Below are positions 1 through 64,000 of a DNA stretch of 64,000 nt, piece by piece; position 1 is the first letter of the stretch, and each line of letters opens with the position of its first letter. Position numbers and translations under genes: made by a program. The DNA is from Anabaena sphaerica FACHB-251 (GTDB lineage: Bacteria > Cyanobacteriota > Cyanobacteriia > Cyanobacteriales > Nostocaceae), in assembly GCF_014696825.1 (NCBI RefSeq), contig NZ_JACJQU010000001.1, forward strand, positions 434,001 to 498,000, read 5' to 3'. Below the pieces are notes generated by a model, which saw nothing but the letters and a program-made list of their open reading frames with translations, had not been told where the DNA came from and did no database searches.

Positions 1-418
1 TTTGATTTTTACAGATACTGCTCCTGTAAGATTTTCATATCTGAATAAAGGGTTAATTTTTTACTTTGTTTGTGCTTGTTCAGAAAGATATTACCCTGAC
101 GGGAGAATTTTTCTATTTCTGATATCTTTTTATGATTATTCTGAAAACTGGGGCAACATCGGGAAAAATTTTCCTGTAATGTTAAATACATATCTTTGGT
201 CGCTTTACTACAAGTGGCTACGGAAGTGCTTGAGTCGTAAACCTGAGTTGAAACTGTATCTAGACAGCGGGTGAATTGACTACAATAGTACATTGGCAGT
301 GAAAATATTATTCAACTGGTTGCAGTGATAAATTCCTGGACTCAACATAGCATTCCAGGTAGAGATGCTTTGGCATACCTTCTGCCACCTGTAACCAAAT
401 CCTCAATTCCTGGACTGG
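1..418. other. Left edge, no gene recognised
   Basis: I see no convincing coding region here. Short open frames run on both strands but show no family motif and no ribosome binding site. Just before nadD a frame on the + strand (about 325-446) runs open into nadD, but it resembles nothing I know. The nadD promoter probably lies here. Confidence 0.4.
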
Positions 419-1045
419 ATGCAGCAACTAGCAATTTTTGGAGGCACCTTTGACCCAATTCACTGGGGACACCTGCTCTTAGCCGAAACGGCTTTGGCTC
501 AATTACATCTAGAACAGGTAATTTGGATACCCTCAAAAAATCCTCCTCATAAACAAGCCACACTGTTTGAGCATCGGGTAACAATGCTGCAATTAGCAAC
601 TAAAAATAACCCAGCCTTTACTGTCTCACTCATTGAGAGAGAACGCTCTGGGACTTCTTATGCTATCAACACCCTGATTGATTTATCTGTTTATTACCCA
701 AATACTCATTGGTACTGGATTATAGGTTTGGATGCCTTCCAAACCTTGCCTCGTTGGTATCGTGGATCTGAACTAGCGCAAATGTGTGATTGGTTAATCG
801 CACCCCGACTAGTAGGTGGTGAGACTATAGCTCAAAGTGAGATAATCTGCAAGCAAGTGGAGCAAAAATTTAGAGAAAAATCGTATACCATTCACTGGCA
901 ATTACTGCATACACCTTTAGTAAGAGTTTCGTCAAGTATCATGCGTGAACTTTGTCGCCAAGGCCATTCAATTCATGATTTAGTACCGGAACCGGTCAGA
1001 TTGTACATCGCTACTAACAACTTGTACTCAAATAATTCTGAATAA
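419..1045 (+). CDS. nadD: Nicotinate-nucleotide adenylyltransferase
   Basis: Cytosolic enzyme that adenylates nicotinate mononucleotide to deamido-NAD, the penultimate step of NAD synthesis. The 208-residue protein opens with the nucleotidyltransferase signature GGTFDPIHWGH (residues 8-18), where the HxGH part binds ATP phosphates. Near the C-terminus is a VSSSIMR segment (about residue 170), matching the family's second ATP-binding motif, (I)SSTxIR. Length is normal for NadD. The start is the first ATG ahead of the Rossmann strand; no strong Shine-Dalgarno is visible. gap2 follows on the same strand after a spacer of about 115 bp, so co-transcription is possible but not shown. Confidence 0.93.
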   Translation: MQQLAIFGGTFDPIHWGHLLLAETALAQLHLEQVIWIPSKNPPHKQATLFEHRVTMLQLATKNNPAFTVSLIERERSGTSYAINTLIDLSVYYPNTHWYWIIGLDAFQTLPRWYRGSELAQMCDWLIAPRLVGGETIAQSEIICKQVEQKFREKSYTIHWQLLHTPLVRVSSSIMRELCRQGHSIHDLVPEPVRLYIATNNLYSNNSE

Positions 1046-1161
1046 ATTCTGTGTTTTTTTTTGGATCTAACACTTTATAGTTATAAACACTCTCCCCCTT
1101 TGCGATATGATTGGGGTCAACGATATCAACTTATAGGCATAAATACAGAGGGCAAGACACT

Positions 1162-2175
1162 GTGATTAGAGTTGCAATCAATGGTTTCGGGCGCATTGGA
1201 CGGAACTTCGCACGCTGCTGGGTGGGTAGAGAGAATAGCCAAATTGAGCTTGTGGCTATCAATGACACCTCTGACCCTAGAACCAATGCTCACCTCCTCA
1301 GATATGACTCCATGCTAGGGAGGTTACAAAATGCCGATATTAGTGCAGATGATAATTCCATCACCGTCAATGGTAAGACGATTAAATGCGTATCTGATCG
1401 CAACCCAGATAACTTGCCCTGGAAAGAGTGGAACATTGACCTGATTATTGAATCAACTGGTGTTTTTACCAGCAAAGAAGGGGCAATGAGGCACGTAAAT
1501 GCTGGTGCTAAGAAGGTTCTGATTACCGCCCCTGGTAAAAATGAAGATGGTACTTTTGTGATGGGTGTGAATCATCATGATTATGATCACAACCTACATA
1601 ACATCATTAGTAATGCCAGCTGTACTACTAACTGTTTGGCTCCTATTGCGAAGGTGTTAAATGAGAAATTTGGCATCATCAAAGGCACAATGACCACCAC
1701 CCACAGCTACACTGGAGACCAGCGTTTATTAGACGCTTCTCACCGTGATTTGCGTCGGGCCAGAGCAGCAGCTATTAACATTGTTCCCACCTCCACTGGA
1801 GCAGCAAAAGCAGTAGCTCTGGTACTCCCAGACCTGAAGGGTAAGCTGAATGGTGTAGCTTTACGTGTACCCACCCCCAATGTTTCCATGGTGGATTTTG
1901 TGGTTCAGGTTGAGAAGCGCACTATTACTGAAGAAGTTAACCAAGCCCTTAAAGATGCTTCTGAAGGACCACTCAAAGGCATTTTAGGTTACAGCGAACT
2001 TCAACTTGTATCTTCTGATTATCAAGGTACAAATGAGTCTTCCATTGTTGATGCCAACTTAACTATGGTCATGGGTAATGACATGGTGAAAGTCATGGCA
2101 TGGTATGACAATGAATGGGGTTACAGCCAACGAGTTCTAGATTTGGCTGAATTAGTAGCTTCTAAGTGGGCGTAG
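1162..2175 (+). CDS. gap2: Glyceraldehyde-3-phosphate dehydrogenase, Gap2 type
   Basis: Interconverts 1,3-bisphosphoglycerate and glyceraldehyde 3-phosphate; the Gap2 type uses NADPH in the Calvin cycle and in gluconeogenesis. I start it at GTG 1162 (337 residues, beginning [16 protein letters not shown]). This is the family's usual N-terminus and is preceded by an AGAGGG-type ribosome site. An in-frame ATG at 1111 would add 17 residues foreign to the family. The N-terminal Rossmann motif GFGRIGR, the plastid-type stretch [13 protein letters not shown], the catalytic-cysteine motif [11 protein letters not shown] and the C-terminal WYDNEWGYS are all present. Upstream is nadD; thiL is convergent downstream across a repeat-filled spacer. 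Confidence 0.95.
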
Positions 2176-2202
2176 TTAGGTGACAGTTGACACTAAAAGG
2201 CA

Positions 2203-2300
2203 GAGGAGCAGAGGAGCAGAGGAGAATTATTTTCTATCTATTCCCTGTTCTCTGTTCCTCCGCAGTTGCTCCACTTGGGGAAACCCCAAGATCGCACTGC
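2203..2300. repeat. STRR plus hairpin repeat between gap2 and thiL
   Basis: Tandem GGAGCAGA units (about 2203-2224) are followed by an inverted repeat (2262-2300) in which CCACTTGGGG pairs with CCCCAAG inside GCAGT...ACTGC flanks. The same hairpin family recurs, expanded, near 18110-18222. The hairpin could end transcription between the two convergent genes, but it has no T-run. Confidence 0.7.
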
Positions 2301-2310
2301 TCTCTGCTCC

Positions 2311-3351
2311 CTAATTAAAATGTTGAAATCCCTGACTAAGATTTAAAACTTGGTCGGGGATTTTTTTGTTTTCATGCTGTAAGATGACTGTTGAGCCTGG
2401 TGTAATTGTGCCTACGATAGCTGCACTTGCACCTAATTTTTGGACTAATGTTAATGCGGCTTGTAGTGGTAAGCACAGGACTAATTCAAAATCTTCACCA
2501 CCGTATAGGGCATAATGTAGCGATCGCTCTGGTGATAGCCAGTTATTAAAAGCTGATGGTAGCGGAATTTTACTCTGTTCTAAGATAGCGCCTACTTTAC
2601 TAGCACGACAGATTTGTAATACAGCATCTGCCAAACCATCACTGCTGTCCATCCCAGATATGAGGCAGGGGGCGGGGAGCAGGGAGCAGGGGGATGGGAA
2701 GATTTCTTTGAGGATGGGTATAACATCTAAACGTGGTTTGGGGCGCTGGTGTGCTGTGATTAAAGCTGCCTTTTCGTCAGTTTTGAGGTTTTGACCTATT
2801 TCCGGGTGTAAGAGTAATTCTAAGCCCGCACGGGAGGCTCCATGAATGCCTGTGACGACAATGGCATCTCCTACTTGGGCAGTGGAACGACGGATAATAA
2901 AATTGGCAGTAGCCTGACCAAAGGCGGTAATTGCTAAAGTGGTGATAGGCGATCGCACAATATCACCACCAACTATAGGCACGTTGTACTTTTGCAAACA
3001 TTCCGTCATTCCCTGATACAGTCTTTCCACCCATTGAACGCTCACATCTCCAGGTAAACCTAGTCCGATGGTGATACCTAAAGGAAAAGCACCCATAGCC
3101 GCTAAATCTGATAGATTTGCTGCTGCTGCACGCCAACCAGCATCCTCTGGGGAAGTGGTGACATCACTAAAATGCACACCATCAACTAGCATATCTGTGG
3201 TAACAACCAAAGATTGCTCTGATTCTGTCACCAAAACTGCCGCATCATCACCAATTACGTCTGGAGGACAGAAGCGTTGTAATCTCTCTAAAAGACCTTG
3301 TTCGCCAATATCTTGGACTTGCAAATGTTCTGTTGGTAAGTTAGACATCAT
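2311..3351 (-). CDS. thiL: Thiamine-monophosphate kinase
   Basis: ATP-dependent phosphorylation of thiamine monophosphate to thiamine diphosphate, the last step of cofactor synthesis. The 346-residue protein has the ThiL/PurM-like order of motifs: GDDAAVL near residue 35, DMLVDGVHF, AANLSDLAAMGAFPLG, GGDIVRSP and the C-terminal MDSSDGLADA substrate loop. Directly before MDSSDG lies an unusual stretch, PSPCSLLPAPC, encoded by tandem CCCTGCTCCCTGCTCCCC-like units. This is the same STRR sequence found in spacers, so it appears to be an in-frame repeat insertion. The gene is monocistronic and convergent with gap2; a DUF39 gene is divergent from it across a repeat spacer. Confidence 0.93.
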   Translation of the reverse strand: MMSNLPTEHLQVQDIGEQGLLERLQRFCPPDVIGDDAAVLVTESEQSLVVTTDMLVDGVHFSDVTTSPEDAGWRAAAANLSDLAAMGAFPLGITIGLGLPGDVSVQWVERLYQGMTECLQKYNVPIVGGDIVRSPITTLAITAFGQATANFIIRRSTAQVGDAIVVTGIHGASRAGLELLLHPEIGQNLKTDEKAALITAHQRPKPRLDVIPILKEIFPSPCSLLPAPCLISGMDSSDGLADAVLQICRASKVGAILEQSKIPLPSAFNNWLSPERSLHYALYGGEDFELVLCLPLQAALTLVQKLGASAAIVGTITPGSTVILQHENKKIPDQVLNLSQGFQHFN

Positions 3352-3417
3352 TTTGTATTAATTAAAGAGGCAGTAGGCAGGATTTCTGAATTTTGGATTT
3401 TCTTTAATTAGTTCCAA

Positions 3418-3491
3418 TCTAAAATCTAAAATCTAAAATCTAAAATTTTCTTCCTCTGTTCCCTGTTCCCTGTTCCCTGTTCCCTGTTCCC
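3418..3491. repeat. Two STRR tracts upstream of the DUF39 gene
   Basis: About four AAAATCT units (3418-3446) are followed by about five TTCCCTG units (3457-3491), ending only about ten bases before the next start codon. The AAAATCT tract recurs near 41752-41825 together with its complement-like AAAATCC form. Confidence 0.85.
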
Positions 3492-3501
3492 ACTGATAAA
3501 A

Positions 3502-4671
3502 ATGCGAACTATTGCGGAAATTAATGAAAAAATCGACCAAAAACGCGCCGTAGTGTGGACGGTTGAAGAATTAAAAACACGAGTAGCAGAAATCGGGATC
3601 ACCAAAGCTGCCAAAGAAGTTGATGTCATTACCACCGGCACCTTTGAACCAATGGAATCAAGCGGTGCAATTATTAATTTAGGACATACTGACCCACCGA
3701 TCAAAATTCGCCGCTGCTGGTTAGATGGCGTGCCAGCATATTCTGGTTTTGGTGCAGTAGATTTATACGTGGGTGCTAGTTGTGCTGTAGAAGCTATGGA
3801 CGGGGAAGAACTCCGAGAACGTGGAGGTGGCCACGTCATTCAAGATTTAATTGCAGGTAAACCGATACAAGTACGAGCTTTAGGACAAGTTACCGACTGT
3901 TACCCAAGAGCAACTTTTGAAACGACTGTCACCAGTGACACTATCAATCAGTTCTATTTATTTAATCCGCGTAATCTGTATCAAAATTTTATTGTTGGGG
4001 TAAATGGAGGCGATCGCCCACTTCACACTTATCTTGGACCCCTCCAACCCCGTTTAGGTAATGCAGTTTATTCAAATCCCGGTGCTATTTCTCCGCTCCT
4101 CAATGATCCCGATTTACAACTTGTAGGGATTGGGACAAGAATATTCTTAGGTGGTGGAATCGGTTATGTAGCTTGGGAAGGTACACAGCACTTCCCCTTA
4201 CAAAAACGTTTAGCTAATCGGACACCTATTGGACCATCAGCCACTTTAGCCTTAATTGGTGATGCCAAACAAATGGATGCTCGTTGGGTGCGGGGTTGTT
4301 ACTTCAAAAGTTACGGACCGTCTTTAATGTTGGGTGTTGGTGTCCCACTTCCGGTTTTAAACGAAACAGTAATTGAACATTGTGCTGTACTAGATAAAGA
4401 CTTAGTAGCACCAATAGTAGACTTTTCCATTCCTCGTCGCGTCCGTCCCACCTTTGGTTTAGTCAGTTACGCTCAACTCAAATCGGGGAAGATCACCATA
4501 GAGGGTAAAGCGGTGCGTGTTGCTCCTTTAGCCAGTATGTTTCTCTCACGGCAAGTTGCTCTAGAGTTGAAACAGTGGATAGAAGCAGGCACATTTACCC
4601 TCACAGAGCCAGTTTCAACGATGCCAATGGATCGTGCTTTTTTGCCCCAAGACCGTTGGACAGACTTTTAA
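3502..4671 (+). CDS. DUF39 homocysteine-biosynthesis-type protein (HcyBio, COG1900)
   Basis: 389-residue member of the DUF39/COG1900 family. In methanogens the family supplies sulfur for homocysteine synthesis from aspartate semialdehyde; the cyanobacterial role is inferred by family only. The N-terminus (AEINEKIDQKRAVVWTVEEL) and the glycine-rich core (GAIINLGHTDPPIKIR, GASCAVEAM, GGGHVIQDLI) fit the family. Several cysteines are visible (RRCW, GASC, VTDCYP, RGCY, EHC), consistent with persulfide chemistry. There is no C-terminal ferredoxin or CBS domain; the protein stops after DRWTDF. It starts at the ATG just after the TTCCCTG repeat tract, with no clear Shine-Dalgarno. Divergent from thiL. 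Confidence 0.82.
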   Translation: MRTIAEINEKIDQKRAVVWTVEELKTRVAEIGITKAAKEVDVITTGTFEPMESSGAIINLGHTDPPIKIRRCWLDGVPAYSGFGAVDLYVGASCAVEAMDGEELRERGGGHVIQDLIAGKPIQVRALGQVTDCYPRATFETTVTSDTINQFYLFNPRNLYQNFIVGVNGGDRPLHTYLGPLQPRLGNAVYSNPGAISPLLNDPDLQLVGIGTRIFLGGGIGYVAWEGTQHFPLQKRLANRTPIGPSATLALIGDAKQMDARWVRGCYFKSYGPSLMLGVGVPLPVLNETVIEHCAVLDKDLVAPIVDFSIPRRVRPTFGLVSYAQLKSGKITIEGKAVRVAPLASMFLSRQVALELKQWIEAGTFTLTEPVSTMPMDRAFLPQDRWTDF

Positions 4672-4672
4672 T

Positions 4673-4741
4673 TTTGGTGATTGGTGATTGGTGATTGGTA
4701 AGAATTTATTACCCATTCCCCAGTCCCCATTCCCCAGTCCC
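4673..4741. repeat. STRR tracts (GGTGATT and CCCCAGT/CCCCATT)
   Basis: GGTGATT repeats three to four times (about 4675-4700), then alternating CCCCATT and CCCCAGT units fill the space to the convergent gene's stop codon. No gene or clear terminator is seen. Confidence 0.8.
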
Positions 4742-5754
4742 TACTCTTGGGGTTTCGGTTTCTTCACTGGCTTAGGTGCTGGTGGTTTGGGTACAGGTTT
4801 AGAGACCGCAGAGGGTTCGCCACCTATTTTCTTGACAGGACGTGGAGTTTCTCCATTGCGTCTGGGAGGGAATGGTTTTCTCGCCAGACCACCACCACCT
4901 GCACGGGGTCCGCTTCTGAATGGTGGCCTGCGTTTTTTGGGCAAATCAGCGATCGCTTCCGCATTTTCTACGACCAATATATCAGCTTCGCGTTTGACTT
5001 TAAAATCCCAAAATTTGCCCACCGCTTTGGTAGCCAACACACCCTGTAATTTCAACTTAAAATACTTAGGTTTGTCAGTTGGTTTGCGTGGAGCCTGCTT
5101 GATTTTGACTACCAAACTCTTAGCGTCAAAAGATTGGTAAACTACCTCACCACGCACAGAAAATTCTCCATCAGGAATTTCTGATGAAGTTTTTGGGGGT
5201 TCGGAAATTTCCTCTTTAGTAGACTTTTGGCGAGAGGATTTCTTCGCAGAACCATTTTCGGGTCTCTCTAACGCTTGTGAACCCGAAGTTTGTCCATCCT
5301 CGTCTGGGGAATTTTTAGCCAGATTTTCTGGCTCCCAAACTCCGACAATTTGGATGTGCAGTGAGTCATTTTCTTGTCTGGTGCGGGGATAAACTACCCA
5401 TAGATGTTGTTTTTCTAAGTCCAGGTGATTTTTGACTAAACTCATAATCCGACCTAAAAGGACGGCATTGAGTTCTACACCATCAGCGGTTACCAATGTG
5501 CCTTGGGTAAATTGTTCACTGCTGGCACAGTAGCGCCCCCGAACTAACCCAATTGCTCGGTACTGCATTGGTTCGCTGGGAGGTGGAATCGGTTGTTGTC
5601 GATTGGCTAAATTCCCATTGGTATCAGTCTCGTTAGGGTTAACGGGTGAATGATCCGGTTTGGAAGACCTAGCTGTTAAGTCAATTTTAGCTGGAGCCTG
5701 GTTAGAGGCTGTGGAATTGGAAGATTCAGGAGACGGCATCAGGTCGGAATTCAT
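4741..5754 (-). CDS. Conserved cyanobacterial protein, low-complexity and basic tail
   Basis: 337 residues, function unknown. It opens with a Ser/Asn/Pro-rich disordered stretch (about 1-60). A compact segment follows (about 63-145, starting MQYRAIGLVRGRY), then an acidic/Ser-rich linker. A second compact segment (about 195-275, SVRGEVVYQSFDAKSLVVKI) is followed by a very basic, Gly/Pro-rich tail (KKRRPPFRSGPRAGGGG, then repeated KPVPKPPAPKP-type units). The basic Arg/Gly tail would suit nucleic-acid or acidic-partner binding, but that is inference. There is no signal peptide or membrane segment. It is divergent from the TPR gene at 6144. Confidence 0.7.
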   Translation of the reverse strand: MNSDLMPSPESSNSTASNQAPAKIDLTARSSKPDHSPVNPNETDTNGNLANRQQPIPPPSEPMQYRAIGLVRGRYCASSEQFTQGTLVTADGVELNAVLLGRIMSLVKNHLDLEKQHLWVVYPRTRQENDSLHIQIVGVWEPENLAKNSPDEDGQTSGSQALERPENGSAKKSSRQKSTKEEISEPPKTSSEIPDGEFSVRGEVVYQSFDAKSLVVKIKQAPRKPTDKPKYFKLKLQGVLATKAVGKFWDFKVKREADILVVENAEAIADLPKKRRPPFRSGPRAGGGGLARKPFPPRRNGETPRPVKKIGGEPSAVSKPVPKPPAPKPVKKPKPQE

Positions 5755-5884
5755 AAAAACTCCTTGAGGCGGAGACAGATCCCATTGTGGGATTTTACAA
5801 AAGTAGATGGAAGGAGCGTTTGTATGGCTGATAAAAGTATATTTCCTTTCAATCTAGCCATTCTAGAGTGCGTTGTGCGAACAC

Positions 5885-5935
5885 AAAGGCGCGAAATTTC
5901 GCATTTAGAGACTAAATGTGTTATTTAGCGCCTTT
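5885..5935. repeat. Nested perfect inverted repeats between divergent genes
   Basis: An outer 8-bp perfect inverted repeat (AAAGGCGC at 5885-5892, GCGCCTTT at 5928-5935) encloses a CGAAATTTCG palindrome and an inner hairpin CATTTAG-AGA-CTAAATG. It lies in the 389-bp divergent spacer (5755-6143), which otherwise shows only AT-rich promoter-like sequence. Confidence 0.55.
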
Positions 5936-6143
5936 ACACTAGTTTCGGAAGCATAGCATAGCTACAATTCTGAATGCTCCTCCTAAAGTCATCACTTACT
6001 TTAGCAGTGTAGATAGTTATTTGTTATAAAATTCACAGTGAAATAACCGTATTCCGCAAAGTTTTGGAAAATCTTAACTTTACAATTTGTGTAAATATTA
6101 ATTTCGATTCATCTCGTGCAAATTCACCATAAGGAAAAAAATT

Positions 6144-7043
6144 GTGTCTCAACCACGTAATCGGTGGATAATTCAGGTTGTCTTATTTATAGCAGTTGCC
6201 GCTTTTATTGGGGTTTCCCTCATACCCATAATTGGGGCTTTCAATAATTCCCAACCAGTAGGGCAAAATACTAGCAGCAGCCCTATCAATTCTAGTTCAT
6301 CTGAGCAAAAGTCAAAATTGGCAGATGAAATTCGGGGTTATGAACTGGTTTTACAACGAGAACCAGAAAATCAAGCCGCACTCAAGGGGCTTTTGCAAGC
6401 GCGGTTACAATTACTCAGTCAAAAAGGCAGTGGTGAAGTTAAACCGACTGATATTCAAGCGGTAATTGAACCTTTGGAGAAGTTGGCTAAATTAAATCCA
6501 CAACAGTCTGAGTATGCTGTGCTACTAGCACAAGCAAAGCAGCAAATTGGCGATAAGGAAGGTGCAGCCCAAACTTATCGCTCTATTTTAGTAACAAAAC
6601 CTGGTGATCTCAAAGCTTTACAGGGGATGGTGAATTTACAACTCAGTCAGCAACGTCCAGAAGCTGCTATTGGCTTGTTGCAAGAAACTTTATCTACGGC
6701 TTCTCAAGCAAATACAATTCAGCCTGGAAGTGTTGATGTAGTCGCTGTACAGGTGCTTTTAGGTAGCGTCTACGCTTTACAGAAAAACAATACTCAAGCT
6801 ATCTCTTTATACGAGCAAGCAATTAAAAAAGATCCTCAAGATTTTCGTCCCGTTTTAGCAAAGGCTATGCTTTTAAAAGAACAAGGTAAGGTTGATGAAG
6901 CAAAATCTTTGTTTGATAGTGCTACAGCTTTAGCACCTGCTCAGTATAAAGACGAGATTAACAAGGCAGCAGCAATACCTACTCCTACCCCTTCAGCATC
7001 ACCGGAAAGTACGCCATCACCAGAAACTACATCTAGTCCATAA
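6144..7043 (+). CDS. Membrane-anchored TPR protein
   Basis: 299 residues from a GTG start preceded by AAGGAAA. Residues about 7-31 form one hydrophobic segment (WIIQVVLFIAVAAFIGVSLI), most likely an N-terminal membrane anchor or uncleaved signal. A Ser/Asn-rich linker follows, then tetratricopeptide-type helices from about 60 to 265 (for example AALKGLLQARLQLL, AAQTYRSILVTKPGDLKAL, AISLYEQAIKKDPQDFRPVLAKAMLL). The tail is Thr/Pro/Ser-rich (PTPTPSASPESTPSPETTSSP). TPR proteins scaffold protein complexes; no specific partner can be named. The helical part would lie in the periplasm or thylakoid lumen if the anchor is N-in. Divergent from the gene at 5754. Confidence 0.85.
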   Translation: MSQPRNRWIIQVVLFIAVAAFIGVSLIPIIGAFNNSQPVGQNTSSSPINSSSSEQKSKLADEIRGYELVLQREPENQAALKGLLQARLQLLSQKGSGEVKPTDIQAVIEPLEKLAKLNPQQSEYAVLLAQAKQQIGDKEGAAQTYRSILVTKPGDLKALQGMVNLQLSQQRPEAAIGLLQETLSTASQANTIQPGSVDVVAVQVLLGSVYALQKNNTQAISLYEQAIKKDPQDFRPVLAKAMLLKEQGKVDEAKSLFDSATALAPAQYKDEINKAAAIPTPTPSASPESTPSPETTSSP

Positions 7044-7123
7044 GGGAGCAGGGGAGCAGGGGAGCAGAGGGGAAATTTCTTCAGACTCCTGCCTTTTGCC
7101 TTTTGCCTCTTGCCTATTCCCTG

Positions 7124-7747
7124 TCAACTTCCTTCTATGGCGGCGACTATACCGAAGATAATAAACAGAAAGCCGCCAAGGAAGGTAATTTGTCGTTCGG
7201 AAATTTTACCTGCAATTAATCTACCACCGATAACGGCGATCGCAGCGCAGATGGCGTGTCCTAAAATGGCTCCCAAAGTTACACCCATAGGGTTGTTACT
7301 CGCTGCTAGGGCAATGGTAGCTATTTGTGTGCGATCGCCCCACTCTGCTATAAATGTTAATACAAAGGATTTCAGTAACATTGACCATAAGCTTTTTTGC
7401 TGACTGTCTAAATCTGCCTTTTCTACTGCTTCTTTTGCTTCTTCTATTACTTCTGTATCACAAGCCACAGGCATTTTACTGGCATCGTAGAGCAGTTTTA
7501 AGCCAAAGGCAATAAACAAAACTATTTCCCCATAATGAACATAAAGTTTTGAGCCTTGTGTTAAAGTAGACAGTATTTGTCCAAATATCACTGATAAAAC
7601 TGTCATAGCTGCTAAAGCCGCTGTCACACCAGCAAACACTACCCGTCGTGAGTGCTGCATGGACAAAATTACAGCGATAAAAAAGGTTTTATCACCTAAT
7701 TCGGAAATGGTAATTAGTAGTAAACCTGCTGTAAATGCTGTTAACAC
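7124..7747 (-). CDS. mnx: GDT1/UPF0016 (TMEM165) family manganese exporter
   Basis: 207-residue polytopic membrane protein with the two family signatures E-x-G-D-K/R-T: ELGDKTF near residue 16 and EWGDRTQ near residue 136, each in the first helix of a three-helix half. A polar loop of about 40 residues joins the halves. Cyanobacterial members (Mnx in Synechocystis) export manganese from the cytosol into the thylakoid lumen. GTG start at 7747 with AGGAG nine bases upstream. The leader on the same strand carries a yybP-ykoY manganese riboswitch, terminator-like hairpin and promoter, which independently supports manganese handling. Confidence 0.9.
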   Translation of the reverse strand: MLTAFTAGLLLITISELGDKTFFIAVILSMQHSRRVVFAGVTAALAAMTVLSVIFGQILSTLTQGSKLYVHYGEIVLFIAFGLKLLYDASKMPVACDTEVIEEAKEAVEKADLDSQQKSLWSMLLKSFVLTFIAEWGDRTQIATIALAASNNPMGVTLGAILGHAICAAIAVIGGRLIAGKISERQITFLGGFLFIIFGIVAAIEGS

Positions 7748-7804
7748 TCTCTCAAGCTCCTAAAGGATTTTTTACCTGTGTGGAGCTTCTAATGAGATTT
7801 TAAA

Positions 7805-7853
7805 GACCTCACTGAAACTCACACACTCTTTTGGTGTGAATTCAGTGAAGGTC
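7805..7853 (-). terminator. Expression-platform hairpin of the manganese riboswitch
   Basis: Read on the minus strand, GACCTTCACTGAA (7853-7841) pairs with TTCAGTGAGGTC (7816-7805). The 5' arm includes the CCTTC that closes aptamer stem P1, so the two structures are mutually exclusive. Only a short U stretch (TTTAAAATCT) follows, so termination may be weak. Confidence 0.65.
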
Positions 7854-7958
7854 TCGCTTTCAAATATTTTGTTATTCGCCATCTGAACCAGGCTCATCGC
7901 CAGTATGTTGATTCAAATGTACTGGCTTTTTATGTCGCGCCAGCAGCTACTCCCCTTC
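7848..7958 (-). promoter_or_regulatory. yybP-ykoY manganese riboswitch aptamer
   Basis: Minus-strand RNA starting GAAGGGGAGTAGC, the hallmark 5' segment of the family. It contains a hairpin GCCAGTA...TACTGGC whose region carries the AACATACTG-type conserved loop, and ends with AGCGAGACCTTC, the conserved 3' segment. GAAGG (5') and CCTTC (3') close P1. It is about 100 bases upstream of a GDT1-family manganese exporter, one of the gene families known to be controlled by this riboswitch. Manganese binding should stabilise P1 and free the leader from the downstream hairpin, turning the exporter on. Confidence 0.88.
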
Positions 7959-7970
7959 TATTCGATGTGT

Positions 7971-7999
7971 ATTATACCTTGATGTCGGTTGGGAGTCAA
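7971..7999 (-). promoter_or_regulatory. Sigma70-type promoter of the mnx leader
   Basis: On the minus strand TTGACT (7999-7994), a 17-bp spacer, then TATAAT (7976-7971). The predicted start is about 7963-7965, only a few bases before the riboswitch, so spacing, motifs and context agree. Confidence 0.8.
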
Positions 8000-8201
8000 G
8001 GGTTTGGGAAGGAATGAACCACGAAGAAGCGAAGAGCGCGAAGGTAAGAAGTTTGAGAGAGATTTTTCGTGAGTCGTGATTGACTCTTGACAGTTCACTC
8101 TCATTTTGAGAGAATTGATTTGAACATTATAAAAAGACCTGCCAGTCAATTTATGAATAACAACGCATTTCAACCAAACATAAAATTAAAACCCAAAATC
8201 T

Positions 8202-8501
8202 ATGCACCTTATTTCCATTCGCACCCTCCGCGAAGATGCAGCTAAATATCCCGATATCAAAAAACAAATTGATAATTGGTATGAAACTGTTAAAAAGGTC
8301 GAATGGCAAAATTTAGAGGATGTGCGTAAAATTTACCAAGATGCTGAAGCAGTTGGCAATTTTACTATTTTTAATATCAAAGGTAATGATTACCGATTGA
8401 TTGTAGGAATTAATTATGAGACAAAAAAGGTTTATTACAAATACTTGCTAACTCACGCGGAATACAATAAAGAGAAATGGAAAAATGACGATTACTTTTG
8501 A
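8202..8501 (+). CDS. higB: HigB-type mRNA interferase toxin
   Basis: 99-residue RelE-fold toxin of the HigB_toxin family, which cleaves mRNA on ribosomes. Family features are the N-terminal MHLISIRTLREDAAKYPD, an aromatic middle (NFTIFNIKGNDYRLIVGINYETKKVYY) and the C-terminal Y/H-rich YLLTHAEYNKEKWKNDDYF. It overlaps the following antitoxin gene by 17 bp, the toxin-first order usual for higBA. Upstream is the divergent mnx promoter region. Confidence 0.9.
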   Translation: MHLISIRTLREDAAKYPDIKKQIDNWYETVKKVEWQNLEDVRKIYQDAEAVGNFTIFNIKGNDYRLIVGINYETKKVYYKYLLTHAEYNKEKWKNDDYF

Positions 8502-8886
8502 CGATAAAACCTATAGTCAATTACTAGCTGAAATCGCTCCTCAAGTAATTGAAACTGAAGCTGAGTATGAACGTCTTTTAAAAGTTGTAGAATTTCTAAC
8601 TTTTAAAAAAAATCTTACCCCAGAGGAGCGAGCTTTAGATAAATTGATTGTCAGACTAATTGAAGATTATGAGGAAGAAAATTATCCTATGGATAAGTCT
8701 ACTCCTTATGAAATTTTACAACATATCATGGAATCTAGCGGAATTCGTCAAGCTGACTTAGTACGTATTCTTGGTTCTAGCAGCGGTGTGGTTTCTGAAG
8801 TTGTAAATGGTAAACGTTCCATTAGTAAAGCACAAGCAAAAGCTTTGGGAGAATATTTTAAGGTTTCTCCTAGTTTGTTTATTTGA
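8485..8886 (+). CDS. higA: HigA-type antitoxin with helix-turn-helix
   Basis: 133 residues. The N-terminal part (about 1-75) is a helical, acidic dimer/toxin-binding segment. The C-terminal part is a helix-turn-helix (about 77-130) containing IRQADLVRILGSSSGVVSEVVNGKRSISKAQAKALGEYF. It neutralises HigB and probably represses the shared promoter. It overlaps higB by 17 bp, implying coupled translation. Confidence 0.9.
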   Translation: MTITFDDKTYSQLLAEIAPQVIETEAEYERLLKVVEFLTFKKNLTPEERALDKLIVRLIEDYEEENYPMDKSTPYEILQHIMESSGIRQADLVRILGSSSGVVSEVVNGKRSISKAQAKALGEYFKVSPSLFI

Positions 8887-8964
8887 ACTTCGATTTTTAT
8901 TAAGTTCTAGAAAAATTAAATCAACTATCAACACTTCTACTTCTGTCTAAGAAACTCTCCCTAA

Positions 8965-8985
8965 CTCTCTTCTATGAGAAGAGAG
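8965..8985 (+). terminator. Possible terminator hairpin after higBA
   Basis: CTCTCTTCT pairs with AGAAGAGAG around a 3-base loop, 80 bp after higA. It is followed by AAAATTTAAAATC and not by a clean T-run, so this call is tentative. Confidence 0.4.
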
Positions 8986-9014
8986 AAAATTTAAAATCTT
9001 TAGGAGAAAATATT

Positions 9015-9308
9015 ATGATTCTTGAGGCAGTAATATTGTATATTAAGCCTGGACTAGAAAAGGATTTTGAATCTACTTTCAAAAAGGCTTCTACTATTAT
9101 TTCTGCAATGAATGGATATTTGTCCCATGAACTTCATCAATGTATAGAAGTCCAAGGTAAATACTTATTACTTGTCAAATGGGAAAATCTGGAAGCGCAT
9201 ACTGTAGTTTTTAGAGGTTCAGTTGAGTACCAAGAGTGGAAGAAATTGCTCCACCATTTTTATGAGCCATTTCCCACTGTTGAACACTTTGAAGAAGTAG
9301 AAATATAG
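9015..9308 (+). CDS. ABM-domain (antibiotic biosynthesis monooxygenase-like) protein
   Basis: 97-residue ferredoxin-like fold protein of the ABM/YgiN superfamily. It begins MILEAVILYIKPGLEKDFESTFKKA, with the usual MNGYLSHELHQC strand-turn and VKWENLEAHTVVFRGSVEYQEWKKLLHHF. Members are small dimeric monooxygenases or haem-degrading enzymes; the substrate cannot be inferred here. The start has an AGGAGAAA site eight bases upstream. Convergent with miaA. Confidence 0.85.
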   Translation: MILEAVILYIKPGLEKDFESTFKKASTIISAMNGYLSHELHQCIEVQGKYLLLVKWENLEAHTVVFRGSVEYQEWKKLLHHFYEPFPTVEHFEEVEI

Positions 9309-9336
9309 TCGCGCACTTGTAATCTGCTGTATTTTA

Positions 9337-10236
9337 TTATGGGTTTATAATAAAATCATTTATTCGCTGTAAAACCTGTTCTAATAAATCAGGATTATCC
9401 ATATCAAAATATTCAATATTAGCAGATTGTCTAAACCAAGTTCGTTGACGCTTTGCGAATTGTCTTGTGTGCAAAGCAATTAAATCTGTAGCGTCATCTA
9501 AAGTAATTTCACTAGCTAAATATTGCTTGATTTCTTGATATCCCAAAGTATTCAACAAAGATAAATCCGCACCATATTTGTGAGATAAATATTCAACTTC
9601 AGCAACTAAGCCATCTGCTATCATTTGTTCAGTACGTTTACGAATTCTGATATCTAAATTTTCTGGTTCAGAATCTAAACAAATTTGTAAAATCGGATAC
9701 TTAGGTGGGTTTTCCCCTTGCTGTTCCGAAATAGGAATTCCAGTAACATAATATACTTCTAATGCTCTTAAAGTCCGCACTAAATCGTTAGCATGAATTT
9801 TTTGGGCGGCGATCGCATCAACTTGTTGCAACATCAGGTAAAGTTGATGTTGACCTAAAGATTCGAGTTGCGATCGCAATTCTGGTTGTGGTGAGACTCT
9901 GGGAATTTTCATACCCTGAACAATAGAACGTATATATAAACCCGTTCCACCAACCAACAACAATGGAGAAACACCAAGACTAGCAATTAACGCTTGTGCT
10001 TGCTCCTGATAATCTGCTACTGTCATAGTCTCGGTTGGCGCACAGATATCAATTAGATAATGTGGTATTAACTTCTGTTCTGCCACAGTTGGTTTAGCTG
10101 TTCCGATGTCAAACTCACGGTATACTTGACGGGAATCAGCACTCAAAATCACCGAACCCAAGCGCCTAGCTAAACTCAAAGCCAAACCCGATTTACCCGT
10201 TGCTGTAGCGCCACAAATTACAATTAATTTAGTCAT
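9337..10236 (-). CDS. miaA: tRNA dimethylallyltransferase
   Basis: Transfers a dimethylallyl group to A37 of tRNAs reading UNN codons. 299 residues with the P-loop GATATGKSGLAL (about 8-20), the catalytic ADSRQVYREFDIGTAKP (about 34-51), VGGTGLYIRSI and the C-terminal TRQFAKRQRTWFR motif. Length is typical. Monocistronic; tandem AGTCATT units precede its start. The divergent neighbour is gyrB. Confidence 0.95.
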   Translation of the reverse strand: MTKLIVICGATATGKSGLALSLARRLGSVILSADSRQVYREFDIGTAKPTVAEQKLIPHYLIDICAPTETMTVADYQEQAQALIASLGVSPLLLVGGTGLYIRSIVQGMKIPRVSPQPELRSQLESLGQHQLYLMLQQVDAIAAQKIHANDLVRTLRALEVYYVTGIPISEQQGENPPKYPILQICLDSEPENLDIRIRKRTEQMIADGLVAEVEYLSHKYGADLSLLNTLGYQEIKQYLASEITLDDATDLIALHTRQFAKRQRTWFRQSANIEYFDMDNPDLLEQVLQRINDFIINP

Positions 10237-10256
10237 TAGTCATTAGTCATTAGTCA
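10234..10256. repeat. STRR tract (AGTCATT)
   Basis: About three AGTCATT units lie directly upstream of miaA, followed by CCCCAGT/CCCCAAT-type units (about 10273-10302). The gyrB leader follows with a TATAAT-like hexamer in TGTTATAATTTT near 10368. Confidence 0.75.
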
Positions 10257-10439
10257 ACATAAATACTCTTCCCAGTCCCCAGTCCCCAATCCCCAATCCC
10301 CAGTACATTCCATCCCCTATATAAACTTCCCATAAAATTGCGCTACAGACGGCAGCAAGGCTTTTGTGTTATAATTTTGGGGTGATTTGACTTTTTTAGT
10401 TTTTTTGTAAGTTCAACCCCAGATATCAGGAGAATTTTC

Positions 10440-12377
10440 ATGACGAGCAGTTACAGTGCCGATCAGATTCAAGTTCTGGAAGGTCTGGAAGCCGTCCGCA
10501 AACGACCAGGGATGTACATCGGTACTACAGGTCCGCGAGGACTCCATCATTTAGTTTACGAGGTAGTCGACAACTCTGTTGATGAAGCTTTGGCTGGTCA
10601 CTGTACCCATGTTGAGGTGGATATCAATGCTGATGGTTCCGTGACTGTAACAGATGATGGTCGGGGTATTCCTGTTGATATTCACCCAAAAACGGGGAAA
10701 TCGGCTTTAGAAACGGTGTTAACTGTTCTCCATGCCGGTGGTAAGTTTGGTGGTGGTGGCTACAAAGTTTCAGGTGGTTTACACGGTGTTGGTATTTCTG
10801 TTGTTAACGCCCTATCTGAATTTGTGGAAGTTACGGTTTGGCGAGACAAAAAGGTACATAACCAGAGATATGAAAGGAGTTTCCCTGTTACGGAATTGGT
10901 AGCAAAGCCTTATAAAGAAGATAGAACTGGTACTTCTATTACCTTCAAGCCAGATACACAAATTTTTACCACCAGCATAGAATTCGATTACATTACTTTA
11001 TCAGGTCGCTTGCGCGAGTTGGCGTATTTGAATGCTGGTGTAAGAATTATTTTCACGGATCATCGTTTAGAAATTCTTAAAAGCGACACACCTAAGGTAG
11101 AAATTTACGAATACAAAGGTGGTATTAAAGAGTATATCGCCTACATGAATCGTGAGAAACAGCCTCTTCATGAAGAAATTATTTATGTGCAAGGGGAACG
11201 CAATAATGTTCAGGTGGAAGTTTCTTTGCAATGGTGTACTGATGCTTACACTGATAATGTGTTAGGTTTTGCTAATAATATTCGCACTATTGATGGTGGT
11301 ACTCACTTAGAAGGGTTAAAGGCAGTTTTAACGAGAACATTAAATGCGATCGCTCGCAAACGGAATAAAATTAAAGAAAATGAATCTAACCTCAGTGGTG
11401 AACACGTCCGCGAAGGTTTAACCGCAGTTATTTCTGTGAAAGTCCCTGATCCTGAATTTGAAGGACAAACCAAAACTAAACTTGGTAATACAGAAGTTCG
11501 TGGTATCGTTGATTCTTTTGTGGGTGAAGTTCTCACAGAATACCTAGAATTTCACCCAGCTATAGCTGATGCGATTTTAGATAAGGCTATTCAAGCCTTT
11601 AAAGCCGCTGAAGCTGCCCGTCATGCACGGGAGTTAGTCAGACGAAAATCAGTCCTAGAATCGTCTCCTTTGCCCGGTAAATTAGCAGATTGTAGCTCCC
11701 GTGATCCCTCAGAATCCGAGATTTTCATCGTCGAAGGCGATTCAGCGGGTGGTAGCGCCAAACAAGGACGCGATCGCCGGACGCAAGCAATTCTCCCCCT
11801 CCGTGGTAAAATCATCAACATCGAAAAAACCGATGATGCCAAAATTTATAAAAATACCGAAATTCAATCTTTAATTACTGCGCTGGGTTTGGGTGTTAAA
11901 GGGGAAGAATTCGACGCTTCTCAACTACGTTATCATCGTGTCGTGATTATGACTGACGCTGATGTGGATGGGGCGCATATCCGGACTTTGTTGCTAACTT
12001 TCTTTTATCGTTATCAAAGGGCGCTGATTGAACAAGGTTTCATTTATATTGCTTGTCCGCCACTATACAAAGTGGAACGGGGAAAAAATTATCAGTATTG
12101 TTATAGCGATCGCGAATTGCACCAGCACATCGCTACGCTACCAGCCAACGCCAACTATACCATCCAGCGTTTCAAAGGTTTGGGGGAAATGATGCCCGAA
12201 CAGCTGTGGACAACAACAATGAACCATGAAACCCGTACTCTCAAACGAGTGGAAATTGAAGACGCAGCCGAAGCTGATCGGATATTTACCATTTTAATGG
12301 GCGATCGCGTTGCACCCAGACGGGAATTTATTGAAACCTATGGTTCCAAACTTAACCTCACTGATCTAGACATCTAA
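10440..12377 (+). CDS. gyrB: DNA gyrase subunit B
   Basis: ATPase subunit of gyrase, which introduces negative supercoils together with GyrA. 645 residues. The GHKL ATPase is at about 10-215 ([35 protein letters not shown]). The transducer domain with the QTKTKLGN switch loop lies near 340. The TOPRIM domain follows with [15 protein letters not shown] and [17 protein letters not shown], and the C-terminal RFKGLGEM tail is present. It starts at ATG with AGGAGAA ten bases upstream. The length is typical for cyanobacteria. Confidence 0.97.
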
Positions 12378-12416
12378 CTTACTTTCTAGATCATCTGCCA
12401 ACAACCTAATACGCAT

Positions 12417-12445
12417 ATCCCCGACTTTTCAAAGAAGTTGGGGAT
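12417..12445. repeat. REP-like palindrome (copy 1)
   Basis: ATCCCCGACTTTTCAAAGAAGTTGGGGAT forms a nearly perfect hairpin 40 bp after gyrB. Related copies lie at 29654-29686, 51716-51748 and 57920-57945. It may double as a terminator, but no T-run follows. Confidence 0.8.
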
Positions 12446-13044
12446 TGATCTCCTGAACGTTTTGTGTTTAATGATATTGACCTACATTATTTTTTCATGA
12501 CTCTTGTGTAATTAGGGAGAATAATGTACCTAACTATACAGTAAATGAGCCGCAAATTATCTAAAAAATCAAAAAACTCCTGACTCCTGACTTCTGACTT
12601 CTGCCTCCTAACTAGCAGCTGACGTTACTAGATATTTGCCAATATCGTCATATACCGCTATGGTAAAAATATATTGATTTGTATTATGTATCCAATGAGC
12701 TTTTTTCATAAGTAGGTAAATTGTTTAGCATAACCAATGACAAATTTTTTCTCGACTGATTAAAATATCTTTGTATACAATAGGAACAGTTTGTCAAGTT
12801 GCATAGGGTTGAAATCTCCGCAGTGCGCTAATGTGTTAATAAGGCCGAAAAGAGTGAACTCTAAATTCATCTGTCAATCGGCTGATTCTGCCACAACCTT
12901 AACTCCTTAGTTCAGGTGATGGGCATAGCATATACAAGGCTAGTGCCTGGAAACAAGCACCACCGTAGCACTATTACCCTATATAACCAGCGGTCAGCAC
13001 AGTTTTGCTCTCTCAAATAAGTAATTTATGAAGGAATGGTAAAC

Positions 13045-13113
13045 ATGGGTGCATCAATACTGCTAACTGGAGTAAACCTCCAATCTTCTGTTACCAGAAA
13101 ACTATTGTTGTAA
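13045..13113 (+). CDS. Possible 22-residue leader peptide upstream of sigA
   Basis: ATG follows GAAGGAATGGTAAAC and encodes MGASILLTGVNLQSSVTRKL plus two Leu. It has a ribosome-site-like GAAGGA 9-14 bases upstream. Nothing else supports translation; I list it because it is the only spacer frame here with a plausible start site. Confidence 0.2.
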   Translation: MGASILLTGVNLQSSVTRKLLL

Positions 13114-13327
13114 CCAATGTCTAGAATTTCCCCGGAGCAAGTGTGCCTACCTTTTAATCTAATGAGAATGCCACTGCAAAACCAAAAAGTTTTCGACAAG
13201 ATTTAATGGTGTGACTACCGTTTTTAATGTCTTTTTGATAAAAGTGGCTTCATCTTGGTAAATGAGTTCGTGATTAACACACAAAAAGAGTGCAATTTCT
13301 GTGAAACAGGCTACAATCAGAACAGTC

Positions 13328-13356
13328 TTGACAGGTAAATCTGCCAGCAGTCATAT
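13328..13356 (+). promoter_or_regulatory. Candidate sigma70-type promoter of sigA
   Basis: TTGACA (13328-13333), a 17-bp spacer and TCATAT (13351-13356) lie about 290 bp before the sigA start. The -35 is perfect and the -10 is weaker. sigA of related cyanobacteria has several start sites, so this may be one of them. Confidence 0.4.
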
Positions 13357-13647
13357 CCATTATGTCTGAAGTGGTTAATTTCTTGATTAAGGTGCATCTG
13401 GTTTTAGACCAGTAATCAGAAGTTGTGTACAACGGCGACAGCAATGAATTTACTTTCTTAGGGCAACTCACATAAAAGTGATATTTGCCACGAAAGTAAA
13501 AACTCCGCCTCAACCAGAGGCAATAGTACCGGAAAGATCATAGGCACATTAGCCAAAAGCCTATTTTCGGTGAACAATAAGCTCGATAAAAAGAGCAGTA
13601 ACCACATCTTGAGTAATTGATTCTGCAAGGAGCATGAGGAACGCGGC

Positions 13648-14820
13648 ATGAACCAGGCTAACAACGTACTCGATAGCATTTATCAGCCTGACCTAGAAAT
13701 GATAAATCCGCCTGAGATCGAAGAAGAACTCTTATTAATCGAGGATGAAGAGGACTTACTGCTTACCGATGACGGCGAAATTGATGATTTTTTAGAGCCT
13801 CAGACTGATGAGGACGACGCAAAGTCTGGAAAAGCCGCTAAATCGCGTCGTCGGACACAAAGCAAGAAAAAGCACTATACCGAAGATTCGATTCGCCTTT
13901 ACCTCCAAGAAATTGGTCGTATCCGTTTGTTACGCGCAGACGAAGAAATTGAACTGGCGCGGAAAATCGCTGATTTACTGGAATTAGAAAGAGTAAGGGA
14001 TCAGCTGTGCGAACAGTTAGAACGGGAACCTGAATTTAAAGAGTGGGCAGAAGCAGTACAACTGCCATTACCAACTTTCCGTTATCGCCTCCACGTCGGC
14101 CGCAGGGCGAAAGATAAAATGGTGCAATCGAACCTACGCCTTGTGGTTTCCATTGCCAAAAAATACATGAATCGTGGCTTGTCCTTCCAAGATTTGATTC
14201 AAGAAGGCAGTCTTGGTTTGATTCGCGCAGCTGAAAAATTCGACCACGAAAAAGGTTATAAGTTTTCTACCTACGCTACATGGTGGATTCGTCAAGCAAT
14301 TACAAGAGCGATCGCTGATCAATCTCGTACCATCCGTCTACCGGTTCACCTCTATGAAACCATATCACGGATCAAGAAAACTACCAAACTTCTATCTCAA
14401 GAGATGGGTCGCAAACCTACAGAAGAAGAAATTGCAACTCGCATGGAAATGACCATCGAGAAACTGCGGTTTATTGCCAAATCTGCCCAGCTACCAATTT
14501 CTCTAGAAACACCCATTGGGAAAGAAGAAGATTCCCGGTTAGGCGATTTTATTGAATCTGATGGAGAAACACCAGAAGACCAAGTTTCAAAAAATCTGCT
14601 TCGAGAAGACCTAGAAAAAGTTCTTGACAGTCTCAGCCCCCGCGAAAGAGATGTTTTGAGACTACGCTACGGCTTAGATGATGGCAGAATGAAAACTCTG
14701 GAAGAAATCGGTCAGATTTTCAACGTTACCCGCGAACGAATTCGCCAAATTGAGGCCAAAGCACTCCGCAAATTACGTCACCCCAATCGTAACAGTGTCC
14801 TCAAGGAATATATTCGGTAG
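13648..14820 (+). CDS. sigA: Principal RNA polymerase sigma factor SigA (group 1)
   Basis: Primary sigma factor recognising -10/-35 promoters of housekeeping genes. 390 residues. The N-terminal acidic region (about 15-55, many Glu/Asp) leads to a basic [12 protein letters not shown]. Region 1.2 follows ([16 protein letters not shown]), then region 2 with [41 protein letters not shown] and the promoter-melting [19 protein letters not shown], region 3, and region 4 ending in the helix-turn-helix [20 protein letters not shown]. It is preceded by a leader of over 1 kb and followed by a strong terminator. Confidence 0.97.
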
Positions 14821-14900
14821 TGATTGGTAATTGTAATTGGTAATCGGTAATTGGTTACAAAAACAAATAACTGATCACCGATAACTAATAACTGAATAAA

Positions 14901-14937
14901 AAACCTGGTGGTTTTAATTAACTACCAGGTTTTTTAG
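14901..14937 (+). terminator. Intrinsic terminator of sigA
   Basis: AAACCTGGTGG and CTACCAGGTTT form a stem of about 10 bp around TTTTAATTAA, followed by TTTTT. AAAAA before the stem allows the hairpin to end the convergent hli transcript too. Confidence 0.85.
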
Positions 14938-14970
14938 TTTACAGGCAATTTTAATTTCGTGTCTCAAAAT

Positions 14971-15150
14971 TTACATAATACCCCAGAAGTGCAGGAAGCC
15001 TTGACCAGAAAAAAGCTCAATCAGCGCAGCCGATAAAAAGCCAATCATAGCCAAGCGTCCATTCCAAATTTCTGCTTGTGGGGTAAATCCCCAACGCCAA
15101 CCGTTACGGTCTTCAGGTACGGAAGTAATAGTTTTTGTTGCGTTAGTCAT
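14971..15150 (-). CDS. High-light-inducible (Hli/Scp) single-helix protein
   Basis: 59-residue thylakoid protein of the one-helix chlorophyll-binding family, which protects photosystem II and chlorophyll synthesis under stress. The core AEIWNGRLAMIGFLSAALIE carries the ExxNxRxAM chlorophyll-binding motif inside the single membrane helix. An N-terminal GWRWGFTPQ typical of Hli proteins precedes it. I choose ATG 15150 over the upstream GTG at 15159, because GGAG (15162-15159) overlaps the GTG and sits eight bases from the ATG. Upstream on this strand is AT-rich sequence with TATATT and GTTTACAT; only one half of a possible HLR1 light-response box is seen. Confidence 0.9.
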   Translation of the reverse strand: MTNATKTITSVPEDRNGWRWGFTPQAEIWNGRLAMIGFLSAALIELFSGQGFLHFWGIM

Positions 15151-15280
15151 GGTTCGCACTCCAAGCTGATTTTACTAAGTTCTGTTGCCTTATGTAAACT
15201 AATATAACAAATATTTTCAATAAAGCAAGGTTTGTTTATTTCTCTGTAGAGATTTATAAATCTAAGTTCACAAATCTCAT

Positions 15281-15324
15281 AAAACTCTTGCGGAGCAGGC
15301 AAGCTACCTACCCCACAAGAGTTT
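15281..15324 (-). terminator. Terminator-like hairpin after gyrA
   Basis: AAACTCTTG and CAAGAGTTT form a perfect 9-bp stem with a loop of about 25 bases; TTTTATG follows on the minus strand, 40 bp after the gyrA stop. Confidence 0.6.
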
Positions 15325-15365
15325 GATGAAATTATGATATGTAAATTAGATGCGTTTTAACTTAT

Positions 15366-17873
15366 TTATACTCGCACCTCAACAACATGAATAATTTTCT
15401 CATCGCGGTTGACTTGTAAGACACTTTCACCTTTAGCATCTCTATCTAACATAGGCACTGAGTCCACAGGTATTCTGACCACTCGCTCTTTATTGGTAAC
15501 TAAAGCCACTTCTGCACCAGGCATAGCGCGTACCATTCCAGCCAGATAATCAGTTTTGTTATGGAACTTCAGCAGTTGTATGCCTAAATCACCGCGATTA
15601 GCTGCTCTTAAATTACTTGCAGGCATTCGCTTGGCGTATCCTTCTTGAGTAACCAGCAATAACTGGTCATCTTTGCCAACAGTGACACAGCCAACCATTT
15701 GCTGATTTTTTACAAGGCGAAATGCTTGTAAACCCATCGCAGCACGTCCCATAACTGGCAATTGCTCTTCATTAACTGCAAACCGCAACAAGCGACCGCC
15801 GGAACTGGCTAAAATCAGATGTTGACCTGTGGTAGTGAACTCAGTAAAAGACAATTCATCATCATCTTTGAGTTTTAAAATCGTAATTCCACGACGGCTG
15901 AGGTTAGCGAATTCTTCTAAAGCCAGACGCTTAATTCGCCCTTGTTTGGTCAGAAGAACCATTTGAGTAGTTTCAAAAGATGCTGGCAGCACAAAGCGGC
16001 TAATAATAGCTTCTACATTGGCTTGAGCCGTACTGGTGAGCATGGTTATTAATGGTGTTCCCCTTGGAGAACGTCCAGTTGTGGCAGGAATATCTCCTAC
16101 TTTTACAGGGTAAACTTTGCCCCCAGTGTTGAGTATTAATAAATCTTGCTCGGTGTCAGTTAACTCAGTTTGGATAATGAAGTCATTTTCATGTAAACCG
16201 TTTTCCGCTTTCGGCTTTTTCCCGGTGGGAGAAAGACGACGCACATAACCGCGCTGGGTAAATTCTAAGATGGCTTCTTCTGGGGGCTGTTCCGATTTTG
16301 GATTTTGGATTTGAGATTTTGAATTTTCTTCTGTTTGTGTTTTTCCCTTTTCTTGTGGGATGGGAGTTTCGCTCAACGTTAATATTTTGGTACGTCGAGA
16401 ATCGCTGTATTTACGTTTGAGAGTTCGCAAATCCTTTTTCAACGACTTCAGTAATTCCCCTCTGTCTTCCAGTAATCTCCGCAATGAGGTAATTTGCTCG
16501 TTAAGGTTGTCAAATTCCTGCTGCAAATTTTGCTGCTCTAAACTGGTGAGGCGGCGTAATGGCATGGACAAAATTGCATCCGCTTGTACATCGCTTAAAT
16601 CCAGTCGGCGACAAAGGGTCGTTTTGGCTGTACTACCATCGGCCGCTTGCCGTAAAATGGCAATTACTTCATCCAGGTTAGACAAAGCTTTTAGCAAGCC
16701 TGCAACTAGATTTACTCTGTTTTCAGCTTTACCTAACTCGTAACTGTAGCGACGGTTGAGGGTATGTTCTCGGAAATTGAGAAATTCCTGCAACATTTGC
16801 CGTAGGCTTAACTGACGGGGTTGTCCATCCACCAAGGCCAAAAGAATTGCGCCAAAGGTAGTTTGCAGGGCTGTTTGGTGATACAAGTGCTGAAGAACTT
16901 CTTGCGGGTTAGTATCGCGTTTAAGTTCAATCACTACACGCATTCCTTCGCGATCGCTCTCATCTCGCAAATCCGAAATGCCGTGTAAGCGACCTTGATT
17001 GACCAAATCCGCTACTTTTTCAATCCAACCTGCCTTATTCACTTGATAAGGCAATTCTGTAACGATAATTGCTGTCCGTCGCTTACTTCCCCTAGTTGGA
17101 GGTATCTCTTCTAGGGTAGCTACACCCCGCAGCACGATACCACCCTTACCTGTGGTATATGCTTCCCGAATGCCTGAATTACCAACAATTTCCCCACCTG
17201 TGGGAAAGTCGGGTCCGGGAATTAGCGCAAATAACTTCTCATCCGTCAAATCTGGGTTGTCAATTAAAGCTATCAAGCCATCAACAATTTCCCCTAAGTT
17301 ATGGGGTGGAATATTTGTGGCCATCCCCACCGCAATACCGGCACAGCCATTGAGTAAGAGGAATGGCAACTGAGCAGGTAATACTGTTGGTTCCTGCTGG
17401 GAATTATCGAAGTTACCGATAAATTCCACAGTTTCTTCGCCAATTTCCGCCAGCATTCCTTCGTGACTCACTGATGCAAGGCGCGTTTCTGTATAACGCA
17501 TTGCTGCTGGCGGGTCATTATCGACGCTGCCAAAGTTACCATGTCCTGCTAGTAAGGGGTAACGGCTGGAAAATTCCTGCACTAACCTCACCAAAGCATC
17601 GTATACAGATTGATCCCCGTGGGGATGGTATTTACCTAGTACGTCACCAACTACACGAGCGCACTTTCGATAAGGTCTATCTGGTGTTAAACCGAGTTCG
17701 TGCATGGCATACAAGATCCGCCGATGCACAGGTTTTAAGCCATCACGCACGTCCGGTAACGCTCGCCCGACTATCACACTCATGGCATATTCTAGGTAAG
17801 ACCGTTGCATCTCGGTGTGCAGGGCTGTTGTGATGACCTGTCCCGTGGAGAGAAGGTTTAACTGTTGTGCCAT
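15366..17873 (-). CDS. gyrA: Type IIA topoisomerase subunit A (GyrA, possibly ParC-like)
   Basis: Breaks and rejoins DNA in the gyrase or topoisomerase IV tetramer. 835 residues: winged-helix breakage domain with catalytic Tyr127 in [10 protein letters not shown], tower and coiled-coil domain, then six-bladed C-terminal repeats. The canonical GyrA box (QRRGGKG) is not seen; the matching place reads SRRGITILK, so a topoisomerase IV-like role is possible. HPHGDQ replaces the HPHGDS that carries the quinolone-contact serine. The linker before the C-terminal domain contains [10 protein letters not shown], encoded by AAATCC-type STRR units (about 16285-16340). It is monocistronic. Confidence 0.85.
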
Positions 17874-17979
17874 GAGTTTTTTCCCTGAATTCTAACTATA
17901 CAAAAGTCGCTGGAACTTACCACTGTAGCAACCACAGCATCACGGATGAAATAGGATTCCTCACACAATCTTGATCTTT

Positions 17980-18270
17980 AAGTAGAAAGGCGCAAAAAAC
18001 TGAAGTAAGTAACGAAAAGTAAAGTTGCCCAAAAACCTCTTCCTTTCTGCCTCTTGACCTCCGGTTTCAGCAGTTGGACTCCTTCACAGAAGCAAGCTAC
18101 ATGGGGAAACCACGCCACTTGCTCCACTTGGGGAGCCACCCCCTTGGGCGGGGCGGGTTTCCCGACTTGTCGGGAGTTGCGTAAAACCCCAAGATTGCAG
18201 TGGCTGCCCCAGACCGCACTGCTTCACCTCCTGCTTTGTCATAACGACAATTTTTAATGCGACCTACTTA
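17980..18270. repeat. MITE-like element D copy 1, with a hairpin repeat nested inside
   Basis: The ends read AAGTAG...CCTACTT and the interior carries AGTAACGAAAAGT, TTGCCCAAAA and ATAACGACAATTTTTAATGC, shared with copies at 25174-25287 and 44971-45085. Those are about 115 bp long. This copy is 291 bp because a G/C-rich hairpin repeat (about 18110-18222, related to 2262-2300) sits inside it. It fills most of the 617-bp gap between gyrA and the response regulator. Confidence 0.7.
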
Positions 18271-18490
18271 GAGGATAAAAAAAGTAGTATTATCCTTGAT
18301 GTTGGGGACACACATTAATTATTAAAAAGGTGGCAGACATTATTTGCTGCATAACGTCTTATACCAAAGTGGGAGAGGTAAAAGAAGTGTTAAATCGATA
18401 AAACACGCTGACCATTAATAATTTCCAATCCAAAATTATAAATCCAATCTGGGTTATCATCCTCCCTTACCCACGCTAATATAAATTCTC

Positions 18491-18889
18491 ATGAAAACAG
18501 TTTTAATTGTTGAAGATGATCTGATTAATGCTCGTGTTTTTTCCAAGATTTTGACCAAGCGTGGTGGCTTGGGGGTAAAACACACGGAAGATGTAGAAGA
18601 AGTAATTAAAATTGCCCAAGCTGGAGAAGCTGATTTGATTTTAATGGATGTTTCTCTGTCACGCAGTATTTATCAAGGTAAGTCTGTTGATGGTATCAAA
18701 ATTACACAAATGTTAAAATCTGACCCGCAAACAGCAAATTTACCTGTAATTTTAGTGACTGCACACGCTATGGAAGGCGATCGCGAGAACTTCCTCAAAC
18801 AAAGCGGTGCTGATGGCTACATTTCAAAACCAGTTGTTGACCATCAGCAATTTGTTGATCAAATCATGGCACTTTTACCCAAAAACTAG
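18491..18889 (+). CDS. Single-domain response regulator (CheY/DivK-like)
   Basis: 132 residues forming one receiver domain and nothing else. The acidic pocket is E8-D9-D10, the phospho-acceptor is Asp53 in LILMDVS, the switch Thr is in ILVTAHAM and the conserved Lys is in ISKPV. A longer loop after Asp53 (LSRSIYQGKSVDG) is typical of cyanobacterial DivK/CheY relatives. With no output domain it should signal by protein contact; the partner kinase is not adjacent. ATG start with no strong Shine-Dalgarno. Confidence 0.9.
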   Translation: MKTVLIVEDDLINARVFSKILTKRGGLGVKHTEDVEEVIKIAQAGEADLILMDVSLSRSIYQGKSVDGIKITQMLKSDPQTANLPVILVTAHAMEGDRENFLKQSGADGYISKPVVDHQQFVDQIMALLPKN

Positions 18890-19230
18890 CCTTAAGAATT
18901 GACGGCTGATGTCAGCAACACCCAAACACCCAAACACCCAAACACCCATAATAAATATTTTATTGTGAATATTTTGGGCTAATTCTCTGGCTATTTAGAA
19001 TATTTGTACTATAAATGGGCTAAGTTAGGCAAGCACCAATAGGGAACTGGTAATGGTAAGGTTAACTACCAATTACCAACTACCAATCAGCATTTAAGGA
19101 TGAAAAAACGAATGGCTAACGCTCCCGTAAGGGCTACAGGATTAATTTTCATCATCCTCAAACCTACCCTGTTCATCCTTGTAATACCAGAATTTTGATC
19201 CTAATTACCAATGTCAAAAGGTGAAATTCT
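18890..19230. repeat. Spacer with an 8-bp STRR (ACACCCAA)
   Basis: Four ACACCCAA units lie at about 18917-18947, then AT-rich sequence and an ATTACCAACT-type tract near 19065-19090. I see no gene in these 341 bp. Confidence 0.7.
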
Positions 19231-20136
19231 CTACTGGGCAGGCGGTGGATCGGGGATGATTACACCTTCTTCGGAATCTAGGGCTGATTGCATCCGGGGT
19301 AATTCTAAGAACTTTTTGGTATCTAGCAGCAGGCGTGTCCCCCAAAGATTTTGCTTGAGAAAATCTAAATCGGCATAGCGTTGATCTATGCGGAGTGCTG
19401 CTTCCCCCATTGCTAAACCTTGCTGGCTATCGCCTTTAGTATACAAGGCTACTGCCAATGCTAATAAAGGTTCTGCGGCTTTTTTATCAATAGTAACTGC
19501 CTCTTGCCATTGCTTAATCGCACCTTGAACATCACCCTGTTCGTATTTGATTAACCCAATGTTGTTAATTGCTGGCCAGAATTTTTTATCTTGGGAAACA
19601 GCTTGATTAAATTGAGCGATCGCCTCTGGTAAACGACCTAGCATATAATAAGCATTACCCAAATCAAACAACCCCTCTGGGTCATTAGGTTTTAACTTCA
19701 AACCGGCTTGGTAATGGGCTGCTGAAGCCTGATAATTTTCCCGCTGAAAATTAGCTGAACCCAAAGCAAACAGAATGTCAGGATTTTTGGGATTGAGAGT
19801 TTGCGCCTTTGTCAAGGCGGCGATCGCTGCATCAAACTCTTTAGTCTGCAAATGTAATCCACCTAACAGCAACCATACTTTATCACTTTTAGGAGCCAGT
19901 TGAGTAGCCAGTCTCGCTCTTGGCAAAGCCAAATCAATTTGTTGAAACTGCGCTAATTGAGCGGCCTGCTGCGCCAAGCTCAATCCCTGCTGCTCCAACT
20001 TAGCTGCATCAATCTCCACTGTATGAGGTATTAGTGCCTGTGCGTGAACAGATGAGGGCATATTCCACAAACTACAGACAACTAGAAGAGAAATCACATG
20101 AAGGTGTTTTGGCACACTACCGCCTCTTAGCCACAA
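19231..20136 (-). CDS. Exported TPR protein
   Basis: 301 residues. The N-terminus (basic, then HVISLLVVCSLWNMPSSVHAQA) looks like a cleavable Sec signal peptide, with a probable cut after AQA. Then come about five TPR units from 60 to 260, each with the A-x-x-x-x-x-A-x-x-L-x-P pattern (for example AIAALTKAQTLNPKNPDILFALGSA, AIAQFNQAVSQDKKFWPAINNIG). It ends in an acidic, Pro-rich tail. Likely a periplasmic scaffold for envelope proteins; no partner is indicated. The neighbour upstream (divergent) is the TetR gene. Confidence 0.82.
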   Translation of the reverse strand: MWLRGGSVPKHLHVISLLVVCSLWNMPSSVHAQALIPHTVEIDAAKLEQQGLSLAQQAAQLAQFQQIDLALPRARLATQLAPKSDKVWLLLGGLHLQTKEFDAAIAALTKAQTLNPKNPDILFALGSANFQRENYQASAAHYQAGLKLKPNDPEGLFDLGNAYYMLGRLPEAIAQFNQAVSQDKKFWPAINNIGLIKYEQGDVQGAIKQWQEAVTIDKKAAEPLLALAVALYTKGDSQQGLAMGEAALRIDQRYADLDFLKQNLWGTRLLLDTKKFLELPRMQSALDSEEGVIIPDPPPAQ

Positions 20137-20250
20137 ATCAAATCATCTTTCCGATAGCTTAGACGATTTCCACTGTAGACGACAGGTAAATTTTACAGTA
20201 GTTATTGCTGCAACATTTGAGTTGACATTACGATCAAGATCAATTAAATT

Positions 20251-20272
20251 AATAAGTGAATACACACTTATT
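20251..20272 (+). promoter_or_regulatory. TetR operator 1 (perfect inverted repeat)
   Basis: AATAAGTG-AATACA-CACTTATT is a perfect 8+8 bp inverted repeat ending one base before the tetR ATG at 20274. A related 22-bp site is at 20906-20927. Position and symmetry fit autorepression. Confidence 0.8.
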
Positions 20273-20273
20273 T

Positions 20274-20867
20274 ATGGCACGCACACCCAAAATCACCAAT
20301 CAGCAAATTTTAGATGCAGCCTGTGAAATCTTTCTCCAACAAGGATTTGGTGCTTCAACCTTAGAAATTGCTCAAAAAGCAGGAATTTCTGAAGCGTCGA
20401 TTTTCAAGCGATTCTCAACCAAAGAAGAACTTTTCTTTGCGTCAATGGGAATTCCTGAAAGACCCCCTTGGGTGCAAGAACTTGATTCTTTATCTGGAAA
20501 AGGAAATCTCAAACAAAACCTAATTCATCTGTGTCTGCAAACTTTAGAATTTCATCGTCAGGTGATGCCACGACTGATGATGTTGAAAGCACGTGGTAAT
20601 CTGTTTCCAGAAACAGCAAGTGTAATTAAGTCAAAACCTATCCGCGAGGTTAAAGTATTCACCAACTTCCTAGCGCAAGAAATAGAACAAGGACGATTGC
20701 GCCCCTGCGATCCTCATACTATTGCTATGATATTGCTAGGATCGCTCATGAACTATGTTTTCTTGGAACAAATGCACCCCGCAGAAGTTCTAAAAATAGA
20801 GGAAGCAATATTTGTCGAGAACCTTGTAGATATTGTTTGGCAAGGAATTGCACCCATTCAAGATTAA
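20274..20867 (+). CDS. TetR/AcrR-family repressor
   Basis: 197 residues from ATG 20274; a GTG at 20256 would put the start inside the operator and is rejected. The N-terminal helix-turn-helix (about 7-50) reads ITNQQILDAACEIFLQQG, then STLEIAQKAGISEASIFKRFSTKEELF, a classic TetR DNA-binding domain. The C-terminal helical domain, ending in MILLGSLMNYVFLEQ, should bind a ligand and dimerise. It lies upstream of a MacAB-like efflux operon on the same strand, with operator copies in front of itself and in front of the operon. It is therefore the probable local regulator. Confidence 0.92.
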   Translation: MARTPKITNQQILDAACEIFLQQGFGASTLEIAQKAGISEASIFKRFSTKEELFFASMGIPERPPWVQELDSLSGKGNLKQNLIHLCLQTLEFHRQVMPRLMMLKARGNLFPETASVIKSKPIREVKVFTNFLAQEIEQGRLRPCDPHTIAMILLGSLMNYVFLEQMHPAEVLKIEEAIFVENLVDIVWQGIAPIQD

Positions 20868-20905
20868 TTGCACAATTTAACTAAAACCTCTTTTTTGAAA
20901 AAATT

Positions 20906-20927
20906 AATAAGTGATTACTTACATTTT
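20906..20927 (+). promoter_or_regulatory. TetR operator 2, upstream of the efflux operon
   Basis: AATAAGTGATTACTTACATTTT matches operator 1 at 17 of 22 positions and contains the inner inverted repeat TAAGT-GATT-ACTTA. It lies about 230 bp before the HlyD-family gene, in AT-rich promoter-like DNA. Confidence 0.68.
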
Positions 20928-21155
20928 ATTATATTGTTTAGGAAAATTACTTCTCCAGTTCGATTTTTTTTCAGCACAACTGGCAAAACAAAATCAATCA
21001 GATGATGGCTCATCCTATATTTAATTGCTAGGATAAAAGGACAAATAATAATCAGCAATGTATTGATTTTATTGATGATTTTTATAAACAGTATTCTTCA
21101 TTCTTGAGTTCAATAAATTAACAACTCTCAATTCTAGTAAATACGGCCAAACAAT

Positions 21156-22625
21156 ATGACTGCTTACATAGAAATTCCGCTAATTGGCAAAAAAATTAAG
21201 TACCCATTTCGCTGGTTAATGGGGTTGATGGCATCTGGTATTTTGATAGTTGGGACAACCACAGCCTTAAAAATAGCGAATCTAGAAAACAGTAAACAAG
21301 ACATTACTAAACTCACTGTTCCAGTAGCAGCAAAAAACGTCACTGTGCGGATTACCGCTAGTGGGAAAGTGCAACCAGTACAAAGCGTGAATATTAGTCC
21401 CAAAAATCCGGGAATTATCACCGATTTGGATATTGAACAGGGGGAAAAAGTCCAGAAAGGACAAATTATTGCTCGGATGGATAATTCCGAAATTAAGATG
21501 CGAATTCTCCAATTTCAAGCCAACTTAGAGCAAGCCAAAGCACAATTAGCAGAGAGTCAAGCGGGGAGTCGTCCCGAAGAAATTGCCCAAGGGAAAGCAC
21601 GTGTAGCTCAAGCTGAGGCTCAGTTAGCTATCATTCGGGCGGGGAATCGTACTCAAGAAATTGATCAAGCACGGGCTGCTGTAGATTCAGCCAAAGCGCA
21701 AGTAGAATTAACCCAAGCCAGAGTTAGACGTTATCAGGGATTAGCAAAAGAAGGCGCTATTTCCCAAGATTCCCTAGAACAATATATCAGTGAAGATAAA
21801 AGAGCAAAAGCCAGTTTACAAGAAGCTCAACGCCGATTATCACTGCAACAAGTGGGTAGCCGCGACGAAGATATTAAAAAGCAAGAAGCAGTAGTTACTC
21901 AAGAACGGGAAGCACTGCGAAGGTTAGAAAATGGCAGTCGGATCGAAGAAATTGCCCGACTTAAAGCATCTGTAGCGGCTGCAAATGCTCAGTTAAAGCA
22001 GCAACAAGTCCAGTTGGAAGATACCATTATTCGCGCTCCTTTTGCAGGGATTGTGACTCAAAAATACGCGAATATAGGAGCTTTTGTAACACCAACAACT
22101 TCGGCTTCTAGCAGTACATCAGCAACTTCCAGTTCAATTGTGGCCTTAGCGACGGGTTTGGAAGTTTTAGCTCAAGTTCCCGAAGCTGATATTGGTAGAA
22201 TTAAGCAGGGACAACCGGTGGAAATTGTCGCTGATGCCTATCCCGATCAAGTGTTTAAAGGCCGTGTCCGTTTGATTGCTCCTGAAGCGGTGATAGAGCA
22301 AGGTGTGACATCTTTTCAGGTGCGGGTGGTGATTGATAGTGGTGCAGATAAACTGCGTTCTGGCTTAAATGTGGATTTAACGTTTTTGGGCGATCGCATT
22401 AACGATGCTTTAACTCTACCAACAGTCGCAATTCTCACCGAAAATGGTAAAACTGGCGTACTGATACCAGATGCAAATAATAAACCTCAGTTTCGAGAAA
22501 TCACAATTGGAACGCAAATCAAAGATGAAACGCAAGTTTTAGAGGGAGTAAAACAGGGTGATTTGATATTTGTGAACCCACCCAAAGACTACAAAATTCA
22601 AAAAGCCAAAGCAGAGAAAAAATAA
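21156..22625 (+). CDS. HlyD/MacA-type membrane fusion protein
   Basis: 489-residue periplasmic adaptor linking an inner-membrane ABC transporter to an outer-membrane channel. One N-terminal membrane anchor (about 17-40). The first barrel half has VRITASGKVQPVQSVNISPKNPG, and the lipoyl half-motif IITDLDIEQGEKVQKGQIIARMD follows. A long coiled-coil hairpin (about 120-300, rich in Gln/Ala/Glu) contains repeated SRPEEIAQGKARVAQAEA-like units. Then come the second lipoyl half (DTIIRAPFAGIVTQKYANIGAFV) and beta-barrel. Its stop codon overlaps the next start by one base (TAATG), so translation is coupled. Confidence 0.93.
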   Translation: MTAYIEIPLIGKKIKYPFRWLMGLMASGILIVGTTTALKIANLENSKQDITKLTVPVAAKNVTVRITASGKVQPVQSVNISPKNPGIITDLDIEQGEKVQKGQIIARMDNSEIKMRILQFQANLEQAKAQLAESQAGSRPEEIAQGKARVAQAEAQLAIIRAGNRTQEIDQARAAVDSAKAQVELTQARVRRYQGLAKEGAISQDSLEQYISEDKRAKASLQEAQRRLSLQQVGSRDEDIKKQEAVVTQEREALRRLENGSRIEEIARLKASVAAANAQLKQQQVQLEDTIIRAPFAGIVTQKYANIGAFVTPTTSASSSTSATSSSIVALATGLEVLAQVPEADIGRIKQGQPVEIVADAYPDQVFKGRVRLIAPEAVIEQGVTSFQVRVVIDSGADKLRSGLNVDLTFLGDRINDALTLPTVAILTENGKTGVLIPDANNKPQFREITIGTQIKDETQVLEGVKQGDLIFVNPPKDYKIQKAKAEKK

Positions 22626-23842
22626 TGAATTTTTTAGAAAGCGTGCAAATGGCAGGTAAAACCTTACTCGCTAACAAATTGCGAAGCGCCTTAACAATGT
22701 TGGGTATTATCATTGGTAATGGCTCTGTAATTGCGATGATTGGAATTGGGGAAGGGGGACAAAAGTTTGTAGCCAATCAACTAAATTCCTTGGGACCAAA
22801 CATTTTATTTGTGATTCCCGGTAATGAAGAAGTTCAACGGGTTTCTAGAGATGTTACCAGAACTCTGGTTTTAGAAGATGCTAAAGCGATCGCAACTCAA
22901 GTACCCACAATAGCAGCTACCTCTGCCGAACTCAATAGTAGACAGGTGGTTACTTATAAAAATAGAAATACCGATGTCAATATTATTGGTACAACTCCCA
23001 GCTTTTTGACAGTACGTGATTTTGAAGTAGCGACAGGAAGGTTTTTCACAGACATAGATATGAAGCGCAGCAACCAAGTTGTCGTGCTTGGTGCAAAATT
23101 GAAAGAAAAACTTTTTGGTAATACTAATCCCGTTAGTCAGCAGATACGAATCAAAAACGCCAGCTTTCAAGTAATTGGGGTACTAACAGACAAAGGTTCA
23201 AATTTGGGTGTAGATTACGATGAATCAGCATTAGTTCCGATTCTCACATCAGCAAATCGGCTAGTCGGCAAAACTTCTCCCTATGGATTAGAAGTAACCT
23301 ATATTGTTGCTTCTGCGAAAGATGCAGATAGTGTAGATGCAGCAGAGTTTCAAATTACCAATTTACTACGACAACGCCACAAACTTGTCGGTGAAAATGA
23401 TTTTACTATCCGTACCCAAAAGGATGCTTTGCAAACAGTAGGTCAAATTTCCGGTGCTTTGACAACCATGCTGGCTGCGATCGCAGGCATTTCTCTATTT
23501 GTCGGTGGAATTGGTATTATGAATATTATGCTCGTTTCTGTCACCGAACGCACCCAAGAAATTGGATTGAGAAAAGCAATTGGTGCTACTCAACAAGACA
23601 TTTTACTTCAGTTCATAATTGAAGCAGTAATTGTTTCTGTAATTGGCGGTTTAGTGGGTACTGCGGTTGGTGTCGGTTGCATAATCTTAGTATCAGCCCT
23701 AACTCCTTTAGAAGCGAGTATTTCCATTGTTTCAATTACAATGGCTGTTGGCATTTCTGGTGGAATTGGTTTATTTTTTGGCGTAGTTCCTGCCCGTCGT
23801 GCTGCTCAACTTGACCCAATTGTGGCATTAAGGAGCGCGTAA
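22625..23842 (+). CDS. MacB-type ABC transporter permease
   Basis: 405 residues with the MacB/FtsX topology. There is an N-terminal helix (ALTMLGIIIGNGSVIAMIGIG), a large periplasmic domain (about 45-270) and three C-terminal helices. The signature EIGLRKAIGATQQDILLQFIIEA and the terminal PARRAAQLDPIVALR are typical of MacB_PCD permeases. It acts with the fusion protein upstream and probably with the ATPase at 24374. The 530-bp gap before that ATPase is filled with repeats, unusual for this operon type. Confidence 0.92.
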   Translation: MNFLESVQMAGKTLLANKLRSALTMLGIIIGNGSVIAMIGIGEGGQKFVANQLNSLGPNILFVIPGNEEVQRVSRDVTRTLVLEDAKAIATQVPTIAATSAELNSRQVVTYKNRNTDVNIIGTTPSFLTVRDFEVATGRFFTDIDMKRSNQVVVLGAKLKEKLFGNTNPVSQQIRIKNASFQVIGVLTDKGSNLGVDYDESALVPILTSANRLVGKTSPYGLEVTYIVASAKDADSVDAAEFQITNLLRQRHKLVGENDFTIRTQKDALQTVGQISGALTTMLAAIAGISLFVGGIGIMNIMLVSVTERTQEIGLRKAIGATQQDILLQFIIEAVIVSVIGGLVGTAVGVGCIILVSALTPLEASISIVSITMAVGISGGIGLFFGVVPARRAAQLDPIVALRSA

Positions 23843-23861
23843 ATAATTAAAAATTAAAGAT

Positions 23862-24052
23862 TCAGGATATCCAGGATTTGAGGATTTTCAGGATTGAAAT
23901 ATTTAGATGATTAGAGAATTTTTGGACATATTGTATATATAAATGTGGATTTTGGAAAATAGCGGTTTTTTAAAATGTCAGAATCAGGATGTCCAGGATT
24001 TAAGGATTTTCAGGATTGAAATATTTAGATGATTAGAGAATTTTTGGACATA
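23862..24052. repeat. 69-bp direct repeat, two copies
   Basis: Copies at 23862-23930 and 23984-24052 differ at only two positions and start 122 bp apart. A partial inverted copy (GTCAATCCTTAAATCCTGGA...) lies at 24304-24341. All are in the spacer between permease and ATPase genes. Confidence 0.88.
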
Positions 24053-24280
24053 CAGCAGATTGCAATACTTGTCGGTTAAGGAAATGTAGCTTGGGTTGAG
24101 CGATAGCGAAACGCAACAAAATCCTTGATAATGTTGGGTTTCGTTCCTCAACCCAACCTACCGTATAATTACTTTTTAGGCTTAACCGAGCAGTATTGCA
24201 GCAGATTGCAGATCAATGAGGTACAGAATCAAAATTGAAACCTAGACACCAAGCCAGTTTTACTCCTGACTCCTGCTATA
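24051..24280. repeat. MITE-like element B copy 1, interrupted by element C
   Basis: The ends read TACAGCAG and CTGCTATA, with an internal AGATCAATGAGGTACAGAATC. A second, uninterrupted copy is at 43695-43805 on the other strand. Here the element is split by the 136-bp element C. Without the insertion and its duplicated target it would be 84 bp. Confidence 0.8.
24063..24198. mobile_element. 136-bp MITE (element C) with 10-bp target duplication
   Basis: 18-bp terminal inverted repeats CAATACTTGTCGGTTAAG and CTTAACCGAGCAGTATTG (16 of 18 paired), flanked on both sides by the exact duplicate CAGCAGATTG (24053-24062 and 24199-24208). The interior carries GTTGGGTTTCGTTCCTCAAC paired with TTGGGTTGAGCGATAGCGAA. 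It has no coding capacity and needs a transposase in trans. Confidence 0.88.
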
Positions 24281-24373
24281 AATGATAATTATCAAATTTT
24301 CATCCTGTCAATCCTTAAATCCTGGATATCCTGATTCTGACAAAAAAACTATTTAAAAAAAGGATAAATCTCC

Positions 24374-25138
24374 ATGTCTAATACTCTCACTGTTAACGAT
24401 TCTAGTATTACTAATCCTGAGAGAAAATCAGGAATTATTTGTTTAGAGAACATCTTCAAAATATATGGTAGTGGTGAAACAGAAGTAAAAGCCCTAAATG
24501 ATATCAACTTAGTTATAGAAAAAGGTGAATATTGTGCGATTATGGGACCTTCTGGTTCTGGTAAATCTACCGCGATGAATATTATCGGCTGTTTAGATCG
24601 TCCCAGTTCTGGACATTATTATTTAGACAATCTTGATGTAGCCCAAATCGGTGATACAGAATTGGCACATATTCGCAATAAAAAGTTAGGGTTTGTATTT
24701 CAACAATTCCATTTATTAAACCAATTGACAGCAATGGAAAATGTGATGCTGCCAATGGTGTATGCTGGTGTTAAGCCTGGGGAAAGAAAAGAACGGGCAA
24801 TTGAGGCATTGATAAAAGTAGGTTTAGAAAAACGTCTCAATAATAAACCTACCCAATTATCAGGGGGACAACAACAAAGAGTAGCGATCGCCCGCGCCAT
24901 TGTCAACCGTCCCGTTGTGCTTTTAGCTGATGAACCTACAGGTGCATTAGACTCTCGCACTACTCAGGAAGTTTTAGATATTTTTGGTGAATTAAATAGC
25001 AGTGGAATTACAGTTGTTATGGTAACTCATGAAACAGAAGTTGCTCGTCAAACTAAACGCATTGTTTGGTTTCGTGATGGAGAAGTTGTCCATTCTCACC
25101 TGACACCAAGTGAGTTACATCAGCTTGTAGTTTCTTGA
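24374..25138 (+). CDS. MacB/LolD-type ABC transporter ATPase
   Basis: 254 residues. Walker [10 protein letters not shown] (about 56-64), Q-loop FVFQQFHLL, signature [15 protein letters not shown], Walker [14 protein letters not shown] and the switch His in VMVTHETE. The sequence family is the LolD/MacB/SalX type that powers FtsX-like permeases, so it most likely energises the permease at 22625. An N-terminal extension of about 20 residues precedes the domain. It starts at ATG 24374 after AAAAAAAGGATAAATCTCC. Confidence 0.93.
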
Positions 25139-25173
25139 GCAGAATATCAACAGTCAAATTGAAAGATTAGAAT

Positions 25174-25287
25174 AAGTAGGTAGGCGTTGAAAATTGTCAT
25201 TATGGCAAGGCAAAAGGCAAAAGGGAAGAGATTTTCAGAGTTTTTACATTTTTGTACTTGCTTCGGTTTTTTCGAGCCGACTTACTT
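25174..25287. repeat. MITE-like element D copy 2 (reverse)
   Basis: Starts AAGTAGGTAGGCGTTGAAAA and ends CCGACTTACTT. It contains the reverse complement of the ATAACGACAATTTTTAACGC and AAACCGAAG segments seen in the copy at 44971-45085. It ends 38 bp before arfB and so forms that gene's upstream region. Confidence 0.7.
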
Positions 25288-25325
25288 AAAAGCGGGATAA
25301 ACATCAAAGTCATTAAAAAATCACC

Positions 25326-25739
25326 ATGCTGCAAATCACCGACAGAACCACCATCCCTATTAGCGAAATTAGTATTACTGCAATTCGTTCTCAAGGTGCA
25401 GGTGGTCAAAATGTCAATAAAGTTGCTACAGCCATTCATTTGCGCTTCGACATCAACGCCTCTTCCCTATCACCGCTTTACAAAGAACGTCTGCTCAATT
25501 TGGGAGATCAACGCATCACCAAAGATGGGATAATCGTTATCAAAGCCCAACAGCATCGTACTCAAGAACAGAATAAAGAAGACGCGCTCAAACGTCTCCA
25601 AACCTTAATCAAAAGCGTCACTGTCATTTCCCCAAAACGCAAGCCCACAAAACCCTCGCGCGGCGCTAAAAATAAACGCATTGACAGCAAAACCAAACGC
25701 GGCGAAATTAAAGCCCTAAGAGGCAAAATTACAGATTGA
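25326..25739 (+). CDS. arfB: Peptidyl-tRNA hydrolase ArfB (ribosome rescue)
   Basis: Releases peptides from ribosomes stalled without a stop codon. 137 residues with the release-factor catalytic motif in RSQGAGGQNVNKVATA (GGQ about residues 26-28) and a basic, flexible C-tail (SPKRKPTKPSRGAKNKRIDSKTKRGEIKALRG) that enters the mRNA channel. The absence of stop-codon-recognition domains and the length separate it from RF1/RF2. ATG start with no strong ribosome site; a mobile repeat ends just upstream. Confidence 0.92.
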   Translation: MLQITDRTTIPISEISITAIRSQGAGGQNVNKVATAIHLRFDINASSLSPLYKERLLNLGDQRITKDGIIVIKAQQHRTQEQNKEDALKRLQTLIKSVTVISPKRKPTKPSRGAKNKRIDSKTKRGEIKALRGKITD

Positions 25740-25771
25740 GCGATGCAACACATCCGGTAAATAATCACTCA

Positions 25772-25862
25772 TATAGCAATGGACAAGGCGGTTAGGACAT
25801 TATTAAAAGCTCAAATTCAGTGATAAAAAAGGTTTTACTTTTGCCTTTTGCCTACTGCTATA
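25772..25862. repeat. MITE-like element A copy 1
   Basis: TATAGCA...TGCTATA ends, 91 bp, with the internal signature GGACAAGGCGGTTAGGACAT. Copies lie at 32891-32981 (reverse) and 39753-39850. Confidence 0.75.
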
Positions 25863-25988
25863 TTATTATGGGCAAAGTATTATATTAATAATCGTAGGTG
25901 AAGTGATACATTTTCACCTCACCCCAGCGGAGTTAAATCAAATTACAACTTGTTAAATTCCGACTCAAAATTCAGAATTTTGAATTAA

Positions 25989-26522
25989 TTACAAACTCGA
26001 AGTTTTGCCTGTTTCTGCTTGCGTTGCAATCGGCTTGACATCACTAAAACCCATCTCACCAGCAATAGTTCGCAAAACAGAAATTTGACCTTCAAAATCT
26101 ATTTCTTCAATTCGAGCAAGTAAATCATTAATTGCCTCAGTTGACTCGTAATTATCTGGCATTCCCACTACTGTATCCCCCATAGCTTCTGCCCAAACAT
26201 ACCAAACTAATAACTGGTTATTTTCTTTTAATGCCCCATAAGCACGAGAATAGTCTGTATCCTGACAGTTAACTATATCCCGCATAATTTCTAGTTGTTC
26301 CTCATCTGATAATTGTAAATAGTCTCCTAGCAACATTGGAGCTAATTCTGGTTCTGCGGCTGAGGGAGCCGCTGGAGTAACAGTATCACCCATTTTTTCA
26401 TAAACAAAATATAGCCAAGCTAATTTGGCATCGGTATCTAAAGCATTAAACTCTGCCACTAAATTTTGAGTTTCCTGGCTCTGAGCTTGATGAGAAATAG
26501 TTTTATTGTAACTTGCGGTCAT
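25989..26522 (-). CDS. Divergent OCP N-terminal-domain-like protein
   Basis: 177 residues resembling the all-helical carotenoid-binding N-domain of OCP. KLAWLYFVYEKMGDTVTPAAP matches the OCP LALIWFAYLEMGKT region. LLVWYVWAEAMGD matches the second half containing the carotenoid-contact Trp, and GQISVLRTIAGEMGF matches the end of the domain. Several positions differ from true HCPs: an acidic DEEQLEIMRDI and a shortened VGMPDNYES in place of the VPVPAGYQ strand. Carotenoid binding is therefore uncertain. It could be a quencher, a carotenoid carrier or a scaffold. It lies 2.5 kb from the HCP/CTDH pair and is divergent from the gene at 26751. Confidence 0.75.
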   Translation of the reverse strand: MTASYNKTISHQAQSQETQNLVAEFNALDTDAKLAWLYFVYEKMGDTVTPAAPSAAEPELAPMLLGDYLQLSDEEQLEIMRDIVNCQDTDYSRAYGALKENNQLLVWYVWAEAMGDTVVGMPDNYESTEAINDLLARIEEIDFEGQISVLRTIAGEMGFSDVKPIATQAETGKTSSL

Positions 26523-26750
26523 ATCATCACCAGCGCAATTTAACAGTTAAGACCTACAGGATTATCAGACTTTTATAATTCTGTTCTAGTACCAAAAGAA
26601 AGATGTTTAATAATTAGCTAATTTAGTTATTTATCTACCCTTTAATAGAGTTGGATATCTCTCTTAGGGAGCAAGATTTTAATATTTTTTTTAGCTATTT
26701 TAGATAAAGTTGCACCAGCAGCAATGTAAATATTAATTAAGGTTTTAGTT

Positions 26751-27128
26751 ATGTCTGATAAAGTGAAGCCTAATCCCAATCAAGCTACCACTCATGATGC
26801 AAAATTAGCTGCCGAACAAATAGTGAACGGTGAAGAAAAAGCGCCAAAGGTAGATTTTGAAGCTGATTATGCAGCTGCACAGCAATTCAGTGTTAGTGAA
26901 ATTGACCGCACAGATGAAGGTTCTGCTGCGGCTGAAGCGGCCACTGCACCTAAATATGACATCCCTGAACCAGAAGAGACACAAACTCAAGCACAGTCTA
27001 CTGGTAATCCTGATGATTATGTAGAAATGGCTAAGGAAATTGGTGCTTCTAGAGATGAAGCTGTGACTAGCATCAGTGATGATTTAGTAAAAAAAGCTTT
27101 GAAAAAGGGTGAAGCTGCTCATCAGTAA
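26751..27128 (+). CDS. Small acidic, probably disordered cyanobacterial protein
   Basis: 125 residues, very hydrophilic and acidic, rich in Ala/Glu/Asp/Thr/Gln. There is no signal peptide, membrane segment or recognised domain. A short helical C-terminal stretch reads DDYVEMAKEIGASRDEAVTSISDDLVKKALKKGE. The composition suggests a stress- or desiccation-type disordered protein, but this is inference. An AAGGTTTTAGTT sequence precedes the ATG, and a clear terminator follows. Divergent from the OCP-domain gene, so both may share regulation from the 228-bp spacer. Confidence 0.7.
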   Translation: MSDKVKPNPNQATTHDAKLAAEQIVNGEEKAPKVDFEADYAAAQQFSVSEIDRTDEGSAAAEAATAPKYDIPEPEETQTQAQSTGNPDDYVEMAKEIGASRDEAVTSISDDLVKKALKKGEAAHQ

Positions 27129-27187
27129 TTAAAGATTTTCTATCAAAAACATATTTTTAGAATTGCAATAAAGATATTATTGCTAAT

Positions 27188-27214
27188 GCTCAACCGGAAT
27201 CAGGTTGGGCTTTT
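27188..27214 (+). terminator. Intrinsic terminator between convergent genes
   Basis: GCTCAACC and GGTTGGGC form an 8-position stem (one G-T) around GGAATCA, followed by TTTT. It lies between the convergent genes ending at 27128 and 27213. Confidence 0.8.
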
Positions 27215-27848
27215 AACAACTTTTGACAACATCCAATAATTCACTGGGATGATGAATTAAAAAGTCAGGATTTTCCTTGGCTAGTGCTTCTGGAGAATTA
27301 AACCCCCACGTCACCGCAATCACCTTAATATTAGCTTTTTTTGCAGCCTCTATATCTCTGGTTTCATCCCCCACATAAATTACTGTTGGGGGTTTGATTT
27401 GTCTTTGCCTTAATACATTATTAATTATCGTTGTTTTGCCAAAAATCGTTACTCCAGAATAGATAAATTCAAATAGATAATCTAAATCATGACACTTGAG
27501 AAATTTGCTCACGTTTTCTGGAGAGTTAGAAGTAATCACTCCCAGTCTATATCCCTGATGATGCAGTGCTATTAATGCTTCTGTAACCCCAGATATAGGC
27601 TCTAATTCTTGGATTTTGTTTTTTAATTCACCTTTAACTTTTTTGACTAGAAAAGGAATTTTCAACAGAGAGACACCTGAATATTTGATAATTTCCCTAG
27701 AGGTTAAATTCCTTAAAAGAGTAAGTTCATTGGGAGATATTTGTATATAACCAAACTCTACAGCTAAACGATTGGCAATAGTGACAAGGGCATCTACTGT
27801 ATCTGCAATTGTGCCATCAAAATCAAAGATTATTACTTTCTGGGTCAT
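27213..27848 (-). CDS. HAD-family phosphatase (phosphoglycolate-phosphatase-like)
   Basis: 211 residues. Motif I FDFDGTIADTVDAL (nucleophile Asp in the DxD, residues about 9-11), an alpha-helical cap, motif II ITSNSPENV, a Lys in motif III (FGKTTI) and motif IV YVGDETRDIEAAKKANI. It hydrolyses a small phosphate ester, but the substrate is not set by the sequence. Its start overlaps the end of queG by 26 bp, so the two are probably co-transcribed. Confidence 0.9.
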   Translation of the reverse strand: MTQKVIIFDFDGTIADTVDALVTIANRLAVEFGYIQISPNELTLLRNLTSREIIKYSGVSLLKIPFLVKKVKGELKNKIQELEPISGVTEALIALHHQGYRLGVITSNSPENVSKFLKCHDLDYLFEFIYSGVTIFGKTTIINNVLRQRQIKPPTVIYVGDETRDIEAAKKANIKVIAVTWGFNSPEALAKENPDFLIHHPSELLDVVKSC

Positions 27849-28815
27849 TCTTTAGCCTAGATGCGTCAAGATTAGCACGAGCATTTCTTCGTAACATTTC
27901 TGGTTTAATGCGCCGCAAGGCTGATGCTGGAAATCGTCTATCCCACTCCTCATCTGTGATTTGCGCTAATTCTACCAGCTTGGGTGCTAAATTTTCAGGA
28001 TAAGGCTGAAAATCTGCCACATCAGTTACCTGAGCAAAACGCTGATTCCAAGGACATACATCTTGACAAATATCACAACCAGCAACCCATCCTTGCAAAT
28101 GGGGTTTTACTTCTTCTGGCAATGTTTCCGAACGGTTTTCGATGGTATGATAGGCAATACACTTGTTAGCATCGACTACAAACGGCTCAGTAATTGCGCC
28201 AGTAGGACAAGCCTGTATACATCTTGTACAAGTTCCACAATGTTGTGTAGCTGGGCGATTCCTACGGAGCGCTTCGCTATCGCTTTCTAGTTCTATATTA
28301 GTTAATACTTCTCCTAAAAATACCCAAGACCCATACTCCCTGGTAATTACATTACCATTTTTGGCGATCCAACCGATACCAGCTTTTTGCGCCCAAACTT
28401 TATCTTGTACTGGTCCTGTGTCTGCGTAATATCTAGCTTTTATCCCTTCTCTTTGTGATTCTAACCAGGTAGCCAGTTGCTTGAGCTTCTTGTGCAGTAT
28501 CTTATGATAGTCCCGTCCCCAGCCATAGCGGGAAATTTTCGCGTATTCTTCACCTTCCGGGCGTTGATGTGGTGTGTAATAATTCAGCGCCACACAGACA
28601 AGCGATCGCACTTCTGGCATCACTAACCGAACATCCTGACGTTTTGGGTTTCCCATCCACTCCATATCAGCGTGATAACCCATTGCCATCCATGTTTGCA
28701 ACTTTTGAGCCTCTGTAGCGTCTACGTCTTCTACAGCAGCAATACCCACTTTGTGAAAGCCTAACTCTTTAACTTTCTCTTTGATGACACTGCTAGTTAA
28801 GGCACACTCATTCAT
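27823..28815 (-). CDS. queG: Epoxyqueuosine reductase
   Basis: Cobalamin- and Fe-S-dependent enzyme for the last step of queuosine formation in tRNA. 330 residues. The N-terminal domain holds the RYYADTGPVQDKVWAQKAGIGWIAKNG active-site region. Two 4Fe-4S motifs follow (CGTCTRCIQACPTGAI and CDICQDVCPWN). The C-terminus ends in a HEAT-like LRRIKPEMLRRNARANL stretch. Length and motif order fit QueG. Probable two-gene operon with the HAD phosphatase. Confidence 0.94.
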   Translation of the reverse strand: MNECALTSSVIKEKVKELGFHKVGIAAVEDVDATEAQKLQTWMAMGYHADMEWMGNPKRQDVRLVMPEVRSLVCVALNYYTPHQRPEGEEYAKISRYGWGRDYHKILHKKLKQLATWLESQREGIKARYYADTGPVQDKVWAQKAGIGWIAKNGNVITREYGSWVFLGEVLTNIELESDSEALRRNRPATQHCGTCTRCIQACPTGAITEPFVVDANKCIAYHTIENRSETLPEEVKPHLQGWVAGCDICQDVCPWNQRFAQVTDVADFQPYPENLAPKLVELAQITDEEWDRRFPASALRRIKPEMLRRNARANLDASRLKNDPESNNL

Positions 28816-29032
28816 TTTGGTGATCTAAAATTTTGCCACTTGGCTGCACTGCGATTATACACAATACCATCGATACATTCATTTGATTTTGCTACTCCAA
28901 CCATATGTAAATTTTATTTGCAATTTGTTAAGAAATGATGCAGAATAGCTTACAAGAGGTCAAGCAACGCAGAGTGATGCCAACCTCCCACGAATTAACG
29001 GCTTACTTAGTTAATAAACTGTGGTGAACATC

Positions 29033-29554
29033 ATGACTTTCACTTCTGATTCAGCTTCAACCCGCTTTTCTGGTGCTTTCAACTACAGCAACCAAACAGT
29101 TGATGTTGTAACTTCAACCATTGCTGTATTTAAAGCTCTCAGCGTGGATGACCAACTAGCAGTCCTTTGGTACGCTTACACAGAAATGGGTAAATCCATT
29201 ACCCCAGCCGCTACAGGTGTAGCTAGATTGCAGTTAGCAGAAGGTTTATTGAATCAAATTAAACAAATGTCTAATGCAGAGCAGTTGGAAGCGATGCGTG
29301 ATTTAGCTGCTCAAAAAAATTCTCAATTTTCTCGTGCTTACGGAATTCTTAGTGCTAATACCAAGTTAGCTTTTTGGTACGAATTAGCAGAATTAATGGC
29401 CAAGGGTTTTGTCGTACCTGTACCAGCAGGTTATCAGATTTCCCGTGATGGCGCACAAGTTTTACAAACTCTCAAAGAATTAGATTTTGGTCAACAAATC
29501 ACCGTTTTCCGCAAAGTAGTCACAGATATGGGTGTTGATCCCCTAGCTGACTAA
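29033..29554 (+). CDS. Helical carotenoid protein (OCP N-domain paralogue)
   Basis: 173 residues from ATG 29033; GTG 29021 is less likely. The whole protein is one OCP N-terminal domain, with LAVLWYAYTEMGKSITPAATG (first half), KLAFWYELAELMAKGFVVPVPAGYQ (second half with carotenoid-contact Trp/Tyr) and QQITVFRKVVTDMG. Such HCPs bind a ketocarotenoid and quench phycobilisome excitation or singlet oxygen. The next gene encodes the matching C-terminal-domain homologue, the carrier that can donate carotenoid to HCPs. This adjacency is known in Anabaena (HCP4 with CTDH). A terminator separates the two genes. Confidence 0.93.
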   Translation: MTFTSDSASTRFSGAFNYSNQTVDVVTSTIAVFKALSVDDQLAVLWYAYTEMGKSITPAATGVARLQLAEGLLNQIKQMSNAEQLEAMRDLAAQKNSQFSRAYGILSANTKLAFWYELAELMAKGFVVPVPAGYQISRDGAQVLQTLKELDFGQQITVFRKVVTDMGVDPLAD

Positions 29555-29594
29555 TCGCTGATATTCTCCCAACCTCAATGTATTTTTAAATTTT

Positions 29595-29632
29595 TATTCC
29601 CAGGTAATGACTTGGGAATAATTTATTTTTTT
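29595..29632 (+). terminator. Intrinsic terminator after HCP
   Basis: TATTCCCA and TGGGAATA pair around a 10-base loop, followed by ATTTATTTTTTT. It would uncouple HCP from CTDH. Confidence 0.82.
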
Positions 29633-29653
29633 AAAAAAACGTAATAATTAATG

Positions 29654-29686
29654 AGATGCCCAACTTATTTGAGAAGTCGGGCATCT
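29654..29686. repeat. REP-like palindrome (copy 2)
   Basis: AGATGCCCAACTTATTTGAG, then AAGTCGGGCATCT; same family as 12417-12445. It sits between HCP and CTDH and supplies a spurious upstream ATG to the CTDH reading frame. Confidence 0.82.
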
Positions 29687-29715
29687 ATGTGACAACCTAT
29701 TACAAACCTAAAAAT

Positions 29716-30138
29716 ATGAATATTGCTATTGAAGGAATTGCAGAACCAACTATATTGAATTATTTTAATACTTTAAACGCAGGTGATTTTACAGCCACTG
29801 CGGCCTTATTTGCTGAAGATGGTGTGATGTATCCACCTTTGGAGTCTGCTGTTGTAGGACCAGAGGCGATCGCTTCCTATCTTGAGCGAGAAGCGCAAGA
29901 CATTAAAGCCGAACCCCAGCAAGGAATTATTGATAATTTAGCAGATCACCACATTCAACTTCAAGTTACAGGGAAAGCCCATACCTCTTGGTGTAGTGTT
30001 AATGTTTTGTGGTTATTTATCCTTAACCCACAACGGGAAATTATCGAAGCCAAAATCAAACTTTTAGCTTCACCCCAAGACTTACTTTCCCTACGGCCAC
30101 CTAACAAGGAATATACAGTTGTTCCAGAAATAATTTGA
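29716..30138 (+). CDS. OCP C-terminal domain homologue (CTDH)
   Basis: 140 residues from ATG 29716. An in-frame ATG at 29656 lies within the REP palindrome and is rejected. NTF2-like fold: EGIAEPTILNYFNTLNAGDFTATAALFAEDGVMYPPLES, YLEREAQDIKAEP and the final NPQREIIEAKIKLLASPQDLLSL closely follow the OCP C-domain. CTDHs form dimers that bind a ketocarotenoid between subunits and hand it to HCPs. The next gene is convergent with no space at all between the two stop codons. Confidence 0.92.
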   Translation: MNIAIEGIAEPTILNYFNTLNAGDFTATAALFAEDGVMYPPLESAVVGPEAIASYLEREAQDIKAEPQQGIIDNLADHHIQLQVTGKAHTSWCSVNVLWLFILNPQREIIEAKIKLLASPQDLLSLRPPNKEYTVVPEII

Positions 30139-30579
30139 TTATCCTTTGGTAACAGTTGGTTGAGCCAAAGAACGCAATAACAATCTTCTACCTAGCTCAA
30201 TATCTGAGGGCGCACATTGCCAATCTGGGTGTGCGGTCATTAACAAACTATCTAAAGTTTCTTGATCAAAAAGATGCCACACAGGAGCATCATTGATTCT
30301 AGCTTCTAGAGCATAGCAGTTAGGAGCAATGCAGCGAATCATGCAACGGCTGGAGATTCTAGCCAAACTCATCATCTCTCCTGGTTCTAGAGAGCGAAAT
30401 TTGCGAATTACTTCTTTAAACTCATCAAAAGAAGACACTATCAACCCAGGAAGAGCTAATGTTACCTTTTTTTCTCCATTCACCGCAATCCAGTAATGAC
30501 GACTAGGGTCGATACCTTCTAACCAAGGTGATTCATCGTCAAGACGATAGCGGGGTGATAAGCAAAATAAAGGTTCCAT
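30139..30579 (-). CDS. Conserved hypothetical protein
   Basis: 146 residues from ATG 30579 (a TTG two codons earlier is less likely). No family recognised. It begins MEPLFCLSPRYRLDDESPWLEG and contains SRCMIRCIAPNCYALEARI (three Cys within 11 residues) and an acidic middle, with no membrane segments. The stop abuts the CTDH stop. The cysteine group could bind metal, but too little is conserved to say. Confidence 0.65.
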   Translation of the reverse strand: MEPLFCLSPRYRLDDESPWLEGIDPSRHYWIAVNGEKKVTLALPGLIVSSFDEFKEVIRKFRSLEPGEMMSLARISSRCMIRCIAPNCYALEARINDAPVWHLFDQETLDSLLMTAHPDWQCAPSDIELGRRLLLRSLAQPTVTKG

Positions 30580-30748
30580 AAGCAAAGTGATAAATTTGGT
30601 ATCAACTTCAGGCTCTTCGTTAACACAAAAAGCAGCCTTAATATATTAAGTATTCGATAACTATCACTAATAAATCAAATAAATTTAGCAAAAGTTATTA
30701 ATGTTATTCATATTTCTTAATAAATCACCGTCTTTAGGCAAGAGCTTG

Positions 30749-31174
30749 TCAATTAACCAGTTCTGGTATGGTAGTTTCTAACTTTAGACAGTTAGCACCA
30801 TCAACCTGCAACCGATACTCTACCTTGTCCATGAGACGATTCATAATCAACCACCCATAACCACCTTCTTGTTTTTGCGTAGGATTGGGAGGAAAGTAGG
30901 TAGACATATCAAAACCATTACCATAGTCCCAAATTTCGATCGCTAATTTCCGCTCTTTTAGTTCCAAACGCAGTAAAATCGGTAAGCTAGGCTGATCTTT
31001 GTGAGCATGACGCACAGCGTTGGAGTAAGCTTCAACCAACGCCAAGCGCAAACGACCTGATTGCTCTGACCAATCCACAGAGTCCCCCAGATGGATTTTC
31101 AAGCATCCCAACAACCAAGTTTCGACGATATTTACAAAACTCAAATCACTTGGTACATGAAGCTCACTTTTCAT
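30749..31174 (-). CDS. RsbW-like anti-sigma serine kinase
   Basis: 141 residues of the HATPase_c_2 (RsbW/SpoIIAB) type. The N-box helix has ALVEAYSNAVRHAH, the G1 box IEIWDYGNGFD and the G2 region GGYGWLIMNRLMDKVEY. Such proteins bind and inhibit a sigma factor or phosphorylate an STAS antagonist. The gene lies three bases after the stop of a PP2C phosphatase on the same strand, so the two form one partner-switching unit. No antagonist gene is adjacent. Confidence 0.9.
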   Translation of the reverse strand: MKSELHVPSDLSFVNIVETWLLGCLKIHLGDSVDWSEQSGRLRLALVEAYSNAVRHAHKDQPSLPILLRLELKERKLAIEIWDYGNGFDMSTYFPPNPTQKQEGGYGWLIMNRLMDKVEYRLQVDGANCLKLETTIPELVN

Positions 31175-31177
31175 GAG

Positions 31178-32851
31178 TTACAAAACCTCCAGGGAGAGTA
31201 TAGTTTGGTCATCTTCTTGCAGATGATTATCTGTTTGAATACAAGTTAGTAAATGTTCCAGAGAAAAAGGTTGAGGTTGCTCTTGTATAAGTTGCCAAAG
31301 ACCTTCTTGATTTAGCATAGAAGAGTTAATTGGCTGACCGCTACTATCAGTTTTTATAGATGATTCTGAATTTAGTGATACTTTCGCTTCCGTAATACCA
31401 TCACTAGCTAATAGCAATGTGTCTCCAGGAGCCAAAATCAATCGGCCTGGCTGTGACTGCCACTTGGGTAAAATTCCCAAGGGAACGCTGCGGACTTTGA
31501 GGTAATGAGGTTGAGTAACTAAAGTTGCTGAGTGTGACCACAAGAGAGGATATATATGACCAGCATTAGCATAGACAAGCTCTTTGGTCGCTCTGTTGTA
31601 AGATGCAATCACAAGAGTAATAAAATAATTGTTACTCATTAAATCATCAGCCAGAGCATAGTTGAGATTTTGCATGACCATATTCGGCTCGGCTGGTGAT
31701 TGTTGAGATAATTCCCGACGCAACAGAGAAATAGCACTGGCCATGAATAGAGCCGCTGGCACGCCTTTACCGGAAACATCACCGACAGCCAGCCACAAGT
31801 CACCTTGAGGATGGACAAAGACCTCAAAAAAATCTCCTCCTACTTCCCGTGCAGGATAACAGCAAGCTTGTACTTTGACACCATCAAACTCAGGTAAGGT
31901 TTGACGGAGGAGATTATTTTGAATTTGGCGGGCTACTTGCAATTCAACCCGGATTTGCTGTTGTTTTTCTTGCAGGCTTTGGTAGAGTTTAGCTTGGGAG
32001 AGGGCTAAAGCAGCTTGTTCTGCCACATCTGTAATAAGTTGAATATCTTCCTCTTGCCAAGGTTGTTCACTTCCCCATTGATAGAGAGTCATCACAGCTA
32101 GTAAGTGCTGCTGGTAACTAAATGGGACAACTAGGTAGTGATAAGGATTTTGATTATGTGTATCTTGAGCTAACTGATATTTTTGGGTGTGGAAAACTTC
32201 TTCAATTAAAGGGATAGGGACTAAAAGTGAAGTAATGGCTGGGGATTTAGGATCGTGATAGGAAAATTGAGTTGGTGTCAAGCGATCGCCCTCTACCAGT
32301 CTCAACAAACAACTGGTAACAGCAAATGTTTGTCCAATAGTAACGACAATCTTTTGTAAGATGCTGTCATAGTCCAAAGATTCCCGAATTGCCGTTGTCA
32401 CAGCATTAAATAAAGATTCTCGTTGCAGAGCATTACGCAGTTCTTTTGTCCGCTTTTTAACTAAATTATAAGTATCCCGTCCCTGCTCAACTAATGCCTT
32501 GAGTTGTTCAGGTTTCCAAGGTTTAGTGATGTATTTGAATACCTGACCAGAGTTGATAGCATCTACCAAATCTTCAACATCAGTAAAACCAGTTAGTAAA
32601 ATCCGAATTGTATCGGGAAAATTCTCCACTGTCCGACTAAACAATTCTGTGCCGTTCATATCTGGCATTCTTTGGTCAGAGATAATCACAGCCATCTCCC
32701 CAACTTGGTCTAATATTGCCAAAGCATGATGGGCATTATTTGCTTTATATACTTTAAAGTCTCGCCAAAAAGTGCGGTAAAGCAAGTCCAAGTTATCTGG
32801 CTCATCATCTACCACCATGAGCTTGAGCTTTTCTACCACTTTCTGTGTCAT
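31178..32851 (-). CDS. Receiver-GAF-PP2C serine phosphatase (RsbU-like)
   Basis: 557 residues. The receiver domain (about 8-125) has VVDDEPDN, IISDQRMPDMNG (acceptor Asp) and KPW. A helical linker leads to a GAF domain (about 150-290). The SpoIIE/RsbU phosphatase domain (about 320-557) contains REVGGDFFEVF, GDVSGKGVPAALFMA and LLLASDGITEA, with the metal-binding Asp residues. Phosphorylation of the receiver should control dephosphorylation of an STAS antagonist that switches the RsbW-like kinase in the next gene. No membrane segment. Confidence 0.93.
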   Translation of the reverse strand: MTQKVVEKLKLMVVDDEPDNLDLLYRTFWRDFKVYKANNAHHALAILDQVGEMAVIISDQRMPDMNGTELFSRTVENFPDTIRILLTGFTDVEDLVDAINSGQVFKYITKPWKPEQLKALVEQGRDTYNLVKKRTKELRNALQRESLFNAVTTAIRESLDYDSILQKIVVTIGQTFAVTSCLLRLVEGDRLTPTQFSYHDPKSPAITSLLVPIPLIEEVFHTQKYQLAQDTHNQNPYHYLVVPFSYQQHLLAVMTLYQWGSEQPWQEEDIQLITDVAEQAALALSQAKLYQSLQEKQQQIRVELQVARQIQNNLLRQTLPEFDGVKVQACCYPAREVGGDFFEVFVHPQGDLWLAVGDVSGKGVPAALFMASAISLLRRELSQQSPAEPNMVMQNLNYALADDLMSNNYFITLVIASYNRATKELVYANAGHIYPLLWSHSATLVTQPHYLKVRSVPLGILPKWQSQPGRLILAPGDTLLLASDGITEAKVSLNSESSIKTDSSGQPINSSMLNQEGLWQLIQEQPQPFSLEHLLTCIQTDNHLQEDDQTILSLEVL

Positions 32852-32890
32852 ACATATTTGACTATATTTTTAGATACTTTAATAGCAAGA

Positions 32891-32981
32891 TACAGCAGGT
32901 GACAGGTGACAGTGTTAAAAGCCTTTCATTGTCTAAGTTTGAGTTTTGGTTAATGTCCTAATCGCCTTGTCTACGGCTATA
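32891..32981. repeat. MITE-like element A copy 2 (reverse)
   Basis: 91 bp, TACAGCAGG at one end and GGCTATA at the other, with the reverse complement of GACAAGGCGATTAGGACATT inside. It has the same length as the copy at 25772. Confidence 0.72.
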
Positions 32982-32999
32982 TCACCAATTTTATAAGAA

Positions 33000-33240
33000 A
33001 ATAGGCTAAAAAACCCGAAGTTGAAACCTATAAATCTAAAAAAGTTTTTAGGTTTCAACGTCTTTTGACATACCTCCTCGTCCTCAAGTCCGAGGATTCC
33101 TTAACGCTTCATTGGGTTGTGCTATCGAAATAGTCTTACCATCCCTCGACGTTCGTTTATAGTCTCCTAATGCCCTATGGCGACTATATCTAGTACCATA
33201 AAGCCGTCCTTCTAGGACGGGGCTTGTATCCCATATTTTT
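33000..33240. mobile_element. Remnant of an IS200/IS605-type element end
   Basis: A strong hairpin GTTGAAACCTA...TAGGTTTCAAC (33023-33060) is followed by CCTCG...CGAGG and GCCGTCCT-TCT-AGGACGGGGC hairpins. The latter two resemble the conserved end sequences of cyanobacterial IS200/IS605 elements; the open reading frame is missing. The rest of the 433-bp spacer (32852-33284) holds element A. Confidence 0.5.
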
Positions 33241-33284
33241 TCAGTGGGCGATTTAGCAAGATCCCACTCACTAATTAGCCGTTC

Positions 33285-34007
33285 CTAGCCCACAATTCCA
33301 GAACGCAAAGCGCGTACTGCTGCTTGGGTGCGGTCATCAGCAGATAGCTTGTTAAGAATATTACGAACATGAGTTTTTACAGTCCCAATTGTGATATACA
33401 ATCTTTCGGCGATGAGTGCATTGCTACAACCTTCGACTATTAACTGTAATACTTCTAATTCCCTATCTGTGAGGGCGTAAGGTTCGATAGACTGCTGATT
33501 TTCCTCTGATTCTAAAGAGTTTGCAAAGGTTTTGGTATATGAGGATACAGCTAATTTATTCGGATTTTGCTGTGCTTGTTGTAATACGATTCTGGCGATC
33601 GCTGGATCAATCCAAGCATAGCCATTGTAAGTTACTCGCACTGCTTCCAGCAAATTGTCATAGTTGATATCCTTCATACAGTAGGAGTCTGCACCTGCGG
33701 CAAAAGCTGCCAATACGGATTCCTTATTATCCTGTAGAGTCAAAATTAACACTTTTGTATTTAGCTCTTCAGTTTCAGTAATACTTTTTAGCTCTTTTGT
33801 TAGCTCAATTCCATCCTTATCTGGTAAACCAATATCGACAATAGCAATATCTGGTTGCACTGTTTTTAACATTTTTAGCCCCTCCGCAGCGGTGGTAGCT
33901 TCCCCAACAATTTCAATTTCTGTCTTTTGCAAAAGTGCTGTCCGAATGCCCACACGGGTGAGATCATGATCTTCAATTAGCGCGATGCGAATTTTACTCA
34001 TAGTCAA
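33285..34007 (-). CDS. NarL/LuxR-family response regulator
   Basis: 240 residues. Receiver (about 5-125) with EDHD at the acidic pocket, PDIAIVDIGLPDKDG (acceptor Asp), ILTLQ and KDINY. A linker follows, then a LuxR-type helix-turn-helix (about 175-235: LTDRELEVLQLIVEGCSNALIAERLYITIGTVKTHVRNIL). It controls transcription when phosphorylated. Its partner kinase is not adjacent, and the divergent neighbour is the accessory patch at 34.3-35.8 kb. Confidence 0.94.
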   Translation of the reverse strand: MTMSKIRIALIEDHDLTRVGIRTALLQKTEIEIVGEATTAAEGLKMLKTVQPDIAIVDIGLPDKDGIELTKELKSITETEELNTKVLILTLQDNKESVLAAFAAGADSYCMKDINYDNLLEAVRVTYNGYAWIDPAIARIVLQQAQQNPNKLAVSSYTKTFANSLESEENQQSIEPYALTDRELEVLQLIVEGCSNALIAERLYITIGTVKTHVRNILNKLSADDRTQAAVRALRSGIVG

Positions 34008-34351
34008 CTAATGCCTGTTAATACTCAGTTTTACACTCCTCACGCCTAAAAAGCATGAGATCATTAATTTACAATCAAGTTCAACAACTTTGCCCAACTT
34101 GCCTTAAATTACCTAGAGAGTAATTACTAGGAACATCTCACCTCTATACTTTATATTAAATAACAATACTCTAAATTGTAAACAAGTTAGATTTGGCGCT
34201 TCATAGAGATTGATAAACTTTAAAAAGATTATGGCTATTTTTAGCTAAAACAGCAAGAAGCCTCTCACCTACCCGTTCGCGCAGCGTGCCGTAAGCATAG
34301 GGAGGTGATGAGATGAATTGCCAGATAAAAACGAGACACGCCTTGACCACA
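34008..34351. other. Spacer without a gene
   Basis: AT-rich upstream region of the NarL-type gene, then a hairpin-forming tract with TACCCGTTCGCGCAGCGTGC. No coding signal. Confidence 0.4.
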
Positions 34352-34531
34352 TCAAACCGCAGGTTTGACAGGGAGAGGGGTAGTTGAATTTTTATCAATT
34401 TCTGTATTCGGTAGTCGGTCAATCCAATCTTCAACTATCTGCGTCACAGTTTTGTCTTTGCTTGCCGCCCACTGTCTTAATTTATTCAATCTACGTTCGG
34501 ACATCCGTACATTTAATCTAGTACTTTTCAT
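34352..34531 (-). CDS. Ribbon-helix-helix (CopG/Arc-like) protein
   Basis: 59 residues. MKSTRLNVRMSERRLNKLRQ is a basic beta-strand followed by the first helix, and KTVTQIVEDWIDRLP is the second helix, giving a short RHH DNA-binding protein. The tail is Pro/Thr-rich. It is divergent from the tnpB pseudogene, and RHH genes often accompany IS605/TnpB elements or toxin-antitoxin pairs. No partner toxin is seen here. Start ATG at 34531; the ribosome site is weak. Confidence 0.6.
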   Translation of the reverse strand: MKSTRLNVRMSERRLNKLRQWAASKDKTVTQIVEDWIDRLPNTEIDKNSTTPLPVKPAV

Positions 34532-34656
34532 ACTTATGTATACCCATTGTTGTCACTATTATGTTATCCTATTCCTGATAGGAGAGTCGTTACAAAACCT
34601 TTACCTATCCACAAATAAAAAATGAATGTTTGCAAGGTAATCTAATTAATCTTCTC

Positions 34657-35145
34657 ATGTTTGGCAAGGTTAAAGTTATTTTGCATCGTCCTATCCCAGA
34701 TGGTTTGAAAATCAAAACTGCTTCCGTTACCAAGAAAGCTGACGGTTACTAGTCTAGAACAGGACTTACGCAAAACAGAACGGAAGTAGGGGTAATTCAT
34801 GTAGCTTGCTTGCCCGTTGCGGTATTACCCCTACGCAAGAATCAGGTTTTGAGTTCAATCTTGCGTAAGTCCTATAGAAGACTCAACAGTTCCAACGATT
34901 AAAGCTGATTTCAATTCAGAATTTATAATTGGTATTGATGTTGGGTTAAAGGAATTCTGTTTAAATGTGATAGCTGTGGTTTTGAGTGTGACAGAGATTT
35001 AAACGCTGCGATTAATTTAAAAAAAGAAGCGGTCAGATTGACCGTGTTAGCCTGTGGACTAGATAGTGCCGGCACTTCTAGGAGTTCAGTGAGCATAGTC
35101 GAACTGGTGAAGCAGGAAGAAAAAGCCGACTTTTGTTGGCATTAG
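34657..35145 (+). pseudogene. tnpB pseudogene (IS605/IS1341 type)
   Basis: Three TnpB fragments in order. (1) FGKVKVILHRPIPDGLKIKT...TKKADGY (34657-34750). (2) EDSTVPTIKADFNSEFIIGI and DVGLKEF with the RuvC-I Asp (about 34880-34965). (3) CDSCGFECDRDLNAAINLKK, the zinc-finger and RuvC-III part (about 34970-35145). A 113-bp MITE splits fragments 1 and 2. A large deletion removes everything between RuvC-I and the zinc finger, and the reading frame is broken. TnpB is an RNA-guided nuclease; this copy is dead. Confidence 0.88.
34761..34873. mobile_element. 113-bp MITE (AGGACTTACGCAA ends) inside tnpB
   Basis: Perfect terminal inverted repeats AGGACTTACGCAA and TTGCGTAAGTCCT; the middle has a second GGGGTAAT/ATTACCCC inverted repeat. 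Possible TAGAA target duplication on both sides. No coding capacity. Confidence 0.82.
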
Positions 35146-35218
35146 TTAGCTTTTTTGTATCGGCATTCCGTTCTTAAAGCCAAGAGCCTCCTAAGCAATA
35201 GCCGGATTGTCTTGGAAG

Positions 35219-35248
35219 CCTACACTTACTGCGAAGCAGAAGTGTAGG
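35219..35248 (+). repeat. Hairpin at the right end of the IS605-type remnant
   Basis: CCTACACTT and AAGTGTAGG pair around ACTGCGAAGCAG, 75 bp after the tnpB remnant. It resembles the right-end hairpin of this IS type, where the guide RNA of TnpB would end. Confidence 0.55.
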
Positions 35249-35528
35249 AGTATGTCACACTAAGTTGATCTGGGCGATATCCAGAAATTTATCTTATGAT
35301 CAATAATCTATGGGGTTATGGAGTGAGCAGGAATCAGGTAGACAGCATAAAATCTTCTTTGAGGAAGAATTACACACTGACAACCATCTTAGGCAACCCT
35401 AATTTTTCCTTGGTTTACTTTGGTTTACTTTCATTCACTCAACCAAATCACAGAAGATGTAGTAATTAGTAATTCGTAAATTATCAAATTTGTTAGTTAG
35501 AAACAAAGTGATTTTATACTGAATTTTT

Positions 35529-35671
35529 GGGAGCATCCCAATTTTGCAAAAACGCGGAATAAGTATCCGAAAACCCTCTGCTTTCTTCTTACCTTCGTGG
35601 TTCGTTCATTTCACGTCTTGTTAAAGTTAGAAGCTCAGAAAAAAATAAACTTACACATTGGGAATGCTCCC
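35529..35671. repeat. MITE-like inverted repeat, 143 bp
   Basis: GGGAGCATCCCAAT and ATTGGGAATGCTCCC are inverted at the ends, extended by AT-rich flanks. The interior holds a TTACCTTCGTGGTTCG segment also found near 8013-8050 in the other orientation. The rest of the 35270-35804 spacer shows no gene. Confidence 0.65.
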
Positions 35672-35804
35672 GAATTTTTCAAGTTTCATAGCAACTAACT
35701 CAACCGAGTATAACTTAAAAACAGTTGATGAAATTATAATTTGCAGACCGTAAGACCCAATCGCTATATAAGCGCAATCACTTAAAATAGATCCATGAAA
35801 AAAT

Positions 35805-37988
35805 ATGCCGGAAATATGGAATAATCTTTTTAACTCAGGTCTGTTTATACCACATGGGCATTGCTATCTCTGGAAAACTGATTTAGTTTTGCTACATTTA
35901 TTGTCTGATGCACTGATTGCTCTAGCTTATTACTCAATTCCTATCACACTATTTTACTTTGTTAATAAGCGTAAAGATCTCCCATTCTCTTGGATTTTTC
36001 TCTTGTTTAGCGCCTTTATCATAGCTTGTGGTACTACGCACTTATTAGAAATTTGGACTCTTTGGCATCCCATATATTGGTTATCAGGGTTGGTTAAAGC
36101 TGGCACTGCAATAATATCTTTAATTACAGCATTAGAACTTGTACCTTTAGTTCCACAAGCACTAGCTCTTCCGAGTCCGACTCAACTCAAACAAATAAAT
36201 CAAGAACTGCAAACAGAAATATCGGATCGGTTACGGATAGATAAAGAACTGAGAAAATATCAGAATCATTTGGAGGAATTGGTTGCTCTCCGCACGCAAG
36301 AGATTACTAACACCAACGAGCAATTAGGACAGGAAATTACTGAACGTCAACGCATCCTAGAAGTTTTACGACAAAGTGAGGAACGCTACCGTTATTTGGT
36401 GGAAGCAATCCCCCAACTTGTCTGGACAAGTGATGCACAAGGACAGTGTGATTTTTTTAATCTCAATTGGAGTGAATATACAGGATTAACATTAGAGCAA
36501 TCATTGGGTTCTGGTTGGTTAGCAGCATTGCATCCAGATGATGTGGAAAGTTCTTATCAAGTCTGGTTAAATGCTGTTGAAACTGGTAAAATTTATGAGA
36601 ATGAATACCGCTTTAAACGGGCTGCGGATGGTTGTTATCGCTGGCAATTGGCACGGGGATTACCACTTAAAAATGAGCAAGATTGTGTAATCAAGTGGTT
36701 TGGTACTTGTACAGATATCCATGAACATAAAGAAATACAAGAAGAACGCGTCCGCTTATTGGAATTAGAACAAGCAGCACGGGCTAAAGCTGAAACAGCT
36801 AATCGAATTAAAGATGAATTTCTGGCTGTACTCTCTCATGAGTTACGCACACCTCTAAATGCAATTTTAGGCTGGTCTCAGTTATTGCGAATTCATAAAT
36901 TTGACGAGATTAAGACATCTCAAGCTTTAGAAATAATTGAACGCAATGCCAAATTACAGGTGCAACTGATTGAAGATTTACTTGATGTTTCGCGAATTTT
37001 ACAGGGTAAACTGGCGCTGAATAGGGTAAACGTAAATTTAGCCCCTATAGTTTTATCGGCGATAGAAACAATACGTTTGGCAGCAGAAACTAAGTCTATT
37101 CAGTTAAACACAATCTTTCCAGAGAAGATCGCTCAAGTGATAGGTGACCCGACTCGCTTGCAACAAGTGGTTTGGAATTTGCTTTCTAACGCTGTTAAAT
37201 TTACAACTAGGGGAGGAACGGTAGAAGTTCAATTAGGTGAAGTTGATGGCTATGCTGAAATTATAGTTAGTGATACAGGTAAGGGGATTAGTGCTGAGTT
37301 TTTGCCCTATGTTTTTGATTACTTCCGGCAGGCAGATAGCAGTTCTACCAGAAAATTTGGTGGATTAGGTTTGGGGCTGGCAATTGTCCGGAATATAGTG
37401 GAAATACATGGCGGTATGATCACAGCAGAAAGCCCTGGTATAGATCAGGGGGCAAGGTTTACTGTCAGATTACCCTTGATTAAAGATGATAGTTCCAGGA
37501 TGGTAAATGAAGAAAATAATTCTTCATTCTTAACGCTTAATTCTTTGCCGCTGAATGGTCTACAGGTTTTAGTTGTTGATGATGATGCTGATTCTCTCGA
37601 TTTTGTCGCCTTTGTTTTAGAAAAATATGGGGCTGAGGTGATGGCGTTATCTTCAGGATTGGCAGCAATACAAATGCTATCACAGAGACATATAGATGTG
37701 TTAATCAGTGATATTAGTATGCCAGAAATGGATGGCTATATGCTAATGCGTCAAGTCAGAACTTGGAAGACAGAACAAGGGAGAAAAATTCCAGCCATTG
37801 CTTTAACTGCCTCTGCTGGAGAATATGACCAACGCCAGGCTATAGACGCAGGATTTCAGTTGCATCTGCCAAAGCCGATAGCAGGAGAAGACTTAGTGCG
37901 AGCGATCGCTCAAGTAATTAATTTACCGCAAAGTGAGCAGGATCAACTTCCATCCCTGAATCCAAAACCAGATTTGCATCCAAACTGA
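35805..37988 (+). CDS. Hybrid histidine kinase with ethylene-binding domain
   Basis: 727 residues. Residues 1-130 are three membrane helices with the plant ETR1 ethylene/copper-site residues conserved: D35, Y42, I45, P46, I72, C75 and H79, in SDALIALAYYSIP and FIIACGTTHLLEIWT. A coiled coil follows (about 140-200), then a PAS domain (about 195-315) with a PAC-like ending. The HisKA domain has SHELRTPLN with His345; the HATPase has NLLSNAVKFT, DTGKGI and GGLGLGLAIV. A C-terminal receiver (about 595-715) has VVDDDADSLDF and acceptor Asp636. There is no phytochrome-type GAF, unlike Synechocystis SynEtr1. Cognate regulators are not adjacent. Confidence 0.93.
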   Translation: MPEIWNNLFNSGLFIPHGHCYLWKTDLVLLHLLSDALIALAYYSIPITLFYFVNKRKDLPFSWIFLLFSAFIIACGTTHLLEIWTLWHPIYWLSGLVKAGTAIISLITALELVPLVPQALALPSPTQLKQINQELQTEISDRLRIDKELRKYQNHLEELVALRTQEITNTNEQLGQEITERQRILEVLRQSEERYRYLVEAIPQLVWTSDAQGQCDFFNLNWSEYTGLTLEQSLGSGWLAALHPDDVESSYQVWLNAVETGKIYENEYRFKRAADGCYRWQLARGLPLKNEQDCVIKWFGTCTDIHEHKEIQEERVRLLELEQAARAKAETANRIKDEFLAVLSHELRTPLNAILGWSQLLRIHKFDEIKTSQALEIIERNAKLQVQLIEDLLDVSRILQGKLALNRVNVNLAPIVLSAIETIRLAAETKSIQLNTIFPEKIAQVIGDPTRLQQVVWNLLSNAVKFTTRGGTVEVQLGEVDGYAEIIVSDTGKGISAEFLPYVFDYFRQADSSSTRKFGGLGLGLAIVRNIVEIHGGMITAESPGIDQGARFTVRLPLIKDDSSRMVNEENNSSFLTLNSLPLNGLQVLVVDDDADSLDFVAFVLEKYGAEVMALSSGLAAIQMLSQRHIDVLISDISMPEMDGYMLMRQVRTWKTEQGRKIPAIALTASAGEYDQRQAIDAGFQLHLPKPIAGEDLVRAIAQVINLPQSEQDQLPSLNPKPDLHPN

Positions 37989-38108
37989 AAGAAGAATTTT
38001 TATCTTGGCAATCAGGCAAAAACTAACCCAAAATATACAATCCGTCTGGGAGAAAATTTGATAGACTAAGCTTCTAAATAATTTGGTGTAAGTCTAATAA
38101 AATATACT

Positions 38109-38873
38109 ATGTATAAATCAGATACAAAATTTTCAGTGTTGGGTTTACCAGTTCATGTGATGACAAACTATCCCCACTGGTTGCTAGAATGCCTACAACA
38201 AGGCAGAGGAACTCATGTAGTTACGCTCAATGCAGAAATGACTATGCAGGCGGAGCGGAATCACTTCCTCGCTGAAGTAATTCAAAAAGCTGATTTAGTG
38301 ATTCCAGATGGCGCAGGGGTTGTTTTGTATTTGCAGTGTCTATTAAGACAAGAAGTAAAACGTTGTCCAGGAATTGAATTAGCAGAAAAACTGTTACAAG
38401 AACTCGGTCAGCACAAAACACCTACTAAAGTATTTTTCTATGGAGGAGCTACGGGAGTAGCCGCAACCGCCGCAGAGTTTTGGCAGATGGAAATTCCAGA
38501 TTTGGATATAGTAGGTACTCACTCCGGATACCATTCCCCAGAAGAAGAACAAATATTACAGCAAACATTAGCTCAATTGCAGCCACAAGTCATTTTTGTT
38601 GGTCTAGGAGTGCCACGTCAAGAGTTATGGATCGCCAAAAACCGCCATTTCTGTCCCCAAGCAATTTGGATTGGGGTTGGTGGTAGTTTCGATATTTGGT
38701 CAGGGAGAAAAACTCGCGCTCCTCGTTGGTTGGCAAATAACAATTTAGAATGGCTGTACCGTTTGTATCAAGAACCTTGGCGTTGGCGGCGAATGCTGGC
38801 TTTACCTGAGTTCGTACTCAAGGCCTTTGTTTATCGCTTGACTGCCAGGAGTATAAACAGTGCTGGATGTTGA
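38109..38873 (+). CDS. WecG/TagA/CpsF-family glycosyltransferase
   Basis: 254 residues. Typical motifs are VVTLNAEMTMQAE (about 39-50), ADLVIPDGAGVVL, FFYGGATGVAATAAEFW, VGLGVPRQELWI, and WIGVGGSFDIWSGRKTRAPRWL near the C-terminus. The family transfers N-acetylmannosaminuronic acid or similar sugars to lipid-linked intermediates of envelope polymers. Membrane association through the basic C-terminal tail is likely. The next gene (FtsE-like ATPase) follows after 31 bp and is probably co-transcribed. Confidence 0.9.
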   Translation: MYKSDTKFSVLGLPVHVMTNYPHWLLECLQQGRGTHVVTLNAEMTMQAERNHFLAEVIQKADLVIPDGAGVVLYLQCLLRQEVKRCPGIELAEKLLQELGQHKTPTKVFFYGGATGVAATAAEFWQMEIPDLDIVGTHSGYHSPEEEQILQQTLAQLQPQVIFVGLGVPRQELWIAKNRHFCPQAIWIGVGGSFDIWSGRKTRAPRWLANNNLEWLYRLYQEPWRWRRMLALPEFVLKAFVYRLTARSINSAGC

Positions 38874-38904
38874 AATGGGTAATTGGTCATAGGAATGTCT
38901 ATAG

Positions 38905-39624
38905 ATGTCAACAGTTTACATAACAGAAGACACAGATAGTCAACAGCAGGGTAGTCAAGCTGGGGCAATGGTAGAGTTGCGCTCCGTCACCAAGACTTAT
39001 ACCAACGGCTATCATGCCCTGCTGGATGTGAGTATAAATATCAAAAAGGGAGAATTTCTGTTTATTACAGGGCCGAGTGGTTCTGGAAAATCGACCTTTT
39101 TAAAACTGCTCTATGGTCAAGAGTTACCCAGCCAAGGAGAGGTAATTGTTGATGATTTGAATGTAGCAAACTTACGGGGCGATCGCTTATCATTGTTGCG
39201 CCGACGCATAGGAATCGTCTTTCAAGACTATAAATTAATTCCCCAGCGGACTGTGGCAGAGAATGTAACTTTTGTACTGCAAGCTCAAGGCTACACTCGT
39301 AAAGAAATTCAACGACGTTTAGAACCCACTTTAAAATTAGTAGGTTTATTATCTAAAGCTGACTCTTTTCCTGATCAACTTTCTGGGGGAGAACAGCAGC
39401 GGGTGAGTATTGCGCGAGCAATTATCGCTACCCCACCCCTACTACTAGCCGATGAACCAACGGGAAACCTTGATCCCGATAATTCCTGGCAAGTTATCCA
39501 GATTCTCCAGAAATTAAATACTTTTGGAGCTACAGTAATTGTCACTACTCATGATGAGCAGCTGGTAAGACGGTGTAATCATCCTGTGGTTCAGGTGAAG
39601 AATGGAAGGTTATATCGAAATTAG
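38905..39624 (+). CDS. ftsE: FtsE-type ABC ATPase
   Basis: 239 residues. An N-terminal Gln-rich extension (about 1-20) precedes a standard ABC domain: Walker [11 protein letters not shown]-loop IVFQDYKLI, signature [15 protein letters not shown], Walker [16 protein letters not shown] and the switch His in VTTHDEQL. Overall identity to FtsE is clear ([21 protein letters not shown]). FtsE pairs with the permease FtsX in division-site peptidoglycan control, but no ftsX lies here; a repeat spacer follows. It is probably co-transcribed with the upstream glycosyltransferase. Confidence 0.87.
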
Positions 39625-39627
39625 TAT

Positions 39628-39690
39628 AGGGAACAGGGAATAGGGAACGGGGAACAGGGAACAGGGAATAGGGAACAGGGAACAGGCAGC
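39628..39690. repeat. STRR tract (GGGAACA)
   Basis: About eight GGGAACA or GGGAATA units lie immediately after ftsE, then a TTGCCTCTTACC-type segment before element A copy 3. Confidence 0.85.
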
Positions 39691-39752
39691 AGGGTAAAAT
39701 TAATCAACTTTTGCCTCTTACCTTTTGCCTTCTTCCATTGATAACCGACAAC

Positions 39753-39850
39753 TATAGCAGTGGACATGATGGTTAGGACATAAATTAATAATGAAACTCT
39801 GACTACAACAGGGTTTCACTCTTGACTCCTGACTCCTGACTCCTGCTATA
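39753..39850. repeat. MITE-like element A copy 3
   Basis: TATAGCAG at the left and CTGCTATA at the right, with GTGGACATGATGGTTAGGAC inside. It is 98 bp, seven longer than the other two copies, because the CTCCTGA unit near the right end is repeated three times. Confidence 0.78.
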
Positions 39851-39855
39851 AGTGA

Positions 39856-40605
39856 CTAATAAACCTCGTGCTTAACTTTTGTAGATATAGGTACAAGAGG
39901 TTTATTACTGGTGGATAGTAGCATTTGTAACCCATCCAAGGTTTGCAAACTATTCAAAGCTGCTTCACGAATTATTGCTTCTTCTTCCGTACTCAATAGG
40001 AGTTGTAAGCATTCGACCACATTTTGCTTTACTGAAGCATCAGCTTGTTTGCGAGTGATGAATTTAGTTAGTTGGCGCACAGCAAGCAACCGTTTTAAGG
40101 GATCTGTTTCCGTTAAGTTGTTTAACAATTGTTCAAGATAGTCTTCCTCTCGATTTTCCTGAAAGTTGAAAATTTGCCACACCAACAAGACTAAAGTTAG
40201 CAATGTTCCAAACCCTTGCACAATAGTACCAACAGCCATCCAAAGACTTGGGGAATCAACCCAGATGGCAGCTGCCATGTAAGTAATCAAAGTAGCAACA
40301 CCACCACTAGCCACTGCTAAAGCTAACCGAACGTTGGCACTGTTTAAAAACCTGCGTATTTCTAACCAACTTATTTGCCAGTTCCATTTAGGTATTGAGT
40401 AAGCGATGAGCATTACCCCAATACCAACGGCAAGTGCTAATAGCAACTTCCAGTTCCAAAACAGCATAGCAACGATGATTGTCAAGAATCCAAGAATGGT
40501 TCCAGGTTCAGAGAAACGTTTTAACTTTCGTTGCTTTGGGCTTCCTGTCTTGATCTCTGGAAGCTGTTTGAATAATTGCCGCCAAGAAGACGAAGCCTGT
40601 GTCAC
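39856..40605 (-). CDS. Membrane protein with C-terminal armadillo-type repeat
   Basis: 249 residues. A basic N-terminal stretch (about 1-32) leads to four predicted helices (about 33-50, 52-70, 90-112, 118-145: ILGFLTIIVAMLFW, LLLALAVGIGVMLIAY, VRLALAVASGGVATLITYMAAAIW, VGTIVQGFGTLLTLVLLVW). The rest (about 150-235) is helical with HEAT/ARM-like units (DPLKRLLAVRQLTKFI, EEEAIIREAALNSLQTLDG). The pattern is common in cyanobacterial hypothetical proteins; no biochemical role is known. Convergent with ftsE. Confidence 0.72.
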   Translation of the reverse strand: MTQASSSWRQLFKQLPEIKTGSPKQRKLKRFSEPGTILGFLTIIVAMLFWNWKLLLALAVGIGVMLIAYSIPKWNWQISWLEIRRFLNSANVRLALAVASGGVATLITYMAAAIWVDSPSLWMAVGTIVQGFGTLLTLVLLVWQIFNFQENREEDYLEQLLNNLTETDPLKRLLAVRQLTKFITRKQADASVKQNVVECLQLLLSTEEEAIIREAALNSLQTLDGLQMLLSTSNKPLVPISTKVKHEVY

Positions 40606-40829
40606 AGCTTTTACTTAACCTATTTAATACAATATTTTTTGTTTGTGGACAGGATGCCCACTTCACAAGAATTATATTTGATTTATTCTAACGATGGTCA
40701 GAAGTTATGGTGTTCTTAGTTGGCTGATAATAAACAGGAAGGGGGAGTTTGTACCCAATCAGTCAGCATTTTGGAGCTACTTCGGTGCTATGAATGCTAA
40801 TTAGTTACAAAAATTAACAGATAATACTT

Positions 40830-41726
40830 ATGTTGCAACCTTTAGGCTTTGAGCAAAGCTCCGTCAATACGTCACTAGGCAGGATGGTATACTATACTGC
40901 TAGTGGCTCACCTTGGCAGGATAAAAGCGAAAAATCGGACAAGGAAACTTTGTTGTTTCTGCATGGCTTTGGTGGTGGGTCTTCTGCTTATGAGTGGTCG
41001 AAGGTATATCCAGCTTTTGCTGCTGAATATCGAGTCATTGCACCAGATTTAATTGGTTGGGGTGGCTCTGAGCATCCGCAACGCAGTTACAAAATTGAGG
41101 ATTATTTGACGACGATTCAAGAGTTGATTGAGCAGACCTGTACAGAGCCAGTGATGGTAATAGCCTCTTCTCTGACAGCAGCTTTGACAATTCGAGTTGC
41201 GATCGCCCGTCCTGATTTATTTAAGTCTTTAATTCTTGTCAGTCCCGCTGGACTTTCGGACTTTGGCCAAGACTACTCCCGCAGCTTTTTTGCCCAGTTA
41301 GTCAGTGTTCCCTTTGTTGATCGCTTGTTATATAGTACAGGAATTGCCACTGATTCAGGTATTCGCAGCTTTTTAGAGCAAAGACAATTTGCCGAATCTA
41401 ATCGAGTTTATCAAGAGATTGTGGACGCTTATTTACAATCTGCCCAACAACCAAATGCTGAATATGCAGCACTGTCTTTTGTTCGTGGAGATTTGTGCTT
41501 TGATTTGTCTCTTTACATTCAACAGTTGACAACTCCCACAGCTATCATTTGGGGACAAAAATCACAATTTACAGGACCAGAAATCGGTCGCCGCTTTGCG
41601 GAAATGAATCCCCAAAGTATTCGATTCTTTCAACCTTTAGAAAATGTGGGATTAACTCCGCAATTAGAATTACCTGCGGTGACAATTGGATTAATTCGTA
41701 AATTTTTAACTTTGCTGAATGGGTGA
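40830..41726 (+). CDS. Alpha/beta hydrolase-fold protein, degenerate active site
   Basis: 298 residues with the fold signatures FLHGFGGGSSAYEW (oxyanion strand, about 47-60) and VIAPDLIGWGGSEHP. The nucleophile elbow reads ASSLTAA where GxSxG is usual. The Asp-loop position reads WGQKSQF where WGxxD is usual, and the His-loop reads NVGLTPQLELP where GHxxxxE is usual. The Ser remains, but Asp and His are not recognisable. It may be a non-catalytic or atypical member. ATG start; no signal peptide. Confidence 0.8.
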   Translation: MLQPLGFEQSSVNTSLGRMVYYTASGSPWQDKSEKSDKETLLFLHGFGGGSSAYEWSKVYPAFAAEYRVIAPDLIGWGGSEHPQRSYKIEDYLTTIQELIEQTCTEPVMVIASSLTAALTIRVAIARPDLFKSLILVSPAGLSDFGQDYSRSFFAQLVSVPFVDRLLYSTGIATDSGIRSFLEQRQFAESNRVYQEIVDAYLQSAQQPNAEYAALSFVRGDLCFDLSLYIQQLTTPTAIIWGQKSQFTGPEIGRRFAEMNPQSIRFFQPLENVGLTPQLELPAVTIGLIRKFLTLLNG

Positions 41727-41751
41727 TTGGGGATTGGGGGCTGGGAAAGAA

Positions 41752-41825
41752 AATTTTAGATTTTAGATTTTAGATTTTAGATTGGAGTTAATAAAATCCA
41801 AAATCCAAAATCCAAAATCCAAAAT
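41752..41825. repeat. Paired STRR tracts (TAGATTT and AAAATCC)
   Basis: Four TAGATTT units and four AAAATCC units face each other across TTGGAGTTAATAA; the complementary tracts could form a long hairpin. They separate the hydrolase from the convergent DUF4330 gene. Confidence 0.82.
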
Positions 41826-41847
41826 TGAATTACCCATTACCAAAATA

Positions 41848-42381
41848 CTAATTATCTTTTAAACGAATATCGATGACTGAAGCGTTAAAATTATAGTTAA
41901 AACCTTCTAATTCAAAAGGCATTCCAATTTTAACTTTACTATTACCTAAAACTGGCCCGCTGTTGGTAACTTGTGCTTTACCTTCTAGGGTCAAAAGAAA
42001 ATCTGCACTAAAGTTGTTTGCTCTTGGATCTGCTAATTCTTTAACTGAACCATCTGGTTGAGGAACAGTAACAGTTCTTTCTAGCTGTTGAATAGATTTA
42101 ATACCAATTTGTCCATAGGGTTGATTACGAATAATTACATTTGTTTTACCGCCCTTACTAAATCCTTGTTTAAATAACTGCTCAGGGTCGCGGACATTTA
42201 AACCACGCACTACTAAGTCTACTTCGATAGGTACTGTTTTCGTGCCGACTTGAGCTACAGAACCGGAAGTTCCGGGAAATATAAAGATGCCGATTATAAC
42301 TAGTAAGATGATCAGCGCAGCACCTAAATCGAGTAAGTTGATTTTGCCGAATAAGCGACCTTTGGAATCTAAAATTGGCAT
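41848..42381 (-). CDS. DUF4330 membrane-anchored protein
   Basis: 177 residues. The short N-terminus (MPILDSKGRLFGKINLLD) is followed by one membrane helix (about 19-37, GAALIILLVIIGIFIFPG) and a soluble domain (about 50-175) that ends FNYNFNASVIDIRLKDN. This matches the DUF4330 family, of unknown function and common in cyanobacteria and firmicutes. It is probably exposed to the periplasm or lumen. Divergent from the M48 protease gene. Confidence 0.87.
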   Translation of the reverse strand: MPILDSKGRLFGKINLLDLGAALIILLVIIGIFIFPGTSGSVAQVGTKTVPIEVDLVVRGLNVRDPEQLFKQGFSKGGKTNVIIRNQPYGQIGIKSIQQLERTVTVPQPDGSVKELADPRANNFSADFLLTLEGKAQVTNSGPVLGNSKVKIGMPFELEGFNYNFNASVIDIRLKDN

Positions 42382-42689
42382 AACAAGTTTTTTCAGGTTA
42401 AATTGTAGTCAAAGAAGGTTTGAGAGGGAAGTGGCAATTTTGCCTATTTGGTAGCAGCTAATAACGGATGGAAGGTACAGTTATGCGACAGTTTATCATA
42501 GCTGGAACAGTTGGAAGCAGTGGCAGCAGAAAGGTAAGTAATAAAGCAGTTGAGAATTTCTGATTTTTAATCATAGCGTAGACTTCCCTCGTCTGTTTTT
42601 TCACAGGTATTGAGTTGAGAATGCAACTTAGTAAGCTGTAAATACGTCTCCTATTTTAAGTTCTCACACCACTCTCTTTTCATGGGATT
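42382..42689. other. Divergent spacer, DUF4330 and M48 genes
   Basis: 308 bp with no gene. It is mixed sequence with no clear repeat; promoters for both flanking genes presumably lie here. Confidence 0.4.
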
Positions 42690-43544
42690 ATGATTAACTG
42701 GAATGGATTTTTGGCAAATTATCGTATAGGGCGGCGACGTTGGTTTTATCCGTTGATTTCGCTAAGTGTTGCTCTGAGTCTGTGCTTGAGTACACCTTTA
42801 CCCGGCAAAGCTATAGATTTATTGCCGCTTTTATTTCAAGGGGTACAAGTATTTCAGATGTCTAATCTATCTGCTCGTCAGGAAGTTGAGCTTGGCAAGC
42901 AGATGAATGATGAGTTACGCCAAGAAGTAAGAATTTCCCGCAATCAGCAGCTTAATAGTTATGTGGAGCAGATTGGTAGGCGGTTAGCAGCTAATAGCGA
43001 TCGCTCTAATATTCCTTATACTTTTCAGGTAGTTGAGGATGATGCTGTTAATGCTTTTGCAACTCTGGGTGGTTTCGTTTATGTAAATACAGGGTTGGTA
43101 AAAGCTGCGGAAAATGAAGCGGAACTAGCAAGTGTAATTGGCCATGAAATGGGTCACATTGAGGGTCAACACTTAATCAAGCAGATGCGCCAAAGAGCGA
43201 TCGCTAGTGGTGTTGCTAGTGCAACTGGCTTAAATCGGAATCAGGCAGTAGCTATAGGTGTTGATTTGGCTCTAAATCGTCCAAAAAGTCGTCAAGATGA
43301 ATATGATGCTGATAGAAGAGGATTGAGGGCTTTAACGCAGGCTGGTTATGCTCCCTCAGCTATGGTTTCCTTTATGAAAAAGCTACAGGGAAGAAGTTCA
43401 GTTCCCACTTTTTTGAGTACACACCCCGGAGCGAGCGATCGCGTTAAGTCTCTCCAAAGCCAAATACAGCGTCAACCAAGCAATAGCAATTATGGCTTAG
43501 ATAATACGGCTTACCAAGCTAATATACGGGCATTGTTGCGGTAG
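42690..43544 (+). CDS. M48-family zinc metalloprotease
   Basis: 284 residues. The N-terminal signal peptide (basic RIGRRRW, then hydrophobic FYPLISLSVALSLCLSTPL, about 15-40) points to export. The catalytic motif is VIGHEMGHIEGQH (HExxH, about residue 155), and the third zinc ligand Glu should be in the QDEYDADRRGLRALTQAGY stretch. This is the BepA/LoiP-like exported class, which degrades misfolded envelope proteins. Monocistronic. Confidence 0.93.
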   Translation: MINWNGFLANYRIGRRRWFYPLISLSVALSLCLSTPLPGKAIDLLPLLFQGVQVFQMSNLSARQEVELGKQMNDELRQEVRISRNQQLNSYVEQIGRRLAANSDRSNIPYTFQVVEDDAVNAFATLGGFVYVNTGLVKAAENEAELASVIGHEMGHIEGQHLIKQMRQRAIASGVASATGLNRNQAVAIGVDLALNRPKSRQDEYDADRRGLRALTQAGYAPSAMVSFMKKLQGRSSVPTFLSTHPGASDRVKSLQSQIQRQPSNSNYGLDNTAYQANIRALLR

Positions 43545-43694
43545 AAATGCCATTTTTTCCAAAGTCTCTCCGTTTAGTCATTTCTGTGAACTGAACTTGA
43601 AGATGATTTAGTAATTGCCAATTCATAATTCATAATCAAAATCCGGGTAGAAATCCCCGGCTTCAACAAGCCCATTAAAAACGCAATGATGAAT

Positions 43695-43805
<111 letters not shown>

Positions 43806-43827
43806 ATCAATTATGAATTATGAATTG

Positions 43828-44592
43828 TTAATAGGATCGCTGCTTGTGGCGACGACTAACTTTGATTTCCTTTGGCGAAATCCTAGTAACTGCTTTTTCC
43901 AAAGGTAAAGTCCGAACGCAGTTCTTAAAAACATTAGCTTGATAAACCACGTTATTGGTAATATCCAGTCCGGTTAACCAACCACTGCGCGGATGATAAG
44001 CACCAGTATCAATATCTAACCAACCTTCTCCTTGTGCCAATTGACCAGCCTCAACACCTGGTAGAGTGAAAGTGATGGTATGACCGACGATAATTAACTT
44101 ATCGGTAAAGTACGGAAGTTCCATGCTGTGAAATTCATCACGTATCCAGCAAAGTTCCTCCGCGCTTTGTTCGGACACAGCTTTGTACGGATCAACACCT
44201 GCATGAGTTAACCAAACATCCCCCAAGTCAATATATGTTGGTAGGTTTGCAAACCAATCGAGATGATCTTGAGGAATTTTGGCTGCTTGATAACTAGTAA
44301 CGGTTGCTTGTCCCCCACTATACAGCCATGCTTGTAGTGCTTGATTAGAGTTTAAATTATTACCCATTACACTTAAAAGCATCTGCTCATGATTACCTAG
44401 CAGACAAGGATAGTTATTTTCTTTAACAAAATTTACTACCTGTGCGCTTTGAGGTCCACGATCTATTAAGTCTCCCAAAAAATAGACTTGATCTTCTGAT
44501 GTGGGTGCTATTTCTTTCAGAAGTATCATTAGACCTTGATAATAACCATGTACATCCCCAATAATAATTCGGCGTGGACTAATTTCTTTCAT
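43828..44592 (-). CDS. PPP-family metallophosphatase (Ser/Thr phosphatase type)
   Basis: 254 residues from ATG 44592; a TTG at 44664 would add 24 residues. Metal-binding motifs IIIGDVHGYYQGL, VYFLGDLIDRGPQSA and CLLGNHEQML are in order, with LTHAGVDP and IVGHTITF further on. This is the bacterial PPP/ApaH-like group, which acts on phosphoserine/threonine or dinucleoside polyphosphates; the substrate is unknown. A basic tail (SPKEIKVSRRHKQRSY) ends the protein. Confidence 0.9.
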   Translation of the reverse strand: MKEISPRRIIIGDVHGYYQGLMILLKEIAPTSEDQVYFLGDLIDRGPQSAQVVNFVKENNYPCLLGNHEQMLLSVMGNNLNSNQALQAWLYSGGQATVTSYQAAKIPQDHLDWFANLPTYIDLGDVWLTHAGVDPYKAVSEQSAEELCWIRDEFHSMELPYFTDKLIIVGHTITFTLPGVEAGQLAQGEGWLDIDTGAYHPRSGWLTGLDITNNVVYQANVFKNCVRTLPLEKAVTRISPKEIKVSRRHKQRSY

Positions 44593-44733
44593 AGAATCTT
44601 GGCTTGAATAAATTAACTGATATAGTTTTACTACAGTTTTATGTGTCTGAATTTTTGCCTGCAAGGGTTACTTTTATCGAACAGAATTCAGGAGTCAGGA
44701 GTCAGAATCGGCTAAACGCCCCGCTACCGCTAA

Positions 44734-44850
44734 CAGAATGAATTTTGTCCGACTGGCGGATGAATAATCGGGTTTAAGACCCCCACTAAATTGAAAATTT
44801 GGTGAGCTTCAATCAGTGGCGGGTTCCAATCCTCCAGTGATTGCATTCTG
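44734..44850. repeat. MITE-like element E
   Basis: CAGAATG and CATTCTG at the ends, 117 bp. The interior contains GTGGCGGGTTCCAATCCTCC and a frame without stop codons that I reject as coding. The flanks contain the GAGTCAG units of an STRR in inverted orientation. Confidence 0.6.
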
Positions 44851-44970
44851 ACTCCTGTAGCTTGCTTCCCGCAGGGTATTCTGACTTCTGAATTCTTCTT
44901 CAACTGATGAATTATATAATTATTTAGGTTTAACAAAAAATTCAGTGCCTTAGTTAAAATTATATCAGAT

Positions 44971-45085
44971 AAGTAGGTGAGAAGAGAAAAACCGAAGTGT
45001 GTAACGAAAAGTCAAATTGCCCAAAACTTCTTGCCTGTTAACAGTTCCCTTATCATAACGACAATTTTTAACGCCAACCTGACTT
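44971..45085. repeat. MITE-like element D copy 3
   Basis: Ends AAGTAGG and ACCTGACTT, with GTAACGAAAAGTCAAATTGC and ATAACGACAATTTTTAACGC inside. Same family as 17980-18270 and 25174-25287. Confidence 0.75.
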
Positions 45086-45239
45086 GAAAATAAGACCCCA
45101 CCCCTAACCCCTCCCCGCAAGCGAGGATCGGAATAAGAGTTTTTCATCATCTCCTGGTGTACGCAGTTCATGATGGCTACTTAAAAGATGGTGAATGTAA
45201 ATCTCAGGCTAGTAAGTAAGTGGGCGTTAAAAAATATAA

Positions 45240-45345
45240 TATAAACCTAACCCCCAAACCCCCTTTCCTACCAGGGAAGGGGGAGTCAAAGCCTTTCCCC
45301 TCGTAGGGGAGAGGTTTGGAGAGAGGTTTTATATTTAATTGTGCC
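45240..45345. repeat. GC-rich hairpin repeat (CCCCCTTTCC...GGAAGGGGG)
   Basis: AACCCCCAAACCCCCTTTCC, then ACCAGGGAAGGGGG, followed by a second TCCCCTCGTAGGGGA hairpin. A short relative is at 51641-51665. It fills the region ahead of the DUF2470 gene. Confidence 0.7.
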
Positions 45346-45403
45346 AAGTTACTTATAACTTAGAATATAGACGATATCCGTCTACCCCATTTGGTACGTT
45401 ACA

Positions 45404-45688
45404 ATGTCTGATCAGTTCTCGCCAGAAATTAGCTCTCGCATCTGCCAACACATGAACGAAGATCACGCAGATGCGGTGGTGACATACGTTCAGGTATTTG
45501 GTAAGATCAAAAATGCCACAACAGCCCAGATGCTATCAATTGATGCCCAGGGTATGAATTTAACGGCACAGGTGGATGAAGAGACAGTGCCAGTTCGCAT
45601 CCCGTTTGATCATGTTTTAGCCGATTCTGAAGATGCTCATCAAACCTTGATAGCAATGGTGAAGCAAGCGCGGGTAAAGGTAAATTAG
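45404..45688 (+). CDS. DUF2470-domain protein
   Basis: 94 residues. The whole protein is one DUF2470 unit: ISSRICQHMNEDHADAVVTYV at the N-terminus (the conserved HMNxDHxDAV), an IDAQGMNLTA strand and VRIPFDHVLADSEDAHQTLIAM. The same domain is found C-terminally in HugZ-type haem-degrading proteins, so a haem- or tetrapyrrole-linked role is possible, but only by family. A repeat-rich spacer precedes it. Confidence 0.9.
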   Translation: MSDQFSPEISSRICQHMNEDHADAVVTYVQVFGKIKNATTAQMLSIDAQGMNLTAQVDEETVPVRIPFDHVLADSEDAHQTLIAMVKQARVKVN

Positions 45689-45852
45689 AAACTGCTGAAA
45701 AAGCCATAAATCCCACTTGACAAGTTAGACAAGAGGAGAAACAACTAAATTGTTAAGTGATATTACAAACCTTGGAAAAATATTGAGAAATTGCCCGTCA
45801 GCCAAACATGGTTCTAAGGTAGAACCTAGAGGATAGACTTGAGGTAAACAGG

Positions 45853-46170
45853 ATGAATAAGAATAATATTCAAAACTATCGGTTTGTTTGCACTTTGACC
45901 TTTGGTGATATCTACGGACAAATCATTGTTTGGCTAATCACAATTACCATTAGTTTAGCATCAGCTTTGGCACTGATGGGCGCTAGAAGACCAGTATATG
46001 CTTTAGCTACGGTAGGACTCGTGATAGTTCTCACACTGCCTTTCTTGCTGTTTGCCTTTGTGACGACATTGTTAAATCATATCGAATTGGCTGCTGTGGA
46101 ACCGGGAACAAAAACTGAACCTATACCCGGTAACGTTTCTCAGCAACAGCCTATCCAAGCAACTAGTTGA
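45853..46170 (+). CDS. Small two-helix membrane protein
   Basis: 105 residues. Two hydrophobic segments (about 23-43 IIVWLITITISLASALALMGA and 50-75 LATVGLVIVLTLPFLLFAFV) are joined by a short RRPVY turn. An acidic/Pro/Gln-rich tail follows. No named family recognised. It starts at ATG after AAACAGG and is followed by a terminator. Confidence 0.65.
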   Translation: MNKNNIQNYRFVCTLTFGDIYGQIIVWLITITISLASALALMGARRPVYALATVGLVIVLTLPFLLFAFVTTLLNHIELAAVEPGTKTEPIPGNVSQQQPIQATS

Positions 46171-46213
46171 GGCAATTTAAAATTAACCCTTGACAATCAA
46201 AAAATTATAAAAC

Positions 46214-46243
46214 ACCCCTGTCCATTGGCAGGGAATTTTTTTG
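46214..46243 (+). terminator. Intrinsic terminator
   Basis: CCCTG and CAGGG pair around TCCATTGG, followed by AATTTTTTT. 45 bp after the small membrane protein gene. The remaining spacer to sdhA (to 46513) shows no gene. Confidence 0.7.
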
Positions 46244-46513
46244 TAAAGCAGTTATTTTTAAATAGGTCTTGCTGATAGCTAACGCCAAGCGTAAGCCATA
46301 AAAGTTTTTTCGTGAGGAGTAGGAGTCAGGAGGGGGAGTGAGGAAGAAGTCAGAATGGCCTCGAATCTGAAAAAGTGTTTGATTTTTAATAGGATGAAGG
46401 CTTATTTCTGGCATATTATCCACCTTTTATACTCCTTAATGTATTGATTTATCAAGGTTTTCGGTTTATTCAGTAATAGCTAAATAGATTTGAATAAATT
46501 TCAGGGAGCGATT

Positions 46514-48241
46514 ATGTTAGAACATGATGTGATTATTGTTGGCGGGGGATTGGCAGGATGTCAGGCGGCGTTAGAAATTGCCCGGACTAACCCCAGATTA
46601 AACGTGGCCGTAGTTGCGAAAACTCATCCTATTCGTTCTCACTCAGTCGCAGCCCAAGGTGGTATGGCGGCATCTTTGAAAAATGTTGATCCAGAAGATA
46701 GTTGGGAAGCACACGCTTTTGATACTGTCAAGGGTTCTGATTACTTGGCGGATCAGGACGCTGTAGCTATTCTCACCCAAGAAGCGCCAAATGTAGTCAT
46801 TGATTTAGAGCATCTGGGGGTTTTATTCTCCCGTCTACCGGATGGTAGAATTGCCCAAAGGGCTTTTGGTGGACATTCCCACAACCGCACCTGTTACGCG
46901 GCTGATAAAACTGGTCATGCAATTTTACATGAGTTGGTGAATAATTTGCGGCGTTATGGTGTGCAGATTTACGAAGAATGGTATGTAATGCGCCTGATTT
47001 TAGAAGATGGTCAGGCTAAGGGTTTGGTGATGTTTCACCTGTTAGATGGACATATTGAGGTGGTGCGGGCTAAGGCAGTGATGTTTGCGACGGGGGGATA
47101 TGGTCGCGTTTATAACACTACTTCTAATGATTATGCTTCCACAGGTGACGGTTTGGCAATGACAGCGATCGCTGGTTTGCCTTTAGAAGATATGGAATTT
47201 GTGCAGTTTCATCCTACCGGTTTATATCCTGTAGGAGTGCTAATTTCCGAAGCTGTGCGGGGGGAAGGGGCGTATTTAATTAATGCTGAGGGCGATCGCT
47301 TTATGGCGAATTATGCGCCTAGTCGCATGGAATTGGCTCCTCGTGATATTACCTCAAGAGCGATCGCTTATGAAATTCGCGCTGGAAGAGGTGTAAATTC
47401 TGACGGTAGCCCAGGTGGTAAATTTGTTTACCTTGATTTACGCCATCTTGGTAAAGAAAAAATCATGAGTCGCGTTCCCTTCTGCTGGGAAGAAGCCCAT
47501 CGTTTGGTAGGTGTAGATGCTGTCACTCAACCCATGCCAGTACGTCCCACCATTCATTATTGCATGGGCGGTATACCAGTAAACACAGATGGACAAGTTC
47601 GCAGCAGTGCAGATGAATTAGTAGAAGGCTTTTTTGCTGCTGGGGAAACCGCTTGCGTTTCTGTTCATGGTGCAAATCGTCTCGGTAGTAATTCGCTGTT
47701 AGAATGTGTAGTTTATGGTAAGCGAACCGGGGCAAGTATAGCTAGATATGTGCAGAATAGCAAATTACCATCTGTAGATGAACAACGTTATATTACCGAA
47801 GCAAAACAAGAAATTCAAACTTTATTAGAACAACCTGGAAAATATCGAATTAACGAAATTCGGCAACAATTCCAAGATACAATGACGGAATTTTGTGGAG
47901 TGTTTAGAACAGCAGAATTAATGAGTGAAGGTTTGCAGAAATTAGCAGAATTACAACAACAATATCCACAGGTTTATTTAGATGATAAAGGCAGTTGTTG
48001 GAATACGGAATTAGTAGAAGCGTTAGAATTGCGAAGTTTAATGATCGTAGGACAGACAATTTTAGCATCAGCTTTAAATCGTCAGGAAAGTCGCGGCGCA
48101 CATTTTCGGGAAGATTTTTCCAATCGGGATGATGGTAATTTCTTGAAACACACAATGGCTTATTATTCACCTGCGGGAATTGATATTCAATATATGCCTG
48201 TGGTGGTGAATATGTTTGAGCCAAAGGAGAGGAAGTATTAA
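46514..48241 (+). CDS. sdhA: Succinate dehydrogenase/fumarate reductase flavoprotein subunit
   Basis: 575 residues from ATG 46514, with GGGAG eight bases upstream (a TTG at 46490 is rejected). The N-terminal FAD site is VIIVGGGLAGCQAALEIA. RSHSVAAQGGMAASL carries the His expected to bind FAD covalently. The substrate-site motifs GHSHNRTCYAADKTGH, QFHPTGLYPVG, APRDITSRAI and HYCMGGIPVN are all present. It feeds electrons from succinate to quinone through partner SdhB, which is not adjacent here. Monocistronic, with repeats downstream. Confidence 0.93.
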   Translation: MLEHDVIIVGGGLAGCQAALEIARTNPRLNVAVVAKTHPIRSHSVAAQGGMAASLKNVDPEDSWEAHAFDTVKGSDYLADQDAVAILTQEAPNVVIDLEHLGVLFSRLPDGRIAQRAFGGHSHNRTCYAADKTGHAILHELVNNLRRYGVQIYEEWYVMRLILEDGQAKGLVMFHLLDGHIEVVRAKAVMFATGGYGRVYNTTSNDYASTGDGLAMTAIAGLPLEDMEFVQFHPTGLYPVGVLISEAVRGEGAYLINAEGDRFMANYAPSRMELAPRDITSRAIAYEIRAGRGVNSDGSPGGKFVYLDLRHLGKEKIMSRVPFCWEEAHRLVGVDAVTQPMPVRPTIHYCMGGIPVNTDGQVRSSADELVEGFFAAGETACVSVHGANRLGSNSLLECVVYGKRTGASIARYVQNSKLPSVDEQRYITEAKQEIQTLLEQPGKYRINEIRQQFQDTMTEFCGVFRTAELMSEGLQKLAELQQQYPQVYLDDKGSCWNTELVEALELRSLMIVGQTILASALNRQESRGAHFREDFSNRDDGNFLKHTMAYYSPAGIDIQYMPVVVNMFEPKERKY

Positions 48242-48249
48242 AATTATTT

Positions 48250-48395
48250 AGAGGATTTTTTTATTTCACGCAAAGGCGCAAAGGAGCAAAGGAAGATAGA
48301 TAAAAATTATTCTTTCTCTGCGTTCTCTGCGTCTCTGCGGTTCTTTAAAAAAATAGGATTGAACCACGAAGGGACGAAGGACACGAAGGAAGAGA
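48250..48395. repeat. Two tandem G/A-rich repeat blocks
   Basis: CGCAAAGGCGCAAAGGAGCA (about 48270-48293) is followed by a CTCTGCGTTCTCTGCG block, then GAACCACGAAGGGACGAAGG (about 48361-48390). Relatives lie near 8013-8050 and 50078-50115. Confidence 0.7.
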
Positions 48396-48503
48396 GGAAA
48401 AAAGTAATGTTATTTTGTTAATAAATAGAGAATAAAGTATAATATATACTATCCCCATTGATAATTAATTCTCTTTTATGTTCAGTCTAGAGAGTTTGGA
48501 ATT

Positions 48504-48746
48504 ATGACACAAATCACTTATCAAGTTGAAGCATTTTGGGATTCAGAAGCGGATGTTTGGGTTGCAACTAGCGAAGATGTACCAGGTTTGGTAACAGAAG
48601 CTTCGACTATTGAAGTTTTAACAGAAAAATTGCGAGTTATAATTCCAGAATTATTGGTATTGAATCATATTGTACCTGCTGATTATTTAGGTTCTATTAG
48701 CTTTGAGTTAATTAGTCATAGACAAGAATTGATTCAGGTGGCTTGA
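48504..48746 (+). CDS. hicB: HicB-like antitoxin (DUF1902)
   Basis: 80 residues. TYQVEAFWDSEADVWVATSEDVPGLVTEAST is the partly degraded RNase H-like HicB fold, as in DUF1902. It has no C-terminal DNA-binding domain, so autorepression would need another route. The antitoxin-first order, with three bases to the toxin, is one of the two known orders for this module. Confidence 0.88.
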   Translation: MTQITYQVEAFWDSEADVWVATSEDVPGLVTEASTIEVLTEKLRVIIPELLVLNHIVPADYLGSISFELISHRQELIQVA

Positions 48747-48749
48747 TAT

Positions 48750-48947
48750 ATGAGTACATCCTTTACACCTGAATTGAAAAAAATACTTTCAGAAGCAGGT
48801 TGCTATTTTGAACGTCAAGGTAAAGGTGATCATGAAATTTGGTACAGTCCTATTACACAACGTAGATTTGTAGTTGATAGTTGTATCAAGTCCCGTCACA
48901 CTGCTAATACAGTTTTGAAACAAGCTGGTCTACCGAAATCTTTTTAA
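48750..48947 (+). CDS. hicA: HicA-type mRNA interferase toxin
   Basis: 65 residues, double-stranded-RNA-binding fold. The family motif is ILSEAGCYFERQGKGDHEIWY, with the catalytic His in GDHEIW. RRFVVDSCIKSRHTANTVLKQAGL completes the domain. Expected to cleave mRNA when freed from HicB. A stable housekeeping gene (sdhA) lies upstream. Confidence 0.9.
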   Translation: MSTSFTPELKKILSEAGCYFERQGKGDHEIWYSPITQRRFVVDSCIKSRHTANTVLKQAGLPKSF

Positions 48948-49049
48948 CATGAATAGATAAATTAACCGAGTATCCAATTTTGCTGTAGCTTAATTTTGAC
49001 GTACAATGTCAAAAATTACATCATTCAATTATAGACAGAGGAATAATTC

Positions 49050-49715
49050 ATGACTAAACAGATGATCGGAAGTGGGAAAGGTTTTAGTAAGCGATATAAT
49101 AAAAAATACAAATTTGATGATTCTTTTGATTTTGAAGGTCTAGTTAATGGTACAAAAATTTTGTTAGCTCATCCAATAGAGGATGAAGTAGCAGGTTTAG
49201 GAGATATATTTTCTATACTCACCTATGATGATTTAAATGATCAGCCAGACATAAGATTAATCATGGAAACTGCTTTTAGTGCTGAGTTAATAAAACTAGC
49301 AAGAAAGAAAAAGTCTAAAGAGGGTAAAGGTTTACTAACCTTAACTCCAAAACAGTATCGTATGTTGTGGGGAATTGCAGATCCTTCTGATGGAAAATTA
49401 GTTTTTAATTGGTGGAATCAATCTGAATTAAAAGTTGCTCAAGAACGAAGTCTTGTTTTTGGAGGTACTCGGATACTTGGTAAAGTAGCTATTCCCTTAG
49501 TTAATGAATGTAGAAATAGGTTTCCTGTCATTATTCATGTTGTTCCTTTTAAAAATACTGATGGAAATTTGATTCATCCACATTTAATTTTTACTGTTCC
49601 GTTTAGTATTGATGAAGCAAAAGGAGATTTGCAAATTTTTGTTGAGGAACGTGAAATTCCTCCTTTAACAGAACAGGAATTACGCAAAATAGAACGAATG
49701 TCTGGGAATTCATGA
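49050..49715 (+). CDS. Unrecognised protein, 221 residues
   Basis: I do not recognise a family. Hydrophilic and globular, with Lys-rich patches (KRYNKKYK, ARKKKSKEGKG). Two hydrophobic strands flank an NTDGNLIHPHLIF segment, and there is a LTLTPKQYRMLWGIADPS region. No membrane segment or signal peptide. An AGAGGAATAATTC ribosome site precedes the ATG. It lies between hicBA and xisI in an accessory-looking stretch. Confidence 0.6.
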   Translation: MTKQMIGSGKGFSKRYNKKYKFDDSFDFEGLVNGTKILLAHPIEDEVAGLGDIFSILTYDDLNDQPDIRLIMETAFSAELIKLARKKKSKEGKGLLTLTPKQYRMLWGIADPSDGKLVFNWWNQSELKVAQERSLVFGGTRILGKVAIPLVNECRNRFPVIIHVVPFKNTDGNLIHPHLIFTVPFSIDEAKGDLQIFVEEREIPPLTEQELRKIERMSGNS

Positions 49716-49734
49716 ATTATCGCTACGGAAGAAT

Positions 49735-50074
49735 ATGGATAAAGTAACCAAATATCGAGAATACATTAAAACCCTACTCACAAATTACGCCAAAGACGAT
49801 ATTTCCACCGAAGAAGTAGATGTACAACTCATCTTTGATACAGAACACGACCATTATCAATGGATGAACGTTGGATGGGAACATTTAAACCGCGTGTATA
49901 TAACTATCATCCATCTAGATATTAAAAACGGCAAAATTTATTTGGCTACAACAAAACCTCACAGAAGAAAATCCCGCAGAAGATTTAGTAAAAATGGGTG
50001 TTCCCAGAGAAGATATCGTCCTGGGATTACATCCTCCTTATAAACGTCCCTATACAGATTATGGAGTAGCCTAA
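49735..50074 (+). pseudogene. xisI: XisI-family gene with a frameshift
   Basis: MDKVTKYREYIKTLLTNYAK and VQLIFDTEHDHYQWMNVGWE match XisI, the fdxN-element excision-controlling factor family. Frame 0 becomes foreign after GKIYL. Shifting one base restores the rest (LQQNLTEENPAEDLVKMGVP, then REDIVLGLHPPYKRPYTDYG) to a stop at 50072-50074. Deleting GCTA (49945-49948) gives the family spacing exactly, so a 4-base insertion is the simplest cause. There is no xisH next to it, although XisI and XisH usually pair. Confidence 0.85.
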
Positions 50075-50153
50075 AAATCTCTCTTCCTCTCTGCGACTCT
50101 GCGCCTCTGCGTGAGAAAATAAATAAACATCTACCACCCATAAAAAAACCATA

Positions 50154-51635
50154 ATGCTAACCCAAGATAAAGAACAAGATAAAACCCAAATAGACTGGAA
50201 ACCCATCATCAAAAAATTCATCGCTGTCCTGGGTGAAAAAGGAGTAGTAAAACGCCGGGAAGAACTCCTCACCTATGAATGCGACGGTTTAACCAGCTAT
50301 CGCCAAACACCCCCAGTTGCTGTTTTACCCCGCACCACCGAACAAGTAGCGGAAGTTGTGAAAATATGTAATCAATATTCCGTCCCCTTCATCGCTAGAG
50401 GTTCAGGAACCGGTTTATCAGGTGGCGCTTTACCATCAGAAGATTCAGTTTTAATTGTCACATCTTTAATGCGGCAAATTCTCAAAATTGATTTAGAAAA
50501 TCAGCGTGCTATTGTGCAACCAGGGGTAATTAATAGTTGGGTGACACAAGCTGTTAGCGGTGCTGGTTTTTATTACGCACCAGACCCTTCTAGTCAAATT
50601 ATCTGCTCAATTGGTGGTAATATTGCTGAAAATTCTGGGGGAGTACATTGTTTAAAATACGGTGTAACAACTAATCATGTTTTGGGTTTAAAACTCGTCC
50701 TTCCCGATGGTTCAATTGTGGATGTGGGTGGACAAATTCCCGAAATGCCAGGTTATGATTTAACAGGTGTATTTGTGGGTTCAGAAGGAACTTTAGGAAT
50801 TGCTACAGAAATAACTTTAAAAATCCTCAAAAGTGCTGAATCAATTTGTGTATTATTAGCAGATTTTACCAGTGTTGAAGCTGCGGCTGCAAGTGTTTCT
50901 GATATTATCAGTGCTGGCATTATTCCCGGTGGGATGGAAATGATGGATAATGTTAGTATTAACGCTGTTGAAGATGTTGTTGCTACTAATTGTTATCCCC
51001 GTGATGCGACGGCAATTTTGTTAGTAGAAATTGATGGTTTAGAAGTAGAAGTTGCAGAAAATAAACAGCGCGTAGCAGAAATTTGTTTAAAAAATGGAGC
51101 GCGGAATATTACTTCTGCTGCTGACCCAGAAACCAGATTAAAATTATGGAAAGGGAGAAAAGCCGCCTTTGCGGCTGCGGGACATATCAGCCCTGATTAT
51201 TATGTTCAAGATGGGGTAATTCCTCGGACTCAATTACCTTATGTTTTGAATGAAATTGAGGCTATCAGCCAAAAATATGGTTATCAAATTGCGAATGTGT
51301 TTCATGCTGGGGATGGAAATCTTCATCCTTTGATTTTATTTGATAATTCTATCCCCGGAGAGTTGGAAAAAGTGGAAGAAGCAGGAGGAGAAATTCTCAA
51401 GCTATGTGTAAAAGTTGGTGGTAGCATTTCTGGTGAACACGGTATTGGTGCGGATAAAAAATGTTATATGCCAGATATGTTTAGTGATACAGATTTAGAA
51501 ACTATGCAATGGGTAAGGCAAGTTTTTAATCCTCAAGGTTTGGCTAACCCTGGTAAAATTTTCCCCACTCCGCGCACTTGTGGAGAAGCTGCAAAAGCAA
51601 CTCATCAGCAGTTTTCTGGGGTGGAAAGGTTTTAA
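50154..51635 (+). CDS. glcD: Glycolate oxidase/dehydrogenase subunit GlcD
   Basis: 493 residues. The FAD-binding PCMH domain starts PPVAVLPRTTEQVAEVVKIC (about 57-76) and has FIARGSGTGLSGGALPSEDSVLI and GGNIAENSGGVHCLKYGVT. The C-terminal half has the substrate loops YGYQIANVFHAGDGNLHPL and GGSISGEHGIGADKKCY, with its His/Glu residues. It oxidises glycolate to glyoxylate in photorespiration. Start ATG without a strong ribosome site. A repeat block (CTCTGCG) precedes it. Confidence 0.92.
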   Translation: MLTQDKEQDKTQIDWKPIIKKFIAVLGEKGVVKRREELLTYECDGLTSYRQTPPVAVLPRTTEQVAEVVKICNQYSVPFIARGSGTGLSGGALPSEDSVLIVTSLMRQILKIDLENQRAIVQPGVINSWVTQAVSGAGFYYAPDPSSQIICSIGGNIAENSGGVHCLKYGVTTNHVLGLKLVLPDGSIVDVGGQIPEMPGYDLTGVFVGSEGTLGIATEITLKILKSAESICVLLADFTSVEAAAASVSDIISAGIIPGGMEMMDNVSINAVEDVVATNCYPRDATAILLVEIDGLEVEVAENKQRVAEICLKNGARNITSAADPETRLKLWKGRKAAFAAAGHISPDYYVQDGVIPRTQLPYVLNEIEAISQKYGYQIANVFHAGDGNLHPLILFDNSIPGELEKVEEAGGEILKLCVKVGGSISGEHGIGADKKCYMPDMFSDTDLETMQWVRQVFNPQGLANPGKIFPTPRTCGEAAKATHQQFSGVERF

Positions 51636-51640
51636 TTTGA

Positions 51641-51868
51641 TCCCCCAACCCCCTAAAAAAGGGGGGCTAATACGTAGAGGTTTAGCAATGCTAAACCTTA
51701 AAAAATATAATACCCAGATCTCCTACTTCTCAAAGAAGTCGGGGATCTATCTCCGGGCTGATATCATCTGTATTCTTTATTCCTTATCAGAAAATCATCA
51801 GATCATTATATAATCCTGACAAATCTAACTTGATTTTGTAGTTATATATATGAAAAATTAATTTTAGT
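51641..51868. repeat. Spacer with three palindromic repeats
   Basis: A CCCCCAACCCCC...GGGGGG hairpin (51643-51666) is followed by the perfect palindrome AGGTTTAGC-AAT-GCTAAACCT (51678-51698). The REP-like palindrome AGATCTCCTACTTCTC...GGGGATCT (51716-51748) comes next. The rest is AT-rich with no gene. Confidence 0.8.
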
Positions 51869-51874
51869 TTGCAG

Positions 51875-53116
51875 ATGAATAGGGTGATACGCCGTTGTTT
51901 TTCATTATTACTATGTTTAGGGTTTGTAATTAGTTTAACAGTATTTCCAATTTATTCTACTTCGGTTTCTTCTCAAAAAACAAATGCTTTAACTACAGAA
52001 ATCCGTGGCGTTTGGCTGACTAATGTTGCTAGTGGTGTGCTTTTTGTGCCTTGGGGTTTGGAAAGGGCGATCAATCAATTAGCAGCACTTAATTTTAATA
52101 CAATTTATCCGGTGGCGTGGAACAGAGGTTACACTTTTTACAACAGTGAGGTTGCTAAAAGTATTACTGGTGCAAATACTCAACCTTTTCTCAATTTTAT
52201 GCAGGGTGGAAAAGATGTTCTGTCCAAGTTGGTAAGGTTGGCAAAAAATAAGGATTTAAGTGTGATTCCTTGGTTTGAATATGGTTTCATGACTCCGCCT
52301 AATTCTGCATTGGCTAAGGCGCATCCAGAATGGTTGACAAGTGGGCAACAAGGTATAAATTCTGTGGCTGAAAATCTGCCAGACGAAATTAATAATAATG
52401 GTGTTTTTAATCGGCAGGTATGGCTAAATCCTCTTCATCCCCAAGTGCAAGAATTTATCCTGGGTTTAATTTTGGAAGTTGTCAAAAATTACGATGTGGA
52501 TGGGATTCAAGTTGATGATCATTTTGGAATGCCTGTACAATTTGGTTATGATTCATTTACTGTTAAACTTTACCAAAAAGAACATCTAGGTAAGAATCCA
52601 CCTACTGATCCTTTTGATGCAGAATGGATGCGGTGGCGGTCAGATAAAATTACTGATTTCATGGTGAAAATTAATCAAGCCGTGAAGAGAATTAAGCCGC
52701 AAGCCAAAATATCTCTTTCTCCCAATTCCCAGTATTTTGCCTATAAATACTATTTGCAAGATTGGGAAAATTGGGTAAATAAAGAGTTGGTGGATGAGTT
52801 GATTTTGCAGGTATATCGAGATGATAATAATTCTTTTATTACAGAAATTGAAAAACCTGGGGTAAAATTAGCTATGACTAAGATTCCTGTTAGTATCGGT
52901 ATTTCAACGGGAACTTTAGTTAGTCCTGTGGATATTGAAAGCATTCAAGAAAAGGTACAAATTGTGCGCGATCGCAATTTTTTAGGCTTTTCTTTTTTTT
53001 ATTGGGAAAGTTTGTGGGGTTACATCTCTCCCGAATCACCCCAAAAGCGACGTAAGGCTTTTTTAGAAATGTTTTCTACTCAGGCTGTTAAACCTTTAAA
53101 ACTAAAAAAATTGTGA
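51875..53116 (+). CDS. Exported GHL10/DUF187-type glycoside hydrolase
   Basis: 413 residues from ATG 51875 (a TTG at 51869 is rejected). A signal peptide or anchor, MNRVIRRCFSLLLCLGFVIS, then a TIM-barrel domain starting TEIRGVWLTNVASGVL. Family segments LNFNTIYPVAWNRGYTFY, VIPWFEYGF, RQVWLNPLHPQVQEFIL and YDVDGIQVDDHFGMP are present. The likely acid/base and nucleophile are the Asp/Glu of these loops. Members act on envelope or extracellular glycans. The stop overlaps the next start (TGATG). Confidence 0.9.
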   Translation: MNRVIRRCFSLLLCLGFVISLTVFPIYSTSVSSQKTNALTTEIRGVWLTNVASGVLFVPWGLERAINQLAALNFNTIYPVAWNRGYTFYNSEVAKSITGANTQPFLNFMQGGKDVLSKLVRLAKNKDLSVIPWFEYGFMTPPNSALAKAHPEWLTSGQQGINSVAENLPDEINNNGVFNRQVWLNPLHPQVQEFILGLILEVVKNYDVDGIQVDDHFGMPVQFGYDSFTVKLYQKEHLGKNPPTDPFDAEWMRWRSDKITDFMVKINQAVKRIKPQAKISLSPNSQYFAYKYYLQDWENWVNKELVDELILQVYRDDNNSFITEIEKPGVKLAMTKIPVSIGISTGTLVSPVDIESIQEKVQIVRDRNFLGFSFFYWESLWGYISPESPQKRRKAFLEMFSTQAVKPLKLKKL

Positions 53117-53697
53117 TGCAATTAGTGTCAGTGAAAACTCAAGTTAGTATTTTAAATTTTATATTATTGTGGAGTTTCGCCACTTTGAGTGGTTTTCTTT
53201 TAAGTTTACTTTTGATTGAAATTGGTGAAAAGCCTGATGTTGGAGTGCTAGAAGCTGCTATCGGCGGATTAGCGATCGCACTTCCCCAATCTTATCTTCT
53301 CAGACAGACTATTTTACCTTTGGGCTGGATCATATCAACGCTGTTAGGTTGGGTATTAATCACCGCTATGGGTGTAGGTGCTGTTGGTTGGTTTGTACTA
53401 TCCACAGAGTTTTTATATTATCGAATCTTCTTTGGAATTATTTCCGGGGGTATTGGTGGTTTAGTGATTGGACTGGCACAATGGTGGTTAGCAATACCCT
53501 CATCAGTCTCCTGGGGATGGTCTTGGATGTTCCTCAGTTCCGCAAGTTGGGCGATCGCTCTCAGTATTGGTTCGGTTACAGGTATTTTTTTGCGCCGTCT
53601 CACACAGTTATTTTTAGGAGAAATTGTCGGTTTAGCTATTACTTGGCTGGTAGTGGGTATCCTCACAGGTATTAGTGCTTACAGACTGTTGAGGTGA
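53116..53697 (+). CDS. Polytopic membrane protein
   Basis: 193 residues from ATG 53116, overlapping the glycosidase stop as TGATG, so probably translationally coupled (GTG 53113 is an alternative). There are five hydrophobic stretches, among them ILWSFATLSGFLLSLLLIEI, LGWIISTLLGWVLITAMGVGAVGWFVL and ISGGIGGLVIGLAQWWLAI. No family recognised. It may assist the exported glycosidase, but only the operon supports this. Confidence 0.75.
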   Translation: MQLVSVKTQVSILNFILLWSFATLSGFLLSLLLIEIGEKPDVGVLEAAIGGLAIALPQSYLLRQTILPLGWIISTLLGWVLITAMGVGAVGWFVLSTEFLYYRIFFGIISGGIGGLVIGLAQWWLAIPSSVSWGWSWMFLSSASWAIALSIGSVTGIFLRRLTQLFLGEIVGLAITWLVVGILTGISAYRLLR

Positions 53698-53723
53698 CAG
53701 GTTACAGGGGGAAGTGATAATCC

Positions 53724-53752
53724 AATGACTAATGACTAATGACTAATGACTA
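53724..53752. repeat. STRR tract (TAATGACT)
   Basis: Three to four TAATGACT units lie after the membrane protein gene. Confidence 0.8.
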
Positions 53753-53829
53753 GAAATATTAAGAATTGTAACAACTATGAAAAATTTCCTAGTTTCTAAC
53801 TCAGTATATGCCAGAATCTTAAAACATTC

Positions 53830-53860
53830 TTGACAATAACTTCAGTATACTTGATATAAA
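53830..53860 (+). promoter_or_regulatory. Promoter-like pair upstream of the sensor gene
   Basis: TTGACA (53830-53835) and TATAAA (53855-53860) with a 19-bp spacer; GATATA gives 17 bp. The leader downstream holds an inverted repeat, TAGGCGCT (53996-54003) and AGCGCCTA (54050-54057), enclosing GGAGGATTTGTCACC. The spacer 53698-54088 has no other gene signal. Confidence 0.5.
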
Positions 53861-54088
53861 AGTAAGATGTATTCTTGCCTGCAACCAGCCGGGCAGTTGA
53901 ATTTACTCCTATTAGCTTACCGATATTTTCGGTTAAGAAGTAGAGAAAGATATATATAAATATCTATGAGTAAAATCTGAACAATACTTTAGCTTTAGGC
54001 GCTAAGGAGGATTTGTCACCAAAATTTATACCAAGAGAGTTTGGATACCAGCGCCTAGAAGAGTCAGCAATATACAACAGGGACTCTC

Positions 54089-56350
54089 ATGAAAATCAAT
54101 CCAGTTGAATCCATTCTAGATTTAACCAAATCAGCATCTTTGCAGATTTTTTTCGGTACAGAAATCAATGAAAAAAGCAGTAGTGAACAATTTCTACTGA
54201 GTATGTATGATTCTGTGCAGACATCAATATTTATTGTCGATGTTCTGGAAGATGGGGATTTCCGGTATTTTGCACTTAATCCTACCCATGAAAGGTGGCT
54301 TGGTATTCCCTCAGAGGAACTGCGGGGTAAAAAACCAGAGGATGTTCTTTCTCCTGTTGATGCTGCTAGGGTGCGTCAGCGTTATGCTGATTGTGTGCGG
54401 TTTGGTAAAACAATTTCCTATGAACAATGTTTACAATTTCAGGGTGTAAATACTTGGTGGAGTACAACTTTAACACCGTTGCGAAATGCCAAATCTAGGA
54501 TTTATAGACTAATTGGCACTAGTAGCAATATTACCCCCTCAAAGCTGGTAGAACAAGCAGGAAGAATGCAAGCAGAACGGGAACGTTTGCTAGAAGCTAC
54601 TACTTTGAGAATTCGTGAATCTGAAGATTTAGAAACGTTTTTTCAGCAAACAGTTAAAGAAATTCGCCATTTACTAGATAGCGATCGCATTCTCATTTAT
54701 CAATTTGAGACTGATTATGGTGGGGTGATTTTGGCTGAATCAACAATTATGGCTGGTGATTCTCTACTAGGAAGAAAAATCAAAGATCCCTGCTTTGATG
54801 CCAAACACCGAGAACGCTATAGACGCGGCTGTATTCATGTTGTTGAAGATATTTATGCCACAGGTTTACATCCTTGTCAAAGAGATTTTCTCGCCTCTAT
54901 GCAGGTGCAAGCTAATCTAGCTATACCAATTTTATCACAACAGAATTTGTGGGGATTTTTGATTGTTCAATATTGTCGAGAAACGAGACAATGGCAGCAA
55001 GAAGAAATTGATTTATGTAAACAAATTGCTCTTCAAATTGGTATTGCTGTACAACAATCTGAACTACATAAACACCTAAAATATCTGCAATCACAACTAG
55101 AATTACAAAAGCAACAGCACACATCCCAATTACAGCAATTGCAGAATTTTCAAGCACTTGTCAGGCTGATCACTGAACAAATCCGGGATAGTGTGGATTT
55201 TAATCAAGTGCTACAAACTGCGGTTCAAGGATTAGCACAATTATTGCAACTAGAACGATGTCAAATCGAACTTTATAATCCCAGCCAAACATCAGCGATC
55301 GTTACCTGTGAGTATAGTTCTAGTTCACCTTATTGTCAGGGATTAACGAGAGAGATTGCAGACTTTCCTCAAGTTTATCAGCCACTGTTGCAAAAACAAC
55401 CCTTGCAAACAGTGGAAATTCTCCCTGGCAACTATCTACAAATACAGGTTGTTTCTCAACTCGCTTGTCCAATTTTTGATATTCAAGGTATTTTAGGTAA
55501 TATTTGGTTAATTAAAACTACAGAAGAAAAGTTTAATGAATTAGAGATATCCTTAGTGCAGGAAGTAGCTAACAAATGTGCGATCGCCATTCGACAATCT
55601 CAGCTACAGGAAAAAACTAAAGCACAGGTAAAAGAACTAGAAAAATGGGAACGACGCAAAAATGAATTCCTGAAAACCCTTTCTCAAGAACTCCGCACAC
55701 CTGTTACTAACATTAGTCTTGCTGCTCAAACTTTAGAAAGTTTGCTCACTCCAAATGGTATTCTTGATAGAGAATTAGTACCGCAACTTTTGCAGATTTT
55801 ACATAACGAGTGTGGACGCGAAAACAAATTAATTAACGATTTACTCACTCTTACATATCTCAAAATTGAACCAGAACCACCGACATTAATCGCTATTGAC
55901 TTACAAGCTTGGCTAACTCCCATTGTTGAGTCTTTTCGGGATGTTGCAGATTGCCAGAAACAAAACTTAAATTTGAATATTGAGAAAAAACTTCCACCTT
56001 TAGAAACTGATATCACTGATTTTGAGCGCATTATTAGCGAACTGCTTAATCATGCTTGTCAATGTACCCCCGCAGGTGAATCAATCATTGTTTCTGCTAA
56101 CTTAGTTGCAGAAGCAGTAGAGTTGAAAGTCAGCTATTCCGGTGTAGACATTCCCAGTCATGAACTAACACGGGTTTTTCAGCCATTTTATCGCTTTACT
56201 AAAAACGCTCCTTGGAAATCCAGCGATTCTGGATTAGAATTGGCCTTGGTGAAAGAGATGATAAAGCGTTTAAACAGTGCAATTGATGTCAAAAGTGTTG
56301 ATCATCAAATCACCTTCACGCTTAAATTCCCGCTGCATCCAGTTTTTTAA
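54089..56350 (+). CDS. PAS-GAF-GAF sensor with degenerate histidine kinase
   Basis: 753 residues. A PAS domain (about 40-155) is followed by a cyanobacteriochrome-like GAF (about 185-330). It has a DXCF motif (DPCF, Cys235) and a second Cys exactly 28 residues on (LHPCQ, Cys263), the spacing of DXCF-type photoreceptors; a Gln follows where His is usual. A coiled coil and a second GAF (about 365-510) come next. The HisKA H-box reads TLSQELRTPV, with Gln533 where the phospho-accepting His belongs. In the HATPase, LLNHACQCTP keeps an Asn, but the G1 (SGVDIPS) and G2 (DSGLELALV) boxes are degraded. Probably a light- or redox-sensing pseudokinase. Confidence 0.85.
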   Translation: MKINPVESILDLTKSASLQIFFGTEINEKSSSEQFLLSMYDSVQTSIFIVDVLEDGDFRYFALNPTHERWLGIPSEELRGKKPEDVLSPVDAARVRQRYADCVRFGKTISYEQCLQFQGVNTWWSTTLTPLRNAKSRIYRLIGTSSNITPSKLVEQAGRMQAERERLLEATTLRIRESEDLETFFQQTVKEIRHLLDSDRILIYQFETDYGGVILAESTIMAGDSLLGRKIKDPCFDAKHRERYRRGCIHVVEDIYATGLHPCQRDFLASMQVQANLAIPILSQQNLWGFLIVQYCRETRQWQQEEIDLCKQIALQIGIAVQQSELHKHLKYLQSQLELQKQQHTSQLQQLQNFQALVRLITEQIRDSVDFNQVLQTAVQGLAQLLQLERCQIELYNPSQTSAIVTCEYSSSSPYCQGLTREIADFPQVYQPLLQKQPLQTVEILPGNYLQIQVVSQLACPIFDIQGILGNIWLIKTTEEKFNELEISLVQEVANKCAIAIRQSQLQEKTKAQVKELEKWERRKNEFLKTLSQELRTPVTNISLAAQTLESLLTPNGILDRELVPQLLQILHNECGRENKLINDLLTLTYLKIEPEPPTLIAIDLQAWLTPIVESFRDVADCQKQNLNLNIEKKLPPLETDITDFERIISELLNHACQCTPAGESIIVSANLVAEAVELKVSYSGVDIPSHELTRVFQPFYRFTKNAPWKSSDSGLELALVKEMIKRLNSAIDVKSVDHQITFTLKFPLHPVF

Positions 56351-56400
56351 CTGCACCACTAGCGCCAGAGTCAAAAGTCTGCTATTATAGGTTTTAGTGC

Positions 56401-56472
56401 GGGTGATTAGCTCAACGGCAGAGCAGTTGACTCTTAATCAATTGGTTCTGAGTTCGAATCTCAGATCACCCA
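56401..56472 (+). tRNA. tRNA-Lys(CTT)
   Basis: 72-base cloverleaf. The acceptor GGGTGAT pairs with ATCACCC. The D-arm is GCTC...GAGC. The anticodon stem GTTGA pairs with TCAAT around loop CTCTTAA (anticodon CTT, codon AAG). The T-arm is CTGAG-TTCGAAT-CTCAG. No CCA is encoded after the discriminator A. Confidence 0.92.
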
Positions 56473-56568
56473 CTAACCGTTATTAAGTTAGCAATAATAT
56501 TCTATCATCCTGGGTGCGTTATGGTATTTTTAACGCACCTAAACTCTTATGGTTTATTGGTTAAAACC

Positions 56569-57132
56569 CTAGATTTTTGTACCATCATCAAATCTATACT
56601 CTCGATTGTATATATCATCGGGGTCATAACCAATATCACCCACAAAACAGAAGGAAATTGCTAAATGGAAGGTTCTAGTTTCAAAATAAAAATTTTCCTG
56701 GGGTGACATTTTCATGAAGTCATTTTTAAACTTTTTCCACTCTCTTTGGTTATGACTATCCATATATCCATCTTGTTTTTGTAAGCGGTTTAACCATTCA
56801 TCTTTTTCAATTTTTACCGTATTTGCATCTTCTTCAAATTCCAAATAAATTTCTTCCAATATTTTTCGTATTTCCTTGGGATATCTACCAGCTAAAGCTA
56901 AAAATGCAATTAATGTTTGCTTACATTCTGGTGATGGTTCAACTTTCCAGGTTGTATCATTAGGTGTTGGAGTCCAGATAATTTTAATGATTTTGCAAAT
57001 ATTAATTAGTCGCTTTGCGGTTCTCGGTGTTAAATCAACGTGCTGACAACATTCCGATATCCATTGAAATTCTTCAGCGGTAAATCTTTCAAAAGTAACT
57101 AATGTGTCTGTATTTGCAGTTTGTACGTTTAT
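56569..57132 (-). pseudogene. 3' remnant of a KAP-family P-loop NTPase gene
   Basis: An open frame of 188 codons bounded upstream by an in-frame stop (57133-57135), with no usable start codon near its 5' end. The protein shows LTPRTAKRLINICKIIKIIW, typical of the C-terminal helical part of KAP NTPases, followed by a hydrophobic LIAFLALAGRYPKEIRKIL. The Walker motifs of the N-terminal half are absent. It therefore appears 5'-truncated. KAP NTPases are common in mobile and defence islands. It lies next to a tRNA gene. Confidence 0.7.
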
Positions 57133-57135
57133 TTA

Positions 57136-57592
57136 CAAAGTTATATCTATATTTATTTCTCTGCTTTTATTACAAAATATGTCATTTTCTCATCTAAATG
57201 TTAAGTGAATAACCTGCTGAATACAAATATTACTGAGGTAGAAAAATTAAACTTTTTCTGTGGAAGTCTCAAAAGTCTTGCTATTCCAAGCTTACAGGAT
57301 TTGCAATCATATTTTATTAACTGATGTGTGAATGACTCGCTTATTGAGAAATCAGCTAAAACTCATTTGCTGAAAACGCAAACTTTACGTTATCTATGTC
57401 AGAAAATTTTTATATTATTATCAATAACTCGAAGCAATTGGACAACATTAAAATTAGTACCTAAGTTTAATTCTCTAATTCGGAGGTAATTAAAAATCAT
57501 GCCTTTTACTATATAAACAAGTCATTAGTTGAGCAATAACAAATAAGTTCTCAACTAACGTCATAAACCAGGTATTTTTTGGAGAAAAGCTG
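57136..57592 (+). other. Leader and promoter region of the GG-peptide gene
   Basis: 457 bp, AT-rich, no gene. A 9-bp inverted repeat TTAGTTGAG / CTCAACTAA (about 57524-57560) lies 40 bp before the start. A good ribosome site (GGAGGTAATT) serves a five-codon frame at about 57498-57515. Confidence 0.45.
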
Positions 57593-57838
57593 ATGTTAAA
57601 CATCAAAAATGAATTGTTAGCTGAACTCACTTCTGAAACTGCTGCTAACATTAACGGTGGTCAAGGTGAACAAGGTCAAGGACAACAAGGTGAACAAGGT
57701 GGTAAAGAAGATAAAAGTCAGTTTAATTACAACAGGTATCTGAAAGCCTTGGGAATAGCTTATTTGAGTCCTCCAGAAGTTGGTAGCATTACAGATAAGG
57801 AAGCGTTGTTAGCTCAATACCAAGGTTGGGAAGATTAG
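57593..57838 (+). CDS. Small peptide with double-glycine leader
   Basis: 81 residues. The N-terminus MLNIKNELLAELTSETAANI ends in NGG (residues 21-23). This is a bacteriocin-type leader that a peptidase-containing ABC transporter could cut after Gly23. The predicted mature part starts QGEQGQGQQGEQGGKEDK (Gln/Gly-rich, charged) and continues with FNYNRYLKALGIAYLSPPEV to an acidic tail. It contains no Cys, so lanthionine bridges are not expected. GGAGA seven bases upstream of the ATG. No transporter or modification enzyme lies nearby. It could be a secreted signal, a bacteriocin or a cell-surface peptide. Confidence 0.72.
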   Translation: MLNIKNELLAELTSETAANINGGQGEQGQGQQGEQGGKEDKSQFNYNRYLKALGIAYLSPPEVGSITDKEALLAQYQGWED

Positions 57839-57919
57839 CAAAACTAAGTTATAGGCTTTTCCCACTAAGATTCGACTACTAAGCATAAATCCGGCTTTTA
57901 ATCCAATTCATGAATAACC

Positions 57920-57972
57920 AGATACCCGACTTCTTTGAGAAGTTGTAGAGACGTTCCATGGAACGTCTCTAC
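57920..57972. repeat. REP-like half plus a 28-bp perfect palindrome
   Basis: AGATACCCGACTTCTTTGAG, then AAGTTG, is REP copy 4. It is fused to GTAGAGACGTTCCATG and its mirror GAACGTCTCTAC (57945-57972). The palindrome is perfect over 28 bp and lies just upstream of the nagZ stop. Confidence 0.85.
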
Positions 57973-57987
57973 TTTATAACCAGATGT

Positions 57988-59076
57988 CTACTCAAAACTG
58001 CAAGTAATAGCTAACTCGGCATGATTGACTAAAATTTCTTTTTCAAGTTGATAAACTGGATATTGAGGTGTGACAGCTAGTAATTTCTCAATTCTCTTCT
58101 GAGCAGCTTCTACAACTGCTTCATTTAAACTACCATTATTTAAACACTTAGCAAAATCTTCTGCTATTTTATATGTTCTCTCTAAGGATGAAGAATTGAT
58201 ATTTCGTGATACTATAAATAAATCACAACCAGCATTAAACGCACGCGCTACTGTTCCCGACTGCATAAACATATCCGAAACAGCTTTCATATCTAAGTCA
58301 TCAGAAACAACCACTCCTTGAAAATTTAATTCTTCCCGAAGAATGTGATTTAAAATCGTTTTGGATAATGTCGCTGGAACTTCTGGATCAATTTGCGGGA
58401 ACAAAATATGTGCTGTCATAATTAGCGGTATCTGTTCCTGAATGAGAGTCTGAAAAGGTATCAACTCCCGTTTTCGCAACTCTTCTAAACTTAGATTTAA
58501 TATTGGTAACTCTAAATGAGAATCTGTGCTAGTGTCTCCATGTCCAGGAAAATGTTTAGCACAACCGAGAATATCCCTTTCCCTGAGTCCTTGGTAATAT
58601 TCCCGCGCACTTTGACTAGCAGTTGCTGGAGTTGTCCCGAAAGCGCGGGGACCAATAATAGGGTTTTGAGGGTTAGAAAAAATATCAGCAACGGGAGAAA
58701 AAGAAAGATTAATTCCCAGTGATTTTAATTCTAAAGCCGTAGCTTTTGCTACTTGATAGGCTTGCGAGCGCAGCAAATAAGCATAAGGAAAGCGAGTAAT
58801 GGGTAAAGGAGTCCTGACAACCCTTCCACCCTCATGATCTAAGCTGGTAAACAGGAAATCACGTTCAGTATATTCTCGTGTTTGTTGAATTAAATTCTTA
58901 AAGCTTTCTAACCAAACCGGATAAGGTACACCATCAAGAAAGTTTTTAGCGAAAAATATCACCCCAACAGGTTTTAACTCATTGAGAACCCGTTTATCAT
59001 CATCGCTTAAGGTTGTACCCGAAACACCGAGAATGAGGTGATTGCCAAAGCTTTGTAAATGCTGTTTTACTGACAT
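57988..59076 (-). CDS. nagZ: Glycoside hydrolase family 3, NagZ-type N-acetylglucosaminidase
   Basis: 362 residues. The diagnostic NagZ motif is KHFPGHGDTSTDSH (about 173-186), and the nucleophile Asp lies in VVVSDDLDMKA. The N-terminal LILGVSGTTLSDDDKRVLNE and SLDHEGGRVVRTP sequences match GH3. It removes N-acetylglucosamine from anhydro-muropeptides during peptidoglycan recycling. A C-terminal extension (about 325-362) lacks a recognised domain. Divergent from crtP. Confidence 0.93.
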   Translation of the reverse strand: MSVKQHLQSFGNHLILGVSGTTLSDDDKRVLNELKPVGVIFFAKNFLDGVPYPVWLESFKNLIQQTREYTERDFLFTSLDHEGGRVVRTPLPITRFPYAYLLRSQAYQVAKATALELKSLGINLSFSPVADIFSNPQNPIIGPRAFGTTPATASQSAREYYQGLRERDILGCAKHFPGHGDTSTDSHLELPILNLSLEELRKRELIPFQTLIQEQIPLIMTAHILFPQIDPEVPATLSKTILNHILREELNFQGVVVSDDLDMKAVSDMFMQSGTVARAFNAGCDLFIVSRNINSSSLERTYKIAEDFAKCLNNGSLNEAVVEAAQKRIEKLLAVTPQYPVYQLEKEILVNHAELAITCSFE

Positions 59077-59267
59077 AAGAGTAAAAATAAAGGATAAATT
59101 TTCTCTACTCTATCCTTTCTACCCATTATTTTTTAACTGTCCCCAGTCACCAGTCACCAGTCACCTCTTCCCCTGCATTTTCTCCAAGCTAGGCCAAATG
59201 TAACAGAATGCAACGTATAATGAGAACCAGGAAACCATTAAGAAATATTGAAAAACAGTAGGTTTAA

Positions 59268-61629
<2,362 letters not shown>

Positions 61630-61638
61630 CTTGGTCCT

Positions 61639-61704
61639 TGGTCATTAGTCATTAGTCATTAGTAACTACTAGCTGACCACTGACCACTGACCACTGACCA
61701 CTGA
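61639..61704. repeat. STRR tracts (GTCATTA and GACCACTG)
   Basis: Three GTCATTA units and four GACCACTG units lie between crtB and tRNA-Ser. Confidence 0.82.
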
Positions 61705-61761
61705 CAAAAAAACTATTGACTAACCAAAAATTCTCTGCTAACATCATTAAGTATTACCTCT

Positions 61762-61853
61762 GGAGAGGTGGCTGAGTGGTCGAAAGCGGCAGATTGCTAA
61801 TCTGTTGATGGAATCGTAAGGTCCATCCGAGGGTTCGAATCCCTCCTTCTCCG
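61762..61853 (+). tRNA. tRNA-Ser(GCT)
   Basis: 92 bases with the long variable arm of tRNA-Ser. Acceptor GGAGAGG / CTTCTCC, anticodon stem GCAGA / TCTGT with loop TTGCTAA (anticodon GCT, codons AGC/AGU). T-arm GAGGG-TTCGAAT-CCCTC. Discriminator G; CCA is not encoded. Confidence 0.93.
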
Positions 61854-62045
61854 TTTATAAGTTTCAACAGTCCTCGGAATTGAACGGATTCACGAGTGTT
61901 GTTTTGATTTAGCTTTTATTCCTATATTTTCAAAGGTTGATGTTATTATTTAACCCTTGGAGCTTGAGTCATTTCCAGCTAAACTGACGGGTTAGTTTGA
62001 TAATTGATTTTCAAGCTTCTCAACTTGAGAGGCGTGAAGGAATAT

Positions 62046-63371
62046 ATGGCAAAATTTAGTGTTTCCCTGGCTTTAAGTATGGCAACCCTAGCCAGTGGTT
62101 TTCTCTTAGGCGCTTGTGAAAATACCACCACAACCAATGGTGTGGCCAGCAACGGAACTACCGCCACCCCAGCAGCCAACACCACTACCACGGCTGCTAG
62201 TGCTAAAGGCTTAAAAATAGGCAGTTTATTACCAACAACAGGTGATTTAGCTTCCATCGGACAACAAATGGTTGGTTCAGTTCCCCTGCTGGTGGAAACT
62301 GTCAACGCTTGCGGTGGTGTCAACGGAGAAAAAGTCACATTAGTAGAAGTAGACGACCAAACCAAACCCGAAACCGGTGCAGCAGGTATGACCAAACTAG
62401 CAACGGTGGATAAAGTTGCTGGTGTAGTTGGTTCCTTTGCTAGTAGCGTTTCTACAGCTGCTATCTCAGTTGCTGCTCCTAACAAAGTCATGCTAGTTTC
62501 CCCTGGTAGTACCAGCCCCGTATTTACCGAAAAAGCCCAAAAAGGCGATTTTAAAGGATATTGGGCGCGGACTGCTCCTCCAGATACCTACCAAGCATTA
62601 GCTTTAGCCCAACTTGCTAAGAAAAAAGGTTTTAAAAGAGTTTCTACAGTCGTCATCAACAACGACTATGGCGTAGGTTTTGAAAAAGCATTTGTGCAAA
62701 CTTTTGAAAAATTGGGTGGAACCGTAGTTAATAAAGATAAACCTGTCCGCTATGACCCCAAAGCCCAAACCTTTGAAACAGAAGCGGGTGCTGCTTTCGC
62801 TGGTAAACCTGATGCTGTATTAGCGGTTATGTATGCGGAAACAGGTAGTTTATTCCTTAAAGCTGCTTACCAGCAAGGTGTAGCCAAGGGAGTACAGATC
62901 ATGCTGACTGACGGAGTGAAATCAGATAGTTTCCCTGAACAAGTAGGTAAAGGTCCTGATGGCAAATATCTGTTATCTGGGGCGATAGGTACAGTTCCCG
63001 GTTCCAGTGGTAAAGGTTTAGAAGCCTTTAATAAATTGTGGAAAGACAAAAAAGGCGGTACGCCAGGAGAATACGCACCTCAAGCCTGGGATGCTGGGGC
63101 TTTGTTGGTATTAGCAGCCCAAGCAGCCAAGGAAAATACAGGTGTAGGTATTGCTAGTAAAATTCGGGAAGTTTCTGCTGGTGATGGTACACCTGTGAGT
63201 GATGTTTGTGCAGGACTGAAGCTACTTAAAGAAGGGAAAAAGATTAATTACCAAGGTGCCAGCGGTGATGTGGATGTCGATGCTAACGGTGATGTAATTG
63301 GTGTCTACGATGTGTGGACTGTGGAAAATGACGGCAAAATCAAGGTGATAGACAAGGTTAGTCCTAAGTAG
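62046..63371 (+). CDS. ABC transporter substrate-binding lipoprotein (branched-chain/neutral amino acid type)
   Basis: 441 residues from ATG 62046, with GAAGGAAT upstream (an earlier non-ATG start would lack the signal). Signal peptide with lipobox LGAC (about residues 24-27), then a Thr/Ser/Asn-rich linker (about 30-55). The periplasmic-binding-protein fold starts LKIGSLLPTTGDLASIGQQM and has VGSFASSVSTAAISVAAPNKV and PPDTYQALALAQLAKKKGFK. This matches the LivJ/NatB group of high-affinity amino-acid binding proteins. No permease or ATPase gene is adjacent, so it serves a transporter encoded elsewhere. Confidence 0.9.
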   Translation: MAKFSVSLALSMATLASGFLLGACENTTTTNGVASNGTTATPAANTTTTAASAKGLKIGSLLPTTGDLASIGQQMVGSVPLLVETVNACGGVNGEKVTLVEVDDQTKPETGAAGMTKLATVDKVAGVVGSFASSVSTAAISVAAPNKVMLVSPGSTSPVFTEKAQKGDFKGYWARTAPPDTYQALALAQLAKKKGFKRVSTVVINNDYGVGFEKAFVQTFEKLGGTVVNKDKPVRYDPKAQTFETEAGAAFAGKPDAVLAVMYAETGSLFLKAAYQQGVAKGVQIMLTDGVKSDSFPEQVGKGPDGKYLLSGAIGTVPGSSGKGLEAFNKLWKDKKGGTPGEYAPQAWDAGALLVLAAQAAKENTGVGIASKIREVSAGDGTPVSDVCAGLKLLKEGKKINYQGASGDVDVDANGDVIGVYDVWTVENDGKIKVIDKVSPK

Positions 63372-63460
63372 AGGCAGGAGGCAGGAAGCAGGAGGCGGGA
63401 GGCAGGAAGCAGGAGATAATATCTTATTTTCCCCATCTCCCCAGTCCCCAGTCCCCAGTC
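63371..63460. repeat. STRR tracts (GGCAGGA/AGCAGGA and CCCCAGT)
   Basis: GGCAGGA-type units (63373-63415) and CCCCAGT units (63434-63458) fill the gap between the convergent genes. Confidence 0.82.
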
Positions 63461-63469
63461 CCTAGTCAA

Positions 63470-64000
63470 TTAAAAACCGCTAAAGTTGTAACCAACGCCA
63501 AACAACACACCGACATCAGTTTGATTAAAAAATCCAGCATTTACAGCGGCTGTGGCGGTGAATCTATTATTTAGAGGTATATCAATACCACCAGTTACTA
63601 GTAAAGCAGTTTCAGAGTTATCACCTGTTTTAATGGCTGCACCCGCTCCCACATAAGGAGCAATAGGTAAAGGTTCAGCAAGGGGATCTCCTACCTGCTG
63701 GAAGGAGAAATCGTAGGTGAGAGGAATAAGAAATGTAGTATCATCTCCTAAAATTACCGATGGTCTTGCTGATAAAGACCTTGTGAAACCGATTTTGCTG
63801 ATGACTGTGAAATTACCATCGGCTAAGGCTGAATCTCCACCACTTAAACCGATGTTGCCAGCAACGCCAATATAGCTGCTACCACCACGGGTAGGTCTTC
63901 CTAGATCAATATCGGATTGTGCTATTTGATTGGGCTGTGCTACTTGAGCAGCAGATGGCTGGGATGTAGGCTCTGTATCTTCAGAAGTCAGCATTATTGA
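63470..64000 (-). CDS. Outer-membrane beta-barrel protein (partial)
   Basis: The reading frame stays open to the right edge, so the start and signal peptide are beyond the window; at least 174 residues are seen. After a Gln/Ala/Ser-rich stretch come alternating hydrophobic strands ending in Phe, Gly and Tyr (SSYIGVAGNIGL, FTVISKIGFTR, IAPYVGAGAAIKTG, TALLVTGGIDIPL, VGVLFGVGYNFSGF). The C-terminal aromatic residue (F) and strand pattern fit an OmpA/OmpW-like eight-strand barrel in the outer membrane. Convergent with the binding-protein gene. Confidence 0.75.
   Translation of the reverse strand, partial: SIMLTSEDTEPTSQPSAAQVAQPNQIAQSDIDLGRPTRGGSSYIGVAGNIGLSGGDSALADGNFTVISKIGFTRSLSARPSVILGDDTTFLIPLTYDFSFQQVGDPLAEPLPIAPYVGAGAAIKTGDNSETALLVTGGIDIPLNNRFTATAAVNAGFFNQTDVGVLFGVGYNFSGF

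Follow-up and report, generated by a model that had tools for sequence, protein, structure and literature searches.

The leader of a GDT1/UPF0016 gene of Anabaena sphaerica FACHB-251 probably contains a yybP-ykoY riboswitch that, in response to Mn2+, would turn on the translation of a manganese exporter of the Mnx type. Photosynthetic water splitting takes place at a manganese centre, and too much of the metal is toxic. The window, by which is meant the whole 64,000-nucleotide stretch of DNA that was analysed, carries the leader and its gene on the minus strand, with the following features.

7971..7999, minus strand: sigma-70-type promoter, TTGACT-17-TATAAT, 11/12 consensus matches
7847..7958, minus strand: yybP-ykoY (Mn2+) aptamer, by homology, with P1, L1, P2, P3 with the L3 bulge, and P4
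7805..7853, minus strand: core of the T hairpin (predicted OFF state), present in the unconstrained MFE; 7855-7803 with two more pairs
7778..7826, minus strand: AA helix (predicted ON state), T 3' strand 7826-7808 with D strand 7796-7778
7754..7788, minus strand: S hairpin (predicted OFF state), present in the unconstrained MFE; masks the Shine-Dalgarno sequence
7757..7761, minus strand: Shine-Dalgarno sequence AGGAG, 9 nt ahead of the GTG start
7124..7747, minus strand: two-domain GDT1/UPF0016 gene, Mnx type, 207 aa, GTG start, Pfam PF01169 155 bits

A first-pass annotation made from the letters alone had proposed a consensus promoter here, and a UPF0016 gene downstream of the leader; both are borne out. 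The promoter is the best of eight promoter-like sites in 1.5 kb (shuffles give 4.1), and a -35/-10 pair with at most two mismatches per hexamer lies no more than 50 nt upstream of the aptamer in 123 of 142 related leaders. The gene product is of the Mnx type in that two GDT1 stretches (PF01169) fall within a single protein. The other GDT1 matches in the genome are two adjacent half-size frames on a different contig, and inspection by eye of the leader of this pair revealed no aptamer. The leader under study (7965-7745) has a folding energy 6.2 SD below that of shuffles. Its nearest named GDT1 loci are those of Sphaerospermopsis, Trichormus, Anabaena and Dolichospermum, and promoter, aptamer and hairpin recur as a set in relatives. 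Divergent from the leader, on the plus strand at 8202-8886 of the window, lies a toxin-antitoxin-like pair in which a HigB-type toxin gene (PF09907, 104 bits) overlaps an HTH_3 antitoxin-like gene.

The aptamer and its family

In order along 7958-7847, the boxes of the aptamer are GAAGGGGAGTAGC...TCAACATACT...AGCGAGACCTTC. The L1 of the window copy is GGGGAGUAGC/AGCGAGACC, and its L3 is a 7-nt bulge, ACAUACU, in P3. The conserved L1 (GGGGAGUAGC / GCGAGACC) and L3 (CAACAUACU) of the Rfam family RF00080 are both present, in agreement with the consensus of the validated yybP-ykoY family. The RNA can be drawn as the four-way fold P1-P2-P3-P4, with P2, P3 and the bulge agreeing with the RF00080 alignment. 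A terminator-like call on the plus strand at 7899-7926 is the complement of stems P2 and P3.

Thirty cyanobacterial copies were aligned, two of 32 representatives being excluded for long insertions in P4 (L085, from Nostocales cyanobacterium HT-58-2, and L086, from Brasilonema sp. UFV-L1). The alignment contains 34 pairs, with 96.4% of cells paired, and in 12 of these pairs both bases change; shuffles average 4.0 such pairs, and 0/500 of them reached 12. The five outer pairs of P1 never vary and therefore provide no evidence either way. L1 is invariant except for one base in one copy, and L3 deviates in five of the 30 (ACAUGC, ACACAC); copies found with the three-box pattern were picked by their L1 and L3 boxes, so that their box conservation is in part a product of that selection.

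The covariance search that the annotation had recommended gave a divided result. At the gathering cut-off, RF00080 has no match over the whole window; in a narrow search of 361 bases it matches the leader at 21.9 bits (E 3.1e-4), a hit that nonetheless lies well below the 45-bit cut-off. The mntP element of Escherichia coli, at 41.6 bits, also falls short of that cut-off, which is therefore too strict to define membership of the family, and the Rfam miss was rejected as an argument against the aptamer. Only two of the five control genomes that have a match pass, and the cut-off hides the cyanobacterial clade: none of 40 genomes from the window's family lies above it, with 34 of the 40 matched at E<=0.1. 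Across 18 loci, 17 were matched, with scores of 19.9-36.0 bits. A second RF00080 match in the A. sphaerica genome (contig 2, 20.4 bits) was set aside as chance; its L3 box is absent by eye and no GDT1 match lies downstream.

A covariance model, R1, was built from the 30 aligned copies. The window copy, itself in the training set, scores 119.4 bits, and the A. sphaerica genome has one match at E<=0.001. In an unfiltered search of E. coli, the two best R1 matches lie immediately ahead of mntP (45.8 bits, E 1.6e-10) and of alx (23.0 bits, E 4.9e-4), and the next one scores 11.9 bits. The weaker match, alx, also folds with a hairpin that shares the AGACCUU strand of P1; unlike the gene studied here, alx belongs to the TerC family (PMC9936198, in excerpt). 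The family, strand and parts named in the first-pass annotation hold up: by homology, the leader aptamer is a member of the yybP-ykoY family, and on the same ground it would bind Mn2+.

The expression platform

The annotation had further described a hairpin that can form only by breaking P1, and this holds. The strand GACCUUC (GACCTTC in the DNA) is common to the 5' side of T and the 3' side of P1: T consists of a 5' strand, GACCUUCACUGAAUUCACAC, overlapping the P1 3' strand, and a 3' strand, GUGUGUGAGUUUCAGUGAGGUC. The latter can pair alternatively with a downstream strand, D (CUCAUUAGAAGCUCCACAC), to give the AA helix, with 18 predicted pairs and one bulge per side. Within D, AAGCUCC can instead pair with GGAGCUU to form the S hairpin. 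Left unconstrained, the window leader folds into T plus S, with the ribosome site masked; when P1 is forced, the fold becomes P1 plus AA. The energy of AA is -24.8 kcal/mol, compared with -16.0 kcal/mol for T deprived of the bases shared with P1.

These predictions can be arranged into a switch. Without Mn2+, the T hairpin would take GACCUUC, the strand that would otherwise close P1, and with T formed the D strand would be free to pair with AGGAG, blocking the ribosome start. Mn2+, by docking L1 and L3, would allow P1 to reclaim GACCUUC, shortening T at its base; the T 3' strand would then pair better with D, and capture of D in AA would unmask the Shine-Dalgarno sequence, so that the exporter is made. 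From the energies and the nature of the target we infer that switching runs in this direction. As a platform it is of an ordinary sort, an anti-Shine-Dalgarno strand and its competitor.

Comparison was extended to 39 representative leaders with platforms under 85% alike, after seven of 149 leaders had been set aside because no GDT1 start could be recognised in them. Automatic segmentation of T was tried and replaced by motif anchoring: it found no T in 10 of the 39, in most cases owing to AA prevailing within the segment, and it gave spurious short stems in L150 and L160. When strands were exchanged between leaders, own partners paired with mean energies of -23.9 (AA), -23.2 (T) and -18.2 kcal/mol (S), as against -18.4, -20.3 and -14.5 kcal/mol for permuted partners, and for each helix 0/10000 permutations did as well as own partners. 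Two control pairings in the same 39 leaders had no effect (7067/10000 and 7294/10000). AA is stronger than the P1-shortened T in 38 of the 39, the exception being L157.

The platform alignment covers 37 of the leaders (L157 and L158 were excluded). AA has 87.2% of cells paired and 20 double-changed cells against 9.0 in shuffles (0/500 as many), and T has 94.1% paired and 22 double-changed cells against 8.0, with double changes in six of its 12 pairs; because the leaders are related by descent, these shuffle counts are not probabilities. Weaker measures were reached more often: for AA, the number of double-change pairs in 10/500 shuffles and of pair types in 5/500, and for T, the number of pair types in 8/500. 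Sliding the strands as a control brought paired cells down to 30-58% for AA and 30-40% for T. Column 44, in the T 3' strand, changes from A to G jointly with column 16 in T and with column 82 in AA. As far as these alignments can tell, T and AA are mutually exclusive helices that both covary.

The predicted opening of the Shine-Dalgarno sequence was compared in 37 of the 39 leaders, L158 and L180 having no Shine-Dalgarno-like word. Forcing P1 raised it by a median of 1.57 log10, the average with shuffled linkers being -0.25 (p 3e-6); opening went up in 22 leaders, hardly changed in 10 and was reversed in five, so that 15 of 37 had no rise above 0.3 log10, a level exceeded by two of 37 shuffled linkers. 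Blocking the shared strand alone had a median effect of +1.87 (29/37 up by more than 0.3, one down), and blocking the opposite P1 strand one of -0.01 (4/37 up). In absolute terms the predicted opening is low even under forced P1 (1.3e-4 for the window leader), in part through pairing of AGGAG with coding-region bases in the fold, and such values hinge on the energy model used. By eye, the D strands of L159 and L184 carry CAUG and could mask the start codon.

Transcription or translation

The first-pass annotation had noted a short U-run after the hairpin and asked whether control lies at the end of transcription or at ribosome access. The U-run is indeed poor: at least six of the 8 nt after T are U in just six of 39 leaders, and the longest run is of 1-5. 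A consensus terminator scan of the window made no call at T. Of the two marks of an intrinsic terminator, a G+C-rich hairpin and a U-run after it, the hairpin is there and the U-run is poor. Together with the match of D to its own ribosome site, this favours translation, and folding predictions for 7804-7745, just beyond the piece that the annotation had described, point to the same answer. We therefore infer translational rather than transcriptional control.

To our knowledge cyanobacteria are without Rho, and no terminator-like tract was called here; both considerations weigh against a mixed arrangement, with translation as the main level and untranslated mRNA also being lost through termination or decay, which we regard as unlikely. 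It has a precedent in E. coli mntP, where transcription and translation levels can both act (PMC7838592, in excerpt) and Rho is used in addition to translational control (PMC11647493, in excerpt). That riboswitch resembles the present one in having an aptamer found by R1, a manganese exporter as its target and, according to the same excerpt (PMC11647493), an ON switch in which manganese frees the ribosome site; it differs in that the target is MntP rather than GDT1 and in the sequences and lengths of its stems.

Control by transcription alone appears rather improbable. Here, T would be an intrinsic terminator and AA its antiterminator, with Mn2+ permitting read-through, as it does past the terminator of Bacillus-type yybP-ykoY members. 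The strength of T, its exclusion of P1 and the UCUUU(U) that follows it in many leaders are in keeping with such a scheme; the silence of the terminator scan at T and the short U-runs are not. Furthermore, D prefers its own Shine-Dalgarno or start region over swapped partners, a preference that a terminator would not need.

Distribution and significance in cyanobacteria

Of 386 genomes of the phylum, 34 contain the exact three-box pattern and none contains its reversed control. At E<=0.001, R1 matches at least 180 of 388 sampled genomes of the class, a lower bound because stricter search filters were in use. A Mnx-type GDT1 (E<=1e-30) is encoded in 244 of the same 388: 178 genomes have both riboswitch and Mnx, two the riboswitch only, 66 Mnx only and 142 neither. 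Thus, 178 of the 180 R1-positive genomes encode a Mnx-type GDT1, and with the stricter filters 66 of the 244 Mnx genomes are without a detected copy. At named cyanobacterial GDT1 loci, retrieved by protein and nearly all from Nostocales, the aptamer lies upstream in 80 of 80 (the best 80 of 371 relatives); the pattern with at most two substitutions finds 79 of them, and a more relaxed three-box rule the full set.

A further 39 loci were inspected: 20 had been chosen for diversity and 19 came from multi-match genomes, L168 being a repeat of L153. Downstream of the aptamer lies GDT1 in 33, MntP in three, cytochrome b561 in one and nothing recognisable in two; a GDT1 or MntP gene hence follows in 36 of the 39. 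Since GDT1 and MntP are unrelated families of manganese exporter, their placement under one aptamer argues for manganese as the ligand. A variant aptamer for something other than Mn2+, be it another divalent metal or pH, is accordingly a very improbable reading: an Rfam score far under the cut-off and the slight variation of L3 in five of 30 aligned copies speak for it, and against it stand, besides the two exporter families, the fit of L1 and of the window L3 to the validated consensus and the fact that E. coli mntP shares the low Rfam score. That an ordinary leader with unrelated hairpins should resemble a riboswitch by chance, for which the lack of any hit at the Rfam gathering threshold might be adduced, is scarcely credible in view of the covariation, the presence of the aptamer at all 80 named loci examined (the top 80 among 371 relatives) and the recovery of E. 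coli mntP by R1.

Several loci depart from the usual arrangement. The aptamers ahead of an MntP-family exporter are L162, L177 and L178, of which the last two are identical, and by eye the platform of L162 is the same as that before GDT1, as though aptamer and platform travelled together. Genome G561 has, on contig 107, a tandem of two closely similar aptamers (L172, L171): the first precedes the cytochrome b561 gene and its platform is altered, and the second precedes GDT1. The two aptamers with no recognisable exporter downstream (L170, L185) are possibly decaying duplicates; their genomes have another copy before GDT1. Among eight genomes without an R1 match, two have a Mnx-type gene, five only a remote GDT1 and one none, and inspection by eye of the Mnx leaders of the first two, G051 and G014, revealed no aptamer. 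Three genomes of one genus (g27) encode Mnx; a riboswitch copy lies ahead of it in G091 and none was detected in G014 or G078, a difference that loss, acquisition by transfer or contamination could explain.

Some of this could have been anticipated from published work. An excerpt of a review (PMC7380456) states that in 328 of 333 screened strains bearing UPF0016 the gene is under a yybP-ykoY riboswitch; it names neither a cyanobacterial case nor an expression platform, and cyanobacteria may be among those 328. A 2013 survey (PMC3766115, likewise in excerpt) covered 14 cyanobacterial genomes and found yybP-ykoY in >75% of its groups, and it may have counted some cyanobacterial copies. In the literature searched, much of it in excerpt, no cyanobacterial yybP-ykoY element was described, though Dambach 2015 or Price 2015 could contain one, and neither was the relay logic of T, AA and S. 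As far as those sources extend, the aptamer family and the type of target are known, and the cyanobacterial copies and their platform are apparently undescribed.

A known relative of the gene product is Mnx/SynPAM71 of Synechocystis (sll0615), an exporter of the same UPF0016/GDT1 family. Mnx is reported both in the thylakoid and in the plasma membrane (PMC7020235, in excerpt), and the link between thylakoid manganese loading and cytosolic manganese that the first-pass annotation had suggested is a possibility. The available part of a 2024 paper (PMC11649195) names ManSR as the only system identified in the regulation of cyanobacterial manganese homeostasis. The same paper reports that the mnx transcript of the Synechocystis wild type is unchanged in excess manganese, a result that, assuming the element to be present in that strain, fits translational control and proves nothing. 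An Anabaena UPF0016 gene has been placed under ManS/ManR (PMC7380456, in excerpt), so that the riboswitch would not be the only control.

If the proposal is correct, a translational manganese riboswitch on an exporter gene would provide photosynthetic bacteria with an internal sensor of the metal, and control at this level would explain why transcript data could miss the response. The broader view, to which we would give somewhat better than an even chance, is of a hitherto unrecognised sensor of cytosolic Mn2+, present in much of the class, that governs the translation of Mnx through a five-segment relay (P1/T/AA/S); in some lineages D would mask not the Shine-Dalgarno sequence but the start codon. 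Such a sensor would be the missing response of oxygenic phototrophs to manganese excess, invisible to transcriptomics.
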